Shown here: piece by piece, positions 1 to 35,048 of the stretch
Layout of the letters: each line of letters starts with the position of its first letter
How positions within the stretch are numbered: the stretch's first letter is position 1
Source of the DNA: Candidatus Peribacter sp.
GTDB taxonomy: Bacteria > Patescibacteriota > Gracilibacteria > Peribacterales > Peribacteraceae
Direction: 5' to 3'
Assembly: GCA_030647195.1 (NCBI GenBank)
Contig: JAUSKD010000036.1
Coordinates: 1-35,048, forward strand
Length of the DNA: 35,048 nucleotides
Notes under the pieces: model-generated
The model's input: the letters and a program-made list of their open reading frames with translations, nothing else
The model's database searches: none
Told to the model about the DNA's origin: nothing
Program-made: the position numbers and the translations under genes

Positions 1-300
1 GAGACAGACAATGGAATCGCTGGCTGTATTATCGGGTGCATCCCCGAATCGTCTGGCTCAGATCTTCTCGAATCCTATCCCATAAAAGAAGGATCCATTC
101 TGGAATTGATCATTTCGGAGAAGTCGCGAGGATCCGGTCTCGGCTCTGAACTCATGAAGGTCATGGAAGAGTATTTCCTCCAGGAAGGATGCAAGTTTGC
201 CCGTGTCGCATGTTTCGCGCCGAACGTCGATGCTCATACCTTCTATGAGAAATACGGCTATGGGGATAGAAATATCGACATGCTGAAAAGGTTAAAATGA
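1..300 (+). CDS. GNAT family N-acetyltransferase, 3' part
   Basis: The open frame enters from the left edge and ends with TGA at 298-300, so only the last 99 residues are present. It shows the acetyl-CoA binding motif A of the GNAT fold: a hydrophobic strand (LELIIS) followed by SRGSGLGSELM, which fits R/Q-x-x-G-x-G/A, then an amphipathic helix and the closing stretch with FYEKYGYG, the usual motif B end where a Tyr sits near the thiol of CoA. The substrate cannot be told because the N-terminal half is missing. No signal peptide or membrane segment is visible in the part present. The family call is secure; the substrate is unknown. Confidence 0.85.
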   Translation, partial: ETDNGIAGCIIGCIPESSGSDLLESYPIKEGSILELIISEKSRGSGLGSELMKVMEEYFLQEGCKFARVACFAPNVDAHTFYEKYGYGDRNIDMLKRLK

Positions 301-353
301 TCTGGTCCAGCTCTGGACTTGAAACATATTTGTACCCTAGGGCACCACGGACA

Positions 354-396
354 TGGAGGCACCCAACGGGGAATCGAACCTGGATAAGATGAAGAA
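354..396 (-). pseudogene. Decayed tRNA 3'-half fragment
   Basis: On the minus strand this stretch contains a T-loop core (GGTTCGATTCCCCGT) followed by an acceptor-like end and CCA, preceded by ATCCAGG, which is also the 3' anticodon-stem sequence of the intact tRNA-Glu just upstream. No matching 5' acceptor strand or D arm is found, and the T stem is only partly paired. It reads as a degraded tandem copy of tRNA-Glu that lost its variable arm and 5' half. It is not counted as a functional tRNA. Confidence 0.5.
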
Positions 397-433
397 TTTG
401 TAGCGTATAGGCAGAACGGTCGCGTGCACGTAG

Positions 434-508
434 TGGCAGCCCCACGGGGAATCGAACCCCGATTTCCTGGATGAGAACCAAGTGTCCTAACCGTTAGACG
501 ATAGGGCC
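434..508 (-). tRNA. tRNA-Glu (anticodon CTC)
   Basis: The 75-nt cloverleaf folds completely. The acceptor GGCCCTA pairs with TGGGGCT (two G-T wobbles), the D arm is GTCT/GGAC, the anticodon stem is CTTGG/CCAGG with loop TTCTCAT giving anticodon CTC, the variable loop has 4 nt, and the T arm is CGGGG-TTCGATT-CCCCG. The discriminator is G and CCA is encoded. GGTTAGGAC in the D arm is typical of glutamate tRNAs. It reads GAG codons; a TTC-anticodon isoacceptor must be elsewhere. Confidence 0.95.
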
Positions 509-545
509 TGCAGTGGAATGATCTGACAAGAAAAAACGCAGGCGC

Positions 546-575
546 AGTATACGAGGGCTTTGGTCTCCTGCGCAA
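546..575 (-). promoter_or_regulatory. Promoter of tRNA-Glu
   Basis: On the minus strand a -35 TTGCGC (570-575) and a -10 TATACT (546-551) are separated by 18 bp, placing transcription start about 30 nt before the mature tRNA 5' end. It lies between the tRNA and the stop of the lipoprotein gene at 603. Confidence 0.6.
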
Positions 576-602
576 AGGAATCGACTGCCATTCCCGGCAA
601 AC

Positions 603-1304
603 TCAATCCCCGGGATGTGCGAGGAACTCAACGCTCTTTGCCATGGTTTCGAACAGAGAGAAGAATTTCTCTTTATCAAACTGAGCGGAACGGCCCGGGC
701 CGCAGTCGGCACCCAGGTTGCAGCTGTGCAAATAGCCGGTGAGGACAAGACAACCTGCATCCTTCGGCCCGGCGTAGATCACGCCCTCATACAGATTGCC
801 CGCCCCGACACCCGACCAGAGTGCGCGCTGAAAGGCGACATCTGCGATTGTCACGGACGTACCCGCCGCGAGCGACGGGCACGATGCCACCTGGGCGACA
901 TGGAAGAACGCCTCGCCGAGTGTGGTGCCGGTCTCTTCTCGCGCCACGAATGCCGTACCCGTGGCCTGGTAATCTTCGGTGACCACCTCTTTGCTCTCCA
1001 CCGTGGTCCAACCCGACGGAACATTGATGCGATAGCCGATGCCGGGGTCCTCGTAACGACTGAGAGGCGCGGACGACGCGGCGGACGAATTCTCGCCGGG
1101 ACACGGAGCGAACGCACAGGTGGGAGGAACACGGCCCACGGCGGAGCCGTCGGGGCAGATCTTGGCCTCCATGGTGCAAGCGACTGCACTCTGCGAAGAA
1201 GAGGAAGAACCTGAATTTGTTCCATCGGTACTGGTGCCAGCACATCCGACGAGCAGGACGCACGTCGCGGCAATTGCAAAACCGGAAAAACGAAATGGGA
1301 ACAT
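603..1304 (-). CDS. Secreted lipoprotein with Cys-rich motif
   Basis: The 233-residue protein begins with a lipoprotein signal: MFPFRF, a hydrophobic stretch, and lipobox LVGC, so the mature protein should be lipid-anchored outside the cytoplasmic membrane. A Ser-rich linker (SGSSSSSQS) follows, then a compact four-Cys motif (CTMEAKICPDG ... CAFAPCPG) of a type often seen in secreted proteins of Patescibacteria. After a second Ser/Ala linker the C-terminal ~150 residues form a separate domain starting YEDPGIGYRINVPSGW, resembling PsbP-like or lipoprotein beta-sandwich domains that begin in this way. The ATG at 1304 was preferred over a GTG at 1337 because it gives a clean signal peptide. Function is unknown. 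Confidence 0.8.
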   Translation of the reverse strand: MFPFRFSGFAIAATCVLLVGCAGTSTDGTNSGSSSSSQSAVACTMEAKICPDGSAVGRVPPTCAFAPCPGENSSAASSAPLSRYEDPGIGYRINVPSGWTTVESKEVVTEDYQATGTAFVAREETGTTLGEAFFHVAQVASCPSLAAGTSVTIADVAFQRALWSGVGAGNLYEGVIYAGPKDAGCLVLTGYLHSCNLGADCGPGRSAQFDKEKFFSLFETMAKSVEFLAHPGD

Positions 1305-1361
1305 AGGGGGTGGAGGAAAGAAAAGAAAGAATAGCACAAAGTCGACCGGCAGGCGATATGC

Positions 1362-3425
1362 TTACATCACCACCTTCGCATCGAGGATCGTGAGATCTTT
1401 CGCCGTGAGCAGCACGGGGTTCAAATCGATTTCGCGGATCTGCGGACACTCCGCGACCATGCGCGACACGGTGGCAACAAGCTCCGCGAGGGCGTCGATA
1501 GCAAGCTGTGGAGTGCCGCGAAGTCCCAAGAGGAGCTTCCAGCTCTTGAGCTCCGTGAGCATGCGATAGGCCTGCTCGGACGAGACGGGCGCCACGCGGA
1601 AGGACGTATCTTTGAAAAGCTCGGTGTGGATGCCGCCCAGCCCGGCCATCACCAGATGACCTGCAGTTTCATCTTTGAGCGCCCCTACGATGAACTCGTT
1701 GCCCGGCGGCAGCGATTGCTGGATCAATATTCCGGCCACGCGCGCCCTGGGCGCCTTGGATTTCACGCTCTTCGTGATCCGCGCGAAGGCGGAACGCACC
1801 TGCGCATCGGTTTGAAGGTGGACGATCACACCGCCCACATCCATCTTGTGCAGAATGTCTTTGGAACTCACCTTCGCGACAACGGGATAGCCGATTTCCC
1901 GCGCGATCCTGACGGCGGCATCGGCCGTCCTGGCCACCCGGCCCTGCGGAAGAGGGATCTTGTACAGCGCCAGAAGCTCCCGGGTCCGCTCCTCGCTGAG
2001 AAGACCCTTCGTCTTCGCAAGGATACGCCCGGCCTGCGCCGCCCGCCGCGCGTTGACTGCGATCTTCTTCTGACTGTGCCTCTCCTGCCGGGGACTGCGT
2101 AAAGAAGCAAAAACGTGAATGGCGGACTCGGGGCAGGAATAATTGGGAATCCCATGCGCGTGCAGCACATCAATGGCCTCACGCACGCCTGCTCCGCCCA
2201 TGAAACAGGCAATCACAGGAAAGAGCGGATACAGCTCCGTGACGCGCACAATCGCCTTTGCAACCTCTGTGGCAGGCGTCATGATCTGCGGCGTCAGGAT
2301 CACCAGCGCTCCATCGATATTCTGATCCTGCGCTGCCGACCGGAGCGCGTGTTCGTAGCGGTCCGCCAGCGCATCGCCGAGGACATCAATAGGATTTTTC
2401 ACGCTCGCAGAGGGAGGCAGATACCGCTGCAGCTCGGCTGCATGCTCGGGCGAGAGCGCGGGAAGGACGAGCCCCTCTCGATCCACTGCATCCGTCGCGA
2501 GCACGCCGGGCCCGCCGGCATTCGTAATGATCGCAACGCGGTCGGAAAGCAGGGGCGGCTGTTGAGAGAGCGTGCGCAGCAGGTCGAGGAATTGGCGCGT
2601 GGATCGCGCACGAAAAATGCCTGCCTGTTCGCAGATCGCCTCGATCGCTGCATCCGACCCGGCAAGCGCGCCCGTGTGAGAAGATGCCGCGAGGCGGCCT
2701 TTCTCCGTCACGCCTCCCTTGAGAAGGATAATGGGTTTGGTGCGGCCGATGCGCTCGCTCAACGCAAGAAAGCGCCGACCGTCCACGATCCCTTCAAGGT
2801 ACAAACCGATCACTTTGGTCTCGTGATCCCGTTCACAGAGTTCCAATACATCGCACTCGTTCATCGACACTTTGTTGCCGAGACTCACGAAAAGGGAGAG
2901 CTTGAGTCCGATGGATGCAGAACGGTCGATGAACGCATCACCCAGTGCCCCGGACTGGCTGATGAGCGCTACCGATCCCGCCTGCGGCAGGCGATTGGCG
3001 AACGAAGCATTGAGACCGATTCCCGGACGCATGAATCCGAGGGAATTGGGACCGACCAGAGGGATCTGATAGCGATCCACAACGCGCTTGAGCGCTGTTT
3101 CGATGGCCTGGCCATCCACGCCGATCTCGCGGAACCCTGAGCTGATAACGACAAGGGATTTCACGCCTTTCCTGCCGCACTCCTCCGCCAACGCCGGCGC
3201 GGTCAAAGCGGGGGTGGCGATGACGGCCAGATCGATGGGCCCGGGAACTTCGCCTATGGAGGCATACACCTGTCTGCCCAGAATCGTGCCGCCCTTCGGA
3301 TTCACGGCGAAGACCCTGCCCTTGTACCCTTGCGTAAGCAGATTCCTCAAAATCAAATGCCCGACCTTGTGCTCATCGGCGGACGCGCCGATCACTGCAA
3401 TGGAATCGGGGCTGAAGAGTGACAT
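1362..3425 (-). CDS. Acetate--CoA ligase (ADP-forming), fused alpha-beta
   Basis: The protein interconverts acetyl-CoA + ADP + Pi and acetate + CoA + ATP, an energy-conserving step in fermenters. Domain order is CoA-binding Rossmann domain (SIAVIGAS near residue 10, VNPKGG), succinyl-CoA-ligase-like domains with SQSGALGDAF and the phospho-His segment SHTGALAGSD (His near residue 250), and a C-terminal ATP-grasp domain (from about residue 460; GYPVVAKVSS, HKMDVGGV). At about 687 residues it has the usual length of the single-chain form. The start at 3425 fits better than ATG 3434 because a -10 hexamer TACAAT overlaps the latter. The acyl specificity (acetate versus other acids) is not visible. 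Confidence 0.9.
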   Translation of the reverse strand: MSLFSPDSIAVIGASADEHKVGHLILRNLLTQGYKGRVFAVNPKGGTILGRQVYASIGEVPGPIDLAVIATPALTAPALAEECGRKGVKSLVVISSGFREIGVDGQAIETALKRVVDRYQIPLVGPNSLGFMRPGIGLNASFANRLPQAGSVALISQSGALGDAFIDRSASIGLKLSLFVSLGNKVSMNECDVLELCERDHETKVIGLYLEGIVDGRRFLALSERIGRTKPIILLKGGVTEKGRLAASSHTGALAGSDAAIEAICEQAGIFRARSTRQFLDLLRTLSQQPPLLSDRVAIITNAGGPGVLATDAVDREGLVLPALSPEHAAELQRYLPPSASVKNPIDVLGDALADRYEHALRSAAQDQNIDGALVILTPQIMTPATEVAKAIVRVTELYPLFPVIACFMGGAGVREAIDVLHAHGIPNYSCPESAIHVFASLRSPRQERHSQKKIAVNARRAAQAGRILAKTKGLLSEERTRELLALYKIPLPQGRVARTADAAVRIAREIGYPVVAKVSSKDILHKMDVGGVIVHLQTDAQVRSAFARITKSVKSKAPRARVAGILIQQSLPPGNEFIVGALKDETAGHLVMAGLGGIHTELFKDTSFRVAPVSSEQAYRMLTELKSWKLLLGLRGTPQLAIDALAELVATVSRMVAECPQIREIDLNPVLLTAKDLTILDAKVVM

Positions 3426-3432
3426 CACATGC

Positions 3433-3438
3433 ATTGTA
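3433..3438 (-). promoter_or_regulatory. -10 hexamer of acetate-CoA ligase gene
   Basis: TACAAT on the minus strand ends 7 bases before the ATG at 3425. A transcript starting at the normal distance would begin at or next to the start codon, so a leaderless mRNA is predicted. The -35 region is poorly conserved. Confidence 0.4.
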
Positions 3439-3469
3439 GGCGTCCCTTCCGAAGCATTCCATCATCCAA

Positions 3470-3693
3470 ACACACACAGAAACAGAACAGTACAAAAAAC
3501 AGGAAACGTGGAAGGGGCGCGACACGGGGGGTGAAGGGGAAGGCTCCGCACTGCATAAAAGCAGTGCACGCCGACGAGTCAGCTCCGAATCCTTGTAGGA
3601 GCTGACGAGAAGGCACGGGGCCGGGCGGAGAGGCGTTGGCGCGCCGGCGTTTGGGCTCCACCCTTTTCGCCGGAAAAGGGTGGAGAAAATACA
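3470..3693 (+). repeat. Structured intergenic repeat A, copy 1
   Basis: This ~220-bp element recurs at 11234-11453 in the same orientation. It starts with an A/C-rich, G-poor tract (ACACACAGAAACAGAACAG), followed by a conserved GC-rich core (GGGGCGCGACACGGGGGG), a variable hairpin present only here (GCACTGC/GCAGTGC), a 9-bp hairpin GTCAGCTCC/GGAGCTGAC with an 11-nt loop, a segment around GGCGTTGGCGCGCC, and a closing 13-bp perfect hairpin CTCCACCCTTTTC-GCCG-GAAAAGGGTGGAG. Stem sequences differ from copy 2 but stay paired. It lies between divergent genes (acetate-CoA ligase and SDR) and fills the whole spacer; no gene is seen in it. Confidence 0.85.
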
Positions 3694-3719
3694 ATCTTCA
3701 GCCATCCAGCAAAGACCTC

Positions 3720-3725
3720 TATACT
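3720..3725 (+). promoter_or_regulatory. -10 hexamer of SDR/ATPase operon
   Basis: TATACT lies 25 bases before the ATG at 3751. The short leader is almost purely pyrimidine and has no Shine-Dalgarno sequence. The -35 match is weak. Confidence 0.4.
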
Positions 3726-3750
3726 CTTTTCCGTCCTTTCCCCTCCTCCT

Positions 3751-4512
3751 ATGTTCGACCTCACCGGAAAAGTGGCCATCGTCACCGGCGCGATGCGCGG
3801 CATGGGCAGAGCAGACGCACTCGCACTGGCCGCGCAGGGAGCAACAGTCGTCGTGACCGACATCGATCTGAAAGCATGCGAGGCCGTCGTGAAAGAAATC
3901 GAAAAAGCCGGAGGCAAGGCGGTGGCCTTCGCACTGAATGTGACGGAAAAGAAACAAATTGACGGTGTTTTTGATGCGGTCATCAAGAAATTCAAGAAGC
4001 TGGATATTCTCGTGAACAATGCCGGCATCTTCCGTCCAAAGCCAACGCTCGATCTGACGGAAGAAGAGTGGCAGCAGACCATGGACGTGAATCTGAAAGG
4101 GTACTTCCTCTGCGCGCAACGGGCGGCAAAGGAAATGGTGAAGCAGAAGAAAGGCCGCATCATCAATATCGCCTCCATCGCCTGCGGACAGGTGGGTGTG
4201 GGCTTCATGGGTTCCGCGCACTACAGTGCCACGAAAGGCGGAGTGATCGGCATGACCGAGACGATGGCTCTGGAATGGGGAAACCTGGGGATCACCGTGA
4301 ACGCCATCGGACCGGGCGCAATCGACACTCCGATGGTCGCCGGCATCAAGAGCTCACCGGAAGCGATGAAAGCCATCACCGATCGTGTCCCCATGAAACG
4401 TATGGGAACGCCGGAAGAAATCGCGGCGGCCGTTGTGTTCCTCGCTTCGGATGAGGCGAGCTACGTGACCGGCGCCACGCTCTTCGTGGATGGCGGATAC
4501 CTTGCGGCCTGA
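3751..4512 (+). CDS. SDR family oxidoreductase (FabG-like)
   Basis: The 253-residue classical short-chain dehydrogenase/reductase shows the dinucleotide-binding motif TGAMRGMG near residue 11, VTDID after the second strand (an acidic residue there tends to favour NAD(H)), the structural NNAG motif, and the catalytic Ser, Tyr158 and Lys162 (YSATK). The C-terminus SYVTGATLFVDGGY is typical of 3-oxoacyl-ACP reductase and related alcohol dehydrogenases. Its TGA overlaps the ATG of the following P-type ATPase (TGATG), so the two are probably translationally coupled, although their biochemical link is not obvious. FabG is one option; no other fatty-acid synthesis gene is near, so the substrate is left open. 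Confidence 0.9.
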   Translation: MFDLTGKVAIVTGAMRGMGRADALALAAQGATVVVTDIDLKACEAVVKEIEKAGGKAVAFALNVTEKKQIDGVFDAVIKKFKKLDILVNNAGIFRPKPTLDLTEEEWQQTMDVNLKGYFLCAQRAAKEMVKQKKGRIINIASIACGQVGVGFMGSAHYSATKGGVIGMTETMALEWGNLGITVNAIGPGAIDTPMVAGIKSSPEAMKAITDRVPMKRMGTPEEIAAAVVFLASDEASYVTGATLFVDGGYLAA

Positions 4513-7196
4513 TGAATACCCTCACGCAAAAAAACTGGCATGCACTCACGGCGGCACAGACGCTGGAAGATCTGCACACGCCTCTCCAGAGCGGCCTGAG
4601 CGACGCCGAAGCAAAGCGCCGGCTGCAGGAGTACGGCTCAAATGAACTCAAAAAGGTGGATGGCATCTCTCCATGGAGCATGCTCCTCGGGCAGTGCAAA
4701 AACGTGCTGATCATCATTTTGATCATCGCCATCGTCCTCTCGGCGATCCTCGGACACGAAATCGAAGCCATCACCATCGGCGTCATCGTCGTTTTCGCGG
4801 TGCTGCTCGGGTTCGTGCAGGAGTACAAGGCGGAACGCGCCATCGAGGCCCTTCGCCAGATGGCCGCCCCCCTCGCGACCGTGCTTCGGGGCGGGGAGGA
4901 GAAAGAGAGTCCCGCGAAGGAGATTGTTCCGGGTGATCTGGTGCTCCTCGTCGCGGGCAACCGCGTCCCCGCGGACGGGCGCGTCGTGAAAAGCGTGAAT
5001 CTGCACGCGGATGAGGCACCGCTGACCGGCGAATCCGTTCCGGTCGCGAAGACCGATGCAGCCATCATCAAAGATGAGCTTTCCATCGGGGACCGGCACA
5101 ACATGCTCTTCGCCGGCACTGCCATTACGTACGGACGCGGCATGATGGTCATCACGGCAACCGGTATGCAGACCGAGTTCGGCAAGATCGCCCTGTTGCT
5201 GCAGACGGTTCAGGAAGGCGCAACGCCTCTGCAACGTAATTTGGATCAGGTGGGCAAGCGCCTTGCACAGTGGGCCGCCGGAGTAGTTCTGCTTATCGCC
5301 GGTGCAGGAATCGCGCGCGGGCAACCGGTGCTCGACATGGTGATCTTTGCCGTGGCGCTGGCTGTGGCGGTGGTGCCGGAGGCGTTGCCGGCCGTGGTGA
5401 CGATCTCGCTCGCCATCGGCGTGCAGCGCATGGCTAAGCGACATGCCCTCATCCGCCACCTGCCGGCGGTGGAAACACTGGGCAGCACCTCTGTGATCTG
5501 CTCCGACAAGACGGGAACGCTGACGAAGGACGAAATGACGGCACGCAAAATCTGGGTGGCGGGTGAAACGTACGACATCACGGGCAGCGGCTACGATCCG
5601 CAGGGAGAATTCCGTAAGCGAGACGGTCGCATCGATCCTCCGGCGGCACTGCGGGAAATGCTGCGCGCGGCCGTGCTTGCCTCGGACACGCGCCTCGTGC
5701 GCGGAGAGGGTGGCATCTGGGACATCAAAGGCGATCCCACCGAAGGCGCCCTCGTGGTCGCTGCGGCGAAAGCGGGCATCCACAAGGATCAGGAGGATGA
5801 AGCATCCCCGCGCACGGCGGAAATCCCCTTCACATCGGAATCCAAACGCATGGTGACCCTGCACCAGAGCCCGCAGGGCTCCGTGGCCTATGCAAAGGGT
5901 GCACCGGAAGTGATGGTGGAATCCTGCACGCTGATGCGCACTGCGGAGGGAACGGTTCCCTTCACGCTTGAAGAGAAGGTCAGAATACTCGACGTCGCCC
6001 GCTCCATGGCAGATGACGCTCTGCGGCTGATCGCCATCACCTCCAAGGTAACCGGCGAAATCGGCGGCGCCGAACACGGCATGACCTTCCTCGGCCTCGT
6101 GGGCATGATCGACCCGCCGCGCCCGGAGGCACTCGCCGCCGTACGCCGCTGCGAAGAGGCCGGTATCCGCGTGTTGATGATCACGGGCGATCATCCCATC
6201 ACAGCTCAGGCCGTGGCCAAAGAACTGGGGATTCTGCACGGGAATCGCGTACTCACCGGCAGTGAATTGGATGCCATGAATGAGAAGGAGCTCGAATCCG
6301 TCATCGGAAAGGTCGACGTCTTCGCACGCGTGTCTCCGACGCACAAGCTGCGCGTGGTCACCGCACTCCAGAAGCACGGCCGCATCGTGGCCATGACAGG
6401 GGATGGCGTGAACGACGCGCCCGCGCTCAAAAAGTCGGATGTGGGGATCGCCATGGGCATCTCGGGCACGGATGTCAGCCGAGAAGCCGCAGACATGACG
6501 CTGACAGACGACAACTTCGCCTCGATCGTCGCAGCCGTGGAGGAGGGACGCGCCATTTTCGGCAACATCAAAAAGTATCTGATGTTCCTGCTGTCTTCGA
6601 ACATCGGGGAATTGTTCCTGATGGTCGGCGCGAGCCTGCTGGGAACAACGCTCCCCCTGAGCGCCGTGCAGATTCTGTACGTCAATCTGGTCACGGACGG
6701 CCTGCCCGCCCTCGCGCTCGCCGTGGACCCGCCGGAGCACGACCTGATGCGCCGCCCGCCGCGCAATCCCAAAGGCAACATCTTCAATCGTCCGGTCATC
6801 CTGCTCATGCTGCTCGGCGGGATCTGGTCAGCGGTCGTGAATCTCTCGCTCTTCGTGTGGGCTTCGGCATCGGGACGGCCCGCGGCGGAGGCGATGACCA
6901 TGACCTTCCTCTCGCTCGTACTCATCCAGTTCTTCAAGGCCTACAACTTCCGATCCGACCGTCATTCCGTCCTGCGCAAACCCTTCGCAAACCGCTGGCT
7001 CAACATTGCCATCTTCTCCGAAATCCTGCTGCTCATCGCCACCGTGTACTGGCCGCTGCTGCAGCAGCCTTTCGGCACATTCGCTGTCACGATGAAGGAC
7101 TGGACGATCATTCTCGTCCTCGCTGCATCGGTGATCCCCGTTCTGGAGACCGGCAAGTGGATGATCCGCAGAGGCATGCTCGGATCGCACGCATGA
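4512..7196 (+). CDS. Cation-transporting P-type ATPase (P2A, Ca-type)
   Basis: This 894-residue membrane pump has the full P-type layout: an N-terminal cation-ATPase domain (GLSDAEAKRRLQEYGSNEL), M1-M2, an actuator domain with TGES at 172-175, M4 with PEALPAVVTISLAIG, the phosphorylation site DKTGTLT (Asp332), a nucleotide-binding domain (KGAPEV), the hinge TGDGVNDAPALK (Asp631), and a C-terminal block of six helices. The M4 PEALP and M6 NLVTDGLPALAL sequences match SERCA/PMR1-like pumps, suggesting Ca2+ or Mn2+ export driven by ATP. It is translated from an ATG overlapping the upstream SDR stop and ends one base before the convergent rlmH. Confidence 0.93.
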   Translation: MNTLTQKNWHALTAAQTLEDLHTPLQSGLSDAEAKRRLQEYGSNELKKVDGISPWSMLLGQCKNVLIIILIIAIVLSAILGHEIEAITIGVIVVFAVLLGFVQEYKAERAIEALRQMAAPLATVLRGGEEKESPAKEIVPGDLVLLVAGNRVPADGRVVKSVNLHADEAPLTGESVPVAKTDAAIIKDELSIGDRHNMLFAGTAITYGRGMMVITATGMQTEFGKIALLLQTVQEGATPLQRNLDQVGKRLAQWAAGVVLLIAGAGIARGQPVLDMVIFAVALAVAVVPEALPAVVTISLAIGVQRMAKRHALIRHLPAVETLGSTSVICSDKTGTLTKDEMTARKIWVAGETYDITGSGYDPQGEFRKRDGRIDPPAALREMLRAAVLASDTRLVRGEGGIWDIKGDPTEGALVVAAAKAGIHKDQEDEASPRTAEIPFTSESKRMVTLHQSPQGSVAYAKGAPEVMVESCTLMRTAEGTVPFTLEEKVRILDVARSMADDALRLIAITSKVTGEIGGAEHGMTFLGLVGMIDPPRPEALAAVRRCEEAGIRVLMITGDHPITAQAVAKELGILHGNRVLTGSELDAMNEKELESVIGKVDVFARVSPTHKLRVVTALQKHGRIVAMTGDGVNDAPALKKSDVGIAMGISGTDVSREAADMTLTDDNFASIVAAVEEGRAIFGNIKKYLMFLLSSNIGELFLMVGASLLGTTLPLSAVQILYVNLVTDGLPALALAVDPPEHDLMRRPPRNPKGNIFNRPVILLMLLGGIWSAVVNLSLFVWASASGRPAAEAMTMTFLSLVLIQFFKAYNFRSDRHSVLRKPFANRWLNIAIFSEILLLIATVYWPLLQQPFGTFAVTMKDWTIILVLAASVIPVLETGKWMIRRGMLGSHA

Positions 7197-7197
7197 G

Positions 7198-7665
7198 TTA
7201 TGCGTGGTGATACCCGCTCCCTTTGTTGATTTCCGTTGCCCGGTACAGCTGCTCCAGAAAGATCAGGCGGCAGAGCTCGTGCGGGAACGTCATGTCCGAC
7301 AGTGTGAGGATCCGGTTTGCCCGCTTACGGACCGCATCGGTGAGCCCATACGCGCCACCCAGAACAAAGATGACCGTGCGCCCCGTGTCGCGTGCGCTCC
7401 CGAGGGAAGATGCGAAAACCGGTGATGTCATGGCCTTGCCGCGCTCATCCAGCACCCAGAGATCCCCCTCTCTTTTCTCGACGGACTCCAGTAAACGATC
7501 GGACTCCTCTTTCTGCTGCCGGAGAGGATCTGTCTGCTTGCCTGCAGGCACTTCGATGACCTCCATCTTTGCGTCATGACCGATACGCCCCAAAAAATGT
7601 GCGCATCCTTCGGCGATCCACTTCGTCTTGATCGGGCCGACACAGAGGAGGGTGATACGGTGCAT
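7198..7665 (-). CDS. rlmH: 23S rRNA (pseudouridine1915-N3)-methyltransferase
   Basis: The 155-residue SPOUT-class methyltransferase methylates N3 of pseudouridine 1915 in helix 69 of 23S rRNA, using S-adenosylmethionine. It shows the family hallmarks: LDERGKAMTSPVFA, the knot strand VIFVLGGAYGL (SAM binding), LSDMTFPHELCRLIFLEQLYRA and the invariant C-terminal GSGYHH. The length equals that of the E. coli enzyme. Start ATG 7665 is preceded 6 bases upstream by TATCAT, so a leaderless message is likely. It faces the P-type ATPase with a single-base gap. Confidence 0.95.
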   Translation of the reverse strand: MHRITLLCVGPIKTKWIAEGCAHFLGRIGHDAKMEVIEVPAGKQTDPLRQQKEESDRLLESVEKREGDLWVLDERGKAMTSPVFASSLGSARDTGRTVIFVLGGAYGLTDAVRKRANRILTLSDMTFPHELCRLIFLEQLYRATEINKGSGYHHA

Positions 7666-7671
7666 GGTTCC

Positions 7672-7677
7672 ATGATA
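7672..7677 (-). promoter_or_regulatory. -10 hexamer of rlmH
   Basis: TATCAT (5 of 6 matches to TATAAT) ends 6 bases before the rlmH ATG at 7665, which leaves essentially no 5' untranslated region. Confidence 0.4.
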
Positions 7678-7725
7678 GCGTGGAACGGTTTTGTGGTCTT
7701 GGCGAAGCGAAAAAAGAGTGCGACG

Positions 7726-7769
7726 AAGGAAAGAAAAGAAAGGAAGGGCAGAAAAGTGAGGAAGGCATG
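7726..7769 (+). repeat. Polypurine tract left of S23 gene
   Basis: A purine-only stretch (such as GGAAAGAAAAGAAAGGAAGG) flanks the four-helix-bundle gene on its left. The right flank carries a longer tract of the complementary kind, so the gene sits between imperfect inverted arms that share segments such as AGAAAAGTGAG. Confidence 0.5.
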
Positions 7770-7783
7770 ATTACCCTGTAGAT

Positions 7784-8161
7784 ATGTTAAGAAAGTACGA
7801 TAAAGGCTTCCGCAAATTGATCATTTGGCAGGAGGCTCGAAGACTCATGCTGAAAATCTACAAGCTGTCCGGCTTGTTACCCAAAGAGGAACAATTCAAT
7901 CTCATCTCTCAACTTCGACGTGCAGCGACATCGGTGGGCGCCAACATAGCTGAAGGATCCGCTATGCAGACTTCGGCACACCGGGAAGTGTATTTCATGA
8001 GGGCACGTGGTTCAGTCGCAGAATTGGATTGCCTCGTGGAGCTGTGCCATGATCTTGGGTTTATCTCCGATACGATCGCCGCTGATGCAATCGATCATTG
8101 TTCCAGACAAAGCTATCTCCTCACGAGCACCCTCCGCGCAATGCGGCAGCGATCACACTGA
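7784..8161 (+). CDS. Four-helix bundle protein (S23 / rRNA intervening-sequence type)
   Basis: The 125-residue all-helical protein carries the signature of the S23 family: LIIWQEARRLMLKIYKLSG at the start, EEQFNLISQLRRAATSVGAN, IAEGSA, and ARGSVAELDCLVELC. These proteins are encoded in intervening sequences of 23S rRNA in some bacteria and, in many uncultured lineages, as free-standing genes; they assemble as pentamers and their function is not established. Here the gene is not inside rRNA. It is flanked by complementary polypurine/polypyrimidine arms, as if it had arrived as a cassette. Confidence 0.88.
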   Translation: MLRKYDKGFRKLIIWQEARRLMLKIYKLSGLLPKEEQFNLISQLRRAATSVGANIAEGSAMQTSAHREVYFMRARGSVAELDCLVELCHDLGFISDTIAADAIDHCSRQSYLLTSTLRAMRQRSH

Positions 8162-8163
8162 TT

Positions 8164-8235
8164 CTCCTTCCTGCCCTTTCATTCCTCTCTTTCCTTTCTC
8201 ACTTTTCTTTCTTTTCTGTCCTTTCTGCCCTCCCG
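8164..8235 (+). repeat. Polypyrimidine tract right of S23 gene
   Basis: About 70 bases of almost pure C/T follow the S23 stop codon. Read on the opposite strand the tract resembles the purine tract to the left of the gene, sharing CAGAAAAG and AAAAGTGAG segments. It may also end transcription of the S23 gene, but no clear hairpin is seen. Confidence 0.5.
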
Positions 8236-8238
8236 ACG

Positions 8239-8267
8239 TTGACAAGTAAAATTGTCACACGGACAAT
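8239..8267 (+). promoter_or_regulatory. Sigma70-type promoter of Gfo/Idh gene
   Basis: A perfect -35 TTGACA (8239-8244), a 17-bp spacer and -10 GACAAT (8262-8267). Transcription would start near 8274, giving a ~230-nt leader with a hairpin at 8274-8296 (CCAGC-TCGA/TCGA-GCTGG) and a small ORF. The same GACAAT hexamer serves the neighbouring isomerase gene. Confidence 0.65.
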
Positions 8268-8373
8268 GCTTGGCCAGCTTCGATTCTTCGAGGCTGGATG
8301 ATCTTTGACAGCACTGCGATTGAATAAACGTCCATTCTCCCTTTCCCCTCACTTTTCCGGCAAGGAGTAAAAC

Positions 8374-8481
8374 ATGCCGCAGTTCGTTGTGTGGTGTGAA
8401 CCGAGGACCTCTCTGCAGAAGGCCCTCAGGTTCGACTCTGCATTGAGCAGTGATTGTGCGTGTTTGAAACCATTCCAATGA
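8374..8481 (+). CDS. Possible 35-residue leader peptide ORF
   Basis: An ATG preceded by a strong Shine-Dalgarno (AAGGAG at 8362-8367, 6-base spacing) opens a 35-codon frame beginning MPQFVVWCEPR and ending LKPFQ at TGA 8479-8481. It lies wholly inside the leader between the 8239 promoter and the oxidoreductase ATG at 8505. Most genes in this window lack an SD, so the strong site is notable. It could be a translated upstream ORF controlling the next gene, a small protein, or chance. No homologue is recognised. Confidence 0.4.
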   Translation: MPQFVVWCEPRTSLQKALRFDSALSSDCACLKPFQ

Positions 8482-8504
8482 CCTTGTGAGAAGGAACGAA
8501 ACCC

Positions 8505-9782
8505 ATGTTACATTTCGCCCCCTCGTGTCGCGACGTCCCCCCGAAACTGGACGTGTGCATCGCGGGTCTCGGCCCCGGCGGCTTCATCGGCCCGACCGCG
8601 CATGGCCCGAACCTGCTTGCGACCAACACGTTCCGGATCTGCGGCGCCGCGACGGAACCCGGGACGGACTTCCACGTCAACGTGGCACAGAACCTGCGTG
8701 TCCCGCAGGACATGGTCAGCCCGGACTTCGGCGCCCTGCTCGGGCGCCTCGTGCTGATGCACAAGGCCGGCGACCTCAAGTTGCCTCCTATCGTGGACAT
8801 CTGCACCCCGACGAGCCTGCATGCGCGGCAGATCAGTCTGGCGGCCACCAAAGGCGTCCGCTACATCATGACCGACAAGCCGGCCGTGGCGGAGATCGCC
8901 GAGATCCACCAAGTGCGCACCGTGCTGGGCCAGACAGGTGCGAAATTGTTCGTCACCTTCAACCACCGCTACAACTTCATCGTGGCCTGGCTGAAGGCGT
9001 TCGTCGCCAAGTACCCGGACCAGGTCGTCTCGATCGAGGCCGGCTTCCTGCAAGACTGGCTGATGAAAGAGGTCCACTTCCGGCAGGCGGACTGGCGCAC
9101 GGCTCACAAGCTGTGCGCACTCTTGGACATCCTCAGCCACGCCGTGGATCTGGCAAGCTGGGTGGCCGGCGCACCCATCACCGGCGTCGAACGCGCAACG
9201 GTCGGCATGACCGGTGAGTTCGCGCAGCAGAAGAAGTTCTTCGACACGGGAGCCGGGAATGTGCTGTTCGGCAACGGCCTTGAGGGATATGCCCTCTGCA
9301 GCCAGTCCCGCGCCGGCCACGCCGACGACATCTACGTCTGCGTGAACCTGAAGGATGGACGCAGACTCATGTGGCGTATGGAATGGAATCCCGATGCCCT
9401 CTTCGTCGGTCACTCGGCGCTCACCGTCGAGAGCCGCGCCGCGTTCACCCCGCACCTGCGCGGGCACAGTGACTTCTTCGCCAAGGAATTGGGCGACGAG
9501 GCGCTGGCCGGGCAATTGGCCCAGCAGTACGGCAAGAACCCGCCGGGCCACATCCAGGGTTGGGATACCCTGTGGTACTTCCTCTTCCTCGGGATTGCCG
9601 GCGCGATCTATCAGGACTTGAATCTGCCGCGCGTGGCGACGGAGATGCCGATGGCGATGCAGATCGAACCGCCGACCTTCGAGGGCGCCGGCATTCAGGC
9701 CACCGCCTACGTCCACGCACACGTGAAGAGCGCGGAACAGGGCGGCAGGCGTGTCGATCTGGCCGACGTACTCTCGGTCTAG
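8505..9782 (+). CDS. Gfo/Idh/MocA-like oxidoreductase
   Basis: This 425-residue protein starts with a Rossmann strand and glycine turn (VCIAGLGPGGF), a variant of the usual GxGxxG, then VDICTPTSLHARQISLAATKG and DKPAVAEIAE, corresponding to the family EKP motif whose Lys binds NAD(P) and substrate. FNHRYN and a GFLQDWL segment mark the start of the C-terminal alpha/beta substrate domain. Members oxidise or isomerise sugars and cyclitols with bound NAD(P). It is followed by a sugar isomerase-like gene, so the pair probably handles one sugar or inositol-type compound. SD GAGAAGGA precedes the ATG with good spacing. Third codon positions are very G/C-rich compared with neighbours, which suggests acquisition from another lineage. 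Confidence 0.85.
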   Translation: MLHFAPSCRDVPPKLDVCIAGLGPGGFIGPTAHGPNLLATNTFRICGAATEPGTDFHVNVAQNLRVPQDMVSPDFGALLGRLVLMHKAGDLKLPPIVDICTPTSLHARQISLAATKGVRYIMTDKPAVAEIAEIHQVRTVLGQTGAKLFVTFNHRYNFIVAWLKAFVAKYPDQVVSIEAGFLQDWLMKEVHFRQADWRTAHKLCALLDILSHAVDLASWVAGAPITGVERATVGMTGEFAQQKKFFDTGAGNVLFGNGLEGYALCSQSRAGHADDIYVCVNLKDGRRLMWRMEWNPDALFVGHSALTVESRAAFTPHLRGHSDFFAKELGDEALAGQLAQQYGKNPPGHIQGWDTLWYFLFLGIAGAIYQDLNLPRVATEMPMAMQIEPPTFEGAGIQATAYVHAHVKSAEQGGRRVDLADVLSV

Positions 9783-9814
9783 CGGCGTCAATCGCAACCA
9801 CTGTCAACGAACCG

Positions 9815-9850
9815 ACCCGGTCTCCTCTCGTATTGGGGGGACCGGGTTTT
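9815..9850 (+). terminator. Rho-independent terminator after Gfo/Idh gene
   Basis: ACCCGGTC pairs with GACCGGGT, extended by TCC/GGG, around a loop near 9827-9835, followed by a short T run. It lies 33 bases after the stop and separates the oxidoreductase from the next promoter. Confidence 0.75.
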
Positions 9851-9866
9851 CTGAACACGAAGAGCA

Positions 9867-9894
9867 TTGACCTCTGTTAAGAATACTGGACAAT
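9867..9894 (+). promoter_or_regulatory. Promoter of sugar isomerase gene
   Basis: TTGACC (9867-9872), 16-bp spacer, GACAAT (9889-9894). The -10 is identical to that of the promoter at 8239, so both sugar genes are likely read by the same sigma factor under separate starts. The leader is about 215 nt. Confidence 0.5.
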
Positions 9895-9977
9895 ACCTCC
9901 CCCGGGTCAAAGCAGGCTTTGGTTATCCTGAAGCCCGAAGAACCGGGATGCTCTTTGGCACAACTGGCATGAGAAAA

Positions 9978-10029
9978 CTGACGGTGGCATCGTGCCCCCA
10001 CACGTACGGGGACAGGCTGCCATCGTCAG
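9978..10029 (+). promoter_or_regulatory. Long hairpin in leader of isomerase gene
   Basis: CTGACGGTGGCA pairs with TGCCATCGTCAG (one G-T), and inside it CCCC pairs with GGGG after an internal loop. It is located mid-leader, 85 bases before the ATG. It has no T run, so it is not a terminator; a regulatory or stabilising role is possible. A second small palindrome GCCGC/GCGGC lies near 10050. Confidence 0.45.
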
Positions 10030-10114
10030 GAAATGAATGAAATTATTGAGCCGCACTGCGGCAGACATTCTTTCCCGGAGACGAAGGCAGCACGCATGTT
10101 GAAGGATCAGTATC

Positions 10115-11128
10115 ATGAGTCGACCGGTCACGATGTTCACGGGTCAATGGGCGGATTTGTCCTTGGATGCCCTCCTCGCCAAGATGAAGGAGTGGGGGTA
10201 CGACGGGGCGGAACTGGCCTGCTGGGGGGACCATTTCGATGTGGAGGCCGCCGTGACGGAGCTGGACTACTGCGAGAAGAAACGCAAGCAGCTCGAGAAA
10301 CACGGTCTCAACGTCTGGGCGATCAGCAACCACCTGGTCGGGCAGGCCACGCTGGATATCATCGACCAGCGCCACCAGTCCATCCTCCCCGCGAGCGTGT
10401 GGGGCGGCGGCAATCCGGCCCAAGTGCGCGAGCGTGCGGTACAGCACATGAAGAACGCCGCCCTCGCCGCCAAGCGCCTCGGAGTCAAAGTGGTCAACGG
10501 GTTCACGGGTTCCCCGATCTGGCACCTGCTGTACTCGTTCCCGCCGGTACCGCCCGAGATGGTCGGTGCGGGGTTCGACCTCCTGCACGATGTCTGGATG
10601 CCGATCCTGGACGTGTTCGGCGAGAACGATATCCGGTTCGCCCTGGAGGTCCACCCGACCGAGATCGCCTACGACGGGCCGACGGCGGAGTGGGCGCTGG
10701 ACGCCGTCGAACACCACGACGCGTTCGGGTTCAACTTCGACCCCAGTCACTTGCTGTGGCAGGGCGTCGATCCGGTGGTGTTCATCCAGGCCTTTCGGGA
10801 CCGCATCTACCACGTCCACATGAAGGACGTGGGGGTGCAGCCCAATGGCTGGGCGAGTGTGCTCAATAACCACATGCCCTTCGGCAAGCCCGCCCGTCCG
10901 TGGGATTTCCGTTCGCTGGGCCACGGCAGAGTCGACTTCGACCGCATTGTCCGGGCCCTCAACGAGGCCGGATACGCGGGCCCGCTCTCGGTCGAGTGGG
11001 AAGACATCGGCATGGACCGCGAGCACGGGGCCAAGGAAGCCCTGGGTTACGTCCGCCGCGTCGACTTCGCGCCGAGCGCCGTGGCGTTCGATGCCGCCTT
11101 CGACAAGGCCGAGCAAGGGAAGAAGTAG
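10115..11128 (+). CDS. Sugar phosphate isomerase/epimerase (AP endonuclease 2-type TIM barrel)
   Basis: This 337-residue protein is a xylose-isomerase-like TIM barrel. Likely divalent-metal ligands are seen in order: Glu in [11 protein letters not shown], Asp/His in [11 protein letters not shown], His in IYHVHMKD, and Glu in LSVEWED. The N-terminus ([24 protein letters not shown]) matches the first barrel strand and helix. Such enzymes isomerise or epimerise sugars, inosose or hydroxypyruvate, and commonly neighbour Gfo/Idh oxidoreductases as here. SD GAAGGA lies 8 bases before the ATG. Like its neighbour it is unusually G/C-rich at third positions and has its own promoter, so the two look like a transferred module rather than native genes. 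The exact substrate is not visible. Confidence 0.88.
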
Positions 11129-11166
11129 CAGGCACCCGGCCCGCTCATGCCAACCAATGCCAAAGA

Positions 11167-11197
11167 GAAGAGCCTCACGTTCACCGTGGGGCTCTTC
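11167..11197. terminator. Strong hairpin between convergent genes
   Basis: GAAGAGCCTCACG pairs with CGTGGGGCTCTTC (one G-T wobble) around a 5-nt loop, 38 bases after the isomerase stop. The T run is weak on either strand, but the position suggests termination or 3'-end protection. Confidence 0.55.
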
Positions 11198-11233
11198 ACA
11201 ATGGTCACTCACGGCAGAGCTGCGTTTACGCAA

Positions 11234-11453
11234 CACACAGAAACAAAACAGAAACACAAACCGGACAGACACAAACAAAACAACGCACGGGATGGGGCGC
11301 GACACGGGGGGTGAAGAGGAAGGCCCTGCTACAAAACGCCGACGAGGCGGATCCGAAGCCTTGGAGGATCCGACGAGGAGGCACAGGGCCGGGTGGAGCG
11401 GGCGTTGGCGCGCCAGCGTTTTGGCTCCACCTTTGTCGCGACAAAGGTGGAAA
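11234..11453 (+). repeat. Structured intergenic repeat A, copy 2
   Basis: This is the second copy of the element at 3470-3693, same orientation. The A/C-rich tract is longer here; the GGGGCGCGACACGGGGGG core is identical; the variable hairpin is replaced by a short unpaired insert; the middle stem is CGGATCC/GGATCCG and the terminal stem TCCACCTTTGT-CGCG-ACAAAGGTGGA. Four stem positions differ from copy 1 on both sides so that pairing is kept. The terminal hairpin ends directly after the stop codon of the minus-strand rRNA methyltransferase gene, so on that strand the element would be its 3' untranslated region. Confidence 0.85.
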
Positions 11454-11454
11454 C

Positions 11455-12981
11455 TTACTTCCTCTGCAACAGACTCACCGCCTCGATATGCGCCGTATGC
11501 GGGAACAAATCCACCGGCTGCACGGTCCGAAGCTCGTAACCGGATTTGAGGAACTCCCCCAGATCGCGCGCGAAGGTGGCCATGTTGCACGACACGTAGA
11601 CGATCTTGTCTGGCTTGTGGGCCGCGACCGCCTCGCGCGCATCGGGGTGCAGTCCCGCCCGCGGCGGATCCACGACAATCGTATTGAACTTGTACTTGGA
11701 TCCGGGTTTCAGCTGGTCATTGAGCACCTGCTCGGCACGCCCGCGATAGAAGCTGATATTGCCGATGCGGTTCTTGCCCGCGCTCTTGAGCGCATCCTCG
11801 ATGGCCGACGGATGACTTTCGATCCCCACGACCTTCTCGCAGTACCGCGAGAGGTACTGCCCGATCGTGCCCATGCCGCAGTACGCATCCAGCACCGTGT
11901 CTCGGGGACTTAAGTCCGCCGCCGCCGCCACTGACTGGTAGAGCTTCTCGGCACCGAGCGTGTTTGTCTGAAAGAAAGAGAAGGGCGAGATCTCGAACGA
12001 GAGGTCAAAGAGCTTTTCGGTGATGGTGGGCTTGCCCGTGAGCACGTGGACCTTGGGCGTCTCGGGCTTGTCGTTCAGCCCCAGATGCTCGACCACAAGA
12101 AGAGAAGCGAGACCCGAACGCCCGCCGAAGCGCATGAAATACTGGAACAGCGGCTCGAGCTCTTTTTTGCGCGCATTCACGAGGAACGCAATCATCTGCT
12201 CGCCCGTGTTGATGCCACGCCGGAGCAAAAGGATCCGGAGCATGCCGCGATGCGTCTTGGGGTTGTAGACCGGAAGCTTGGTCTCGCGCATGAACCGCTG
12301 CACGTCGGTGAGCAGGCTCGGCAGCTGTTCATCATAGAGGTGACATTCGTTGATCGGCAGGATCGTGGACCACTGGTTGGGCAGGTGGAATCCGATGGAG
12401 GGATTTTCGTCGATGTACTGCTTGCGCCCATTCTTCTCTTCGGTGCGCATGGCCTCGAAACCGAACGACAGCTCCAGCTTGTTGCGATAGTGAAACACCT
12501 GCGGGCTCGGAATGATCTTGAGCACCCGCCCCGCAAGGGACGCGCGCACGGAAGCATCCGCGGGAGTCAGATGCGAGAGGGTCTCGCGCACGATCTCCTC
12601 CTTGTACTCGATCTGCTTCACGTACGAAAGCTGCTGCCACACACAGCCGCCGCACGCGTGACAGTGGGCGCATTTGGGCTGCACCTCATCCTTGGAGCGC
12701 TTGATGATCTTCGAAATTTTGGCTTCGGCGAAGTTGCCGCGGTTCTTGAGGATGACGATCTCCGCCTTCTGCCCCGGCAGGGCTCCTGTCACAAAGACGG
12801 GGAGTGTCTCGATATGCGCCAACCCCGCACCGCCGTGCGTCAGTTTTTCGATCGTCACCGTGTGTTTCTCGCCGGACTGCATTTTGACCGCCTGCACGGC
12901 GGAACCTGCGGCAGAATCGCCGTCAGATGAGCCAGCCTTGGGGCTAAGCCCAATGTCCTCTGTTTCGTGGGATATTGACAT
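11455..12981 (-). CDS. rlmD: 23S rRNA (uracil-C5)-methyltransferase, RumA/RlmD family
   Basis: This 508-residue class I methyltransferase makes 5-methyluridine in 23S rRNA. It has an N-terminal TRAM domain (TIEKLTHGGAGLAHI, residues ~42-95), Fe-S cluster cysteines C104, C107, C110 and C113 with Cys213 (NECHL) another candidate ligand, and the SAM-binding fold: FFQTN, DAYCGMGTIG (~365-374), VVDPPRAGL (Asp438) and the catalytic YVSCN (Cys465). ATG 12981 has an AGGAG very close by; a later ATG at residue 34 is possible because the first 33 residues are poorly conserved in type. The reading frame stays open upstream to 13785, but that part overlaps the opposite-strand gene. U1939 specificity (RlmD) versus U747 (RlmC) is not decided. 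Confidence 0.88.
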   Translation of the reverse strand: MSISHETEDIGLSPKAGSSDGDSAAGSAVQAVKMQSGEKHTVTIEKLTHGGAGLAHIETLPVFVTGALPGQKAEIVILKNRGNFAEAKISKIIKRSKDEVQPKCAHCHACGGCVWQQLSYVKQIEYKEEIVRETLSHLTPADASVRASLAGRVLKIIPSPQVFHYRNKLELSFGFEAMRTEEKNGRKQYIDENPSIGFHLPNQWSTILPINECHLYDEQLPSLLTDVQRFMRETKLPVYNPKTHRGMLRILLLRRGINTGEQMIAFLVNARKKELEPLFQYFMRFGGRSGLASLLVVEHLGLNDKPETPKVHVLTGKPTITEKLFDLSFEISPFSFFQTNTLGAEKLYQSVAAAADLSPRDTVLDAYCGMGTIGQYLSRYCEKVVGIESHPSAIEDALKSAGKNRIGNISFYRGRAEQVLNDQLKPGSKYKFNTIVVDPPRAGLHPDAREAVAAHKPDKIVYVSCNMATFARDLGEFLKSGYELRTVQPVDLFPHTAHIEAVSLLQRK

Positions 12982-13023
12982 CTCTCCTAAAAAGTAGTAT
13001 AAATAACACCTTTTTGCCTTCAC
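12982..13023. promoter_or_regulatory. Divergent promoter region
   Basis: The 42-bp AT-rich gap between divergent genes contains TATACT on the minus strand (14 bases before the methyltransferase ATG) and TATAAA on the plus strand (20 bases before the GTG at 13024). The two start regions overlap. Confidence 0.45.
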
Positions 13024-13977
13024 GTGAAAGGAAGAACCTTCATCGTCATCGGCATCGCCCTTGCGATCAGCAACGCATCCGGCCCAGCCGGAGCCGCTGT
13101 CAGCGTAGCACAAGAAACCGCTTCCGCAAGGATACAGGCGCTTTCCGGTGGTCTGCCGACCGTCTCGCTGCTTCCCCTGCCTGCCCGAACGGATTGGCCG
13201 GGCGGGCCTGACGGGCATGAGGCGCGAAGCGGCACACGCATCCTGTCGAAGCAACGCACCTGGCAGCCTACTCCCGCTCCTGTGCCTGCCGTCAGGAAGA
13301 CGACGACCGAAGAATCCAAACGAAGCTATCTGGCCGTCGTGGATCAGCCCGATATTCAGGAACGGCACAAGATCATCGCCGATGAGGTGTTGCGCCTCCT
13401 CCCTGCGAGCTGCACGAACCAAATCAAAAATTTCTACGTCCGCTACGACAAGCCGGAACGCCGGGGACTCGCCGGCAAGGACACCATCATTGTGGATGGC
13501 ACGATCCCTGATGAGGAATTCCGGGCGGTACTCATCCACGAGGCACTGGGACACGTCTTTGACCTGGGCTGTCTGCAGGGCTCCCCTCTCGCCGGCAACA
13601 GTATCTTCAAGGACGGTAACGAACCGATCTTCCGGAATGACGCCAGCCTCTCGTTCTACAGAATCTCGTGGACGGACAGCGCACACCAGCGGGCGGGCGC
13701 AAAAGCGGAGGATTTCGCGAGCGGATACGCCGCCTCGGACCCGTTCGAGGATCTTGCGGAAAGCACGATCTACTACGTCCTGCACAACGGGGAATTCACG
13801 CAGCGCGCCATGACGAATACATCGCTCGCGACGAAGCTGAAATGGCTGCAGACGTTCCTCCCCGTCGCCCCCGTTTCTTCGGGAGCGCTGTCCGCCGCCT
13901 GGGATGGCACGGTCCCCTGGGACGCGACGAAGCTGGCCTATACCTGGAAAAAACCGGCGATTGTCGCGAGGCAGTAA
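13024..13977 (+). CDS. Secreted putative zinc metallopeptidase (HExxGH)
   Basis: The 317-residue protein opens with GTG and a signal peptide (KGRTFIVIGIALAISNASG, cleavage after about residue 25). A Pro-rich linker near 80-95 precedes a domain with LIHEALGHVFDLG, where His172 and His177 frame an HExxGH motif, the zinc site known from dipeptidyl peptidase III (M49). About 70 residues later DPFEDLAES (Glu242/Glu246) offers the third, gluzincin-type ligand. Other features of M49 are absent and the domain is much shorter, so this is more likely a different gluzincin-like family. It should act outside the membrane. No substrate is suggested by its neighbours. Confidence 0.7.
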   Translation: MKGRTFIVIGIALAISNASGPAGAAVSVAQETASARIQALSGGLPTVSLLPLPARTDWPGGPDGHEARSGTRILSKQRTWQPTPAPVPAVRKTTTEESKRSYLAVVDQPDIQERHKIIADEVLRLLPASCTNQIKNFYVRYDKPERRGLAGKDTIIVDGTIPDEEFRAVLIHEALGHVFDLGCLQGSPLAGNSIFKDGNEPIFRNDASLSFYRISWTDSAHQRAGAKAEDFASGYAASDPFEDLAESTIYYVLHNGEFTQRAMTNTSLATKLKWLQTFLPVAPVSSGALSAAWDGTVPWDATKLAYTWKKPAIVARQ

Positions 13978-13989
13978 CGATGATGGAAA

Positions 13990-14024
13990 AGCTAACAGCT
14001 ACCAGCTATAAGCTATAAGCTATT
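13990..14024 (+). repeat. Heptamer tandem repeat D, copy 1
   Basis: Five exact-period units: AGCTAAC, AGCTACC, AGCTATA, AGCTATA, AGCTATT. They fill the gap between the secreted peptidase stop and the next ATG at 14028. The same heptamer recurs at 24342-24369. Confidence 0.8.
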
Positions 14025-14027
14025 GTC

Positions 14028-14837
14028 ATGCGTCCCCGCGTCTTACTCCTGCTCTGGCTCGCAACCGACCTCGCGTTCTTCGCCGGGCTCTACGCACTGG
14101 CGTACTTCATCCGCGTGGGCTTTGTGCTCTCGACAAACTTTCCGTTCCTCCCGTTTCTCACGACGGCCCTGGTGGTCGCTCCGGTCTGGCTGCTCGTGCT
14201 GGGCACGACGCGCACCTTTGCCCTCACGCGCAATCAACGCACCATGCGCAACGCCGCCTACATCACCTATGCGGCACTCGTCGGCGTGGCTCTCTTCACG
14301 CTCGCGTTCTACTTCCGCTTCAAGACATCGTTCCAAGGCGTGAGCCGGCTGCTGCTGCTGGAGGCTTTTGCCCTCACGGCGGGCGGCATCTGGCTGTGGC
14401 ATCTGATTTTTGACGTCATCCGGAGGATGATCCTGCGACGGTCCCCGCCAAGCTTCCCGACACTCATCGTCGGGCTCACGCGGGAATCCAAATCCCTCAT
14501 CGCACAGTTGAACGGGCACTTGAATCCCCTCACGCCGGTCGCCATCTTGGACGGCCAGGGAACGAAAGAAACGGAAGTGCACGGCGTGCCGGTGCTGGGC
14601 AAGCTGGACCGGCTGGAAGAAACACTGGTGCACAAACGCATCACGCACGTCATCCAGTGCAGCAATCTGGAGCAGAGCCTGAATTTACTGAGCGCCTGTC
14701 GGCGCCGGGGCATCACGTACATGCTCCTGCCGTCCGTACTCGGCATTGTGGAACGGGACGAACGTGTCGAATCGCTGGAGGGGCATGCCGTGACAGTGGT
14801 GGGACCGGAAATACGGGGAAGATGGTTCTTCCGGTGA
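14028..14837 (+). CDS. Sugar-transferase N-terminal half (membrane + CoA_binding_3) without catalytic domain
   Basis: The 269-residue protein has four membrane helices (about 3-26, 40-62, 75-95, 105-130) followed by a Rossmann-like CoA_binding_3 domain (LIVGLTRESKSLIAQLNGH to VVGPEIRG). This is the N-terminal layout of WbaP/WcaJ-type undecaprenyl-phosphate sugar-1-phosphate transferases, but the frame stops where the catalytic bacterial sugar-transferase domain would begin. The tandem repeat C1 starts 3 bases after the stop, and no catalytic domain follows in any frame. It may be a regulatory stand-alone domain or a truncated gene. It precedes a sugar nucleotidyltransferase. Confidence 0.75.
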   Translation: MRPRVLLLLWLATDLAFFAGLYALAYFIRVGFVLSTNFPFLPFLTTALVVAPVWLLVLGTTRTFALTRNQRTMRNAAYITYAALVGVALFTLAFYFRFKTSFQGVSRLLLLEAFALTAGGIWLWHLIFDVIRRMILRRSPPSFPTLIVGLTRESKSLIAQLNGHLNPLTPVAILDGQGTKETEVHGVPVLGKLDRLEETLVHKRITHVIQCSNLEQSLNLLSACRRRGITYMLLPSVLGIVERDERVESLEGHAVTVVGPEIRGRWFFR

Positions 14838-14840
14838 AAA

Positions 14841-14928
14841 GGGAACTCGGGAACTGGGGAACTCGGAAATTTCGCAGATTCATGTCGTGATTCTAGTTCC
14901 CTATTTCCTGATTTCCCTAGTTCCCTAA
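14841..14928 (+). repeat. Octamer inverted repeat C, copy 1
   Basis: The left arm repeats GGGAACTC, GGGAACTG, GGGAACTC; a centre with TTCGCAGA follows; the right arm carries AGTTCCCT, ATTTCCTG, ATTTCCCT, AGTTCCCT. The arms can pair in several registers, forming a long hairpin directly behind the stop codon at 14837. The same design is found at 29725-29834. Confidence 0.75.
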
Positions 14929-14944
14929 CTTTCAACCACTCCAG

Positions 14945-14950
14945 TATGCT
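14945..14950 (+). promoter_or_regulatory. -10 hexamer of nucleotidyltransferase gene
   Basis: TATGCT lies 6 bases before the GTG start at 14957, implying a leaderless transcript with a GTG start codon. Confidence 0.4.
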
Positions 14951-14956
14951 ATCTCC

Positions 14957-15913
14957 GTGCGTGCCTTCATCTTAGCCGGCGGCTTTGCCACCCGACTCTG
15001 GCCCTTAACCGAGAAACGCGCCAAGCCGTTACTGCCGCTGGCAGGCAGACCGCTCATCGACCACCTGCTCGGGCAGTTGCCTGCGGATCTGTCCGTAACG
15101 GTGAGCATCAACGCCGCGTTCGAAAAGAGCTTCGAACACTGGAAAGCACAGGGAAAACATCCGCACGTCGAGATCGTGGTGGAGCAGTCACGCAGGGATA
15201 CCGAGAAACTCGGTGCTCTCGGCGCCGTCGCGCAGTGGATCACGCAACGGAGCATCACCGAAGATGTGCTGCTGCTCACGGGTGACAACTTCTTCGGTTT
15301 TTCCATTCAGGAATTTTTGGGTCAGTACACGCCCGGACTGCCGCTCCTCGCCGCACACGATATCGGGGATCCCGGACGTGCGCAGAGCTTCGGCACCATT
15401 GTCCCTGCACCGGATGGCCGTCACGTTGCGGCATTCGAAGAGAAGCCCGTTCATCCGAAGAGCTCACTCGTCAGCACGGGGCTTTCGATTCTGCCAGCCG
15501 TGCATCTGCCGGCCGTCGTGGAGTATGCGCAGTCCAAACCCGATAACGTCGGAGGGATTTTCGAAGAGTTCCTGCGTCGCGGCATTCCCGTGGAGTTCAG
15601 GGCCTTCCGGGAACCCTGGTTCGACATCGGTTCGTTCGATGCCTATCTGGAAGCGACGCGCGCGCTCGTGGGCGACCGCGTGCTGCTGGGCCATGAAGCT
15701 GCGTGCGCGGAGACGAAGACGGAAGGATCCGTGGTGCTGGGCAATCATTCGGTCGTCCGCCACTCCACCCTGCGGAATGTCATCCTGTTTGAACACTGCT
15801 CTGTGGAGGACTGTGTGCTCACGGACTGTATTCTCGATGATCACTGCTCGCTTCGGGGCATTGACCTGTCCGCACAGATGCTGCGGGAAGGCACGATTCT
15901 CGAAAGAAAATAA
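14957..15913 (+). CDS. Sugar-1-phosphate nucleotidyltransferase
   Basis: The 318-residue protein has the N-terminal NTP-transferase signature FILAGGFATRLWPLTEKRAKPL, with the Gly-rich loop and catalytic Arg/Lys binding the NTP and metal, followed by LLLTGDNFF (metal-binding Asp) and FEEKP. From about residue 245 the sequence changes to hexapeptide-like repeats (VLGNHSVVRHSTLRNVILF, CSVEDCVLTDCILDDHCSL), a short left-handed beta-helix. Such enzymes make NDP-sugars (glucose, mannose or dTDP-type) for surface polysaccharide. The adjacent sugar-transferase-like gene agrees with an envelope role. Which nucleotide and sugar are used cannot be read here. Confidence 0.88.
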   Translation: MRAFILAGGFATRLWPLTEKRAKPLLPLAGRPLIDHLLGQLPADLSVTVSINAAFEKSFEHWKAQGKHPHVEIVVEQSRRDTEKLGALGAVAQWITQRSITEDVLLLTGDNFFGFSIQEFLGQYTPGLPLLAAHDIGDPGRAQSFGTIVPAPDGRHVAAFEEKPVHPKSSLVSTGLSILPAVHLPAVVEYAQSKPDNVGGIFEEFLRRGIPVEFRAFREPWFDIGSFDAYLEATRALVGDRVLLGHEAACAETKTEGSVVLGNHSVVRHSTLRNVILFEHCSVEDCVLTDCILDDHCSLRGIDLSAQMLREGTILERK

Positions 15914-15963
15914 CGCCGGACGTGTTTGCGGGCACGATTGCACTTCCCTACACTCCTTCTACT

Positions 15964-16620
15964 ATGCGGCGCCTCTTTCCGCTTGTCCTTCTCGCGCTCA
16001 CCCTCGCCGGGTGCGGCTCCAAGACCGTGCGTCTCTCTCTCACCTTCGACGTGCAGGATTCCGTGCAACGGACCGTCCTCTTGGAAGAGAGCAAAAAGGT
16101 GATCGAACGGCGTTTAAGCCGCTTCGAGGACGCGACCCCCTCACCGATGATCGTGGAAAACGGACAGAGCGGCTCGGTGTTGCTCTCTTTCGATGTGAAC
16201 AATGCGGAAGCGCGTACAACGCTCGTCTCGGAACTCCTCACTCCCTATGACCTGAGGTTGATGACGGCGAGCACGGGAACGGGGGATCTGTTTGTGGAGG
16301 ACCAGGGCTGGTTCACGGCGACGGGGCTCACGCAGCGCCAGATCGTCTGGACGGAGGGCAATGCCGATCAGAATGGCAAAGGAGTGGTACGGCTCGTGTT
16401 TTCGGACGAAGGCCGCGCAAAGCTGGCCACGGTCTTCCGGAGCAACCCCGGGGGAACCATGGGGCTCTTCGTCCATGACAGGCTGATGGCGAAAATGCCC
16501 ATCGATACCAAGGAACCGAAGAAAGAAATCGTCATCGCAGGCATCCCGGTGCCCGACATGGCCGGGATCTTCGCCGATGACGTGAATGTGGGAACGCACG
16601 TAACGTTCTCCCTCCCCTAA
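15964..16620 (+). CDS. Lipoprotein resembling the SecD periplasmic domain
   Basis: The 218-residue protein starts at ATG 15964 with a lipoprotein signal (RRLFPLVLLALTLAGC). The mature part parallels the periplasmic region of SecD: TVLLEESKKVIERRLSRFE matches the helix of SecD that precedes the RINALGVSE motif, and LVFSDEGRAKLATVFR ... MGLFVHDRLMAKMPI matches SecD FDDEGAKLFQTLT ... IAIFVGGDLVSAPT in the next gene (residues ~540-565). It has no membrane helices apart from the signal. Lying directly before secD, it is probably a duplicated, lipid-anchored SecD P1-type domain acting at the translocon exit. This relation is a reading by eye. Confidence 0.75.
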   Translation: MRRLFPLVLLALTLAGCGSKTVRLSLTFDVQDSVQRTVLLEESKKVIERRLSRFEDATPSPMIVENGQSGSVLLSFDVNNAEARTTLVSELLTPYDLRLMTASTGTGDLFVEDQGWFTATGLTQRQIVWTEGNADQNGKGVVRLVFSDEGRAKLATVFRSNPGGTMGLFVHDRLMAKMPIDTKEPKKEIVIAGIPVPDMAGIFADDVNVGTHVTFSLP

Positions 16621-16622
16621 AG

Positions 16623-16654
16623 CCCTACCCCTATCCCTACTCCTAACCCTAACC
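16623..16654 (+). repeat. Hexamer CCCTAA-type tandem repeat E, copy 1
   Basis: Exact period 6: CCCTAC, CCCTAT, CCCTAC, TCCTAA, CCCTAA, CC, ending immediately at the secD ATG. It fills the whole gap between the lipoprotein stop and secD. Related copies are at 26760-26791 and 29094-29126. Confidence 0.85.
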
Positions 16655-19096
16655 ATGGACTCCAATCGTCGCTACATCTGGCCCGTCACCGCAGGCATCA
16701 TCGGGCTCCTGTTCCTCTTCATCGCTCTGCCGGACAACCTGAAGGCATGGGCCCCGGGAATCCTGCGTGCACCCACCTTCCATTTCGGTCTGGATCTGGT
16801 CGGGGGAACACAACTGGACTTCCGTATCTCGGAGCAGGAGATTAATGACCAAATCGGCCGGCTGGAAACGGAGATCGAGCAATTGAAAAATCAGAACGCA
16901 GGGTCCGAAAAGATTTCCATCCTTGAACTCCAGCTGCAGAGCACCAAGCAGCAGAAAACAGCGATCGTGGAATCCATCCGCACCGTCCTCGAGCGACGCA
17001 TCAACGCGCTCGGCGTGAGCGAGGCGGTGATCACGCCTTCCTACATGGGTGACGAAAAGCACCTGCTCGTGGAGTGCCCGGGCGTCGTGGATACGCAGAA
17101 GTGCATTGCCACCGTGGGCAAGACCATCCAGCTGGAATTCAAGGAGGAATTCACCGAAGCGACGAAAGAATTCGAGCAGGGGGTCCGCGACCGTGCGGAC
17201 GCCGCCCTGCGCCGCATTACCGTCAGCGGTGCCACGCTCCCCACCGTGGGGCAGGACCTCGGCTCCACGCTCGGCGTGGCCTTCAGCGACACACAGTGGT
17301 TCTTCAAAAAGGACCTGCCGAAGGGACTGGAGGATCTGTGGTCTGCACCGGTCGGAAAGGTGCTGAAGCGCGAAGGCTCCATCGTGGTTCCGCAGCAGGA
17401 TGAGAAGGGCCAGGTCACCGAAAAGACAATTGCAGGCATCTTTCTGGCCGAAGCCGTAGAGCCCAAGACGCAGACCGGCCGCCTCGTGCAGGAAGCTCCG
17501 ACTGCCTTCGGCATCCTGGCCAGGGAACGGCATCTCACCTACACACCGCATCAGGAGGTTCCCCTGGATGCGAAAGTGGATCCTGCCATTGTGGGCATGC
17601 TGCAGTCGATGACACCGGGCGATCTGAAAACGGTGAGTGTGGGCGCAAACTCGGCTGCGCTGCTCTTCCTCCGCCTGCGTAACCCCGGACAGGAGCAAAT
17701 GGCCGCCAGCCATATTCTCCTTTCCTTCAAGGGAGCTTCGGCGGTGAGTGACAAAGTGACCCGCTCAAAAGAAGAAGCGCTCACGCTGGCGAAAGACATC
17801 AAGAGTCAGCTCGACAAGGGTGCGGATTTTGCCACCCTCGCCAAGAAGTACTCGGATGACGGCAGTGGAAAATCGGGCGGCAGTCTGGGAACGTTCGTAC
17901 GCGGCGCGATGGTGGCTCCCTTCGAGCAGGCCGCTTTCGCCCTCACGCAGGACGGAATCAGTGAACCGGTAGAGTCGCAGTTCGGGTACCACATCATCCG
18001 CGCGGACCGTGCCGCTGCGCGCTCCTTTGATATCGCTTCCTACGATGAGCTCAGGTTCAGTGGCACCGACGCGAAAACGCAGGCGGATGCCGCAATGGCG
18101 GATCTGCAGGCAGGGAAAGTGCGGCAGGTGGAGGACGCCCTCGCGCTGCGCACGCTGTTCTTCTCGCTCCTCCCGACCGGGTGGAAGGATACCACGCTCA
18201 ACGGCAAGCACTTCCGCTCCGCGGCCGTGACCATGGACCCCACGACGAATCTGCCCGTCGTGCAGATCGCCTTCGACGACGAGGGCGCCAAGCTCTTCCA
18301 GACGCTCACCAAGAATAATGTCGGCAAGAGGATCGCGATCTTCGTGGGTGGCGACCTGGTTTCGGCCCCTACGGTGCAGACGGAGATTGCCGGCGGCACG
18401 GCCATTATCACGGGTAGCGGCAATATCGAAGAGGCCCAGAAACTCGCTCAGGACCTCAACACCGGAGCGATCCCTGCCCCCATCTACCTCGCCGGCCAGC
18501 ACACCATCGAAGCCACACTCGGCAGCGAGGCGCTCTCTGCATCTCTCAAGGCCGCGCTCATCGGCATCATCATCCTGATGATCTACATGATCATCCTCTA
18601 CCGCTTCTTGGGCGTTCTGGCCGACATCGCACTCGTCGGGTACGCACTCCTCTTCGTCGTCATCTTAAAACTCCCGCTGTTCTTCTTCTCGAGCCAGTAC
18701 ATCGTGCTGACCGTGGCGGGCATGGCCGGAATCATTCTGTCGCTCGGCATGGCGGTGGATGCGAACGTGCTCATCTTCGAGCGCATCAAGGAAGAGCTGC
18801 GCAAGGGCAAACTGGTGACCACGGCGGTCGAAATCGGCTTCAAGCGTGCCTGGCCCTCGATCCGCGACGGCAATGCTTCCACGCTCCTGACGTGCGCCAT
18901 TCTCTTCATCATCGGCACCTCCATCGTGCGCGGCTTCTCGATCACGCTGAGTATGGGCGTGCTGATGTCGATGCTCACGGCAATCGTCATGACGCGCTGG
19001 CTCATCCGCAAGACCTCGCACCTGGCATTCGCGAAGAACTCGTATCTTCTTGCAGGGATCCGAACGCAGCATCAAGTGGACATGCCACCGCAGTGA
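16655..19096 (+). CDS. secD: Protein translocase subunit SecD with inserted PPIC (parvulin) domain
   Basis: The 813-residue protein is SecD by its first helix, FGLDLVGGTQLDFRI, RRINALGVSEAVI, the FDDEGAKLF segment (541-549), IYLAGQHTIEATLG, five C-terminal helices and DANVLIFERIKEEL (Asp702). SecD uses the proton gradient to pull exported proteins through SecYEG. Between the two halves of the periplasmic domain, roughly 160 to 500, lies an extra region. Residues ~349-452 are a complete rotamase domain: ASHILLSF, GADFATLAKKYSDD, GGSLGTFVRGAMVAPFEQ, FGYHIIRAD. A weaker parvulin-like end (FFKKDLPKGLEDL) lies near 210-225. The protein is thus a SecD-prolyl isomerase fusion. No secF is in the window. 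Confidence 0.93.
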   Translation: MDSNRRYIWPVTAGIIGLLFLFIALPDNLKAWAPGILRAPTFHFGLDLVGGTQLDFRISEQEINDQIGRLETEIEQLKNQNAGSEKISILELQLQSTKQQKTAIVESIRTVLERRINALGVSEAVITPSYMGDEKHLLVECPGVVDTQKCIATVGKTIQLEFKEEFTEATKEFEQGVRDRADAALRRITVSGATLPTVGQDLGSTLGVAFSDTQWFFKKDLPKGLEDLWSAPVGKVLKREGSIVVPQQDEKGQVTEKTIAGIFLAEAVEPKTQTGRLVQEAPTAFGILARERHLTYTPHQEVPLDAKVDPAIVGMLQSMTPGDLKTVSVGANSAALLFLRLRNPGQEQMAASHILLSFKGASAVSDKVTRSKEEALTLAKDIKSQLDKGADFATLAKKYSDDGSGKSGGSLGTFVRGAMVAPFEQAAFALTQDGISEPVESQFGYHIIRADRAAARSFDIASYDELRFSGTDAKTQADAAMADLQAGKVRQVEDALALRTLFFSLLPTGWKDTTLNGKHFRSAAVTMDPTTNLPVVQIAFDDEGAKLFQTLTKNNVGKRIAIFVGGDLVSAPTVQTEIAGGTAIITGSGNIEEAQKLAQDLNTGAIPAPIYLAGQHTIEATLGSEALSASLKAALIGIIILMIYMIILYRFLGVLADIALVGYALLFVVILKLPLFFFSSQYIVLTVAGMAGIILSLGMAVDANVLIFERIKEELRKGKLVTTAVEIGFKRAWPSIRDGNASTLLTCAILFIIGTSIVRGFSITLSMGVLMSMLTAIVMTRWLIRKTSHLAFAKNSYLLAGIRTQHQVDMPPQ

Positions 19097-19716
19097 GCAG
19101 TCTCCACGATAGCCGGAAATGGCTTAATATCATTAAATGTGTTATAATTGAATTCTTGAGATATCCAAAACTCACCATTCTCCTCGGCACTTTCGTAGCA
19201 GCCTACTTCTTGCACGAGGTAAGGGTATTTGATCAATTCATTCAACTCTTTGGCGGGCATGGCTACTGGACGATGCTTGTTGCTGGACTGACCTATAGTT
19301 TCGGGTTCACTGCAGCATTCGGCACAGCACTGATCGTAGAGCTGTCCCCCTCAGTTGATCCGGTCCTCGGCGCGATCGTCGGAGGATTGGGCGCAGCTTT
19401 CACGGACATCGGCATCTTCTCTCTCGTCCGCTCGTCGATGTTCAGTGATGAGATCGGTCAACTGAAGGCCTCTCGAATCGTCCTGCGCATACGCGAATCG
19501 CTTCGGAATTCCATTCCATCGAAAAGAATGAGGCATGTTCTTCTCTGGATCTCAGCAGGCATCATCATCGCCTCCCCGCTGCCGGATGAATTCGGCGTGA
19601 CACTTGTGAGCGCAATCAGTCCACTGCGATTGCGATGGTTCCCCTTGCTCTGTCTGGTCCTCAACACCCTCGGAATTCTCATAGTCCTCTCCGGAACAAA
19701 AATGATGATGGGATGA
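19093..19716 (+). CDS. Multi-pass membrane protein of unknown function
   Basis: A frame of about 207 residues starts at GTG 19093, overlapping the secD stop by 4 bases (GTGA); a later TTG start near 19155 is possible because TATAAT occurs at 19143-19148. Four to five hydrophobic segments are seen (LTILLGTFVAAYFL, YWTMLVAGLTYSFGFTAAFG, VLGAIVGGLGAAFTDIGIF, VLLWISAGIIIASPLPDEFG, LLCLVLNTLGILIVLSG). The glycine-rich helix pair and the SPLPDEFG segment recall small exporter or DedA-type membrane proteins, but no family is assigned. It is not SecF: the SecF motifs are absent. The first 60 bases are clearly more AT-rich than secD. Confidence 0.6.
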   Translation: MSSLHDSRKWLNIIKCVIIEFLRYPKLTILLGTFVAAYFLHEVRVFDQFIQLFGGHGYWTMLVAGLTYSFGFTAAFGTALIVELSPSVDPVLGAIVGGLGAAFTDIGIFSLVRSSMFSDEIGQLKASRIVLRIRESLRNSIPSKRMRHVLLWISAGIIIASPLPDEFGVTLVSAISPLRLRWFPLLCLVLNTLGILIVLSGTKMMMG

Positions 19717-19721
19717 CAATA

Positions 19722-21095
19722 CTACCGTGCAATCCTGAGCAGTCTCTTCAGGAATGGCGTACGGATGATGACATCGGCAGCCGCAGCAAGAACAGAATCT
19801 TCCGTACAGAAAGCCACCCCCACTCCGGCAAACTTCACCATGCAGAGGTCATTGAAGCTGTCACCGACAGCGATAGTGTTGGCCAATTCAATGCCCTGCC
19901 GCTTGGCAAGGTGCAACATGGCGTTTGATTTGCAGAAATCGTGCGGACAGAGGCTCTGCTCGACATGTAGCAGAAAAGAAGGCATCTTCACCTCACCAGT
20001 CGCAACACTATTGGAAAACTCCAACTCGTTGCCCAAGCCAAAATCTGCACTGATTTTCTGTTGCACATGCAGCGCAACAAAATCGTAACTGTCGGTAATA
20101 ATTCCTGTGAAGTAACCCCGCTTCTTAAGACTTGCAATCACTTCTGCAGCATCGGGCACGATGGGAATCGCATCGGTGATCTCGATGAGCTCCGCAATGG
20201 TTCTCCCTTTCAGAAGCTGGGCGATTTTTTTCGTGCGCACGACATCCGTCTTCTCGGAAGAGCGAAGCTCCCGCAACTTTTCCTCAAACCCGAACTTCCG
20301 GGCGGCATGGTCGATGAATCTTCCGCGCAGAAGCGTATTGTCCATGTCAAACACTACCATCTTCTTAAGGTGGCTCACGCTCTCCCGGATGGCTAAATCC
20401 ATCTGATCGCGCACCACCCGAATGACCTCAAGAGAACTCAGGGACGATGAAGGCAGGCGGCTTGCACGCTTCAGGATCGCCCGTGCAACCTCGCGGGCCA
20501 TGGGAGAAAGCTCGGACCATGTTTTGGATTTGTGTGCAATCGATCCGATGGGCACTTCCACTATTCTCGACCCTTGGAGATGAGCATCAATGAGCAGGCC
20601 AATGTCCACCCCGTAGTCATTCTCGAAGGAAAGCTTTTCCAGTACGGACCTCCTGACGGCGATCATGCCGCTGAGCGGTTGGGAGAAATGGCTGAGAGCG
20701 GGAATAAGGAGCGTCAGAAGTGGCTTGGCAACAAGTTCCGTGACACGACCGGCCTCGCGCTCGAATGTCGCCTTAGTAAAATCTGCTTCATCGCGAATGA
20801 TGGGGCCAACCAGCTGCTCAATCGCCTGCGCATCGTACGACTGCACATCCGCATCCAGAAACACGACAATGTCCCCTTTTGACAGCAGGAAACCGTCGCG
20901 CATGGATGCCCCCTTCCCCAATCGGGTACTCGTGACGACCTTTGCGCCTGCATGCTTCGCACACTCGATGGTACGATCGAGGGATTTATCGTCAATGACG
21001 ATTACTTCTCCGACAGAGGGCGATCGCCGCGCAAACGCAACAACACCCTCAACCGTCCTCTCCTCGTTAAGAGTGGGAATGACTACCGAAATCAC
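19722..21095 (-). CDS. GpgS-like glycosyltransferase fused to HAD phosphatase
   Basis: Residues 1-~225 are a GT-A glycosyltransferase: VVIPTLNEERTV, VIDDKSLDRT, the metal-binding DAD at 81-83, and FEREAGRVTELVAKPLL ... QPLSGMIAVRRS ... YGVDIGLLID, which matches glucosyl-3-phosphoglycerate synthase better than ordinary GT2 enzymes. Residues ~245-457 are a SerB-like HAD phosphatase: nucleophile DMDNTL (Asp250), TDS (334), Lys389 and GDSFND (411-416). Inferred reaction: NDP-glucose + 3-phosphoglycerate to glucosyl-phosphoglycerate, then dephosphorylation to glucosylglycerate, a compatible solute and precursor, on one chain. Start GTG 21095. An alternative is an unrelated glycosyltransferase with a fused phosphatase. 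Confidence 0.82.
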   Translation of the reverse strand: MISVVIPTLNEERTVEGVVAFARRSPSVGEVIVIDDKSLDRTIECAKHAGAKVVTSTRLGKGASMRDGFLLSKGDIVVFLDADVQSYDAQAIEQLVGPIIRDEADFTKATFEREAGRVTELVAKPLLTLLIPALSHFSQPLSGMIAVRRSVLEKLSFENDYGVDIGLLIDAHLQGSRIVEVPIGSIAHKSKTWSELSPMAREVARAILKRASRLPSSSLSSLEVIRVVRDQMDLAIRESVSHLKKMVVFDMDNTLLRGRFIDHAARKFGFEEKLRELRSSEKTDVVRTKKIAQLLKGRTIAELIEITDAIPIVPDAAEVIASLKKRGYFTGIITDSYDFVALHVQQKISADFGLGNELEFSNSVATGEVKMPSFLLHVEQSLCPHDFCKSNAMLHLAKRQGIELANTIAVGDSFNDLCMVKFAGVGVAFCTEDSVLAAAADVIIRTPFLKRLLRIAR

Positions 21096-21141
21096 ATCTC
21101 AAGACTAGCGTATTTTCTCCATCAGAAAAATCTGAATTCGA

Positions 21142-21618
21142 CTACTTCTTGTTCCCGCAGCAGTGCTTGAATTTAACCGAAGTGCCCTCCGGCCTCTGCG
21201 CTCCGCACGGACAGGGGGCATTGCGACCAACGTGTGGCTGTGATGCTTTCATCTGCTCCCTCCTCTGAATCATCGCAACGGCATCCCCGATGCCCCTGGC
21301 ATCATCCACCTCTCTTCCTTCGAGGAGAGCGAAAAGCTCCTCGGCATCCTTGTTGCCCAGAAGACGATCGCGCATTCCCTGGGGAACCCAGGAAAGAATG
21401 GTATTGATGCGATCGAGGATCTCCCGCTTCTGCTGCACCGGATCCAGGGACTGTGAGGAACGGGAAGCCATACGCAGGATGCGTACTCCCAGGCCAATGC
21501 ATGATAATCGCAGCTTCCACGAAAACCCCAGCCGCTCGGAATCAATTCTCTCTTTCGACCGTTGTCCCTCGCCTGTGGCATCCGGATTCTGTTTCTCTCG
21601 CGGGCGTTCGATACTCAT
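21142..21618 (-). CDS. SEC-C motif protein
   Basis: The 158-residue protein ends with a SEC-C zinc-binding motif: GRNAPCPCGAQ followed by KFKHCCG, the CxCx(n)CC pattern known from the SecA C-terminus, where it binds Zn and SecB or ribosomes. The first 125 residues are charged and helical, with no family recognised; LLGNKDAEELFALLEGREVDDARGI forms an acidic helical part. It is not SecA (far too short). The N-terminus (SIERPREKQNPDATGEGQRS) looks disordered, so the true start may be the ATG/GTG further in. SEC-C tails occur on many small proteins of unknown function. Confidence 0.75.
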   Translation of the reverse strand: MSIERPREKQNPDATGEGQRSKERIDSERLGFSWKLRLSCIGLGVRILRMASRSSQSLDPVQQKREILDRINTILSWVPQGMRDRLLGNKDAEELFALLEGREVDDARGIGDAVAMIQRREQMKASQPHVGRNAPCPCGAQRPEGTSVKFKHCCGNKK

Positions 21619-21651
21619 ACATTGGAAAAGAAACGTTCGATGCGAAATGCT

Positions 21652-22293
21652 TCAGGCAGCAGTCGCCACCTGCACTCCTCCGTTCTTCCTGGCTTCAAGC
21701 TCACGGAATTTGCCTGCGCGCACCAATGCCCGGTCCTGCTCATCCATCGTCACCCGGGCGAACCCGCGATATTCATCCGACAGGAAATCGATGCGCTTCT
21801 GGCGCGAAATGGCAGCCATTTCGCGGATGGCGCGCGCGTCGTACGTCCGGGCATCGATAGTGATCGTTTCCGCATCGGCCTGAGCGGATTGCTGCGTGTG
21901 CTCCTGCTCGTGCACGAGAATATCCTGCGCCTTCTCACGATCGACGATGCGGTCCCCGCCTGCGAGCTTCTGCGGATCGATACGAATCACATCCGTCCCC
22001 AGCTGCGCCTCACCCGCGACATCCTCATCCAGCTTTTGGAGCGTCAGAGAAGAACCGTGGAATGCTTCGCCCAGATCGTCGGCAGCATGCTCCAGCTCGT
22101 CTGCTGTCTCTGCCCGCTCTTCGGGAACACTATGCTCCAGGGCAGTCGCGACATCGCTGCGGGTGGTATCGGTCAGGCCCTGGCGCACCTCTGCTGCCTG
22201 CTCGATGAGACGGGCTTTGAGCGCATCGACCGATCCTTCATGCTGCTCCGCAACCTCATCATAGAGTGCCTGTGCGTGCTCACGGGATGCCAT
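21652..22293 (-). CDS. Helical protein with HEQEH zincin-like motif
   Basis: The 213-residue, very acidic protein has no signal peptide or membrane segment. The N-terminal ~110 residues are helical and rich in Ala, Glu and Arg. Then LVHEQEHTQQSAQAD carries HExxH followed by QQ, the pattern found in DUF4157-type metallopeptidase domains (HExxHxxQQ). A helix with RQKRIDFLSDEYRGFARV follows. It probably binds zinc; whether it is an active peptidase is open because no clear third ligand is assigned. ATG 22293 is used; GTG 22299 would add two residues. The neighbouring SEC-C gene lies 33 bases downstream on the same strand. Confidence 0.6.
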   Translation of the reverse strand: MASREHAQALYDEVAEQHEGSVDALKARLIEQAAEVRQGLTDTTRSDVATALEHSVPEERAETADELEHAADDLGEAFHGSSLTLQKLDEDVAGEAQLGTDVIRIDPQKLAGGDRIVDREKAQDILVHEQEHTQQSAQADAETITIDARTYDARAIREMAAISRQKRIDFLSDEYRGFARVTMDEQDRALVRAGKFRELEARKNGGVQVATAA

Positions 22294-22374
22294 ACGCACC
22301 CATCGTGACGGAGAAAAATCTTTTCACCAACCGTTTGGACGGCAAAGTGGAAAGGAAGTCTTAATTTGGCTAAT

Positions 22375-22575
22375 ACAAGCCAAAAATAAACACCTACAAA
22401 ACCGGCTGGAAGGGAGGGACCGGAGGGGAGGGAAACCCGCCCTGTCGGCCATAGCCTTGGCGACGGCTGAAGGTTTCCCGCCCAGCTTGGGTTAGGAAGG
22501 TGACGGGGGTGTCGGGGGGCTGAGGGAACCGAACTTTCTTTCCTTAAGCCCCCTGACAAAAGAAAAAGATACATA
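22375..22575 (+). repeat. Structured intergenic repeat B, copy 1
   Basis: This ~200-bp element recurs at 25150-25350 in the same orientation. It has an A/C-rich lead (AAATAAACACCTACAAAACC), a G-run block with four G tracts (22408-22431), a stem GGGAAACC/GGTTTCCC whose loop here holds a 30-nt insert, a conserved single-stranded-looking part (CCCAGCTTGGGTTAGGAAGG), and a long stem from GTCGGGGGGCTGAGGGAA to TTCCTTAAGCCCCCTGAC. On the minus strand it begins about 40 bases behind the folA stop. It fills the spacer together with ~80 bases of unremarkable sequence up to the HEQEH gene. Confidence 0.85.
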
Positions 22576-22616
22576 CAACTGTAAGCGAAAAATCTCCACC
22601 GGTCATTCGTAAGATG

Positions 22617-23111
22617 TTACTTCTGCCGTTCAAAAAACAAAAAATCCATCGCGAACGCATTCTCTTTGTCCGCAGGAAAAGACGCACGGCTCACCTCTTT
22701 CCACTCCTGCGTCGGAAAAGGAGGAAAGAACGAATCCGCATCCGGCGAAACGTGGACGCGGGTGAAGTACACACGATCGACCATCGGAAGCATGGCCGCG
22801 TAGATCATTCCCCCGCCGATCACAAAGGCTTCGATCTCGCCCGATGCGCGTGCAACTGCGATCGCATCTTCCGGTGAACCCACCACCGTGCACCCTTCGA
22901 TCTTCAGGCCGGGAACATTTGAAACGACAATATTGAGACGTTTGGGAAGAGGCCGCCCGATGGATTCGTACGTCCGCTGTCCCATGATCACCGCATGCCC
23001 CTGCGTCGTCTCGCGAAAGTGCTTCATGTCACGCGGCAGATCCCAGAGCAGCTGATTTCTGGCTCCGATAGCCCCGTTCTCCGCCACGGCAACGATCATC
23101 GAAAGTATCAT
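22617..23111 (-). CDS. folA: Dihydrofolate reductase
   Basis: The 164-residue enzyme reduces dihydrofolate to tetrahydrofolate with NADPH. Visible hallmarks are MIVAVAENGAIGARNQLLWDLPRDMKHF (substrate-binding Trp and Asp), VIMGQRTYESIGRPLPKR, and the NADPH-binding FVIGGGMIYAAMLP. The length is normal. Its ATG overlaps the stop of the upstream SET gene (ATGA), and that gene in turn overlaps thyA, so the three form one operon serving dTMP synthesis, in which DHFR regenerates the folate oxidised by ThyA. Confidence 0.96.
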   Translation of the reverse strand: MILSMIVAVAENGAIGARNQLLWDLPRDMKHFRETTQGHAVIMGQRTYESIGRPLPKRLNIVVSNVPGLKIEGCTVVGSPEDAIAVARASGEIEAFVIGGGMIYAAMLPMVDRVYFTRVHVSPDADSFFPPFPTQEWKEVSRASFPADKENAFAMDFLFFERQK

Positions 23112-23518
23112 GATGCGGAAAAGGAACCCGTAAAATCTTCATCGAAAGCGGAGTAGTCGACCGTCAGTTCCTCACGCGGGGCGATATCGCGTGCCGCAAT
23201 GTCCGGACCATCTCCCTGAACAATAAGCACCGCCGGATGGTCAGAGTGATTCATGAACCGGGCATCATCCGCAGGCAGGACATAGGTATCGGTTTTGGCG
23301 ATCCTGTAGGCATATTTCAGCATGGTTGCCCGCATGGAAGGAGGGAGCTTGCGAATGGACTCGCCGGGAATCTCCAGATCAAAACCCTGTGTGAATTCCC
23401 AAACGGGCGTTCCTTTTTTGATGCGCTCCGCTGCAAAGACGCCAATGCCCTCGATCGGGCTAACGCCGATGGTTGTGGGAACGAGGAGCAAAAAAATGAA
23501 AAGAAGATCCGTACTCAA
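23108..23518 (-). CDS. SET domain protein
   Basis: The small protein (about 136 residues) is nearly all SET domain: [27 protein letters not shown] (SAM-binding strand), [10 protein letters not shown] (the NHS motif of the pseudoknot) and [10 protein letters not shown] with the catalytic Tyr. Such stand-alone SET proteins methylate lysines of proteins such as ribosomal proteins or histone-like proteins, but some are non-catalytic. The start is uncertain: TTG 23518 overlaps the thyA TGA by four bases, GTG 23548 would overlap by 34. It is sandwiched between thyA and folA with overlapping ends, so all three should be co-expressed. Confidence 0.82.
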
Positions 23519-24333
23519 ACTGCAATCGGTGCTTTGATGGCGGGACACGGATCGTAGTTGAGAATCTGAAAGTCACCGAACGTGAAGCCAAAGATGGACT
23601 GCGCTTCCGGATTGAGCTGAAGCTGCGGGAGCGGCCTTGGTTCACGTGTGAGTTGTTCGCGCGCCTGATCCAGATGATTGGAATACAGGTGCAGATCGCC
23701 GAATGTGTGGACGAAATCCCCCACTTCAAGACCCGTCACCTGCGCCACCATGTGCGTGAGAAAGCTGTAGGAGGCAATGTTGAAGGGCACGCCCAGAAAG
23801 AGATCCGCGCTGCGCTGGTAGAGCTGGCAGCTGAGCTTGCCGTTCACCACGTAAAATTGGAAGAGACAGTGGCAGGGCGCCAGCGCCATCTTGCCGCGTT
23901 TCACGTTTTCCTGCGGCTTAATGAGGCCGTCGGGAATCAGGGGAGGATTCCATGCCGAGACGATCAACCGACGCGAGTCGGGATTGCGCTTGATCTCGTC
24001 CACCACCCACTGGATCTGGTCGGTCCCGTTGAAATCGCGCCACTGCTTTCCGTAGAGCGGTCCCAAGTCTCCGTTCTCATCCGCCCACTCGTCCCAGATG
24101 GAAACGCCGTTGTCCTTGAGGGAACGGATATTCGTCTCGCCGCGCAAAAACCACAGAAGCTCATGAATGATGGAGCGCGTGTGGAGCTTCTTCGTCGTGG
24201 GGAGCGGGAACCCCTGACGAAGATCAAACCGCATCTGCGCCCCGAAGACCGAAATCGTGCCGGTACCGGTGCGGTCGGACTTCCGGGTGCCGTTCTCGAG
24301 AACATGCTGGAGGAGATCGAGGTACTGCTGCAT
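23515..24333 (-). CDS. thyA: Thymidylate synthase
   Basis: The 272-residue enzyme methylates dUMP to dTMP using methylene-tetrahydrofolate. Clear motifs are [19 protein letters not shown] (dUMP phosphate loop), [23 protein letters not shown] with the catalytic cysteine, [19 protein letters not shown] and the terminal GDFQI. It is the first gene of a thyA-SET-folA operon. TAGGAT lies 8 bases before the ATG, so the message may be leaderless; the heptamer repeat D2 covers the upstream gap to the TrmB-type gene. Confidence 0.97.
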
Positions 24334-24341
24334 GGGAGGCT

Positions 24342-24369
24342 ATCCTACAAGCTACAAGCTATCAGCTAC
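24342..24369 (+). repeat. Heptamer tandem repeat D, copy 2
   Basis: Units AAGCTAC, AAGCTAT, CAGCTAC in exact period 7, with a decayed unit on the left (GCTATCC). It is the same heptamer as at 13990-14024. It includes the TAG stop of the TrmB-like gene and the upstream region of thyA. Confidence 0.7.
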
Positions 24370-25112
24370 AAGGTCTTGGCATACAGCCACGCCATCTCAA
24401 AAACCTGTTTCTGGGTCTCGGCGACCTCCACACTCTCGATGATCACGCCAAACACGTGATCGGCGGAGCCGAATGAGCAAATCGCCACCTTGTGGTCGTA
24501 AATGTTGATCTCGTTCTGAAAATCGAAGTCCCGGGAGGGAACCAGCCGGATTTCACGCAGCCGCTTGCGGTCTTCTCCGTGTACCTTGCGGCCGGCCTCG
24601 TCGTCGGGAGCGATGCCCCGCAGCCGGATCCTGCGGCGCACGCGTTCCGCCACGTACTCCTCGTCATAATCGGGCCAGAAGCGCCGCACGACCGCAGAGT
24701 TGGCGAAGTTGAGGAGCTCACTTCTGGCCGTGAGGGTGTCTTCGTACACGCGGCGCACGCCCTCCCAGCCCTCAAAGAAGCGGATGACGGGACGCCGCTG
24801 GTCCTTGCCTTGCAGGCTTCTCAATTCCGGAAGCACACGCTGGAGCGCGTCGGCGTTCTTGCGCGCCTCGATGGCCAGATGCTCCGGAGGCACCGGTTGG
24901 TACCACTTGGCCCGCACCTTGCGCGAAACGGTCAAAAGCCCGCGCCGCGCCAGTCCCTCGAGTGTGTTGTACGCGGTGATGCGATTGAATTTCGTGGCTT
25001 TGGCATAAGCAGAAGCCGGAGCGGACCCGAGTGACAACCCCGCGAGGTAGAGCGCGGATTCCTTCTCATCGAGCCCGATGGACCGGAGGATGTGCAGCAG
25101 GTCTGCGGCCAT
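24366..25112 (-). CDS. TrmB family transcriptional regulator
   Basis: The 248-residue protein has an N-terminal winged helix: LLHILRSIGLDEKESALYLAGLSLG, then KFNRITAYNTLEGLARRGLLT, the recognition helix and wing typical of TrmB. A linker (EHLAIEARKNADALQRVLPEL, likely a coiled-coil dimer helix) leads to the C-terminal TrmB effector-like domain with VIRFFEGWEGVRRVYEDTL and IYDHKVAICSF. TrmB proteins often sense sugars and control sugar uptake and metabolism, but no sugar genes adjoin it. Its TATCCT -10 lies 6 bases before the ATG. Confidence 0.85.
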   Translation of the reverse strand: MAADLLHILRSIGLDEKESALYLAGLSLGSAPASAYAKATKFNRITAYNTLEGLARRGLLTVSRKVRAKWYQPVPPEHLAIEARKNADALQRVLPELRSLQGKDQRRPVIRFFEGWEGVRRVYEDTLTARSELLNFANSAVVRRFWPDYDEEYVAERVRRRIRLRGIAPDDEAGRKVHGEDRKRLREIRLVPSRDFDFQNEINIYDHKVAICSFGSADHVFGVIIESVEVAETQKQVFEMAWLYAKTL

Positions 25113-25118
25113 GGACAG

Positions 25119-25124
25119 AGGATA
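25119..25124 (-). promoter_or_regulatory. -10 hexamer of TrmB-like gene
   Basis: TATCCT on the minus strand is separated from the ATG at 25112 by 6 bases, the same hexamer and distance as for guaA. A leaderless transcript is predicted. Confidence 0.4.
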
Positions 25125-25149
25125 TTGATGTTGTCCAAAAAAACAACAA

Positions 25150-25350
25150 ACAACTCATGAAAAACAAATACACAAACAAAACCGTCTGGAAGGGAGGGAC
25201 CGGAGGGGAGGGAAACCCGCAGGTTTCCCGCCCAGCTTGGGTTAGGAAGGTGACGGGGGTGTCGGGGGGCTGAGGGAACCGAACCCGCCCGAACGTACCG
25301 ACGTTCGGTACGGGCGTGGCAAGGTTCCTTAAGCCCCCTGACAAAAGAAA
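25150..25350 (+). repeat. Structured intergenic repeat B, copy 2
   Basis: Second copy of the element at 22375-22575. The GGGAAACC/GGTTTCCC stem here is closed by a tight loop without insert, while the long terminal stem is extended to about 20 bp (GTCGGGGGGCTGAGGGAACC with GGTTCCTTAAGCCCCCTGAC, one mismatch) and capped by an extra hairpin CGCCCGAACG ... CGTTCGG-type insert that copy 1 lacks. On the minus strand it starts about 16 bases after the nth stop codon. The spacer between nth and the TrmB-like gene contains nothing else. Confidence 0.85.
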
Positions 25351-25365
25351 TGACAAAACGCATAA

Positions 25366-26025
25366 TCACCTCCCGGCCAAATCCCGCTTCCCCGTCACAA
25401 GCGACGATGGGCACTTCCTCCTGAAAACGCATTGTTCACACTTTCTCCTCTGCCCCGTACAGACCGCCCGCCCATGACTGATGAAGAGCGCATTCATCCT
25501 CCCCCACTCCTTGCGCGGAAAAAGCTTCATCAGATCTTGTTCCACGCGCTGCGGTGTCTTCCCTTTTGAGAGCCCGAGCCTCCGTGCCACGCGGAACACG
25601 TGCGTATCCACCGCAATTCCCTCGTTCTTCCCAAAAGCCCCATAGAGAACAATGCAGGCAGTCTTGCGGCCGACACCCGGGAGCGCAGTGAGTTCTTCCA
25701 TCGTCCGCGGGACTGCTCCGCCATGCTCCTTCTTGAGCTTTTTGCAGAGTAAGTGAATGTACTTCGCCTTGCTGCGGAAAGTCCCGCAGGAATGAATGAG
25801 TCGCTCCAGTTCCCGGCGCGAAAGCGCGAGGTAATCCTGCACGGTTCGGCACCGGCGAAAGAGCTCTGGCGTGACACGATTCACCTGCACATCGGTGCAG
25901 CGTGCAGAAAGGATCGTCGCGATGAGCAGATCGATCGGCGTTGCCCAGTGCAGGAATGATTTCGGCGGATGGTAGAGCCGCTTGAGTGAACGGAGCACAT
26001 CGTTCGCGGAGGGAGTGGAAGCCAC
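25366..26025 (-). CDS. nth: Endonuclease III
   Basis: The 219-residue DNA glycosylase/AP lyase removes oxidised pyrimidines in base excision repair. It shows LLIATILSARCTDVQVNRVTP, the helix-hairpin-helix LPGVGRKTACIVL with the catalytic Lys, VDTHVFRVARRLGL with the catalytic Asp, and a complete C-terminal Fe-S motif C-x6-C-x2-C-x5-C (CTGQRRKCEQCVFRRKC). GTG 26025 was chosen because it gives the usual family length; the frame remains open upstream but there runs antisense to the exonuclease gene. It is divergent from that exonuclease, sharing a 96-bp promoter region. Confidence 0.94.
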   Translation of the reverse strand: MASTPSANDVLRSLKRLYHPPKSFLHWATPIDLLIATILSARCTDVQVNRVTPELFRRCRTVQDYLALSRRELERLIHSCGTFRSKAKYIHLLCKKLKKEHGGAVPRTMEELTALPGVGRKTACIVLYGAFGKNEGIAVDTHVFRVARRLGLSKGKTPQRVEQDLMKLFPRKEWGRMNALFISHGRAVCTGQRRKCEQCVFRRKCPSSLVTGKRDLAGR

Positions 26026-26082
26026 GGTGCCAGTATGGAACACTCGCCTTCCGGACGGAAGGAGAGCGTCAAGTGAACTCGT

Positions 26083-26112
26083 CTGGCAGAGCCCGGGGGG
26101 AGCGTCTATAGT
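26083..26112 (+). promoter_or_regulatory. Promoter of exonuclease gene
   Basis: CTGGCA (26083-26088), 18-bp spacer, TATAGT (26107-26112). The -10 ends 9 bases before the ATG at 26122, so the transcript has at most a few untranslated bases. Confidence 0.45.
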
Positions 26113-26121
26113 CACGTCCCC

Positions 26122-26697
26122 ATGCTTCCTGCATTCACGGTTTTTGACGTGGAGACCACCGGCTTGGACCCGCGTCAGGGCCACAGAATTCTCGAGATCG
26201 CCGGAGTGCGTGTGGAAGGAGGAAAGATTCTCGAAGACAGGGTATTTTCGCAATTGGTGAACCCCGAGCGGGCCATCCCCTGGGAGGCGAAGAGCATCAA
26301 TAAAATCAGTGACGAGGAGGTGCAGACCGCCCCGACGATCGACGTGGTGCTGCCGACATTTCTGGAGTTTGCACAGGGCTCCCTGTTGGTCGCGCACAAT
26401 GCGGAATTCGATATGGGGTTCCTCCACCGCGAGAAGGAATGTTGTTGGGGATACATCGACCTCCCGGAATGTTTCTGCACCATGCACTTGAGCCAGGCAC
26501 TCTTTCCGCATGAATTCAGACATAATCTGGATGTTGTCTCTCTGAGACTCGGCCTGACCATCCCCGCCCAGCGCCACCGCGCGCTGCCGGATGTTCTGGT
26601 GACGGCACAGGCGCTGCTGAAGATGCTCGAAACCGGACATATCGATTCTATCGAAGAATTGCGAAAGAAGGCCTCCATTCGCCAATTAGTCGCATAA
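26122..26697 (+). CDS. dnaQ: DEDDh 3'-5' exonuclease (DnaQ/epsilon-like)
   Basis: The 191-residue nuclease carries the Exo I motif FDVETTGLD (Asp9, Glu11), Exo II HNAEFDMGFL, and Exo III-epsilon HRALPDVLVTAQALL with the catalytic His and Asp, so all four DEDD acids and the His are present. It corresponds to the proofreading subunit of DNA polymerase III or a related free-standing exonuclease; no clamp-binding tail is obvious, and a PolC-type exonuclease relation is equally possible. The short pyrimidine-rich segment before the ATG lacks an SD. Confidence 0.88.
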   Translation: MLPAFTVFDVETTGLDPRQGHRILEIAGVRVEGGKILEDRVFSQLVNPERAIPWEAKSINKISDEEVQTAPTIDVVLPTFLEFAQGSLLVAHNAEFDMGFLHREKECCWGYIDLPECFCTMHLSQALFPHEFRHNLDVVSLRLGLTIPAQRHRALPDVLVTAQALLKMLETGHIDSIEELRKKASIRQLVA

Positions 26698-26727
26698 TTC
26701 CAAACTCCGCAAAGAAAATGCGCTATA

Positions 26728-26755
26728 CTGCCTTACGAGCAGGCAGCAATTTTTT
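26728..26755 (+). terminator. Weak terminator after exonuclease gene
   Basis: CTGCC/GGCAG, a 5-bp stem with a 9-nt loop, is followed by CAATTTTTT. It overlaps a TATACT hexamer (26724-26729) that could instead serve as the -10 of def, so the two roles compete. Confidence 0.35.
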
Positions 26756-26759
26756 AGCT

Positions 26760-26791
26760 CCCTACGCCCTACTCCTGGCCCTAACCCTATC
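26760..26791 (+). repeat. Hexamer CCCTAA-type tandem repeat E, copy 2
   Basis: Units CCCTAC, G, CCCTAC, TCCTGG, CCCTAA, CCCTAT, C, ending at the GTG of def. The order CCCTAC-TCCTRR-CCCTAA is the same as in the copy before secD. Confidence 0.8.
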
Positions 26792-27268
26792 GTGTCCGTC
26801 CTCCCCATCGAACAAGGCGCCGACAATCCGATCCTCCGCAAAAAAGGAGCGAAGGTGCGGGGAGTGACCAAGGCCCTGAAAAAGCTCATCAAAGATATGT
26901 ACGCGACGGTGAAAGCCGAAGACGGAGCCGGTCTGGCCGCTCCGCAGGTGGGACAGTCGCTGCAGCTGTGCCTTGCACTCGTCGAAGGCAGGATGACGGT
27001 GCTCATCAATCCCGACATCGTCTGGAAGAGCAAAGAGACAGAGGAGCAGGAGGAAGGCTGCCTGAGCCTGCCCAAGCTGCAGGTGCATGTGACGCGGCCG
27101 GTGACCATCACCGTGAAGTACCTGAACGAAAAGGGCCTGCCGGAAGAGCGCAAGCTCTCTGATTTCTCCGCCCGCACCGTGCAGCATGAGGTGGATCACC
27201 TGAACGGCGTATTGCTCGTGGATTACCTTCCGTCGGAAAAGAAGCTTCTGACGCGCCAAACCGCCTGA
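26792..27268 (+). CDS. def: Peptide deformylase
   Basis: The 158-residue metallo-hydrolase removes the formyl group from nascent protein N-termini. All three family motifs are present: GAGLAAPQVG, EGCLSLP (metal Cys) and QHEVDHLNGVL (two metal His and catalytic Glu). It starts with GTG directly after the hexamer repeat, with no SD. GatB follows after 41 bases on the same strand; both serve translation. Confidence 0.96.
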   Translation: MSVLPIEQGADNPILRKKGAKVRGVTKALKKLIKDMYATVKAEDGAGLAAPQVGQSLQLCLALVEGRMTVLINPDIVWKSKETEEQEEGCLSLPKLQVHVTRPVTITVKYLNEKGLPEERKLSDFSARTVQHEVDHLNGVLLVDYLPSEKKLLTRQTA

Positions 27269-27309
27269 AGCGATTGCGGAGGGAATCATGCTCCCGCTAC
27301 TCTTCTGTC

Positions 27310-28755
27310 ATGCCCCAACTGGAAGCGGTGATCGGCCTCGAAGTCCACGCGCAGATGAATACCAAGACGAAGATGTTCTGCGGGTGTGATAATGACGCGT
27401 TCGGCAAGGCACCGAATACCACCGTGTGCCCCGTCTGCATGGGATTCCCGGGAACGCTCCCCGTGCCGAATGAGGAGGCGATTCAAAAAGCGGTCAAGGC
27501 ATCACTCGCGATCGGCTGCGCCGTGGCGCCCTCATGCCACTTCGACCGCAAGCACTACTTCTACCCCGACCTGCCCGCGGGATTCCAGATTTCGCAGTAT
27601 GACTTTCCTCTGGCCAAAGGCGGAAAAGTGGATTTTGACCTCGTGGATGCAAGCGGCTCTGCAATAGGAGAACGCTCCTGCCGTATCACGCGGCTGCACA
27701 TGGAGAATGATGCGGGCAAGTTGAGCCATTACGGCAACAACACGCTCTGTGACTACAACCGTGCAGGGACGCCGCTCATGGAGATCGTCACCGAACCGGA
27801 TCTGAAGTCCGCGGAAGATGCCGTCGCCTTCGCGCAGGAACTCCGCCGCATTTTGATTTCCGTGGGAGCGAGCGACGCCGATATGTTCAAAGGCATGATG
27901 CGGTTTGATGCCAGTATCTCGCTCAAGGAAAAAGGGACAGAAAAGCTCAATCCCCGCAGCGAGATCAAGAACTTAAACTCCTTCAAGGCACTCGAAAAAG
28001 CGCTGCAGTATGAGGAAAAACGCCTGCGCGAACTGTGGGAGAAAGACAAAGGTCCTCTGCCGCACGACATCACCGTCGGCTGGCTGGATGACGAAGAAAA
28101 GACCCATGTCCTCCGCGACAAAGAAACTGCCGGCGATTACCGCTACTTCCCCGAACCCGATCTGCCGCCGCTCTCCTTCGATACCCCGGAATTGGAAAAA
28201 ATCCGCACCGCCCTGCCGCCGCTGCCGCGCGCGGAGAAGAAGAAGCTTTCGGATCTGGGGCTCACCGATGCCGAGGCGCAGCAGTTAAACGCGGACCCTG
28301 ATCTGAAAAAAATCTACGAAGCGGTGTTGGGACGGTTGAAGGACCCCAAGCGCGCTTCGGGCATCGTGATCACGCAGCTCACGGGATTCCTGAAAGCGGC
28401 GGGCAAGACCGTGCGGCAAGGCCCCGGTGCACAGGCCATGCTCGACCTGGTGGATGCGATTGAAAGCGGGAAGATCTCCGGCAGCAAAGGGAAGGAAGTG
28501 CTCGGCAAGATGGTGGAAACCGGCAAGTCCGCCCCCGAGATTATTGCGGATGAGGGGATGCGGCAGATCACGGATGAAGGCGCGCTGGATGCGCTCGTGG
28601 AGAAGGCCATCGCCGCGAACCCCAAGGCCGTTGAGTCGTACAAAAACGGCAAAACCCAGGCCCTCGGCGCGATTGTCGGCTGGGTGATGAAAGAGACGAA
28701 GGGGCAGGCCAGCCCGGAGAAGGTGAATGCAATCCTCCTCAAAAAAATCGTTTAA
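27310..28755 (+). CDS. gatB: Asp/Glu-tRNA amidotransferase subunit B
   Basis: The 481-residue subunit of GatCAB activates Glu-tRNA(Gln) or Asp-tRNA(Asn) for amidation. It starts at ATG 27310 with the invariant VIGLEVHAQMNTKTKMFCGC, whose two Cys with CPVCMGFPG form the zinc site. YFYPDLP, RITRLHMENDAGK, DYNRAGTPLMEIVTEPD and DYRYFPEPDLPP follow. The C-terminal YqeY-like helical domain (KETKGQASPEKVNAIL) is intact, so the protein is full length. gatA and gatC are not in the window. Confidence 0.96.
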   Translation: MPQLEAVIGLEVHAQMNTKTKMFCGCDNDAFGKAPNTTVCPVCMGFPGTLPVPNEEAIQKAVKASLAIGCAVAPSCHFDRKHYFYPDLPAGFQISQYDFPLAKGGKVDFDLVDASGSAIGERSCRITRLHMENDAGKLSHYGNNTLCDYNRAGTPLMEIVTEPDLKSAEDAVAFAQELRRILISVGASDADMFKGMMRFDASISLKEKGTEKLNPRSEIKNLNSFKALEKALQYEEKRLRELWEKDKGPLPHDITVGWLDDEEKTHVLRDKETAGDYRYFPEPDLPPLSFDTPELEKIRTALPPLPRAEKKKLSDLGLTDAEAQQLNADPDLKKIYEAVLGRLKDPKRASGIVITQLTGFLKAAGKTVRQGPGAQAMLDLVDAIESGKISGSKGKEVLGKMVETGKSAPEIIADEGMRQITDEGALDALVEKAIAANPKAVESYKNGKTQALGAIVGWVMKETKGQASPEKVNAILLKKIV

Positions 28756-28759
28756 AATT

Positions 28760-28783
28760 CCCGGGAGTCCTGTGACTCCCGGG
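28760..28783. terminator. Perfect 10-bp hairpin between gatB and small Cys-rich gene
   Basis: CCCGGGAGTC and GACTCCCGGG pair around a 4-nt loop, 4 bases after the gatB stop. Palindromes AGCTGCA/TGCAGCT (28791-28805) and CTGCGGA/TCCGCAG (28813-28832) follow, the latter covering the stop of the minus-strand peptide gene. Together they probably end both convergent transcripts, although T runs are short. Confidence 0.55.
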
Positions 28784-28822
28784 CGTCTCGAGCTGCAATG
28801 CAGCTATTGTTCCTGCGGACGA

Positions 28823-28990
28823 CTATCCGCAGCAGCATCCGTGGCAACCACCGGCGGCGATACAGCCGTCACAGGGTGACGACCGACCACACGGGGTAGC
28901 AGCCTTCCGCGTACTCTGTGCCCTTTTCGGCTGCTTTATCTTGGCAGCCTTTTTCTTGACCTTGGGAGCCGCATTTTTCTTCGTGGCCAT
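28823..28990 (-). CDS. 55-residue Lys/Ala- and Cys-rich peptide
   Basis: The first ~32 residues are a basic Lys/Ala stretch (ATKKNAAPKVKKKAAKIKQP, then KRAQSTRKAAT) resembling histone H1-like tails; the last ~22 hold seven cysteines (PCGRSSPCDGC, GGCHGCCCG). There is no signal peptide. The gene is below common length cut-offs but has the best expression signals of the window: AGGAGG 11 bases before ATG 28990 and a TTGACA/TATATT promoter upstream. Possibilities, all inferred: a nucleic-acid-binding metal protein, a metallothionein-like peptide, or the precursor of a modified peptide, though no modifying enzyme is adjacent. It converges on gatB. Confidence 0.7.
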   Translation of the reverse strand: MATKKNAAPKVKKKAAKIKQPKRAQSTRKAATPCGRSSPCDGCIAAGGCHGCCCG

Positions 28991-29049
28991 GATTTTGAAA
29001 GCCTCCTGCAGAAAAAGGAGCGTGGTACTGGGAATACGAGACTTAGAGT

Positions 29050-29078
29050 AATATAAAATATATGTTCAATAATGTCAA
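29050..29078 (-). promoter_or_regulatory. Strong promoter of Cys-rich peptide gene
   Basis: On the minus strand TTGACA (29073-29078), 17-bp AT-rich spacer, TATATT (29050-29055). This is the closest match to consensus in the window. The ~50-nt leader holds AGGAGG (29002-29007), with a CTCC just upstream that could pair with it (CTCC-10 nt-GGAG). Confidence 0.7.
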
Positions 29079-29093
29079 TAACCTGCCACGTCC

Positions 29094-29126
29094 CCCAACT
29101 CCTTACCCCTACACCTAACCCTAACA
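29094..29126 (+). repeat. Hexamer CCCTAA-type tandem repeat E, copy 3
   Basis: CCTTAC, CCCTAC, ACCTAA, CCCTAA in period 6, ending at the efp stop codon. It again contains the CCCTAC-NCCTRR-CCCTAA order. Here it lies 3' of a minus-strand gene, so relative to the gene it reads as TTAGGG-type repeats. Confidence 0.75.
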
Positions 29127-29684
29127 TTACGCCTTCTTCATATATTCGCCGGTTTCCGTATTCACCTTCACCTTGTCACCCTCTGTAATGAAGAGAGGCA
29201 CCTGGACCGTGAGGCCGCTTTCCAGCTTGGCGGGTTTGCCACCGCCCGACGCCGTATCGCCCTTCACGCCCGGCTCCGTCTCGATGACCTTCAGATCCAC
29301 CGTGGAGGGCAGCTGAATGCCGATCGGATGCTCCTCGAACATCAGCGCATCCACTTCGCCTCCCTCAACCAGATACTGGACGGCATCGCCGAGCGTTTCT
29401 TTGTTGAGGAAAAACTGGTCATAGCTCTGCAGATCCATGAACGTGTACTGCTCGCCGTCATTGAAGAGGTACTGCACGCGGCGGTAGCCCACATCGGCCG
29501 GTTCCACCTGCTCACTGCCCTGAAAGTTCTTGGCAATCACCGCCCCCGTCTTCATGTTCTTCAGTTTGCACTGCATGTTCGCCTTGCTCTGGCTCTTGCG
29601 GCCGAATTGGGAGGCGACGATGAGATAGGGAATCCCGTCGAGTTGAATGGCGCGGCCCGGTTTGAGCTCTGTGATCACGTACAT
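29127..29684 (-). CDS. efp: Elongation factor P with unusual loop
   Basis: The 185-residue, three-domain OB-fold factor relieves ribosome stalling at polyproline. The fold is clear: ELKPGRAIQLDGIPYLIVAS, KLKNMKTGAV, QYLFNDGEQYTFMDLQSYDQF, IGIQLPSTVDLKVIETEPGVKGDTA, and a C-terminal ITEGDKVKVNTETGEYMKKA. The tip of domain I, usually PGKG with the modified Lys34 (or Arg32 in another group), reads GRKSQSKAN here, so the position aligned with Lys34 is Gln, with lysines two places to either side. The modification, if any, must differ. No EpmA, EpmB or EarP gene is in the window. Confidence 0.94.
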   Translation of the reverse strand: MYVITELKPGRAIQLDGIPYLIVASQFGRKSQSKANMQCKLKNMKTGAVIAKNFQGSEQVEPADVGYRRVQYLFNDGEQYTFMDLQSYDQFFLNKETLGDAVQYLVEGGEVDALMFEEHPIGIQLPSTVDLKVIETEPGVKGDTASGGGKPAKLESGLTVQVPLFITEGDKVKVNTETGEYMKKA

Positions 29685-29724
29685 GGTGAAAGAACGTTAG
29701 CGGATTGCCACACTGGAGGGCAAG

Positions 29725-29834
29725 AACGGGAAGACGAAAATCGGGAACTGGGGAAATAGGGAAATCGGAACATATTGCGAAAAGCTCTGCGAATTAATCC
29801 TCGTTCTCTAGTTCCCGCACCCTCGTTCCCTCAC
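29725..29834 (-). repeat. Octamer inverted repeat C, copy 2
   Basis: Read on the minus strand it starts right behind the stop of the FecR-type gene: a G-rich arm (GAGGGAACGAGGGTGCGGGA, ACTAGAGAAC), a centre containing TTCGCAGA, and a C/T arm with GATTTCCC, TATTTCCC, CAGTTCCC in period 8. Arrangement, centre motif and position behind a stop codon match copy 1 at 14841-14928. It occupies the gap between this gene and efp. Confidence 0.7.
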
Positions 29835-31754
29835 TCACTGCTGCCCCGCCTTTTCCCAGCCCAAACGGATGATCTCCTGCCGTACGCGATCGGGGAAGTT
29901 TTCGGGTCCGCCGGGGAGCGCGAAGTAGAGCCTGCGCAGAATCCGGCCCTGATCGGCATGTCCCTCGAGCGCCTTGAGCTCCTGCGTGAACTGGTTCAAG
30001 CGGGCCTGTGTGAGGTGGTAGACGAAGATGCGCTGTTTGATACCCGCCACGATCAGCTGGATATCGGACTCGGACAATGTCGGTGCCTCTTCCGCCGGCA
30101 GGTAGGCGGAGATCTGCTGGAGCAGAATCGGATCCACCTTCTGCGTCTGGCCCAGCTCCTCCTGCTGGTCGAGGGAGAGCGAGAGCATCTCCAATGACGC
30201 CAATGCCTCACGCTGCACCTCCGGCTTGAGCGAGGACGTACCGCCCTTGAGAATCTGGAGCTGCGGACTCAGCTGCGCCCACATGTCCGGCAGGGCCTGC
30301 AGATTCCCCGTTTCGACGGTTTGTGTCAGAACGCTCAAGGCATCCAGCAGCAGACTGTCGCGGGCATCATCGGGAGCACTGACGCCGTCGGCAAGCTGGG
30401 AGCTCGTCTCGAGCACCACCTGCTTCAGCATGTACCCCTGATCGCCCGGCAGTGTGGCTGCAAGGTCACTCGCGTTCTGCGACACAACCTGTTTCAGAAG
30501 GAACTGTGCGAGCGTCGCATCACCGGATCCCGTGGCGAGTGCCACGAGCGTCGAGCGGTACTCTTCGAGGGGCAGGGCCACGGCGCCGGTTTGCCCTTGC
30601 GCGAGGAGCGCCGCCGCCTCGGTCAGACGCGTATCGGCATGCTGGAGTTGTTTCTGCATTTTGGCTTCATCACCGATGGTGAGGAAGAGATCCATCGCCT
30701 CCACGGCACGCTTGACCGGGTAGAGGGTGGATGTGGGCAGAATACGTGCGCGCCCCGCCAGACGGGTCTGCTGGAGCGCCGCGACCTCCTGACGATGCAC
30801 AGCATCGAGCGTCAGATTGCCCTGCGCCCACGGAGACTGGTAGGAACCGTCGGGGAGCTTCTGTGCAAAAGGAGTGTCGGTGGCACGGAGGGTGACCCCC
30901 TGCCCGGCGACAAGCGGAATATTCTTCCCGTTACGCGTGACCACGGCGCTGCGGTCATACACTTCGACGCGCATTTCACGATCACCGCCGATCGACACGC
31001 TGCCGCCGTTCACGGTCACGAGACCCACGGGGGTGAATACCGTAAGACCGCGCAGATTCGCAGGAATAATGCCCTGTATCCAGAGACGCCCCGCAAAGAG
31101 CGACAAGGTGGGTACCAGCTCCGAGGCGGGCTCCATCCGATCCGAAAGATCCACAAGATCGATCATCGTTCCATGATCAAGGCGGACCACGCCGTCATCC
31201 CCCAACACGATGCTGGCCTGACCGTCCGCTCCTGTCTGAATGCGCATGCCCGCACGCAGCGTCACTTCCTGCGTCACCGGCTGCCAGACCTCATCGACGA
31301 GGATGGACACAGTGCCGTGCGGCAGCAGCATCGTCTCGGAGAGCGCGGCAGAGGGAGACGCCCAGAAAATCCGGGGACTCATCTGCACGACAAAAACGAG
31401 AAGCACCGCCGTGGCGGCCCACTTCATCCCCCAGAACATGTGACGGCTCTGCTGCACGGGTACAAGCTCGGATGAGAAGCGCTGCCAGAGAAGCTGCGAT
31501 AACCCTTCCGGAGCCGCAAACCACCCGCGGAGCTCCGCGAGGAAGCCGTGGGCACGGTTGGCAAGAAGGGAAGCGGAAATGCGCTCCCAGATGACACGCT
31601 TCGATTCGGATGTGGGTGTGAGCGAAGCTTTGGCCGCCCTGAGCGCCGCAGGCACCTCCATCCGCGCCTGCAGACGGGCCCGGATACGGCTCTGTGCGCC
31701 CGCAGAGGGCGTCAGGTCACGTTGGAGCCGCAGGAGGAGGTCCTCTGTCGACAT
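29835..31754 (-). CDS. FecR/DUF5667 membrane protein, probable anti-sigma factor
   Basis: The 639-residue protein starts at ATG 31754. The N-terminal ~100 residues are cytoplasmic and helical; one membrane helix (GMKWAATAVLLVFVVQM, ~107-127) follows. Outside is a FecR domain (~143-290: LPHGTVSILVD, GDDGVVRLDHGTMIDLVD, FTPVGLVTVNGGSVSIGGD). Further on, ILPTSTLYPVKRAVEAMDLF with HADTRLTEAAALLAQG matches the DUF5667 pattern, ending in helical repeats. It lies 56 bases behind an ECF sigma factor on the same strand, so an anti-sigma or signal-transducing role for an envelope signal is inferred. No zinc-binding ZAS motif is seen. Confidence 0.82.
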   Translation of the reverse strand: MSTEDLLLRLQRDLTPSAGAQSRIRARLQARMEVPAALRAAKASLTPTSESKRVIWERISASLLANRAHGFLAELRGWFAAPEGLSQLLWQRFSSELVPVQQSRHMFWGMKWAATAVLLVFVVQMSPRIFWASPSAALSETMLLPHGTVSILVDEVWQPVTQEVTLRAGMRIQTGADGQASIVLGDDGVVRLDHGTMIDLVDLSDRMEPASELVPTLSLFAGRLWIQGIIPANLRGLTVFTPVGLVTVNGGSVSIGGDREMRVEVYDRSAVVTRNGKNIPLVAGQGVTLRATDTPFAQKLPDGSYQSPWAQGNLTLDAVHRQEVAALQQTRLAGRARILPTSTLYPVKRAVEAMDLFLTIGDEAKMQKQLQHADTRLTEAAALLAQGQTGAVALPLEEYRSTLVALATGSGDATLAQFLLKQVVSQNASDLAATLPGDQGYMLKQVVLETSSQLADGVSAPDDARDSLLLDALSVLTQTVETGNLQALPDMWAQLSPQLQILKGGTSSLKPEVQREALASLEMLSLSLDQQEELGQTQKVDPILLQQISAYLPAEEAPTLSESDIQLIVAGIKQRIFVYHLTQARLNQFTQELKALEGHADQGRILRRLYFALPGGPENFPDRVRQEIIRLGWEKAGQQ

Positions 31755-31810
31755 ATCACACTGAGTAAAACGGGGAAAAGGCGCTTTTGTTACAGCAATA
31801 ACGATAGGCA

Positions 31811-32380
31811 TTACAGCATTCCATGAGCTTCGGGGGGGAGTAGGGATTCCAGTTTTTCCAAGGCACGGAACTTGAGCACCCGCACGGCGCCCTCGCGCAT
31901 GTTGAGGGTGCGGGCGATCTCGCTATGAGGCAGATCCGCCATGTACGAGAGCTGCAGAATGTCGCGGTAGCGCCGGGGCAATTGATCCATGGCGGTGCGC
32001 ACCATCCTGAGAACATCCTCACGCTTGGCATTGGTATCGGCACGATTCATCTCGTCGGGATCGTGGAGCTCTTCGGGTACTTCCTCAGTCTCTTTGTGAG
32101 AACGGTAGACATCGATCACCTCGTACCGCGCAATGCGAAACAGCCACGCCGCGAAGGGAACGCCTTTGCGCTCGGAGTAGGTGTGCAGTTTCTGCCAGAC
32201 CTTGAGAAAGATATCGGCCACAAGATCCTCAGCCATCTCCTTGTCGAAACGGAACGCGGCGTAGCGGTAGACCTGCGGAAAGAAGTGATCGTAGAGCGCG
32301 CTGAACGCCTGCGTGTCGCCCTCCTGCGCCTTGCGCACGAGCCTCTGCAGTTCGGCCTCACCCGGTATTTGAGGATCCAT
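31811..32380 (-). CDS. ECF-type RNA polymerase sigma factor
   Basis: The 189-residue sigma70-family protein has region 2 (DTQAFSALYDHFFPQVYRYAAFRF, DLVADIFLKVWQKL, AWLFRIARYEVIDVYR, the last recognising the -10) and region 4 (QLPRRYRDILQLSYMADLPHSEIARTLNMREGAVRVLKFRALEKL, helix-turn-helix for the -35). Regions 1 and 3 are absent, as in ECF sigma factors. It is followed by the FecR/DUF5667 protein, probably its regulator. TATACT lies 9 bases before the ATG. Confidence 0.93.
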   Translation of the reverse strand: MDPQIPGEAELQRLVRKAQEGDTQAFSALYDHFFPQVYRYAAFRFDKEMAEDLVADIFLKVWQKLHTYSERKGVPFAAWLFRIARYEVIDVYRSHKETEEVPEELHDPDEMNRADTNAKREDVLRMVRTAMDQLPRRYRDILQLSYMADLPHSEIARTLNMREGAVRVLKFRALEKLESLLPPEAHGML

Positions 32381-32389
32381 GGAGCGAGC

Positions 32390-32395
32390 AGTATA
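32390..32395 (-). promoter_or_regulatory. -10 hexamer of sigma factor gene
   Basis: TATACT on the minus strand ends 9 bases before the ATG at 32380, implying a nearly leaderless message. Confidence 0.4.
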
Positions 32396-32519
32396 GCCCT
32401 TTCCCGGTGCGTTCTATGCAAATTCATCGCGGAATAGCCCCAGAGAAGGCTCACGAAAGACCGCCCTCATCGTTTCACATGCCACTCGAAAGAAGAATCC
32501 CGGATTGTTTGACTTGGGA

Positions 32520-32834
32520 ATGTTAGGGAATACATTGCCGCCAATGGTTGCCGAAGGTCCAGAATCGGATGCTATTGATCTCAAGACCCTGTTGACTGCG
32601 GAACACCCGCAAGTCATCACGGATCTGGTCGGGTTGCTCGACGATCATACGGAAGTTGTCGGCCTCCTGCGGCAGGCATGCCGATTGGGCAATGACGTGA
32701 CGAGCAACCTCCACGCCATGCCCCGGGATCCTGCAAATCAGACGCGTGAGTGCCTCTCACAACAAACAGACGTCGTAAGCCAAATCATCGAAGCCCTCAG
32801 CACAAGGGCATCGGAGCTCGCAAACGTCTGCTGA
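32520..32834 (+). CDS. Small helical protein, unknown
   Basis: An open frame of about 104 residues (ATG 32520, or ATG 32544) lies on the plus strand between two minus-strand genes and fills an otherwise empty 466-bp gap. The product is acidic and helical (AIDLKTLLTAEHPQVITDLV, VSQIIEALSTRASEL), without signal peptide or membrane segment. Codon use resembles neighbouring genes. No family is recognised and no SD is present. Nothing else is seen in the gap; 32396-32519 holds no feature I can name. Confidence 0.5.
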   Translation: MLGNTLPPMVAEGPESDAIDLKTLLTAEHPQVITDLVGLLDDHTEVVGLLRQACRLGNDVTSNLHAMPRDPANQTRECLSQQTDVVSQIIEALSTRASELANVC

Positions 32835-32846
32835 GTACGTGCAACA

Positions 32847-34652
32847 TCATTCCCATTCTATGGTGGCGGGTGGTTTGCTCGTGAGGTCGTAGAAGACAAA
32901 ATCAATTCCCGGAAGTTTCATAATGCGTTCCGTCATCCGTCTGAGAACGTCCTGCGGAATTGCGGCCGCACGCGCCGTCATGGCCTCTTGCGATTCCACG
33001 GGACGCAGCACGACAGACTGGCCGCCCGGGGTCGCGCCGAACGGCAGCAGCACGACGGGGAATTGCCAGATGCGCTCGTACAGATCCGCACGACGCATCT
33101 CTTCCGTGACAATGGCATCGGCATCGCGGAGCAGATCTGCACGCTCTTTCGTGATGACACCGGGGGAGAAGATGAAGGGACGCGGCTCCACCGAGGACGT
33201 ACAGAGGAGGACACGATTGAATTCGCGCCTCTTATTGGGGATCTCGGTCGCGAACCGCCACAGCTGCTCGGTGAGCTCAAAGGGCTCCTTGCCAAAGAGC
33301 GCCAGCGCATGGCGGTAGGTCCGCCCGTCGCCCTGCACCCCGACACTCCTGACCGGCAGAACCGCCCACCCCCCGGCCCAACGCTTGATGCCCACGTCAT
33401 CCACCGCGAACGTATCGGGCTTGGCTGCACAGAGGATCCGCACGCCGAGTCCGGGACCCGGGAAGGGATGCCGCCAGACGAGCTCATGGGCCAGACCCAG
33501 CTCTTCGCCGAGCGCACGTACCTCGTCTTTGTAGAGCTCTTTGAGCGGCTCGATGACAAGCCCCTTCTTGAGCATCTGCTGGATCGCCGGCACGCGGTTG
33601 TGGTGCGTCTTGATATGGTCGGCATGCCGGGTGCCTTTGGTCTCGATGGTATCGGGATAGATCGTCCCCTGCCCCAGCATCCAGCCGTCGGACGCGGTGA
33701 GTCCCAGATCTTCGCTTACGCGCTTCTGCACGGCGAGGAAGGTGTCACCGATCGCACGCCGCTTCTCTTCGGGATCGACCAATCCCTGCAGCGCATGAAA
33801 GAATTCCGCTGACGCGTCCTCGATGCGCACGTTGGTCACGCCGAGTTTCTCGAAAGCGGCGCGGATCTCGGCAATCTCGTTCTTACGCATCAGGCCGGTA
33901 TCGACGAGCAATCCCTGCACGCGGTGCGCGCCCAACACTTCGTTCAGCAACACGAACGCCACGGTGGAATCGACTCCGCCCGACACAAGCATGAAGACGC
34001 GCCGGTCCCCCACCTGTTCCTGGATCTCATCCCCGATGCGCTTGGCATAGCCCTCGACGGACCAGGGGGTAGCCGGACAGAGCTCGACGAACCTGCGGAG
34101 AATCTCGAGACCGTGTTCCGTGTGCGTGACCTCGGGATGAAACTGCACGGCGAATAATTTGCGACGCGGGTCTTCGAACGCCGCATGGGTGCAGCTGTCG
34201 GACGTGGCTGTCAGTTGGAATCCATCGGGGAGTTTTGAAGCCTCGTCGCCATGGGACATCCACACGGTGCAACGCTCGCCAATGTCTTTGAGCAGGATGC
34301 CGCCGCCGCTGACAGGCCTGATCTCGGTATGGCCGTATTCTTTCACCTTGCCGGGCGACACCGTACCGCCAAGCGCCTTGGTCATCCACTGGAGCCCGTA
34401 ACAGATGCCCAGTACCGGCACGCCGAGCGAAAAAATCTTCGGATCGGCTGTGGGGCTGGCCGTATCGTAGACGCTCTGCGGCCCGCCGGAGAGGATGATA
34501 CCGGCTGCTCCTTTTAATTCCTTCGCCGGAGTCGAAGGATCACGGATGTCTGAATACGCCCCGAGCCCGCGGACACGGCGCGCGATCAGATGCGCATATT
34601 GGCCGCCAAAATCGAGGATGATGATCGGCCGCCGCGCACTCGTTTCTGTCAT
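32847..34652 (-). CDS. guaA: GMP synthase (glutamine-hydrolysing), long form
   Basis: The enzyme converts XMP to GMP with ATP and glutamine. It starts at ATG 34652. The class I glutaminase domain has FGGQYAHLIARRVR, GICYGLQ (catalytic Cys84) and QFHPEVTHTEHG; the ATP-pyrophosphatase has VSGGVDSTVAF and HPFPGPGLGVR; the C-terminus ends SKPPATIEWE. At 601 residues it is about 75 longer than the usual ~525. The extra part lies in the C-terminal dimerisation domain after HPFPGPG, where a segment with GGWAVLPVRSVGVQGDGRTY comes before, not after, LRDADAIVTEEMRRADLYERIWQ. All catalytic motifs are intact. Confidence 0.93.
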   Translation of the reverse strand: MTETSARRPIIILDFGGQYAHLIARRVRGLGAYSDIRDPSTPAKELKGAAGIILSGGPQSVYDTASPTADPKIFSLGVPVLGICYGLQWMTKALGGTVSPGKVKEYGHTEIRPVSGGGILLKDIGERCTVWMSHGDEASKLPDGFQLTATSDSCTHAAFEDPRRKLFAVQFHPEVTHTEHGLEILRRFVELCPATPWSVEGYAKRIGDEIQEQVGDRRVFMLVSGGVDSTVAFVLLNEVLGAHRVQGLLVDTGLMRKNEIAEIRAAFEKLGVTNVRIEDASAEFFHALQGLVDPEEKRRAIGDTFLAVQKRVSEDLGLTASDGWMLGQGTIYPDTIETKGTRHADHIKTHHNRVPAIQQMLKKGLVIEPLKELYKDEVRALGEELGLAHELVWRHPFPGPGLGVRILCAAKPDTFAVDDVGIKRWAGGWAVLPVRSVGVQGDGRTYRHALALFGKEPFELTEQLWRFATEIPNKRREFNRVLLCTSSVEPRPFIFSPGVITKERADLLRDADAIVTEEMRRADLYERIWQFPVVLLPFGATPGGQSVVLRPVESQEAMTARAAAIPQDVLRRMTERIMKLPGIDFVFYDLTSKPPATIEWE

Positions 34653-34658
34653 GCAAAC

Positions 34659-34686
34659 AGGATAGCCGCTTACGACATATTGACAA
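34659..34686 (-). promoter_or_regulatory. Promoter of guaA
   Basis: On the minus strand TTGTCA (34681-34686), 16-bp spacer, TATCCT (34659-34664), then 6 bases to the ATG at 34652. Both hexamers are recognisable, making this the clearest leaderless-type promoter in the window. Confidence 0.5.
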
Positions 34687-34717
34687 CAGACCATGTGAAG
34701 AAGACCATGCGCCTCCT

Positions 34718-35048
34718 ATGGCACAATCCGAAAACCTTCTCGCAACATTCAATGTCGAGGGCAAGCACCAAGACGACTTCTGGCAGCAACGCATGATGGC
34801 GCTCACGGCCGGTGGTCTGGATGATTTTCAGAAAACATTGAGGGCTGCCCTGGAATCTGGTGATGCCACAGTCGTACAGGAGGCACAACGAGCGCTCAGT
34901 CAACTCAAGGGGATCGCCACAATGCGCGGCGTCACCCGCGAAGCCGTGGTCACGGCATTCGGTGCCCTGCAGCCACAGTACATCGGTTCGCGTAATGCCA
35001 CCGCACAGGGAATGCGTATCAAGAGGGAGACGCCGGCCGCACAGGTCT
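34718..35048 (+). CDS. Unknown protein, 5' part (runs off window)
   Basis: A frame opens at ATG 34718 and has no stop up to the right edge, giving 110 residues. It starts MAQSENLLATFNVEGKHQDD; the following DFQKTLRAALESGDATVVQEAQRALSQLKG forms helices, and QPQYIGSRNATAQGMRIKRE ends the visible part. No signal peptide, membrane helix or family motif is seen. CCTCCT stands directly before the ATG in place of an SD. It is divergent from guaA. Confidence 0.6.
   Translation, partial: MAQSENLLATFNVEGKHQDDFWQQRMMALTAGGLDDFQKTLRAALESGDATVVQEAQRALSQLKGIATMRGVTREAVVTAFGALQPQYIGSRNATAQGMRIKRETPAAQV

Follow-up and report, generated by a model that had tools for sequence, protein, structure and literature searches.

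Dispersed folded elements of Peribacteria, probably non-autonomous and mobile, whose orientation tracks replication strand composition

BOX and ERIC/IRU sequences are modular, foldable, dispersed intergenic repeats of 100–200 bp whose function is debated, and SINE-like elements share a 3′ tail with a partner. In the reduced genomes of candidate-phyla bacteria, big mobile-repeat families are unexpected; the family described here reaches 37 copies in a genome of 1.4 Mb. REPs are simple hairpins of 21–65 nt that have a foot of the GT[AG]G type and come with a RAYT gene, and RAYT (TnpA-REP) mobilizes REP/REPIN sequences. Non-autonomous IS200/IS605 derivatives, PATE-like, are what we take to be near kin in kind of the present element. 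For REP sequences, two published accounts connect the processing of single strands with the lagging strand (PMC6006769, PMC3116915), and the former describes IS200/IS605 ends that each carry a local hairpin of 20–25 nt.

The Peribacteria element, which we call repeat A, resembles REP/REPIN sequences in being short, intergenic, multicopy, folded, non-autonomous and lineage-specific. However, its length of 150–220 nt and its layout, in which a tail hairpin stands apart from a nested multi-stem body, are not the size and shape of a REP (a single hairpin of 21–65 nt): the body measures ∼130–140 nt and holds three nested helices, to which the tail hairpin is added. The copy-rich genomes G003 and G016, moreover, have no Y1 transposase. 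With IS200/IS605 derivatives repeat A shares folded ends and an orientation bias with replication, and it may share the lack of obvious terminal inverted repeats or target duplication, but it has a hairpin at one end only, and its 5′ side pairs with the far side through the stem P1. As judged from their descriptions, BOX and ERIC/IRU differ from repeat A, which has a nested multi-stem body, coupling of P1 to the tail, a strand bias and no Rfam match. The presence of different bodies with the same tail module in one genome is SINE-like, whereas no partner reverse transcriptase bearing the tail was found in 12 scanned stretches around reverse transcriptase and Y1 genes. Repeat A works most like the single-strand elements of the REP/IS200 type and is not a member of them by the features tested.

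Repeat A occurs twice in the window (the whole stretch of DNA analyzed, 35,048 nt of a Candidatus Peribacter genome), at positions 3470–3693 and 11234–11453, on the + strand in both cases. An initial annotation had proposed these two copies with a common GC-rich core and hairpins, and both are real (BLAST of copy 1 against copy 2, E=1.7e-36). The core common to them consists of P1, CGGGGGGTGAAGRGGAA, P2, P4, P1′ and the tail hairpin. Both units open with an A/C-rich leader, followed by P1, a G-rich core, P2, an optional P3 and the P4 arm; in the 3′ half, P1′ comes after a purine-rich junction and is joined to a perfect tail hairpin by a short linker. The general plan is (leader)-GGNGG-P1-G-rich core-optional P2/P3/P4-P1′-linker-tail hairpin over ∼150–220 bases, and directly 3′ of the tail hairpin lies A-rich sequence with no T run.

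All features of copy 1 are on the + strand. Its unstructured A/C-rich leader (3470–3508) is of a kind that occurs in the window's genus and is absent in other genera, for example that of the 37-copy genome. The structured body (3510–3649) scored 125.6 bits with the covariance model R1, which was built from 38 copies. The 5′ strand of P1 (3515–3524), of class GGCG, pairs with the 3′ strand (3637–3646) and is followed by the unpaired, nearly invariant G-rich core CGGGGGGTGAAGGGGAA (3525–3541). P2 pairs 3542–3548 with 3616–3622, and the optional hairpin P3 (3548–3567) is, within the window, confined to copy 1, as the single-copy hairpin of the initial annotation. The P4 arm (3570–3614) has a GCC/GGC base (3570–3572/3612–3614), a double tandem G.A internal loop GACGAG/CGAGAA (3573–3578/3606–3611) in which the outer tandem G.A is partly broken, a stem (3579–3586/3598–3605) and a conserved loop (3587–3597). 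The purine-rich junction GGGCGGAGAGGCGT (3623–3636) precedes the 3′ strand of P1, and the CCACC-type tail hairpin (3656–3685) runs into A-rich sequence. Copy 2, likewise on the + strand, has its leader at 11232–11286, a structured body at 11290–11418 (R1, 122.1 bits), P1 at 11295–11304/11406–11415 around a core at 11305–11321, P2 at 11322–11328/11384–11390, the P4 arm at 11338–11382 with its loop at 11355–11365, and the tail hairpin at 11426–11451. The predicted fold of copy 1 was better than 200 of 200 shuffles (z −5.3), and that of copy 2 stood out less (z −2.9).

The compensatory changes reported between the window copies were found again: in the tail stem, C-G becomes T-A and T-A becomes G-C (CCACCCTTTTC/GAAAAGGGTGG versus CCACCTTTGTC/GACAAAGGTGG), and in P4, the middle stem, A-T becomes G-C and C-G becomes A-T while the P4 loop GAAKCCTTGKA is kept. 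The accompanying claim that changes always fall on both sides is right for these pairs and wrong for the outermost P4 pair, which reads T-A in copy 1 but G.A in copy 2; its bases do not pair in 21 of the 38 aligned copies. P2 also compensates (GGCTCCG/CGGGGCC versus GGCCCTG/CAGGGCC).

Across many copies, the view that structure is kept while sequence varies is strongly supported. Standard pairs filled 93.7% of stem cells in the 38-copy alignment, against 31–41% when the partners were slid; 27 of 30 pairs changed on both sides, and the covariation score of 0.412 (0.142 in shuffles) was reached by 0 of 500 shuffles. In a set of 110 copies, defined as model matches at E≤0.001 in 98 chosen loci and aligned by fitting to the structure, 95.3% of stem cells paired and 29 of 30 stem pairs changed on both sides, with a score of 0.395 versus 0.129 (again 0/500 shuffles) and 453 double-changed cells versus 117 in shuffles. 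Changes that break the stems, the outcome named in the initial annotation as refuting a selected fold, were not the pattern in these 110 copies. P1 is the most striking stem: its outer bases are GGCG... in some copies and CCGC... in others, and the partner 100–130 nt away follows. Two tandem G.A motifs can form in the internal loop GACGAG/CGAGGA; 36 of 38 copies have the outer GA/GA tandem and 29 of 38 the inner one, and in 5 of 38 the pair that closes the loop has gone from G-C to A-T. Covariation beyond shuffles is what a structured RNA shows and is expected of folded single-stranded DNA as well. Since orthologous copies can carry different P3/P4 modules, part of it may reflect swaps of whole stem modules between copies instead of single compensations. 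A G-quadruplex between P1 and P2, prompted by the G runs there, was set aside because conservation does not extend to the 3′ G run, where AAG, GTG and GTT occur.

P1 is linked to the 3′ tail hairpin, and the two make up an end module. In all 91 copies that could be classified, with 16 further copies falling outside the patterns used, P1 class and tail class went together: 52 copies joined GGCG to the CCACCTTT tail, 39 joined CCGC to the CTTTCTTT tail, and none was crossed. P2–P4 are dispensable as a block: short forms in three genomes (G024, G026 and G028) are without them and consist of P1, core and tail. In the same genomes as repeat A, both types of tail hairpin are also found behind structured bodies of other kinds, one a repeat with a long stem (G016) and another a short repeat resembling P1 (G003). 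The end module would thus seem to be exchangeable and to be recognized by a common machinery.

The element is restricted to Peribacteria and represents a new family. The 57 contigs of the window's own genome hold four copies, two of them beyond the window (BLAST), and BLAST with copy 1 gave matches in 19 of 58 genomes, all of the same family. The covariance model likewise recovered copies in the own genome and in relatives: at E≤0.01, R1 matched 15 of 33 genomes, comprising 15 of 20 within the family and none of the 13 from the other families in its class, and in a class-wide sample, under stricter filters and at E≤1e-8, it matched 10 of 145 genomes, again all of this family. Where present, the element had 1 to 37 copies (4 in the own genome, 13 in G003, 21 in G010 and 37 in G016 at E≤0.01, with some of the weaker matches possibly fragments), and 5 of 20 own-family genomes had none at this threshold. 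A scan of titled genomes for the exact core returned 79 loci, every one of them in a record titled Peribacteria, Peribacteraceae or Peregrinibacteria. Phage or plasmid cargo was rejected, as no copy was found in viral contigs (exact-pattern search) or in phage and plasmid records. At the gathering threshold, Rfam 15 matched nothing in the window except a tRNA; it gave no match for copy 1 at E≤1 and none for five other loci at E≤0.1. A literature search, with most subscription journals outside its reach, found nothing on this repeat in print. The family supplies more than 100 natural variants from which to work out what recognizes the fold.

The initial annotation had set a selected fold against a repeat, a contrast that misleads, for repeat A is a dispersed, polymorphic and lineage-amplified repeat as well as a conserved fold. 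The nearest relative of a copy lay in its own genome for 56 of 95 copies, compared with 9.4 (maximum 20) in 1000 label permutations. At one locus, upstream of an SDR-like gene, the element is present in three of the five species of the window's genus; of the remaining two, one has the leader with a different repeat and a tail relic, and one is empty. At a second, beside an rRNA methyltransferase-like gene (both gene names being putative labels from open frames), it is present in two of the five species, while one has the leader only and two are empty. These sister-species sites showed no clear target-site duplication, with flanks only ∼75–83% alike. A MITE of a DDE transposon would have such a duplication together with terminal inverted repeats; P1 is an inverted repeat but not a terminal one, as the tail lies outside it. 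Copies are intergenic, the called open frames lying at median distances of 59 and 37 bases, and with the element masked the four flanking-gene arrangements were even (18/15/15/12). Because its sites are polymorphic, its nearest copies are usually in the same genome and its flanking-gene arrangement is random, the element is neither a fixed RNA gene nor a cis-regulator. Casual inspection brought to light no autonomous copy, one that would carry an open frame between its ends. In one genome, G022, close inverted pairs of copies (C12:296120–296447, C10:159121–159449 and C7:10–304) are reminiscent of REPIN doublets.

Orientation of the element tracks replication strand composition independently of gene direction. 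After removal of duplicates and of loci under 6 kb, flanking DNA read in the element's direction was C-rich (negative skew) for 58 copies out of 70, with p=2.2e-8. Genes pointed either way with respect to the element at random (32 versus 38 loci), the bias was present in either kind of locus (26/32 and 32/38), and skew was alike in + and − genes (−0.031 and −0.032). In G003, a single contig, 13 of 13 copies agreed by replichore arm, including one whose local 20-kb skew is near zero with the wrong sign; 11 of the 13 lie in one arm, with no even spacing. In G016, 24 of 30 copies on three contigs agreed and the other 7 were unscored; in G032, a genome of weak skew, 5 of the 7 copies with a skew of at least 0.02 in size agreed, and 9 of 16 were unscored. 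The sets from these three genomes overlap with the 70 copies. A strand bias with the fork of the IS200/IS605 type was found in the overall set (58/70), in G016 (24/30) and in G003 (13/13). The leading strand is usually the G-rich one; our identification of the lagging template rests on this rule, with the replication origin assumed from skew. The origin in Peribacteria has likewise been assumed from skew in an earlier report (PMC4736985). In G003, an origin near 1.0–1.06 Mb would agree with where 16S rRNA, ribosomal protein L2 and the only tyrosine recombinase lie, and dnaA, at 0.617 Mb and ∼100 kb from the wrong skew flip, is of no help in placing it.

We next consider whether the fold acts as RNA or as DNA. 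Among 97 representatives, 34 G.T (1.3%) and 21 A.C were counted in 2619 stem cells, compared with 37 G.T in 896 cells (4.1%) of tRNA stems from the same genomes, where ARAGORN may bracket only standard pairs and only the G.T share is comparable. In the 28 pairs left after dropping two that were paired in <80% of copies, G.T exceeded A.C by 39:24, and the ratios after clustering were 34:21, 27:18 and 16:11. The low wobble share is unlike typical structured RNA, though it does not settle the matter. If one strand is the folded one, the tandem G.A motif and the small surplus of G.T suggest that it is the + strand. If the G-rich strand is the leading one, the lagging-strand template is the strand opposite the tandem G.A strand; since the stable tandem G.A strand is then not the lagging template, a simple IS200-like picture needs the other strand to be active. 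Because orientation follows replication, wobbles are rare and G.T:A.C is only 39:24, the evidence leans to a DNA-level, replication-linked mobile element. Accordingly, of the earlier proposal of a selected RNA or single-stranded DNA fold, the conserved fold stands, with DNA the likelier of the two forms.

No single family of mobilizers tracks the element, and no candidate survives. The Y1 transposase domain PF01797, present in 19 of 33 genomes searched, was not found in G003 (13 copies), G016 (37) or G017 (1), and RAYT/IS200 mobilization was rejected as a general answer on its absence from the first two. Reverse transcriptase (PF00078), which a retroelement such as a group II intron, a retron or a SINE-like element would call for, was not found in G003 or G010 (13 and 21 copies), and TnpB was above the cut-off in only 1 of 16 genomes (G018), so both were rejected as mobilizers. 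A resident TnpA (Y1) or TnpB as in IS200/IS605 does not regularly accompany the element (Y1, 0 in G003, G016 and G017; TnpB, 1/16), and each of Y1 transposase, TnpB and reverse transcriptase went undetected in copy-rich genomes. Genomes had from zero to two tyrosine recombinases whether they carried the element or not, and an extra integrase was rejected, as the copy-rich G003, G016, G020 and G130 have one each, like element-free genomes. The lone recombinase in these four genomes, which in G003 lies near the skew flip, suggests a single-recombinase Xer system. Reverse transcriptase genes stand beside large surface-type proteins at L223 in G016 and at L224 in the own genome (C47). The one in G016 adjoins proteins with repeated YWSATT...CVRP stretches, which suggest a diversity-generating retroelement. 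None of the 12 scanned stretches around reverse transcriptase and Y1 genes, that of G016 included, contained a tail-type hairpin.

We consider the sequences to be a family of non-autonomous mobile elements of Peribacteria whose single-stranded fold is recognized during replication, with a probability of roughly 55%. P1 and the tail would serve as the end module, recognized in folded single-stranded form by an enzyme supplied in trans, and copying or insertion would take place at the replication fork, always with the same strand sense. Such fork-coupled insertion would yield both the orientation bias and the intergenic scatter; a kept fold would keep a copy mobilizable, so that stems would vary by compensation or by exchange of stem modules. 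The scheme would join what was observed directly (fold conservation, dispersal, presence or absence at orthologous sites, P1-tail coupling and replication-tied orientation) through three postulated parts, namely mobility in trans, single-stranded recognition and the enzyme itself. That copy-rich genomes lack the single-strand transposases and reverse transcriptases already known points to an enzyme new to the job. A bolder version, which we put forward tentatively, is that several structured bodies share interchangeable ends (P1 and tail) and spread strand-specifically at forks by an undescribed single-strand recombination or RNA-templated machinery, in hosts without Y1 transposase, TnpB or reverse transcriptase; this would be a new class of mobile element.

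A serious rival to a mobile DNA element, if on balance an unlikely one, is a multicopy structured RNA transcribed from the + strand that acts in trans or is reverse-transcribed and reinserted, SINE-like, with a shared 3′ tail. Strongly conserved stems with unpaired invariant motifs, a double tandem G.A internal loop whose flanking pair covaries, the excess of G.T over A.C (39:24, slightly favoring the + strand) and a tail common to different body types all agree with an RNA, but wobbles stand at 1.3% versus 4.1% in tRNA stems (only the G.T share being comparable), neither G003 nor G010 has a reverse transcriptase, there is no Rfam match and no evident T-run terminator, and a head-on orientation would be odd for an expressed RNA. 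That orientation follows strand composition and not genes would also suit a replication-polar chromosomal signal, in which the folded strand acts at passing forks (in priming, in pausing or as a segregation mark) and its orientation is selected. We regard this as improbable: the element is missing in 5 of 20 own-family genomes, its sites are polymorphic within the genus, copy number runs from 1 to 37 and spacing is uneven (11 of 13 copies in one arm of G003). Least probable by far is a cis-regulatory RNA of adjacent genes (riboswitch, attenuator or terminator), which the intergenic position and the strong hairpin at the end might suggest; the four flanking-gene arrangements are about equally common, the hairpin leads into A-rich sequence, and orthologous genes in sister species lack the element. 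An intrinsic terminator was rejected on the A, not T, after the tail hairpin, and a riboswitch or leader on the random gene arrangement. The reading as non-autonomous mobile elements thus remains our preferred one.

Several further repeats were observed. The long-stem repeat CGGCGCCCTGCGAGCCGCC...GGCGGCGAGCATCAGCGCCG, with the tail class of repeat A, occurs in G016 and a relative (L149 ∼15664, L150 ∼3369 and L083 ∼3177–3460). Two near-identical copies in G003 (L138 ∼16379 and L139 ∼2388) consist of a leader, a P1-like hairpin GCGCCTATG/CATAGGCGC and the CTTTCTTT tail. Within the window, repeat B (22382–22565 and 25162–25350) is G-rich and structured, with 100% identity over 64 nt, an A/C-rich leader similar to that of repeat A and a TGACAAAAGAAA end; a B-like sequence lies inside the remains of a repeat A copy in a relative, G002. 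Palindromic inserts of ∼20–35 nt occupy hairpin loops and linkers of repeats A and B (window 22441–22472 and 25284–25320; L044, L046, L104, L112 and L116), and the loops look as if they were insertion hot spots for still smaller elements.

Follow-up and report, generated by a model that had tools for sequence, protein, structure and literature searches.

The question raised by this locus is whether a bacterial export motor can carry its own protein-folding helper. The window, meaning the whole stretch of DNA that we analyzed, comprises 35,048 nucleotides of Candidatus Peribacter sp. (contig JAUSKD010000036.1, assembly GCA_030647195.1), and a preliminary description had proposed that one of its genes encodes SecD motifs on both sides of a complete rotamase domain. 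A single unbroken frame at 16655–19096 on the plus strand encodes this 813-residue SecD (P0001), for which full-length relatives exist. It opens with an N-terminal transmembrane helix (residues 5–23; 16667–16723, +), assigned from AlphaFold secondary structure and the established SecD topology. The SecD GG motif GLDLVGGTQLDF follows at residues 42–59 (16778–16831, +; PF07549), with G45, D47, G50, and G51 invariant among 26 aligned homologues. Next come the P1 base (SecD_1st, residues 106–164; 16970–17146, +; PF21760, 7.9e-13), the canonical PpiC-type parvulin (residues 346–456; 17690–18022, +), the P1 head (residues 509–612; 18179–18490, +; PF22599, SecDF_P1_head 511–608, 3.5e-27), and the C-terminal membrane domain (18491–19018, +; PF02355, SecD_SecF_C 616–784, 9e-10). 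The membrane domain carries an RND-type motif (GMAVDANVLIFER) around D702, the conserved aspartate of the proton path, which was invariant in alignment A2. The parvulin was matched by Rotamase_3 (PF13616) at 346–450 with an E-value of 1.4e-28 and by Rotamase (PF00639) at 353–451 with 1.6e-25, so that the region 340–455 does hold a significant PpiC-type match. The motifs and positions given in the preliminary description were correct, namely ASHILL with H353, YSDD at 399–402, and FGYHII with H446.

Pfam and NCBIfam agreed on the identity of the protein. All of the Pfam matches exceeded their cut-offs except that to the GG motif, which was weak, and the P1 base, P1 head, and RND-type membrane domain occur in the order that defines SecD (PF21760, PF22599, PF02355). 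The SecD equivalog model TIGR01129 matched at 4.4e-99, with 332.3 bits against a cut-off of 244.4. NCBIfam also paired the parvulin part with PrsA- and SurA-type isomerases; essentially the PPIase part alone of the PrsA, SurA, and PpiD models was matched, with scores under the cut-offs, and no SurA_N or PrsA-type N-terminal chaperone domain was found among the Pfam matches. A SecF partner is present in the same genome (TIGR00966, 242.5 bits, G000:C28). This secF gene (L135:2023–4371) is unlinked to secD and sits immediately before the trigger-factor gene. The protein therefore shares with SecD/SecDF of the Sec holo-translocon (TIGR01129; PDB 3aqp, 5yhf) the GG motif, the P1 base and head, the RND-type membrane domain with its conserved aspartate, and a SecF in the genome, but differs in having about 345 extra residues, with a parvulin tandem, between the P1 base and head. 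The product of 16655–19096 is thus a genuine SecD with a parvulin between P1 base and P1 head, and it would still supply the SecD half of the SecDF motor, which is driven by protons.

Since the source assembly is a draft genome in 57 contigs, an artefact of assembly or binning that fused two genes had to be considered. We searched 58 related genomes for the whole protein and found it at full length, including the parvulin, in about 30 genomes of the Peribacteria family, with 52–86% identity. The junctions were identical in dozens of independent genomes, including the single-contig assemblies G003 and G033. This recurrence rules out an assembly join, and we regard the artefact as refuted, with practically no probability left to it.

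The other families of the class yielded 20 SecD proteins, 12 of which contained a significant parvulin; in some, a weaker copy was present as well. Among those with the standard genetic code, the parvulin was kept in 12 of 16, while all four SecD proteins from TGA-reassigned genomes of the class were without one. Four class members (L032, L037, L040, and L047) had the insert with a weak parvulin match or none. Together with the TGA-recoded members, these cases indicate that the fusion is dispensable over evolution, which we count against the explanation favored below.

We then scanned 84,980 species and kept the best 80 named loci. Profiles built from the class alignment showed SecD and parvulin sharing one frame in Peri-, Peregrini-, and Gracilibacteria, as well as in Uhr-, Magasanik-, Falkow-, Kerfeld-, Buchanan-, and Moranbacteria, many of this second set having two units of which the first was weak; the sampled Nomura-, Gottesman-, Doudna-, and Berkelbacteria were without the fusion. 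The insertion point was constant across two deep Patescibacteria groups, always falling between the P1 base and the P1 head. In eight loci (L041, L056, L057, L059, L060, L061, L062, and L082), the frame ran on into a SecF-like part and reached about 1,025–1,150 residues, so that SecD, parvulin, and SecF form one chain. One parvulin-bearing SecD that nests among Patescibacteria comes from a record titled Lysobacteraceae (L070), which is probably mislabelled or a mixed bin. In an even draw across the phylum, a single match covered both parvulin and P1 head in 46 of 287 genomes, among the matches listed, and these included all 25 class members having a SecD match. No match spanning both domains was listed for 117 genomes of another phylum (Gastranaerophilales record). 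Two deep groups of the Patescibacteria, a large branch of tiny uncultured bacteria, share the architecture. On a SecD-core tree, fusion presence required at least eight changes, three of them forced by starred branches, indicating a history with several gains or losses. A single origin was rejected as a settled account, because this tree did not separate one gain followed by losses from several gains.

Whether the inserted domain can act as an isomerase was judged from its active site. The PF00639 match covers positions 1–96 of the 97 in the model and scored 90.3 bits against a cut-off of 21.7, and the pocket is intact, with H353, H446, L411, M419, F423, S441, and D402. Of 84 canonical parvulin domains taken from SecD proteins, 83 retained H446; the H353 column was present in 69, and 67 of those kept the histidine. 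F423, L411, G409, G444, and a Thr or Ser at 441 were invariant or nearly so. The position of Pin1 Cys113 is more variable: it is Asp (D402) here, Gly in 26 of 32 Peribacteria, and Asp or Glu in most others. In Bacillus subtilis PrsA, half of the activity survives replacement of the same aspartate (D154A; PMC2678132), so Gly at this position need not abolish activity. The conserved histidine pair and pocket, taken with the PrsA result, make prolyl-isomerase catalysis by the SecD parvulin likely. The Gly found in most Peribacteria nevertheless counts against our explanation.

Structure prediction, which the preliminary description had suggested, supported this picture. An AlphaFold model of the insert (residues 160–515, 13 sequences) had a mean pLDDT of 92, and the parvulin fold is formed in it. 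Foldseek superposed the domain on the Pin1 isomerase domain (4tns_B) at 0.9 Å over 108 columns, with 38% identity and an E-value of 8e-10. The full-length model (mean pLDDT 83.9) found SecDF crystal structures as its best structural matches, then Pin1; its pTM of 0.45 leaves the arrangement of the domains uncertain, a further point against our explanation. By sequence, the closest solved match to the parvulin domain comes from a fragment of PrsA (6xd8, 1.5e-19), and Pin1 is one of those that follow.

In the model, the insert as a whole looks like a parvulin tandem of two degenerate units, a canonical unit, and a half unit. The degenerate units were assigned by our own reading of strand and helix order, and the predicted topology places unit A, without the catalytic His, at about residues 160–262 (17132–17440, +), a shortened unit B at about 263–345 (17441–17689, +; predicted topology only), and the half unit D, a strand and a helix, at about 460–490 (18032–18124, +). 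The canonical unit between B and D bears H353, D402, M419, F423, S441, and H446. In the SecD of 16655–19096, hhalign with the family profiles did not detect a further parvulin copy. In relatives, a weak first parvulin is detectable by sequence where unit A lies, and unit D is fuller in L033, L034, and L042, with a weak second profile match in L033. The earlier suggestion that the insert may hold a second copy is therefore partly right: the predicted structure, in which two parvulin-like units precede the canonical unit and a half unit follows, makes it plausible, and the hhalign search of this protein gave it no support.

The degeneracy of most tandem units, the Gly at the Cys113 position in most Peribacteria, and those class members whose insert, located identically, shows no recognisable active site all fit a module that serves as a non-catalytic chaperone or docking surface, holding unfolded chains or contacting envelope partners, with isomerisation incidental. 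One unit has stayed canonical, however, and across two deep groups both of its histidines and its Phe/Met/Ser pocket are conserved; the half activity left in PrsA D154A (PMC2678132) weakens the argument from the Gly. We consider a purely non-catalytic role unlikely, though deserving of serious weight.

The length of the insert bears on another alternative. Among 128 SecD proteins, the segment between base and head measured 119–403 residues in those with a parvulin match; 44 had no such match, and in 34 of these it measured 7–55 residues. An insert at the base/head hinge, which so few residues bridge in most other SecD proteins, might act as a structural spacer, or as an alternative P1 domain, adjusting the SecDF stroke with no part in chaperoning. 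Conservation of a prolyl-isomerase pocket is not expected of a spacer, and relatives have lipid-anchored proteins in which P1 and parvulin occur without a membrane motor; we therefore regard this alternative as very improbable. The proteins in question are lipobox lipoproteins of the distant relatives G046 (L134:2015–3433, −) and G061 (L136:1423–2817, −), which combine P1-type parts with a parvulin and have no motor part. No SecD was found in G046 in the search of related genomes. In G276, a 479-residue frame (C3:143930–144640) likewise contains a parvulin and a P1 head without a motor part.

The reading that we favor, and hold to be probable, is that a foldase or chaperone is fixed at the translocon exit within a genuine SecD by means of the parvulin tandem in P1; its location, catalysis, and substrate we infer. 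In this view, a tandem parvulin module would have entered the extracytoplasmic P1 domain between its base and its head, one unit staying intact while its neighbors degenerated. Being covalently part of P1, the parvulin should ride beside the P1 head. Its fusion into the outer part of SecD is confirmed, and with SecD topology this would place it at the translocon exit, as the preliminary description had argued. There, the P1 head would bind the chain leaving SecYEG with the parvulin positioned next to it, and the parvulin would most likely isomerise X-Pro bonds and shield emerging segments. In the simplest mechanism, it may act on chains as they are pulled by SecDF, filling in cis the role that SurA, PpiD, and PrsA fill in trans.

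Known systems provide parallels for such an arrangement. In Escherichia coli, SurA binds the SecYEG–SecDF–YidC holo-translocon, and in AlphaFold models its parvulin domains lie against the P1 head of SecDF (PMC9987972). PpiD associates with SecYEG (PMC9643414). Both resemble the fused SecD in bringing parvulin units to the translocon exit, but they are separate proteins recruited in trans with N-terminal chaperone parts of their own, which were not found in the fused SecD. PrsA, the lipid-anchored foldase of Gram-positive bacteria and the closest solved PPIase by sequence (6xd8), differs in being a free lipoprotein outside the translocon. The closest solved fold is the PPIase domain of human Pin1 (4tns). 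Pin1 is phospho-specific and intracellular.

The gene immediately upstream of secD (15964–16620, +) encodes a lipoprotein with the lipobox LAGC and a SecD-like P1 base and head without a membrane domain (PF22599, E 0.006, a weak match); its product is a predicted paralogue of the SecD P1 ectodomain. A P1-type lipoprotein gene occupied this place in 31 of 34 Peribacteria loci, and the other three start or end at a contig edge on the upstream side. The lipoproteins and the G276 frame suggest that the ectodomain, with or without a parvulin, also serves apart from the motor. From the stop of the lipoprotein gene to the start of secD (16621–16654) runs a CCCTA-like pyrimidine repeat in which no Shine–Dalgarno sequence is obvious; comparable repeats occur in some congeners. 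Elsewhere in the window, one open reading frame (19722–21095, −) combines a family-2 glycosyltransferase with a HAD phosphatase, as if the synthase and phosphatase of one pathway had been fused. As an extension of our reading, which we raise tentatively and think doubtful, the SecD parvulin tandem and the upstream lipid-anchored P1 copy (in relatives, P1–parvulin copies) could together form an exit-site folding station. SecDF would pull the chain, isomerisation would occur in place, and a lipoprotein mimicking the SecD ectodomain would then receive the chain. If true, such a dedicated Patescibacteria folding station would be a translocon arrangement undescribed so far.

We also examined the proposal that a built-in foldase replaces free chaperones in a reduced genome. 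The source genome is 98.6% complete, and the SecD domain is its only PF00639 match. Parvulin matches were confined to the SecD frame in 44 of the 45 class genomes with a match over the cut-off, the exception being the lipoprotein of G046. FKBP matches in the family numbered one per genome, in trigger-factor-sized frames; that of the source genome is the trigger factor adjoining secF. Most genomes had one cyclophilin, which opens with a lipobox signal in the source genome (G000:C48, L139:390–1664) and in four other genomes that we read. The lipobox cyclophilin at G000:C48 is a predicted second, free extracytoplasmic prolyl isomerase, so extracytoplasmic prolyl isomerisation would not depend on SecD alone. 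In a wider set reached through the 84,980-species scan, an additional parvulin outside SecD was present in 12 of 31 genomes with the fusion, and 12 of 19 without it had no parvulin at all, indicating that across the phylum the fusion is no simple substitute for a gene that was lost. A general rule that free foldases are strictly replaced is ruled out by the lipoprotein cyclophilin and the 12 fused genomes with an extra parvulin. What stands of the proposal is that SecD holds the sole parvulin in nearly all genomes of the class; the retained cyclophilin lipoprotein and both sets of 12 genomes speak against replacement, and genome reduction as its cause was unsupported.

A full-text search of open-licence papers found no description of a SecD–parvulin fusion; domain databases may show the architecture uncommented. 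SecD and parvulin are each known, and it is their union and its breadth that are unexpected. It has been proposed that SecDF recruits parvulin chaperones at the channel exit, as with SurA on the P1 head (PMC9987972), and a widely conserved covalent fusion at the same P1 domain provides independent evolutionary support for that proposal. The fusion also supplies one-chain constructs for testing parvulin action at SecDF and shows where the sole parvulin of most genomes in the class of Peribacteria resides. These findings show that an export machine among the most conserved has been remodeled in a lineage known chiefly from its genomes, and they suggest that proteins are folded on leaving the export channel by a helper built into the channel machinery.

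Follow-up and report, generated by a model that had tools for sequence, protein, structure and literature searches.

Several described systems resemble, each in part, the small protein considered here. Bacterial metallothioneins of the SmtA and PmtA type are small, Cys-dense proteins organised by metal, the precursors of azole-containing RiPPs have a core rich in Cys, Gly and Ser, and the H1-like basic proteins of bacteria are rich in Lys and Ala. The [4Fe-4S] loop of endonuclease III and MutY has the spacing Cys-X6-Cys-X2-Cys-X5-Cys, as set out in PMC11138216. The protein that we compare with them, P0001, is encoded by 55 codons on the minus strand at 28823-28990 of the window, the 35,048-nucleotide stretch of Candidatus Peribacter DNA analysed here (genome G000; window G+C 59%).

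The coordinates, strand and translation of the open reading frame were verified, and the original prediction of a Lys/Ala and seven-Cys peptide behind TTGACA-N17-TATATT, AGGAGG and an ATG is confirmed, as is its division into a basic half and a cysteine cluster. Residues 1-32 form a basic tail with 12 K/R and neither acidic residues nor Cys, and residues 33-55 form a core that holds all seven Cys with gaps of 5-2-5-2-0-0 (C-X5-C-X2-C-X5-C-X2-C-C-C), such that the seven fall within 21 residues. The whole protein has 13 K/R against a single acidic residue and lacks aromatic residues, and with this composition and Cys density folding around a hydrophobic core seems unlikely; the AlphaFold model has no confident fold (mean pLDDT 56.2, pTM 0.20). 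By eye, neither a signal peptide nor a double-Gly leader site is seen. Neither P0001 nor its homologue described below matches any Pfam or NCBIfam family at E values up to 10, PHROGs has no match for the peptide and Rfam covariance models have none at the locus, and a literature search that included three core words returned nothing on the 55-residue peptide. The sole match in a PDB profile search (E 0.36) is taken as chance, as is one PADLOC match to the homologue (E 0.2), PADLOC giving nothing for P0001.

P0001 is like the metallothioneins in its length of about 55 residues, its Cys density, its lack of aromatic residues and the organisation by metal that would be expected of it, although the Cys spacing of known metallothioneins differs from that of P0001. 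Bacterial metallothioneins are treated in PMC10612145. From them P0001 is further distinguished by a single compact C-terminal Cys block, a Cys-free 32-residue Lys/Ala tail and the lack of a match to the prokaryotic metallothionein family profile in Pfam or NCBIfam (either copy, E up to 10). Both copies nevertheless have the small, Cys-dense and aromatic-free make-up looked for in a metallothionein, each lacking F, W and Y and packing its seven Cys into 21 residues. Within the core, C34-X5-C40-X2-C43-X5-C49 is one residue short of the endonuclease III/MutY spacing, with gaps of 5-2-5 rather than 6-2-5 in both copies; gaps of 6-2-5 do occur in the window's own HhH-GPD protein. P0001 has no HhH-GPD domain (it is 55 residues long and has no Pfam match), it carries three extra Cys, and no homology was detected, and we regard the likeness as a lead and not as membership, and one that may be due to chance. 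The Lys/Ala-rich tail recalls the H1-like proteins, but there is no family match, and the tail is only 32 residues long and is joined to a Cys core.

A search of 58 relatives and of 74 genomes of the family gave one convincing match besides the window's own, in a genome of another genus of the same family (G020; 61% identity, E 6e-11), whose copy has seven Cys, all at the same spacing. The conserved 23-codon core (28829-28897, minus strand; TPCGRSSPCxGCIAxGGCxGCCC) is identical at 20 of 23 residues and at 56 of 69 nucleotides, and its 13 substitutions (2, 3 and 8 at the first, second and third codon positions) change only three residues. Random substitution in a Monte Carlo simulation changes 8.5 residues on average, and only about one trial in 10,000 stays at or below three (P about 0.0001), and the other five frames of the core show 7-10 residue changes. 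These values and the NG86 estimates for the core (dN 0.10, dS 0.75) point to purifying selection, the estimate being rough because it comes from one pair of 23 codons in a family of only two known members, but clear in its sign. The lengths before the core differ by eight whole codons. The tail is the fast-evolving part, with 32 of 66 aligned nucleotides identical against the 56 of 69 in the core, and the N-terminal halves differ in both sequence and length while both are basic (K/R 12/32 in the window, 9/24 in G020) and free of acidic residues. With a homologue of conserved Cys pattern and a codon-substitution check that came out in favour of selection, the frame is almost certainly a real coding gene, as had been predicted. 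Conservation in close relatives, to which the prediction had also looked, was not seen in that form, since the gene is absent from four same-genus genomes, although frame and Cys are conserved in the other genus. Between the window and G020, the fourfold sites of the peptide gene have diverged (6/12) about as far as those of gatB (0.58) and of efp (0.56; the G004 efp row, otherwise 92%, was left out of the comparison), from which we conclude that the separation of the two copies is old and that both have been retained since. They may descend either from an old gene that was lost many times or from an old transfer.

The gene has its own expression signals. A sigma-70-type promoter, TTGACA-N17-TATATT (29050-29078, minus strand), matches 11 of 12 consensus bases and agrees with the G020 locus at 19 of 29 aligned positions; one site of this quality occurs in a 901-base stretch, against 0.5 expected from shuffles. 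The promoter had been called the strongest in the window, a rank that it shares with a second 11/12 site at 12975-13003 (plus strand). The 5' untranslated region (28991-29049, minus strand) includes an AGGAGG Shine-Dalgarno sequence at 29007-29002, 11 nt 5' of the ATG. As predicted, most window genes lack such a sequence, with no 4-base core near any early start in 23 of 31 non-overlapping, mechanically called ORFs of at least 100 residues, some of them surely spurious. AGGAGG is found at one of the 31 (7784-8161, plus strand), there inside the frame of a four-helix protein that starts further upstream, and the claim to the strongest Shine-Dalgarno sequence of the window stands with this one qualification. 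The four-helix protein belongs to the 23S_rRNA_IVP family, and an inverted repeat of 45 nt, purine/pyrimidine in composition and 76% complementary, lies on either side of its gene (within 7726-8234). The arrangement is reminiscent of rRNA intervening sequences, but it stands alone.

The leader contains blocks AAGTCTCG and TCCTTT..TGCAGGAGGCT in common with the G020 locus (L002, 1639-1691), with 34 of 55 aligned positions identical and an alignment score reached by 0 of 5000 shuffles, and the TCCTTT-TGCAGGAGGC block is present in 2 of the 74 family genomes, G000 and G020 only. Outside the unit there is little conservation (8 of 21 positions identical upstream, 33 of 89 downstream), and we conclude from these alignments that the transcription unit, promoter and leader included, is conserved and its flanks are not. 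The leader has no stable RNA fold (z between -0.4 and 1.9), and a hairpin pairing TCCT with AGGA and sequestering the Shine-Dalgarno sequence is unsupported, folding being no better than that of shuffles. A likely terminator, read from the sequence and shared with gatB, lies at 28760-28783 (minus strand) as a perfect 10-bp G+C-rich inverted repeat with a short minus-strand T run. A scan that requires 5 T in 8 did not flag it, and flags a 12-bp terminator at the G020 copy. In G020 the promoter was missed by the scanner, and its -10, read by eye as TAATTT, is poor. TTGACA box, Shine-Dalgarno sequence and terminator-like hairpin are present at both loci. The gene is predicted to be independently transcribed, and the promoter, Shine-Dalgarno sequence and conserved leader make high expression plausible.

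In the window the unit lies between gatB (27310-28755, plus strand; Pfam GatB_N, GatB_Yqey), a convergent neighbour, and efp (29127-29684, minus strand; Pfam Elong-fact-P_C, EFP, EFP_N), its upstream neighbour on the same strand, both outside the unit. The contents of this junction vary among genomes (window 27310-29684; loci L129-L133 and L135): G004 and G002 have a 205-residue ORF, G003 a 385-residue ORF with a weak, sub-threshold dehydrogenase/ACT likeness, and G001 short ORFs only, and gatB and efp are 85 bp apart in G020 and 37 bp apart in G015. No remnant of the peptide gene is seen among the other ORFs at the junction of the same-genus genomes, and the junction looks like a site where accessory genes come and go. 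Beyond efp lies a gene for a sigma-70/ECF-type sigma factor (31811-32380, minus strand), followed on its own strand by one for a FecR/DUF5667 protein (29835-31811, minus strand), likely a sigma/anti-sigma pair. In G020 the peptide gene is at an unrelated locus, about 107 nt past tRNA-Val. We also note that this tRNA-Val adjoins a degraded second tRNA-like copy (L115, 8742-9055; repeats D1-D3), possibly a recombination scar. Neither copy was seen to adjoin a gene for metal homeostasis, the G020 neighbours being listed as ORFs and not annotated singly.

The gene is very rare and patchy, at unrelated places in two genomes. Of 353 genomes of the class, two have the strict core pattern; a profile built from the two copies matches 27 of the 353 at E up to 0.05, all but G000 and G020 weakly, one of 379 genomes in a sample of the phylum (G000 itself) and none of the 49 genomes examined from one further class of that phylum. 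The gene is absent, and not decayed, in the four same-genus genomes searched. The third row of the 74-genome family search (L022, E 0.005) was read and is unrelated. A scan of genome contigs, which used words of the G000 peptide only and would miss a G020-type relative, gave L021, the N-terminus of a long ORF resembling glycogen phosphorylase that shares one Cys and is taken as chance. The weak profile matches of five among the 25 remaining genomes (L027-L031), when translated, hold no open Cys-rich small frame. Phages and plasmids have no match to the peptide, and viral contigs have no homologue; 70 viral stretches that match the pattern have nothing like the peptide beyond it. The Cys spacing alone is matched in 13 of 341 class genomes, and the loci concerned (13 besides those of G000 and G020, and 80 of at least 120 viral stretches) are repeats, low-complexity sequence or unlike frames. 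The genomes measure 1.2-1.4 Mb. The best reading of the distribution is that the gene is a dispensable accessory cistron.

As to function, a small protein that binds metal, of a kind so far undescribed, is the likeliest identity of P0001. Close to the DNA/RNA-binding metal-cluster protein first suggested, we propose, with a probability of roughly 0.45 for the whole chain of argument, a mini-protein whose metal site is tethered to nucleic acid or to some other polyanion. A strongly basic, aromatic-free cytosolic protein of 55 residues would be made from its own small transcription unit, and its C-terminal 21-residue, seven-Cys segment would most likely wrap a metal, either Zn, Cu(I) or an Fe-S cluster, in a metallothionein-like manner or as a short Fe-S/Zn loop. 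A Cys-dense, aromatic-free make-up is typical of metal-organised peptides, and thiols in CX2C pairs, in a cytosol expected to be reducing for a protein without a visible signal peptide, also point to metal. The 32-residue tail has stayed basic through changes of sequence and length, which suggests contact with a polyanion, and it would probably tether the metal site to RNA, DNA or the ribosome. Most likely the protein would buffer or sense metal or thiols, a trait both accessory and dispensable. The unconfident AlphaFold model speaks neither for nor against this. Against the metal reading, no family profile for metallothioneins, zinc or Fe-S proteins is matched, and 351 of the 353 class genomes lack the gene.

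The same basic tail is compatible with a different emphasis, in which a small RNA- or ribosome-associated protein works through its tail and a single structural Zn (or Fe-S) holds the Cys loop, as in some small ribosomal proteins. CX2C-X5-CX2C could hold one metal, and the strong promoter and the best Shine-Dalgarno sequence in the window fit such a protein, as does a poly-basic tail retained in both copies despite sequence turnover; that tail is, however, the faster-evolving part, the CCC end exceeds the needs of one structural site, and absence from 351 of 353 genomes is unlike the ribosomal proteins, such that we consider this possible but doubtful. The patchy distribution would suit a peptide precursor, the other function first suggested, whose product is modified or secreted in the manner of a RiPP or bacteriocin, and P0001 has the look of a basic leader followed by a core, its Cys-free N-terminal half preceding a Cys/Gly/Ser-rich C-terminus as in azole-containing RiPP precursors. 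We consider such a precursor improbable, in that two RiPP routes are missing from both carrier genomes: YcaO (PF02624) was found in none of four genomes including G000 and G020, and SPASM (PF13186) in one of the four (G015) and in neither carrier, where 5 and 8 of 14 control genomes, respectively, were positive. Nor do the neighbours (gatB and efp in the window, tRNA-Val and unannotated ORFs in G020) or the lack of a visible double-Gly site or signal peptide favour it.

Being cationic and Cys-rich, P0001 might instead act extracellularly or at the membrane as a disulfide-bonded antimicrobial peptide or contact factor, and Peribacteria are reported to have large Cys-rich proteins that are extracellular (PMC4736985). 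An odd number of Cys, the CCC run, the lack of a signal peptide by eye and the lack of any exporter gene noticed beside the gene make this very unlikely. Least credible is that the frame goes untranslated and that what is conserved is a regulatory DNA element or a small RNA. Conservation extends into the leader, as it might for such an element, but the substitutions favour third positions, the frame is kept across length changes, residue changes are far fewer than under random substitution, there is no Rfam match and the leader lacks a stable fold.

The metal-binding, polyanion-tethered reading can be taken further, to a new micro-protein family in which a minimal metal or Fe-S loop with a poly-basic tether to nucleic acid or the ribosome serves as a metal/redox sensor or buffer, encoded by a self-contained cassette of promoter, leader, gene and terminator that moves between streamlined genomes; in this full form we think it unlikely to hold. 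Genes of fewer than 60 codons are easily overlooked in annotation, and this one appears to be under selection at the protein level, with a conserved leader, in a small genome and despite its rarity. If the Cys core does hold a cluster, P0001 would couple a metal site of very small size to a tail that binds nucleic acid, and core and tail are simple enough to be tested as a synthetic peptide.
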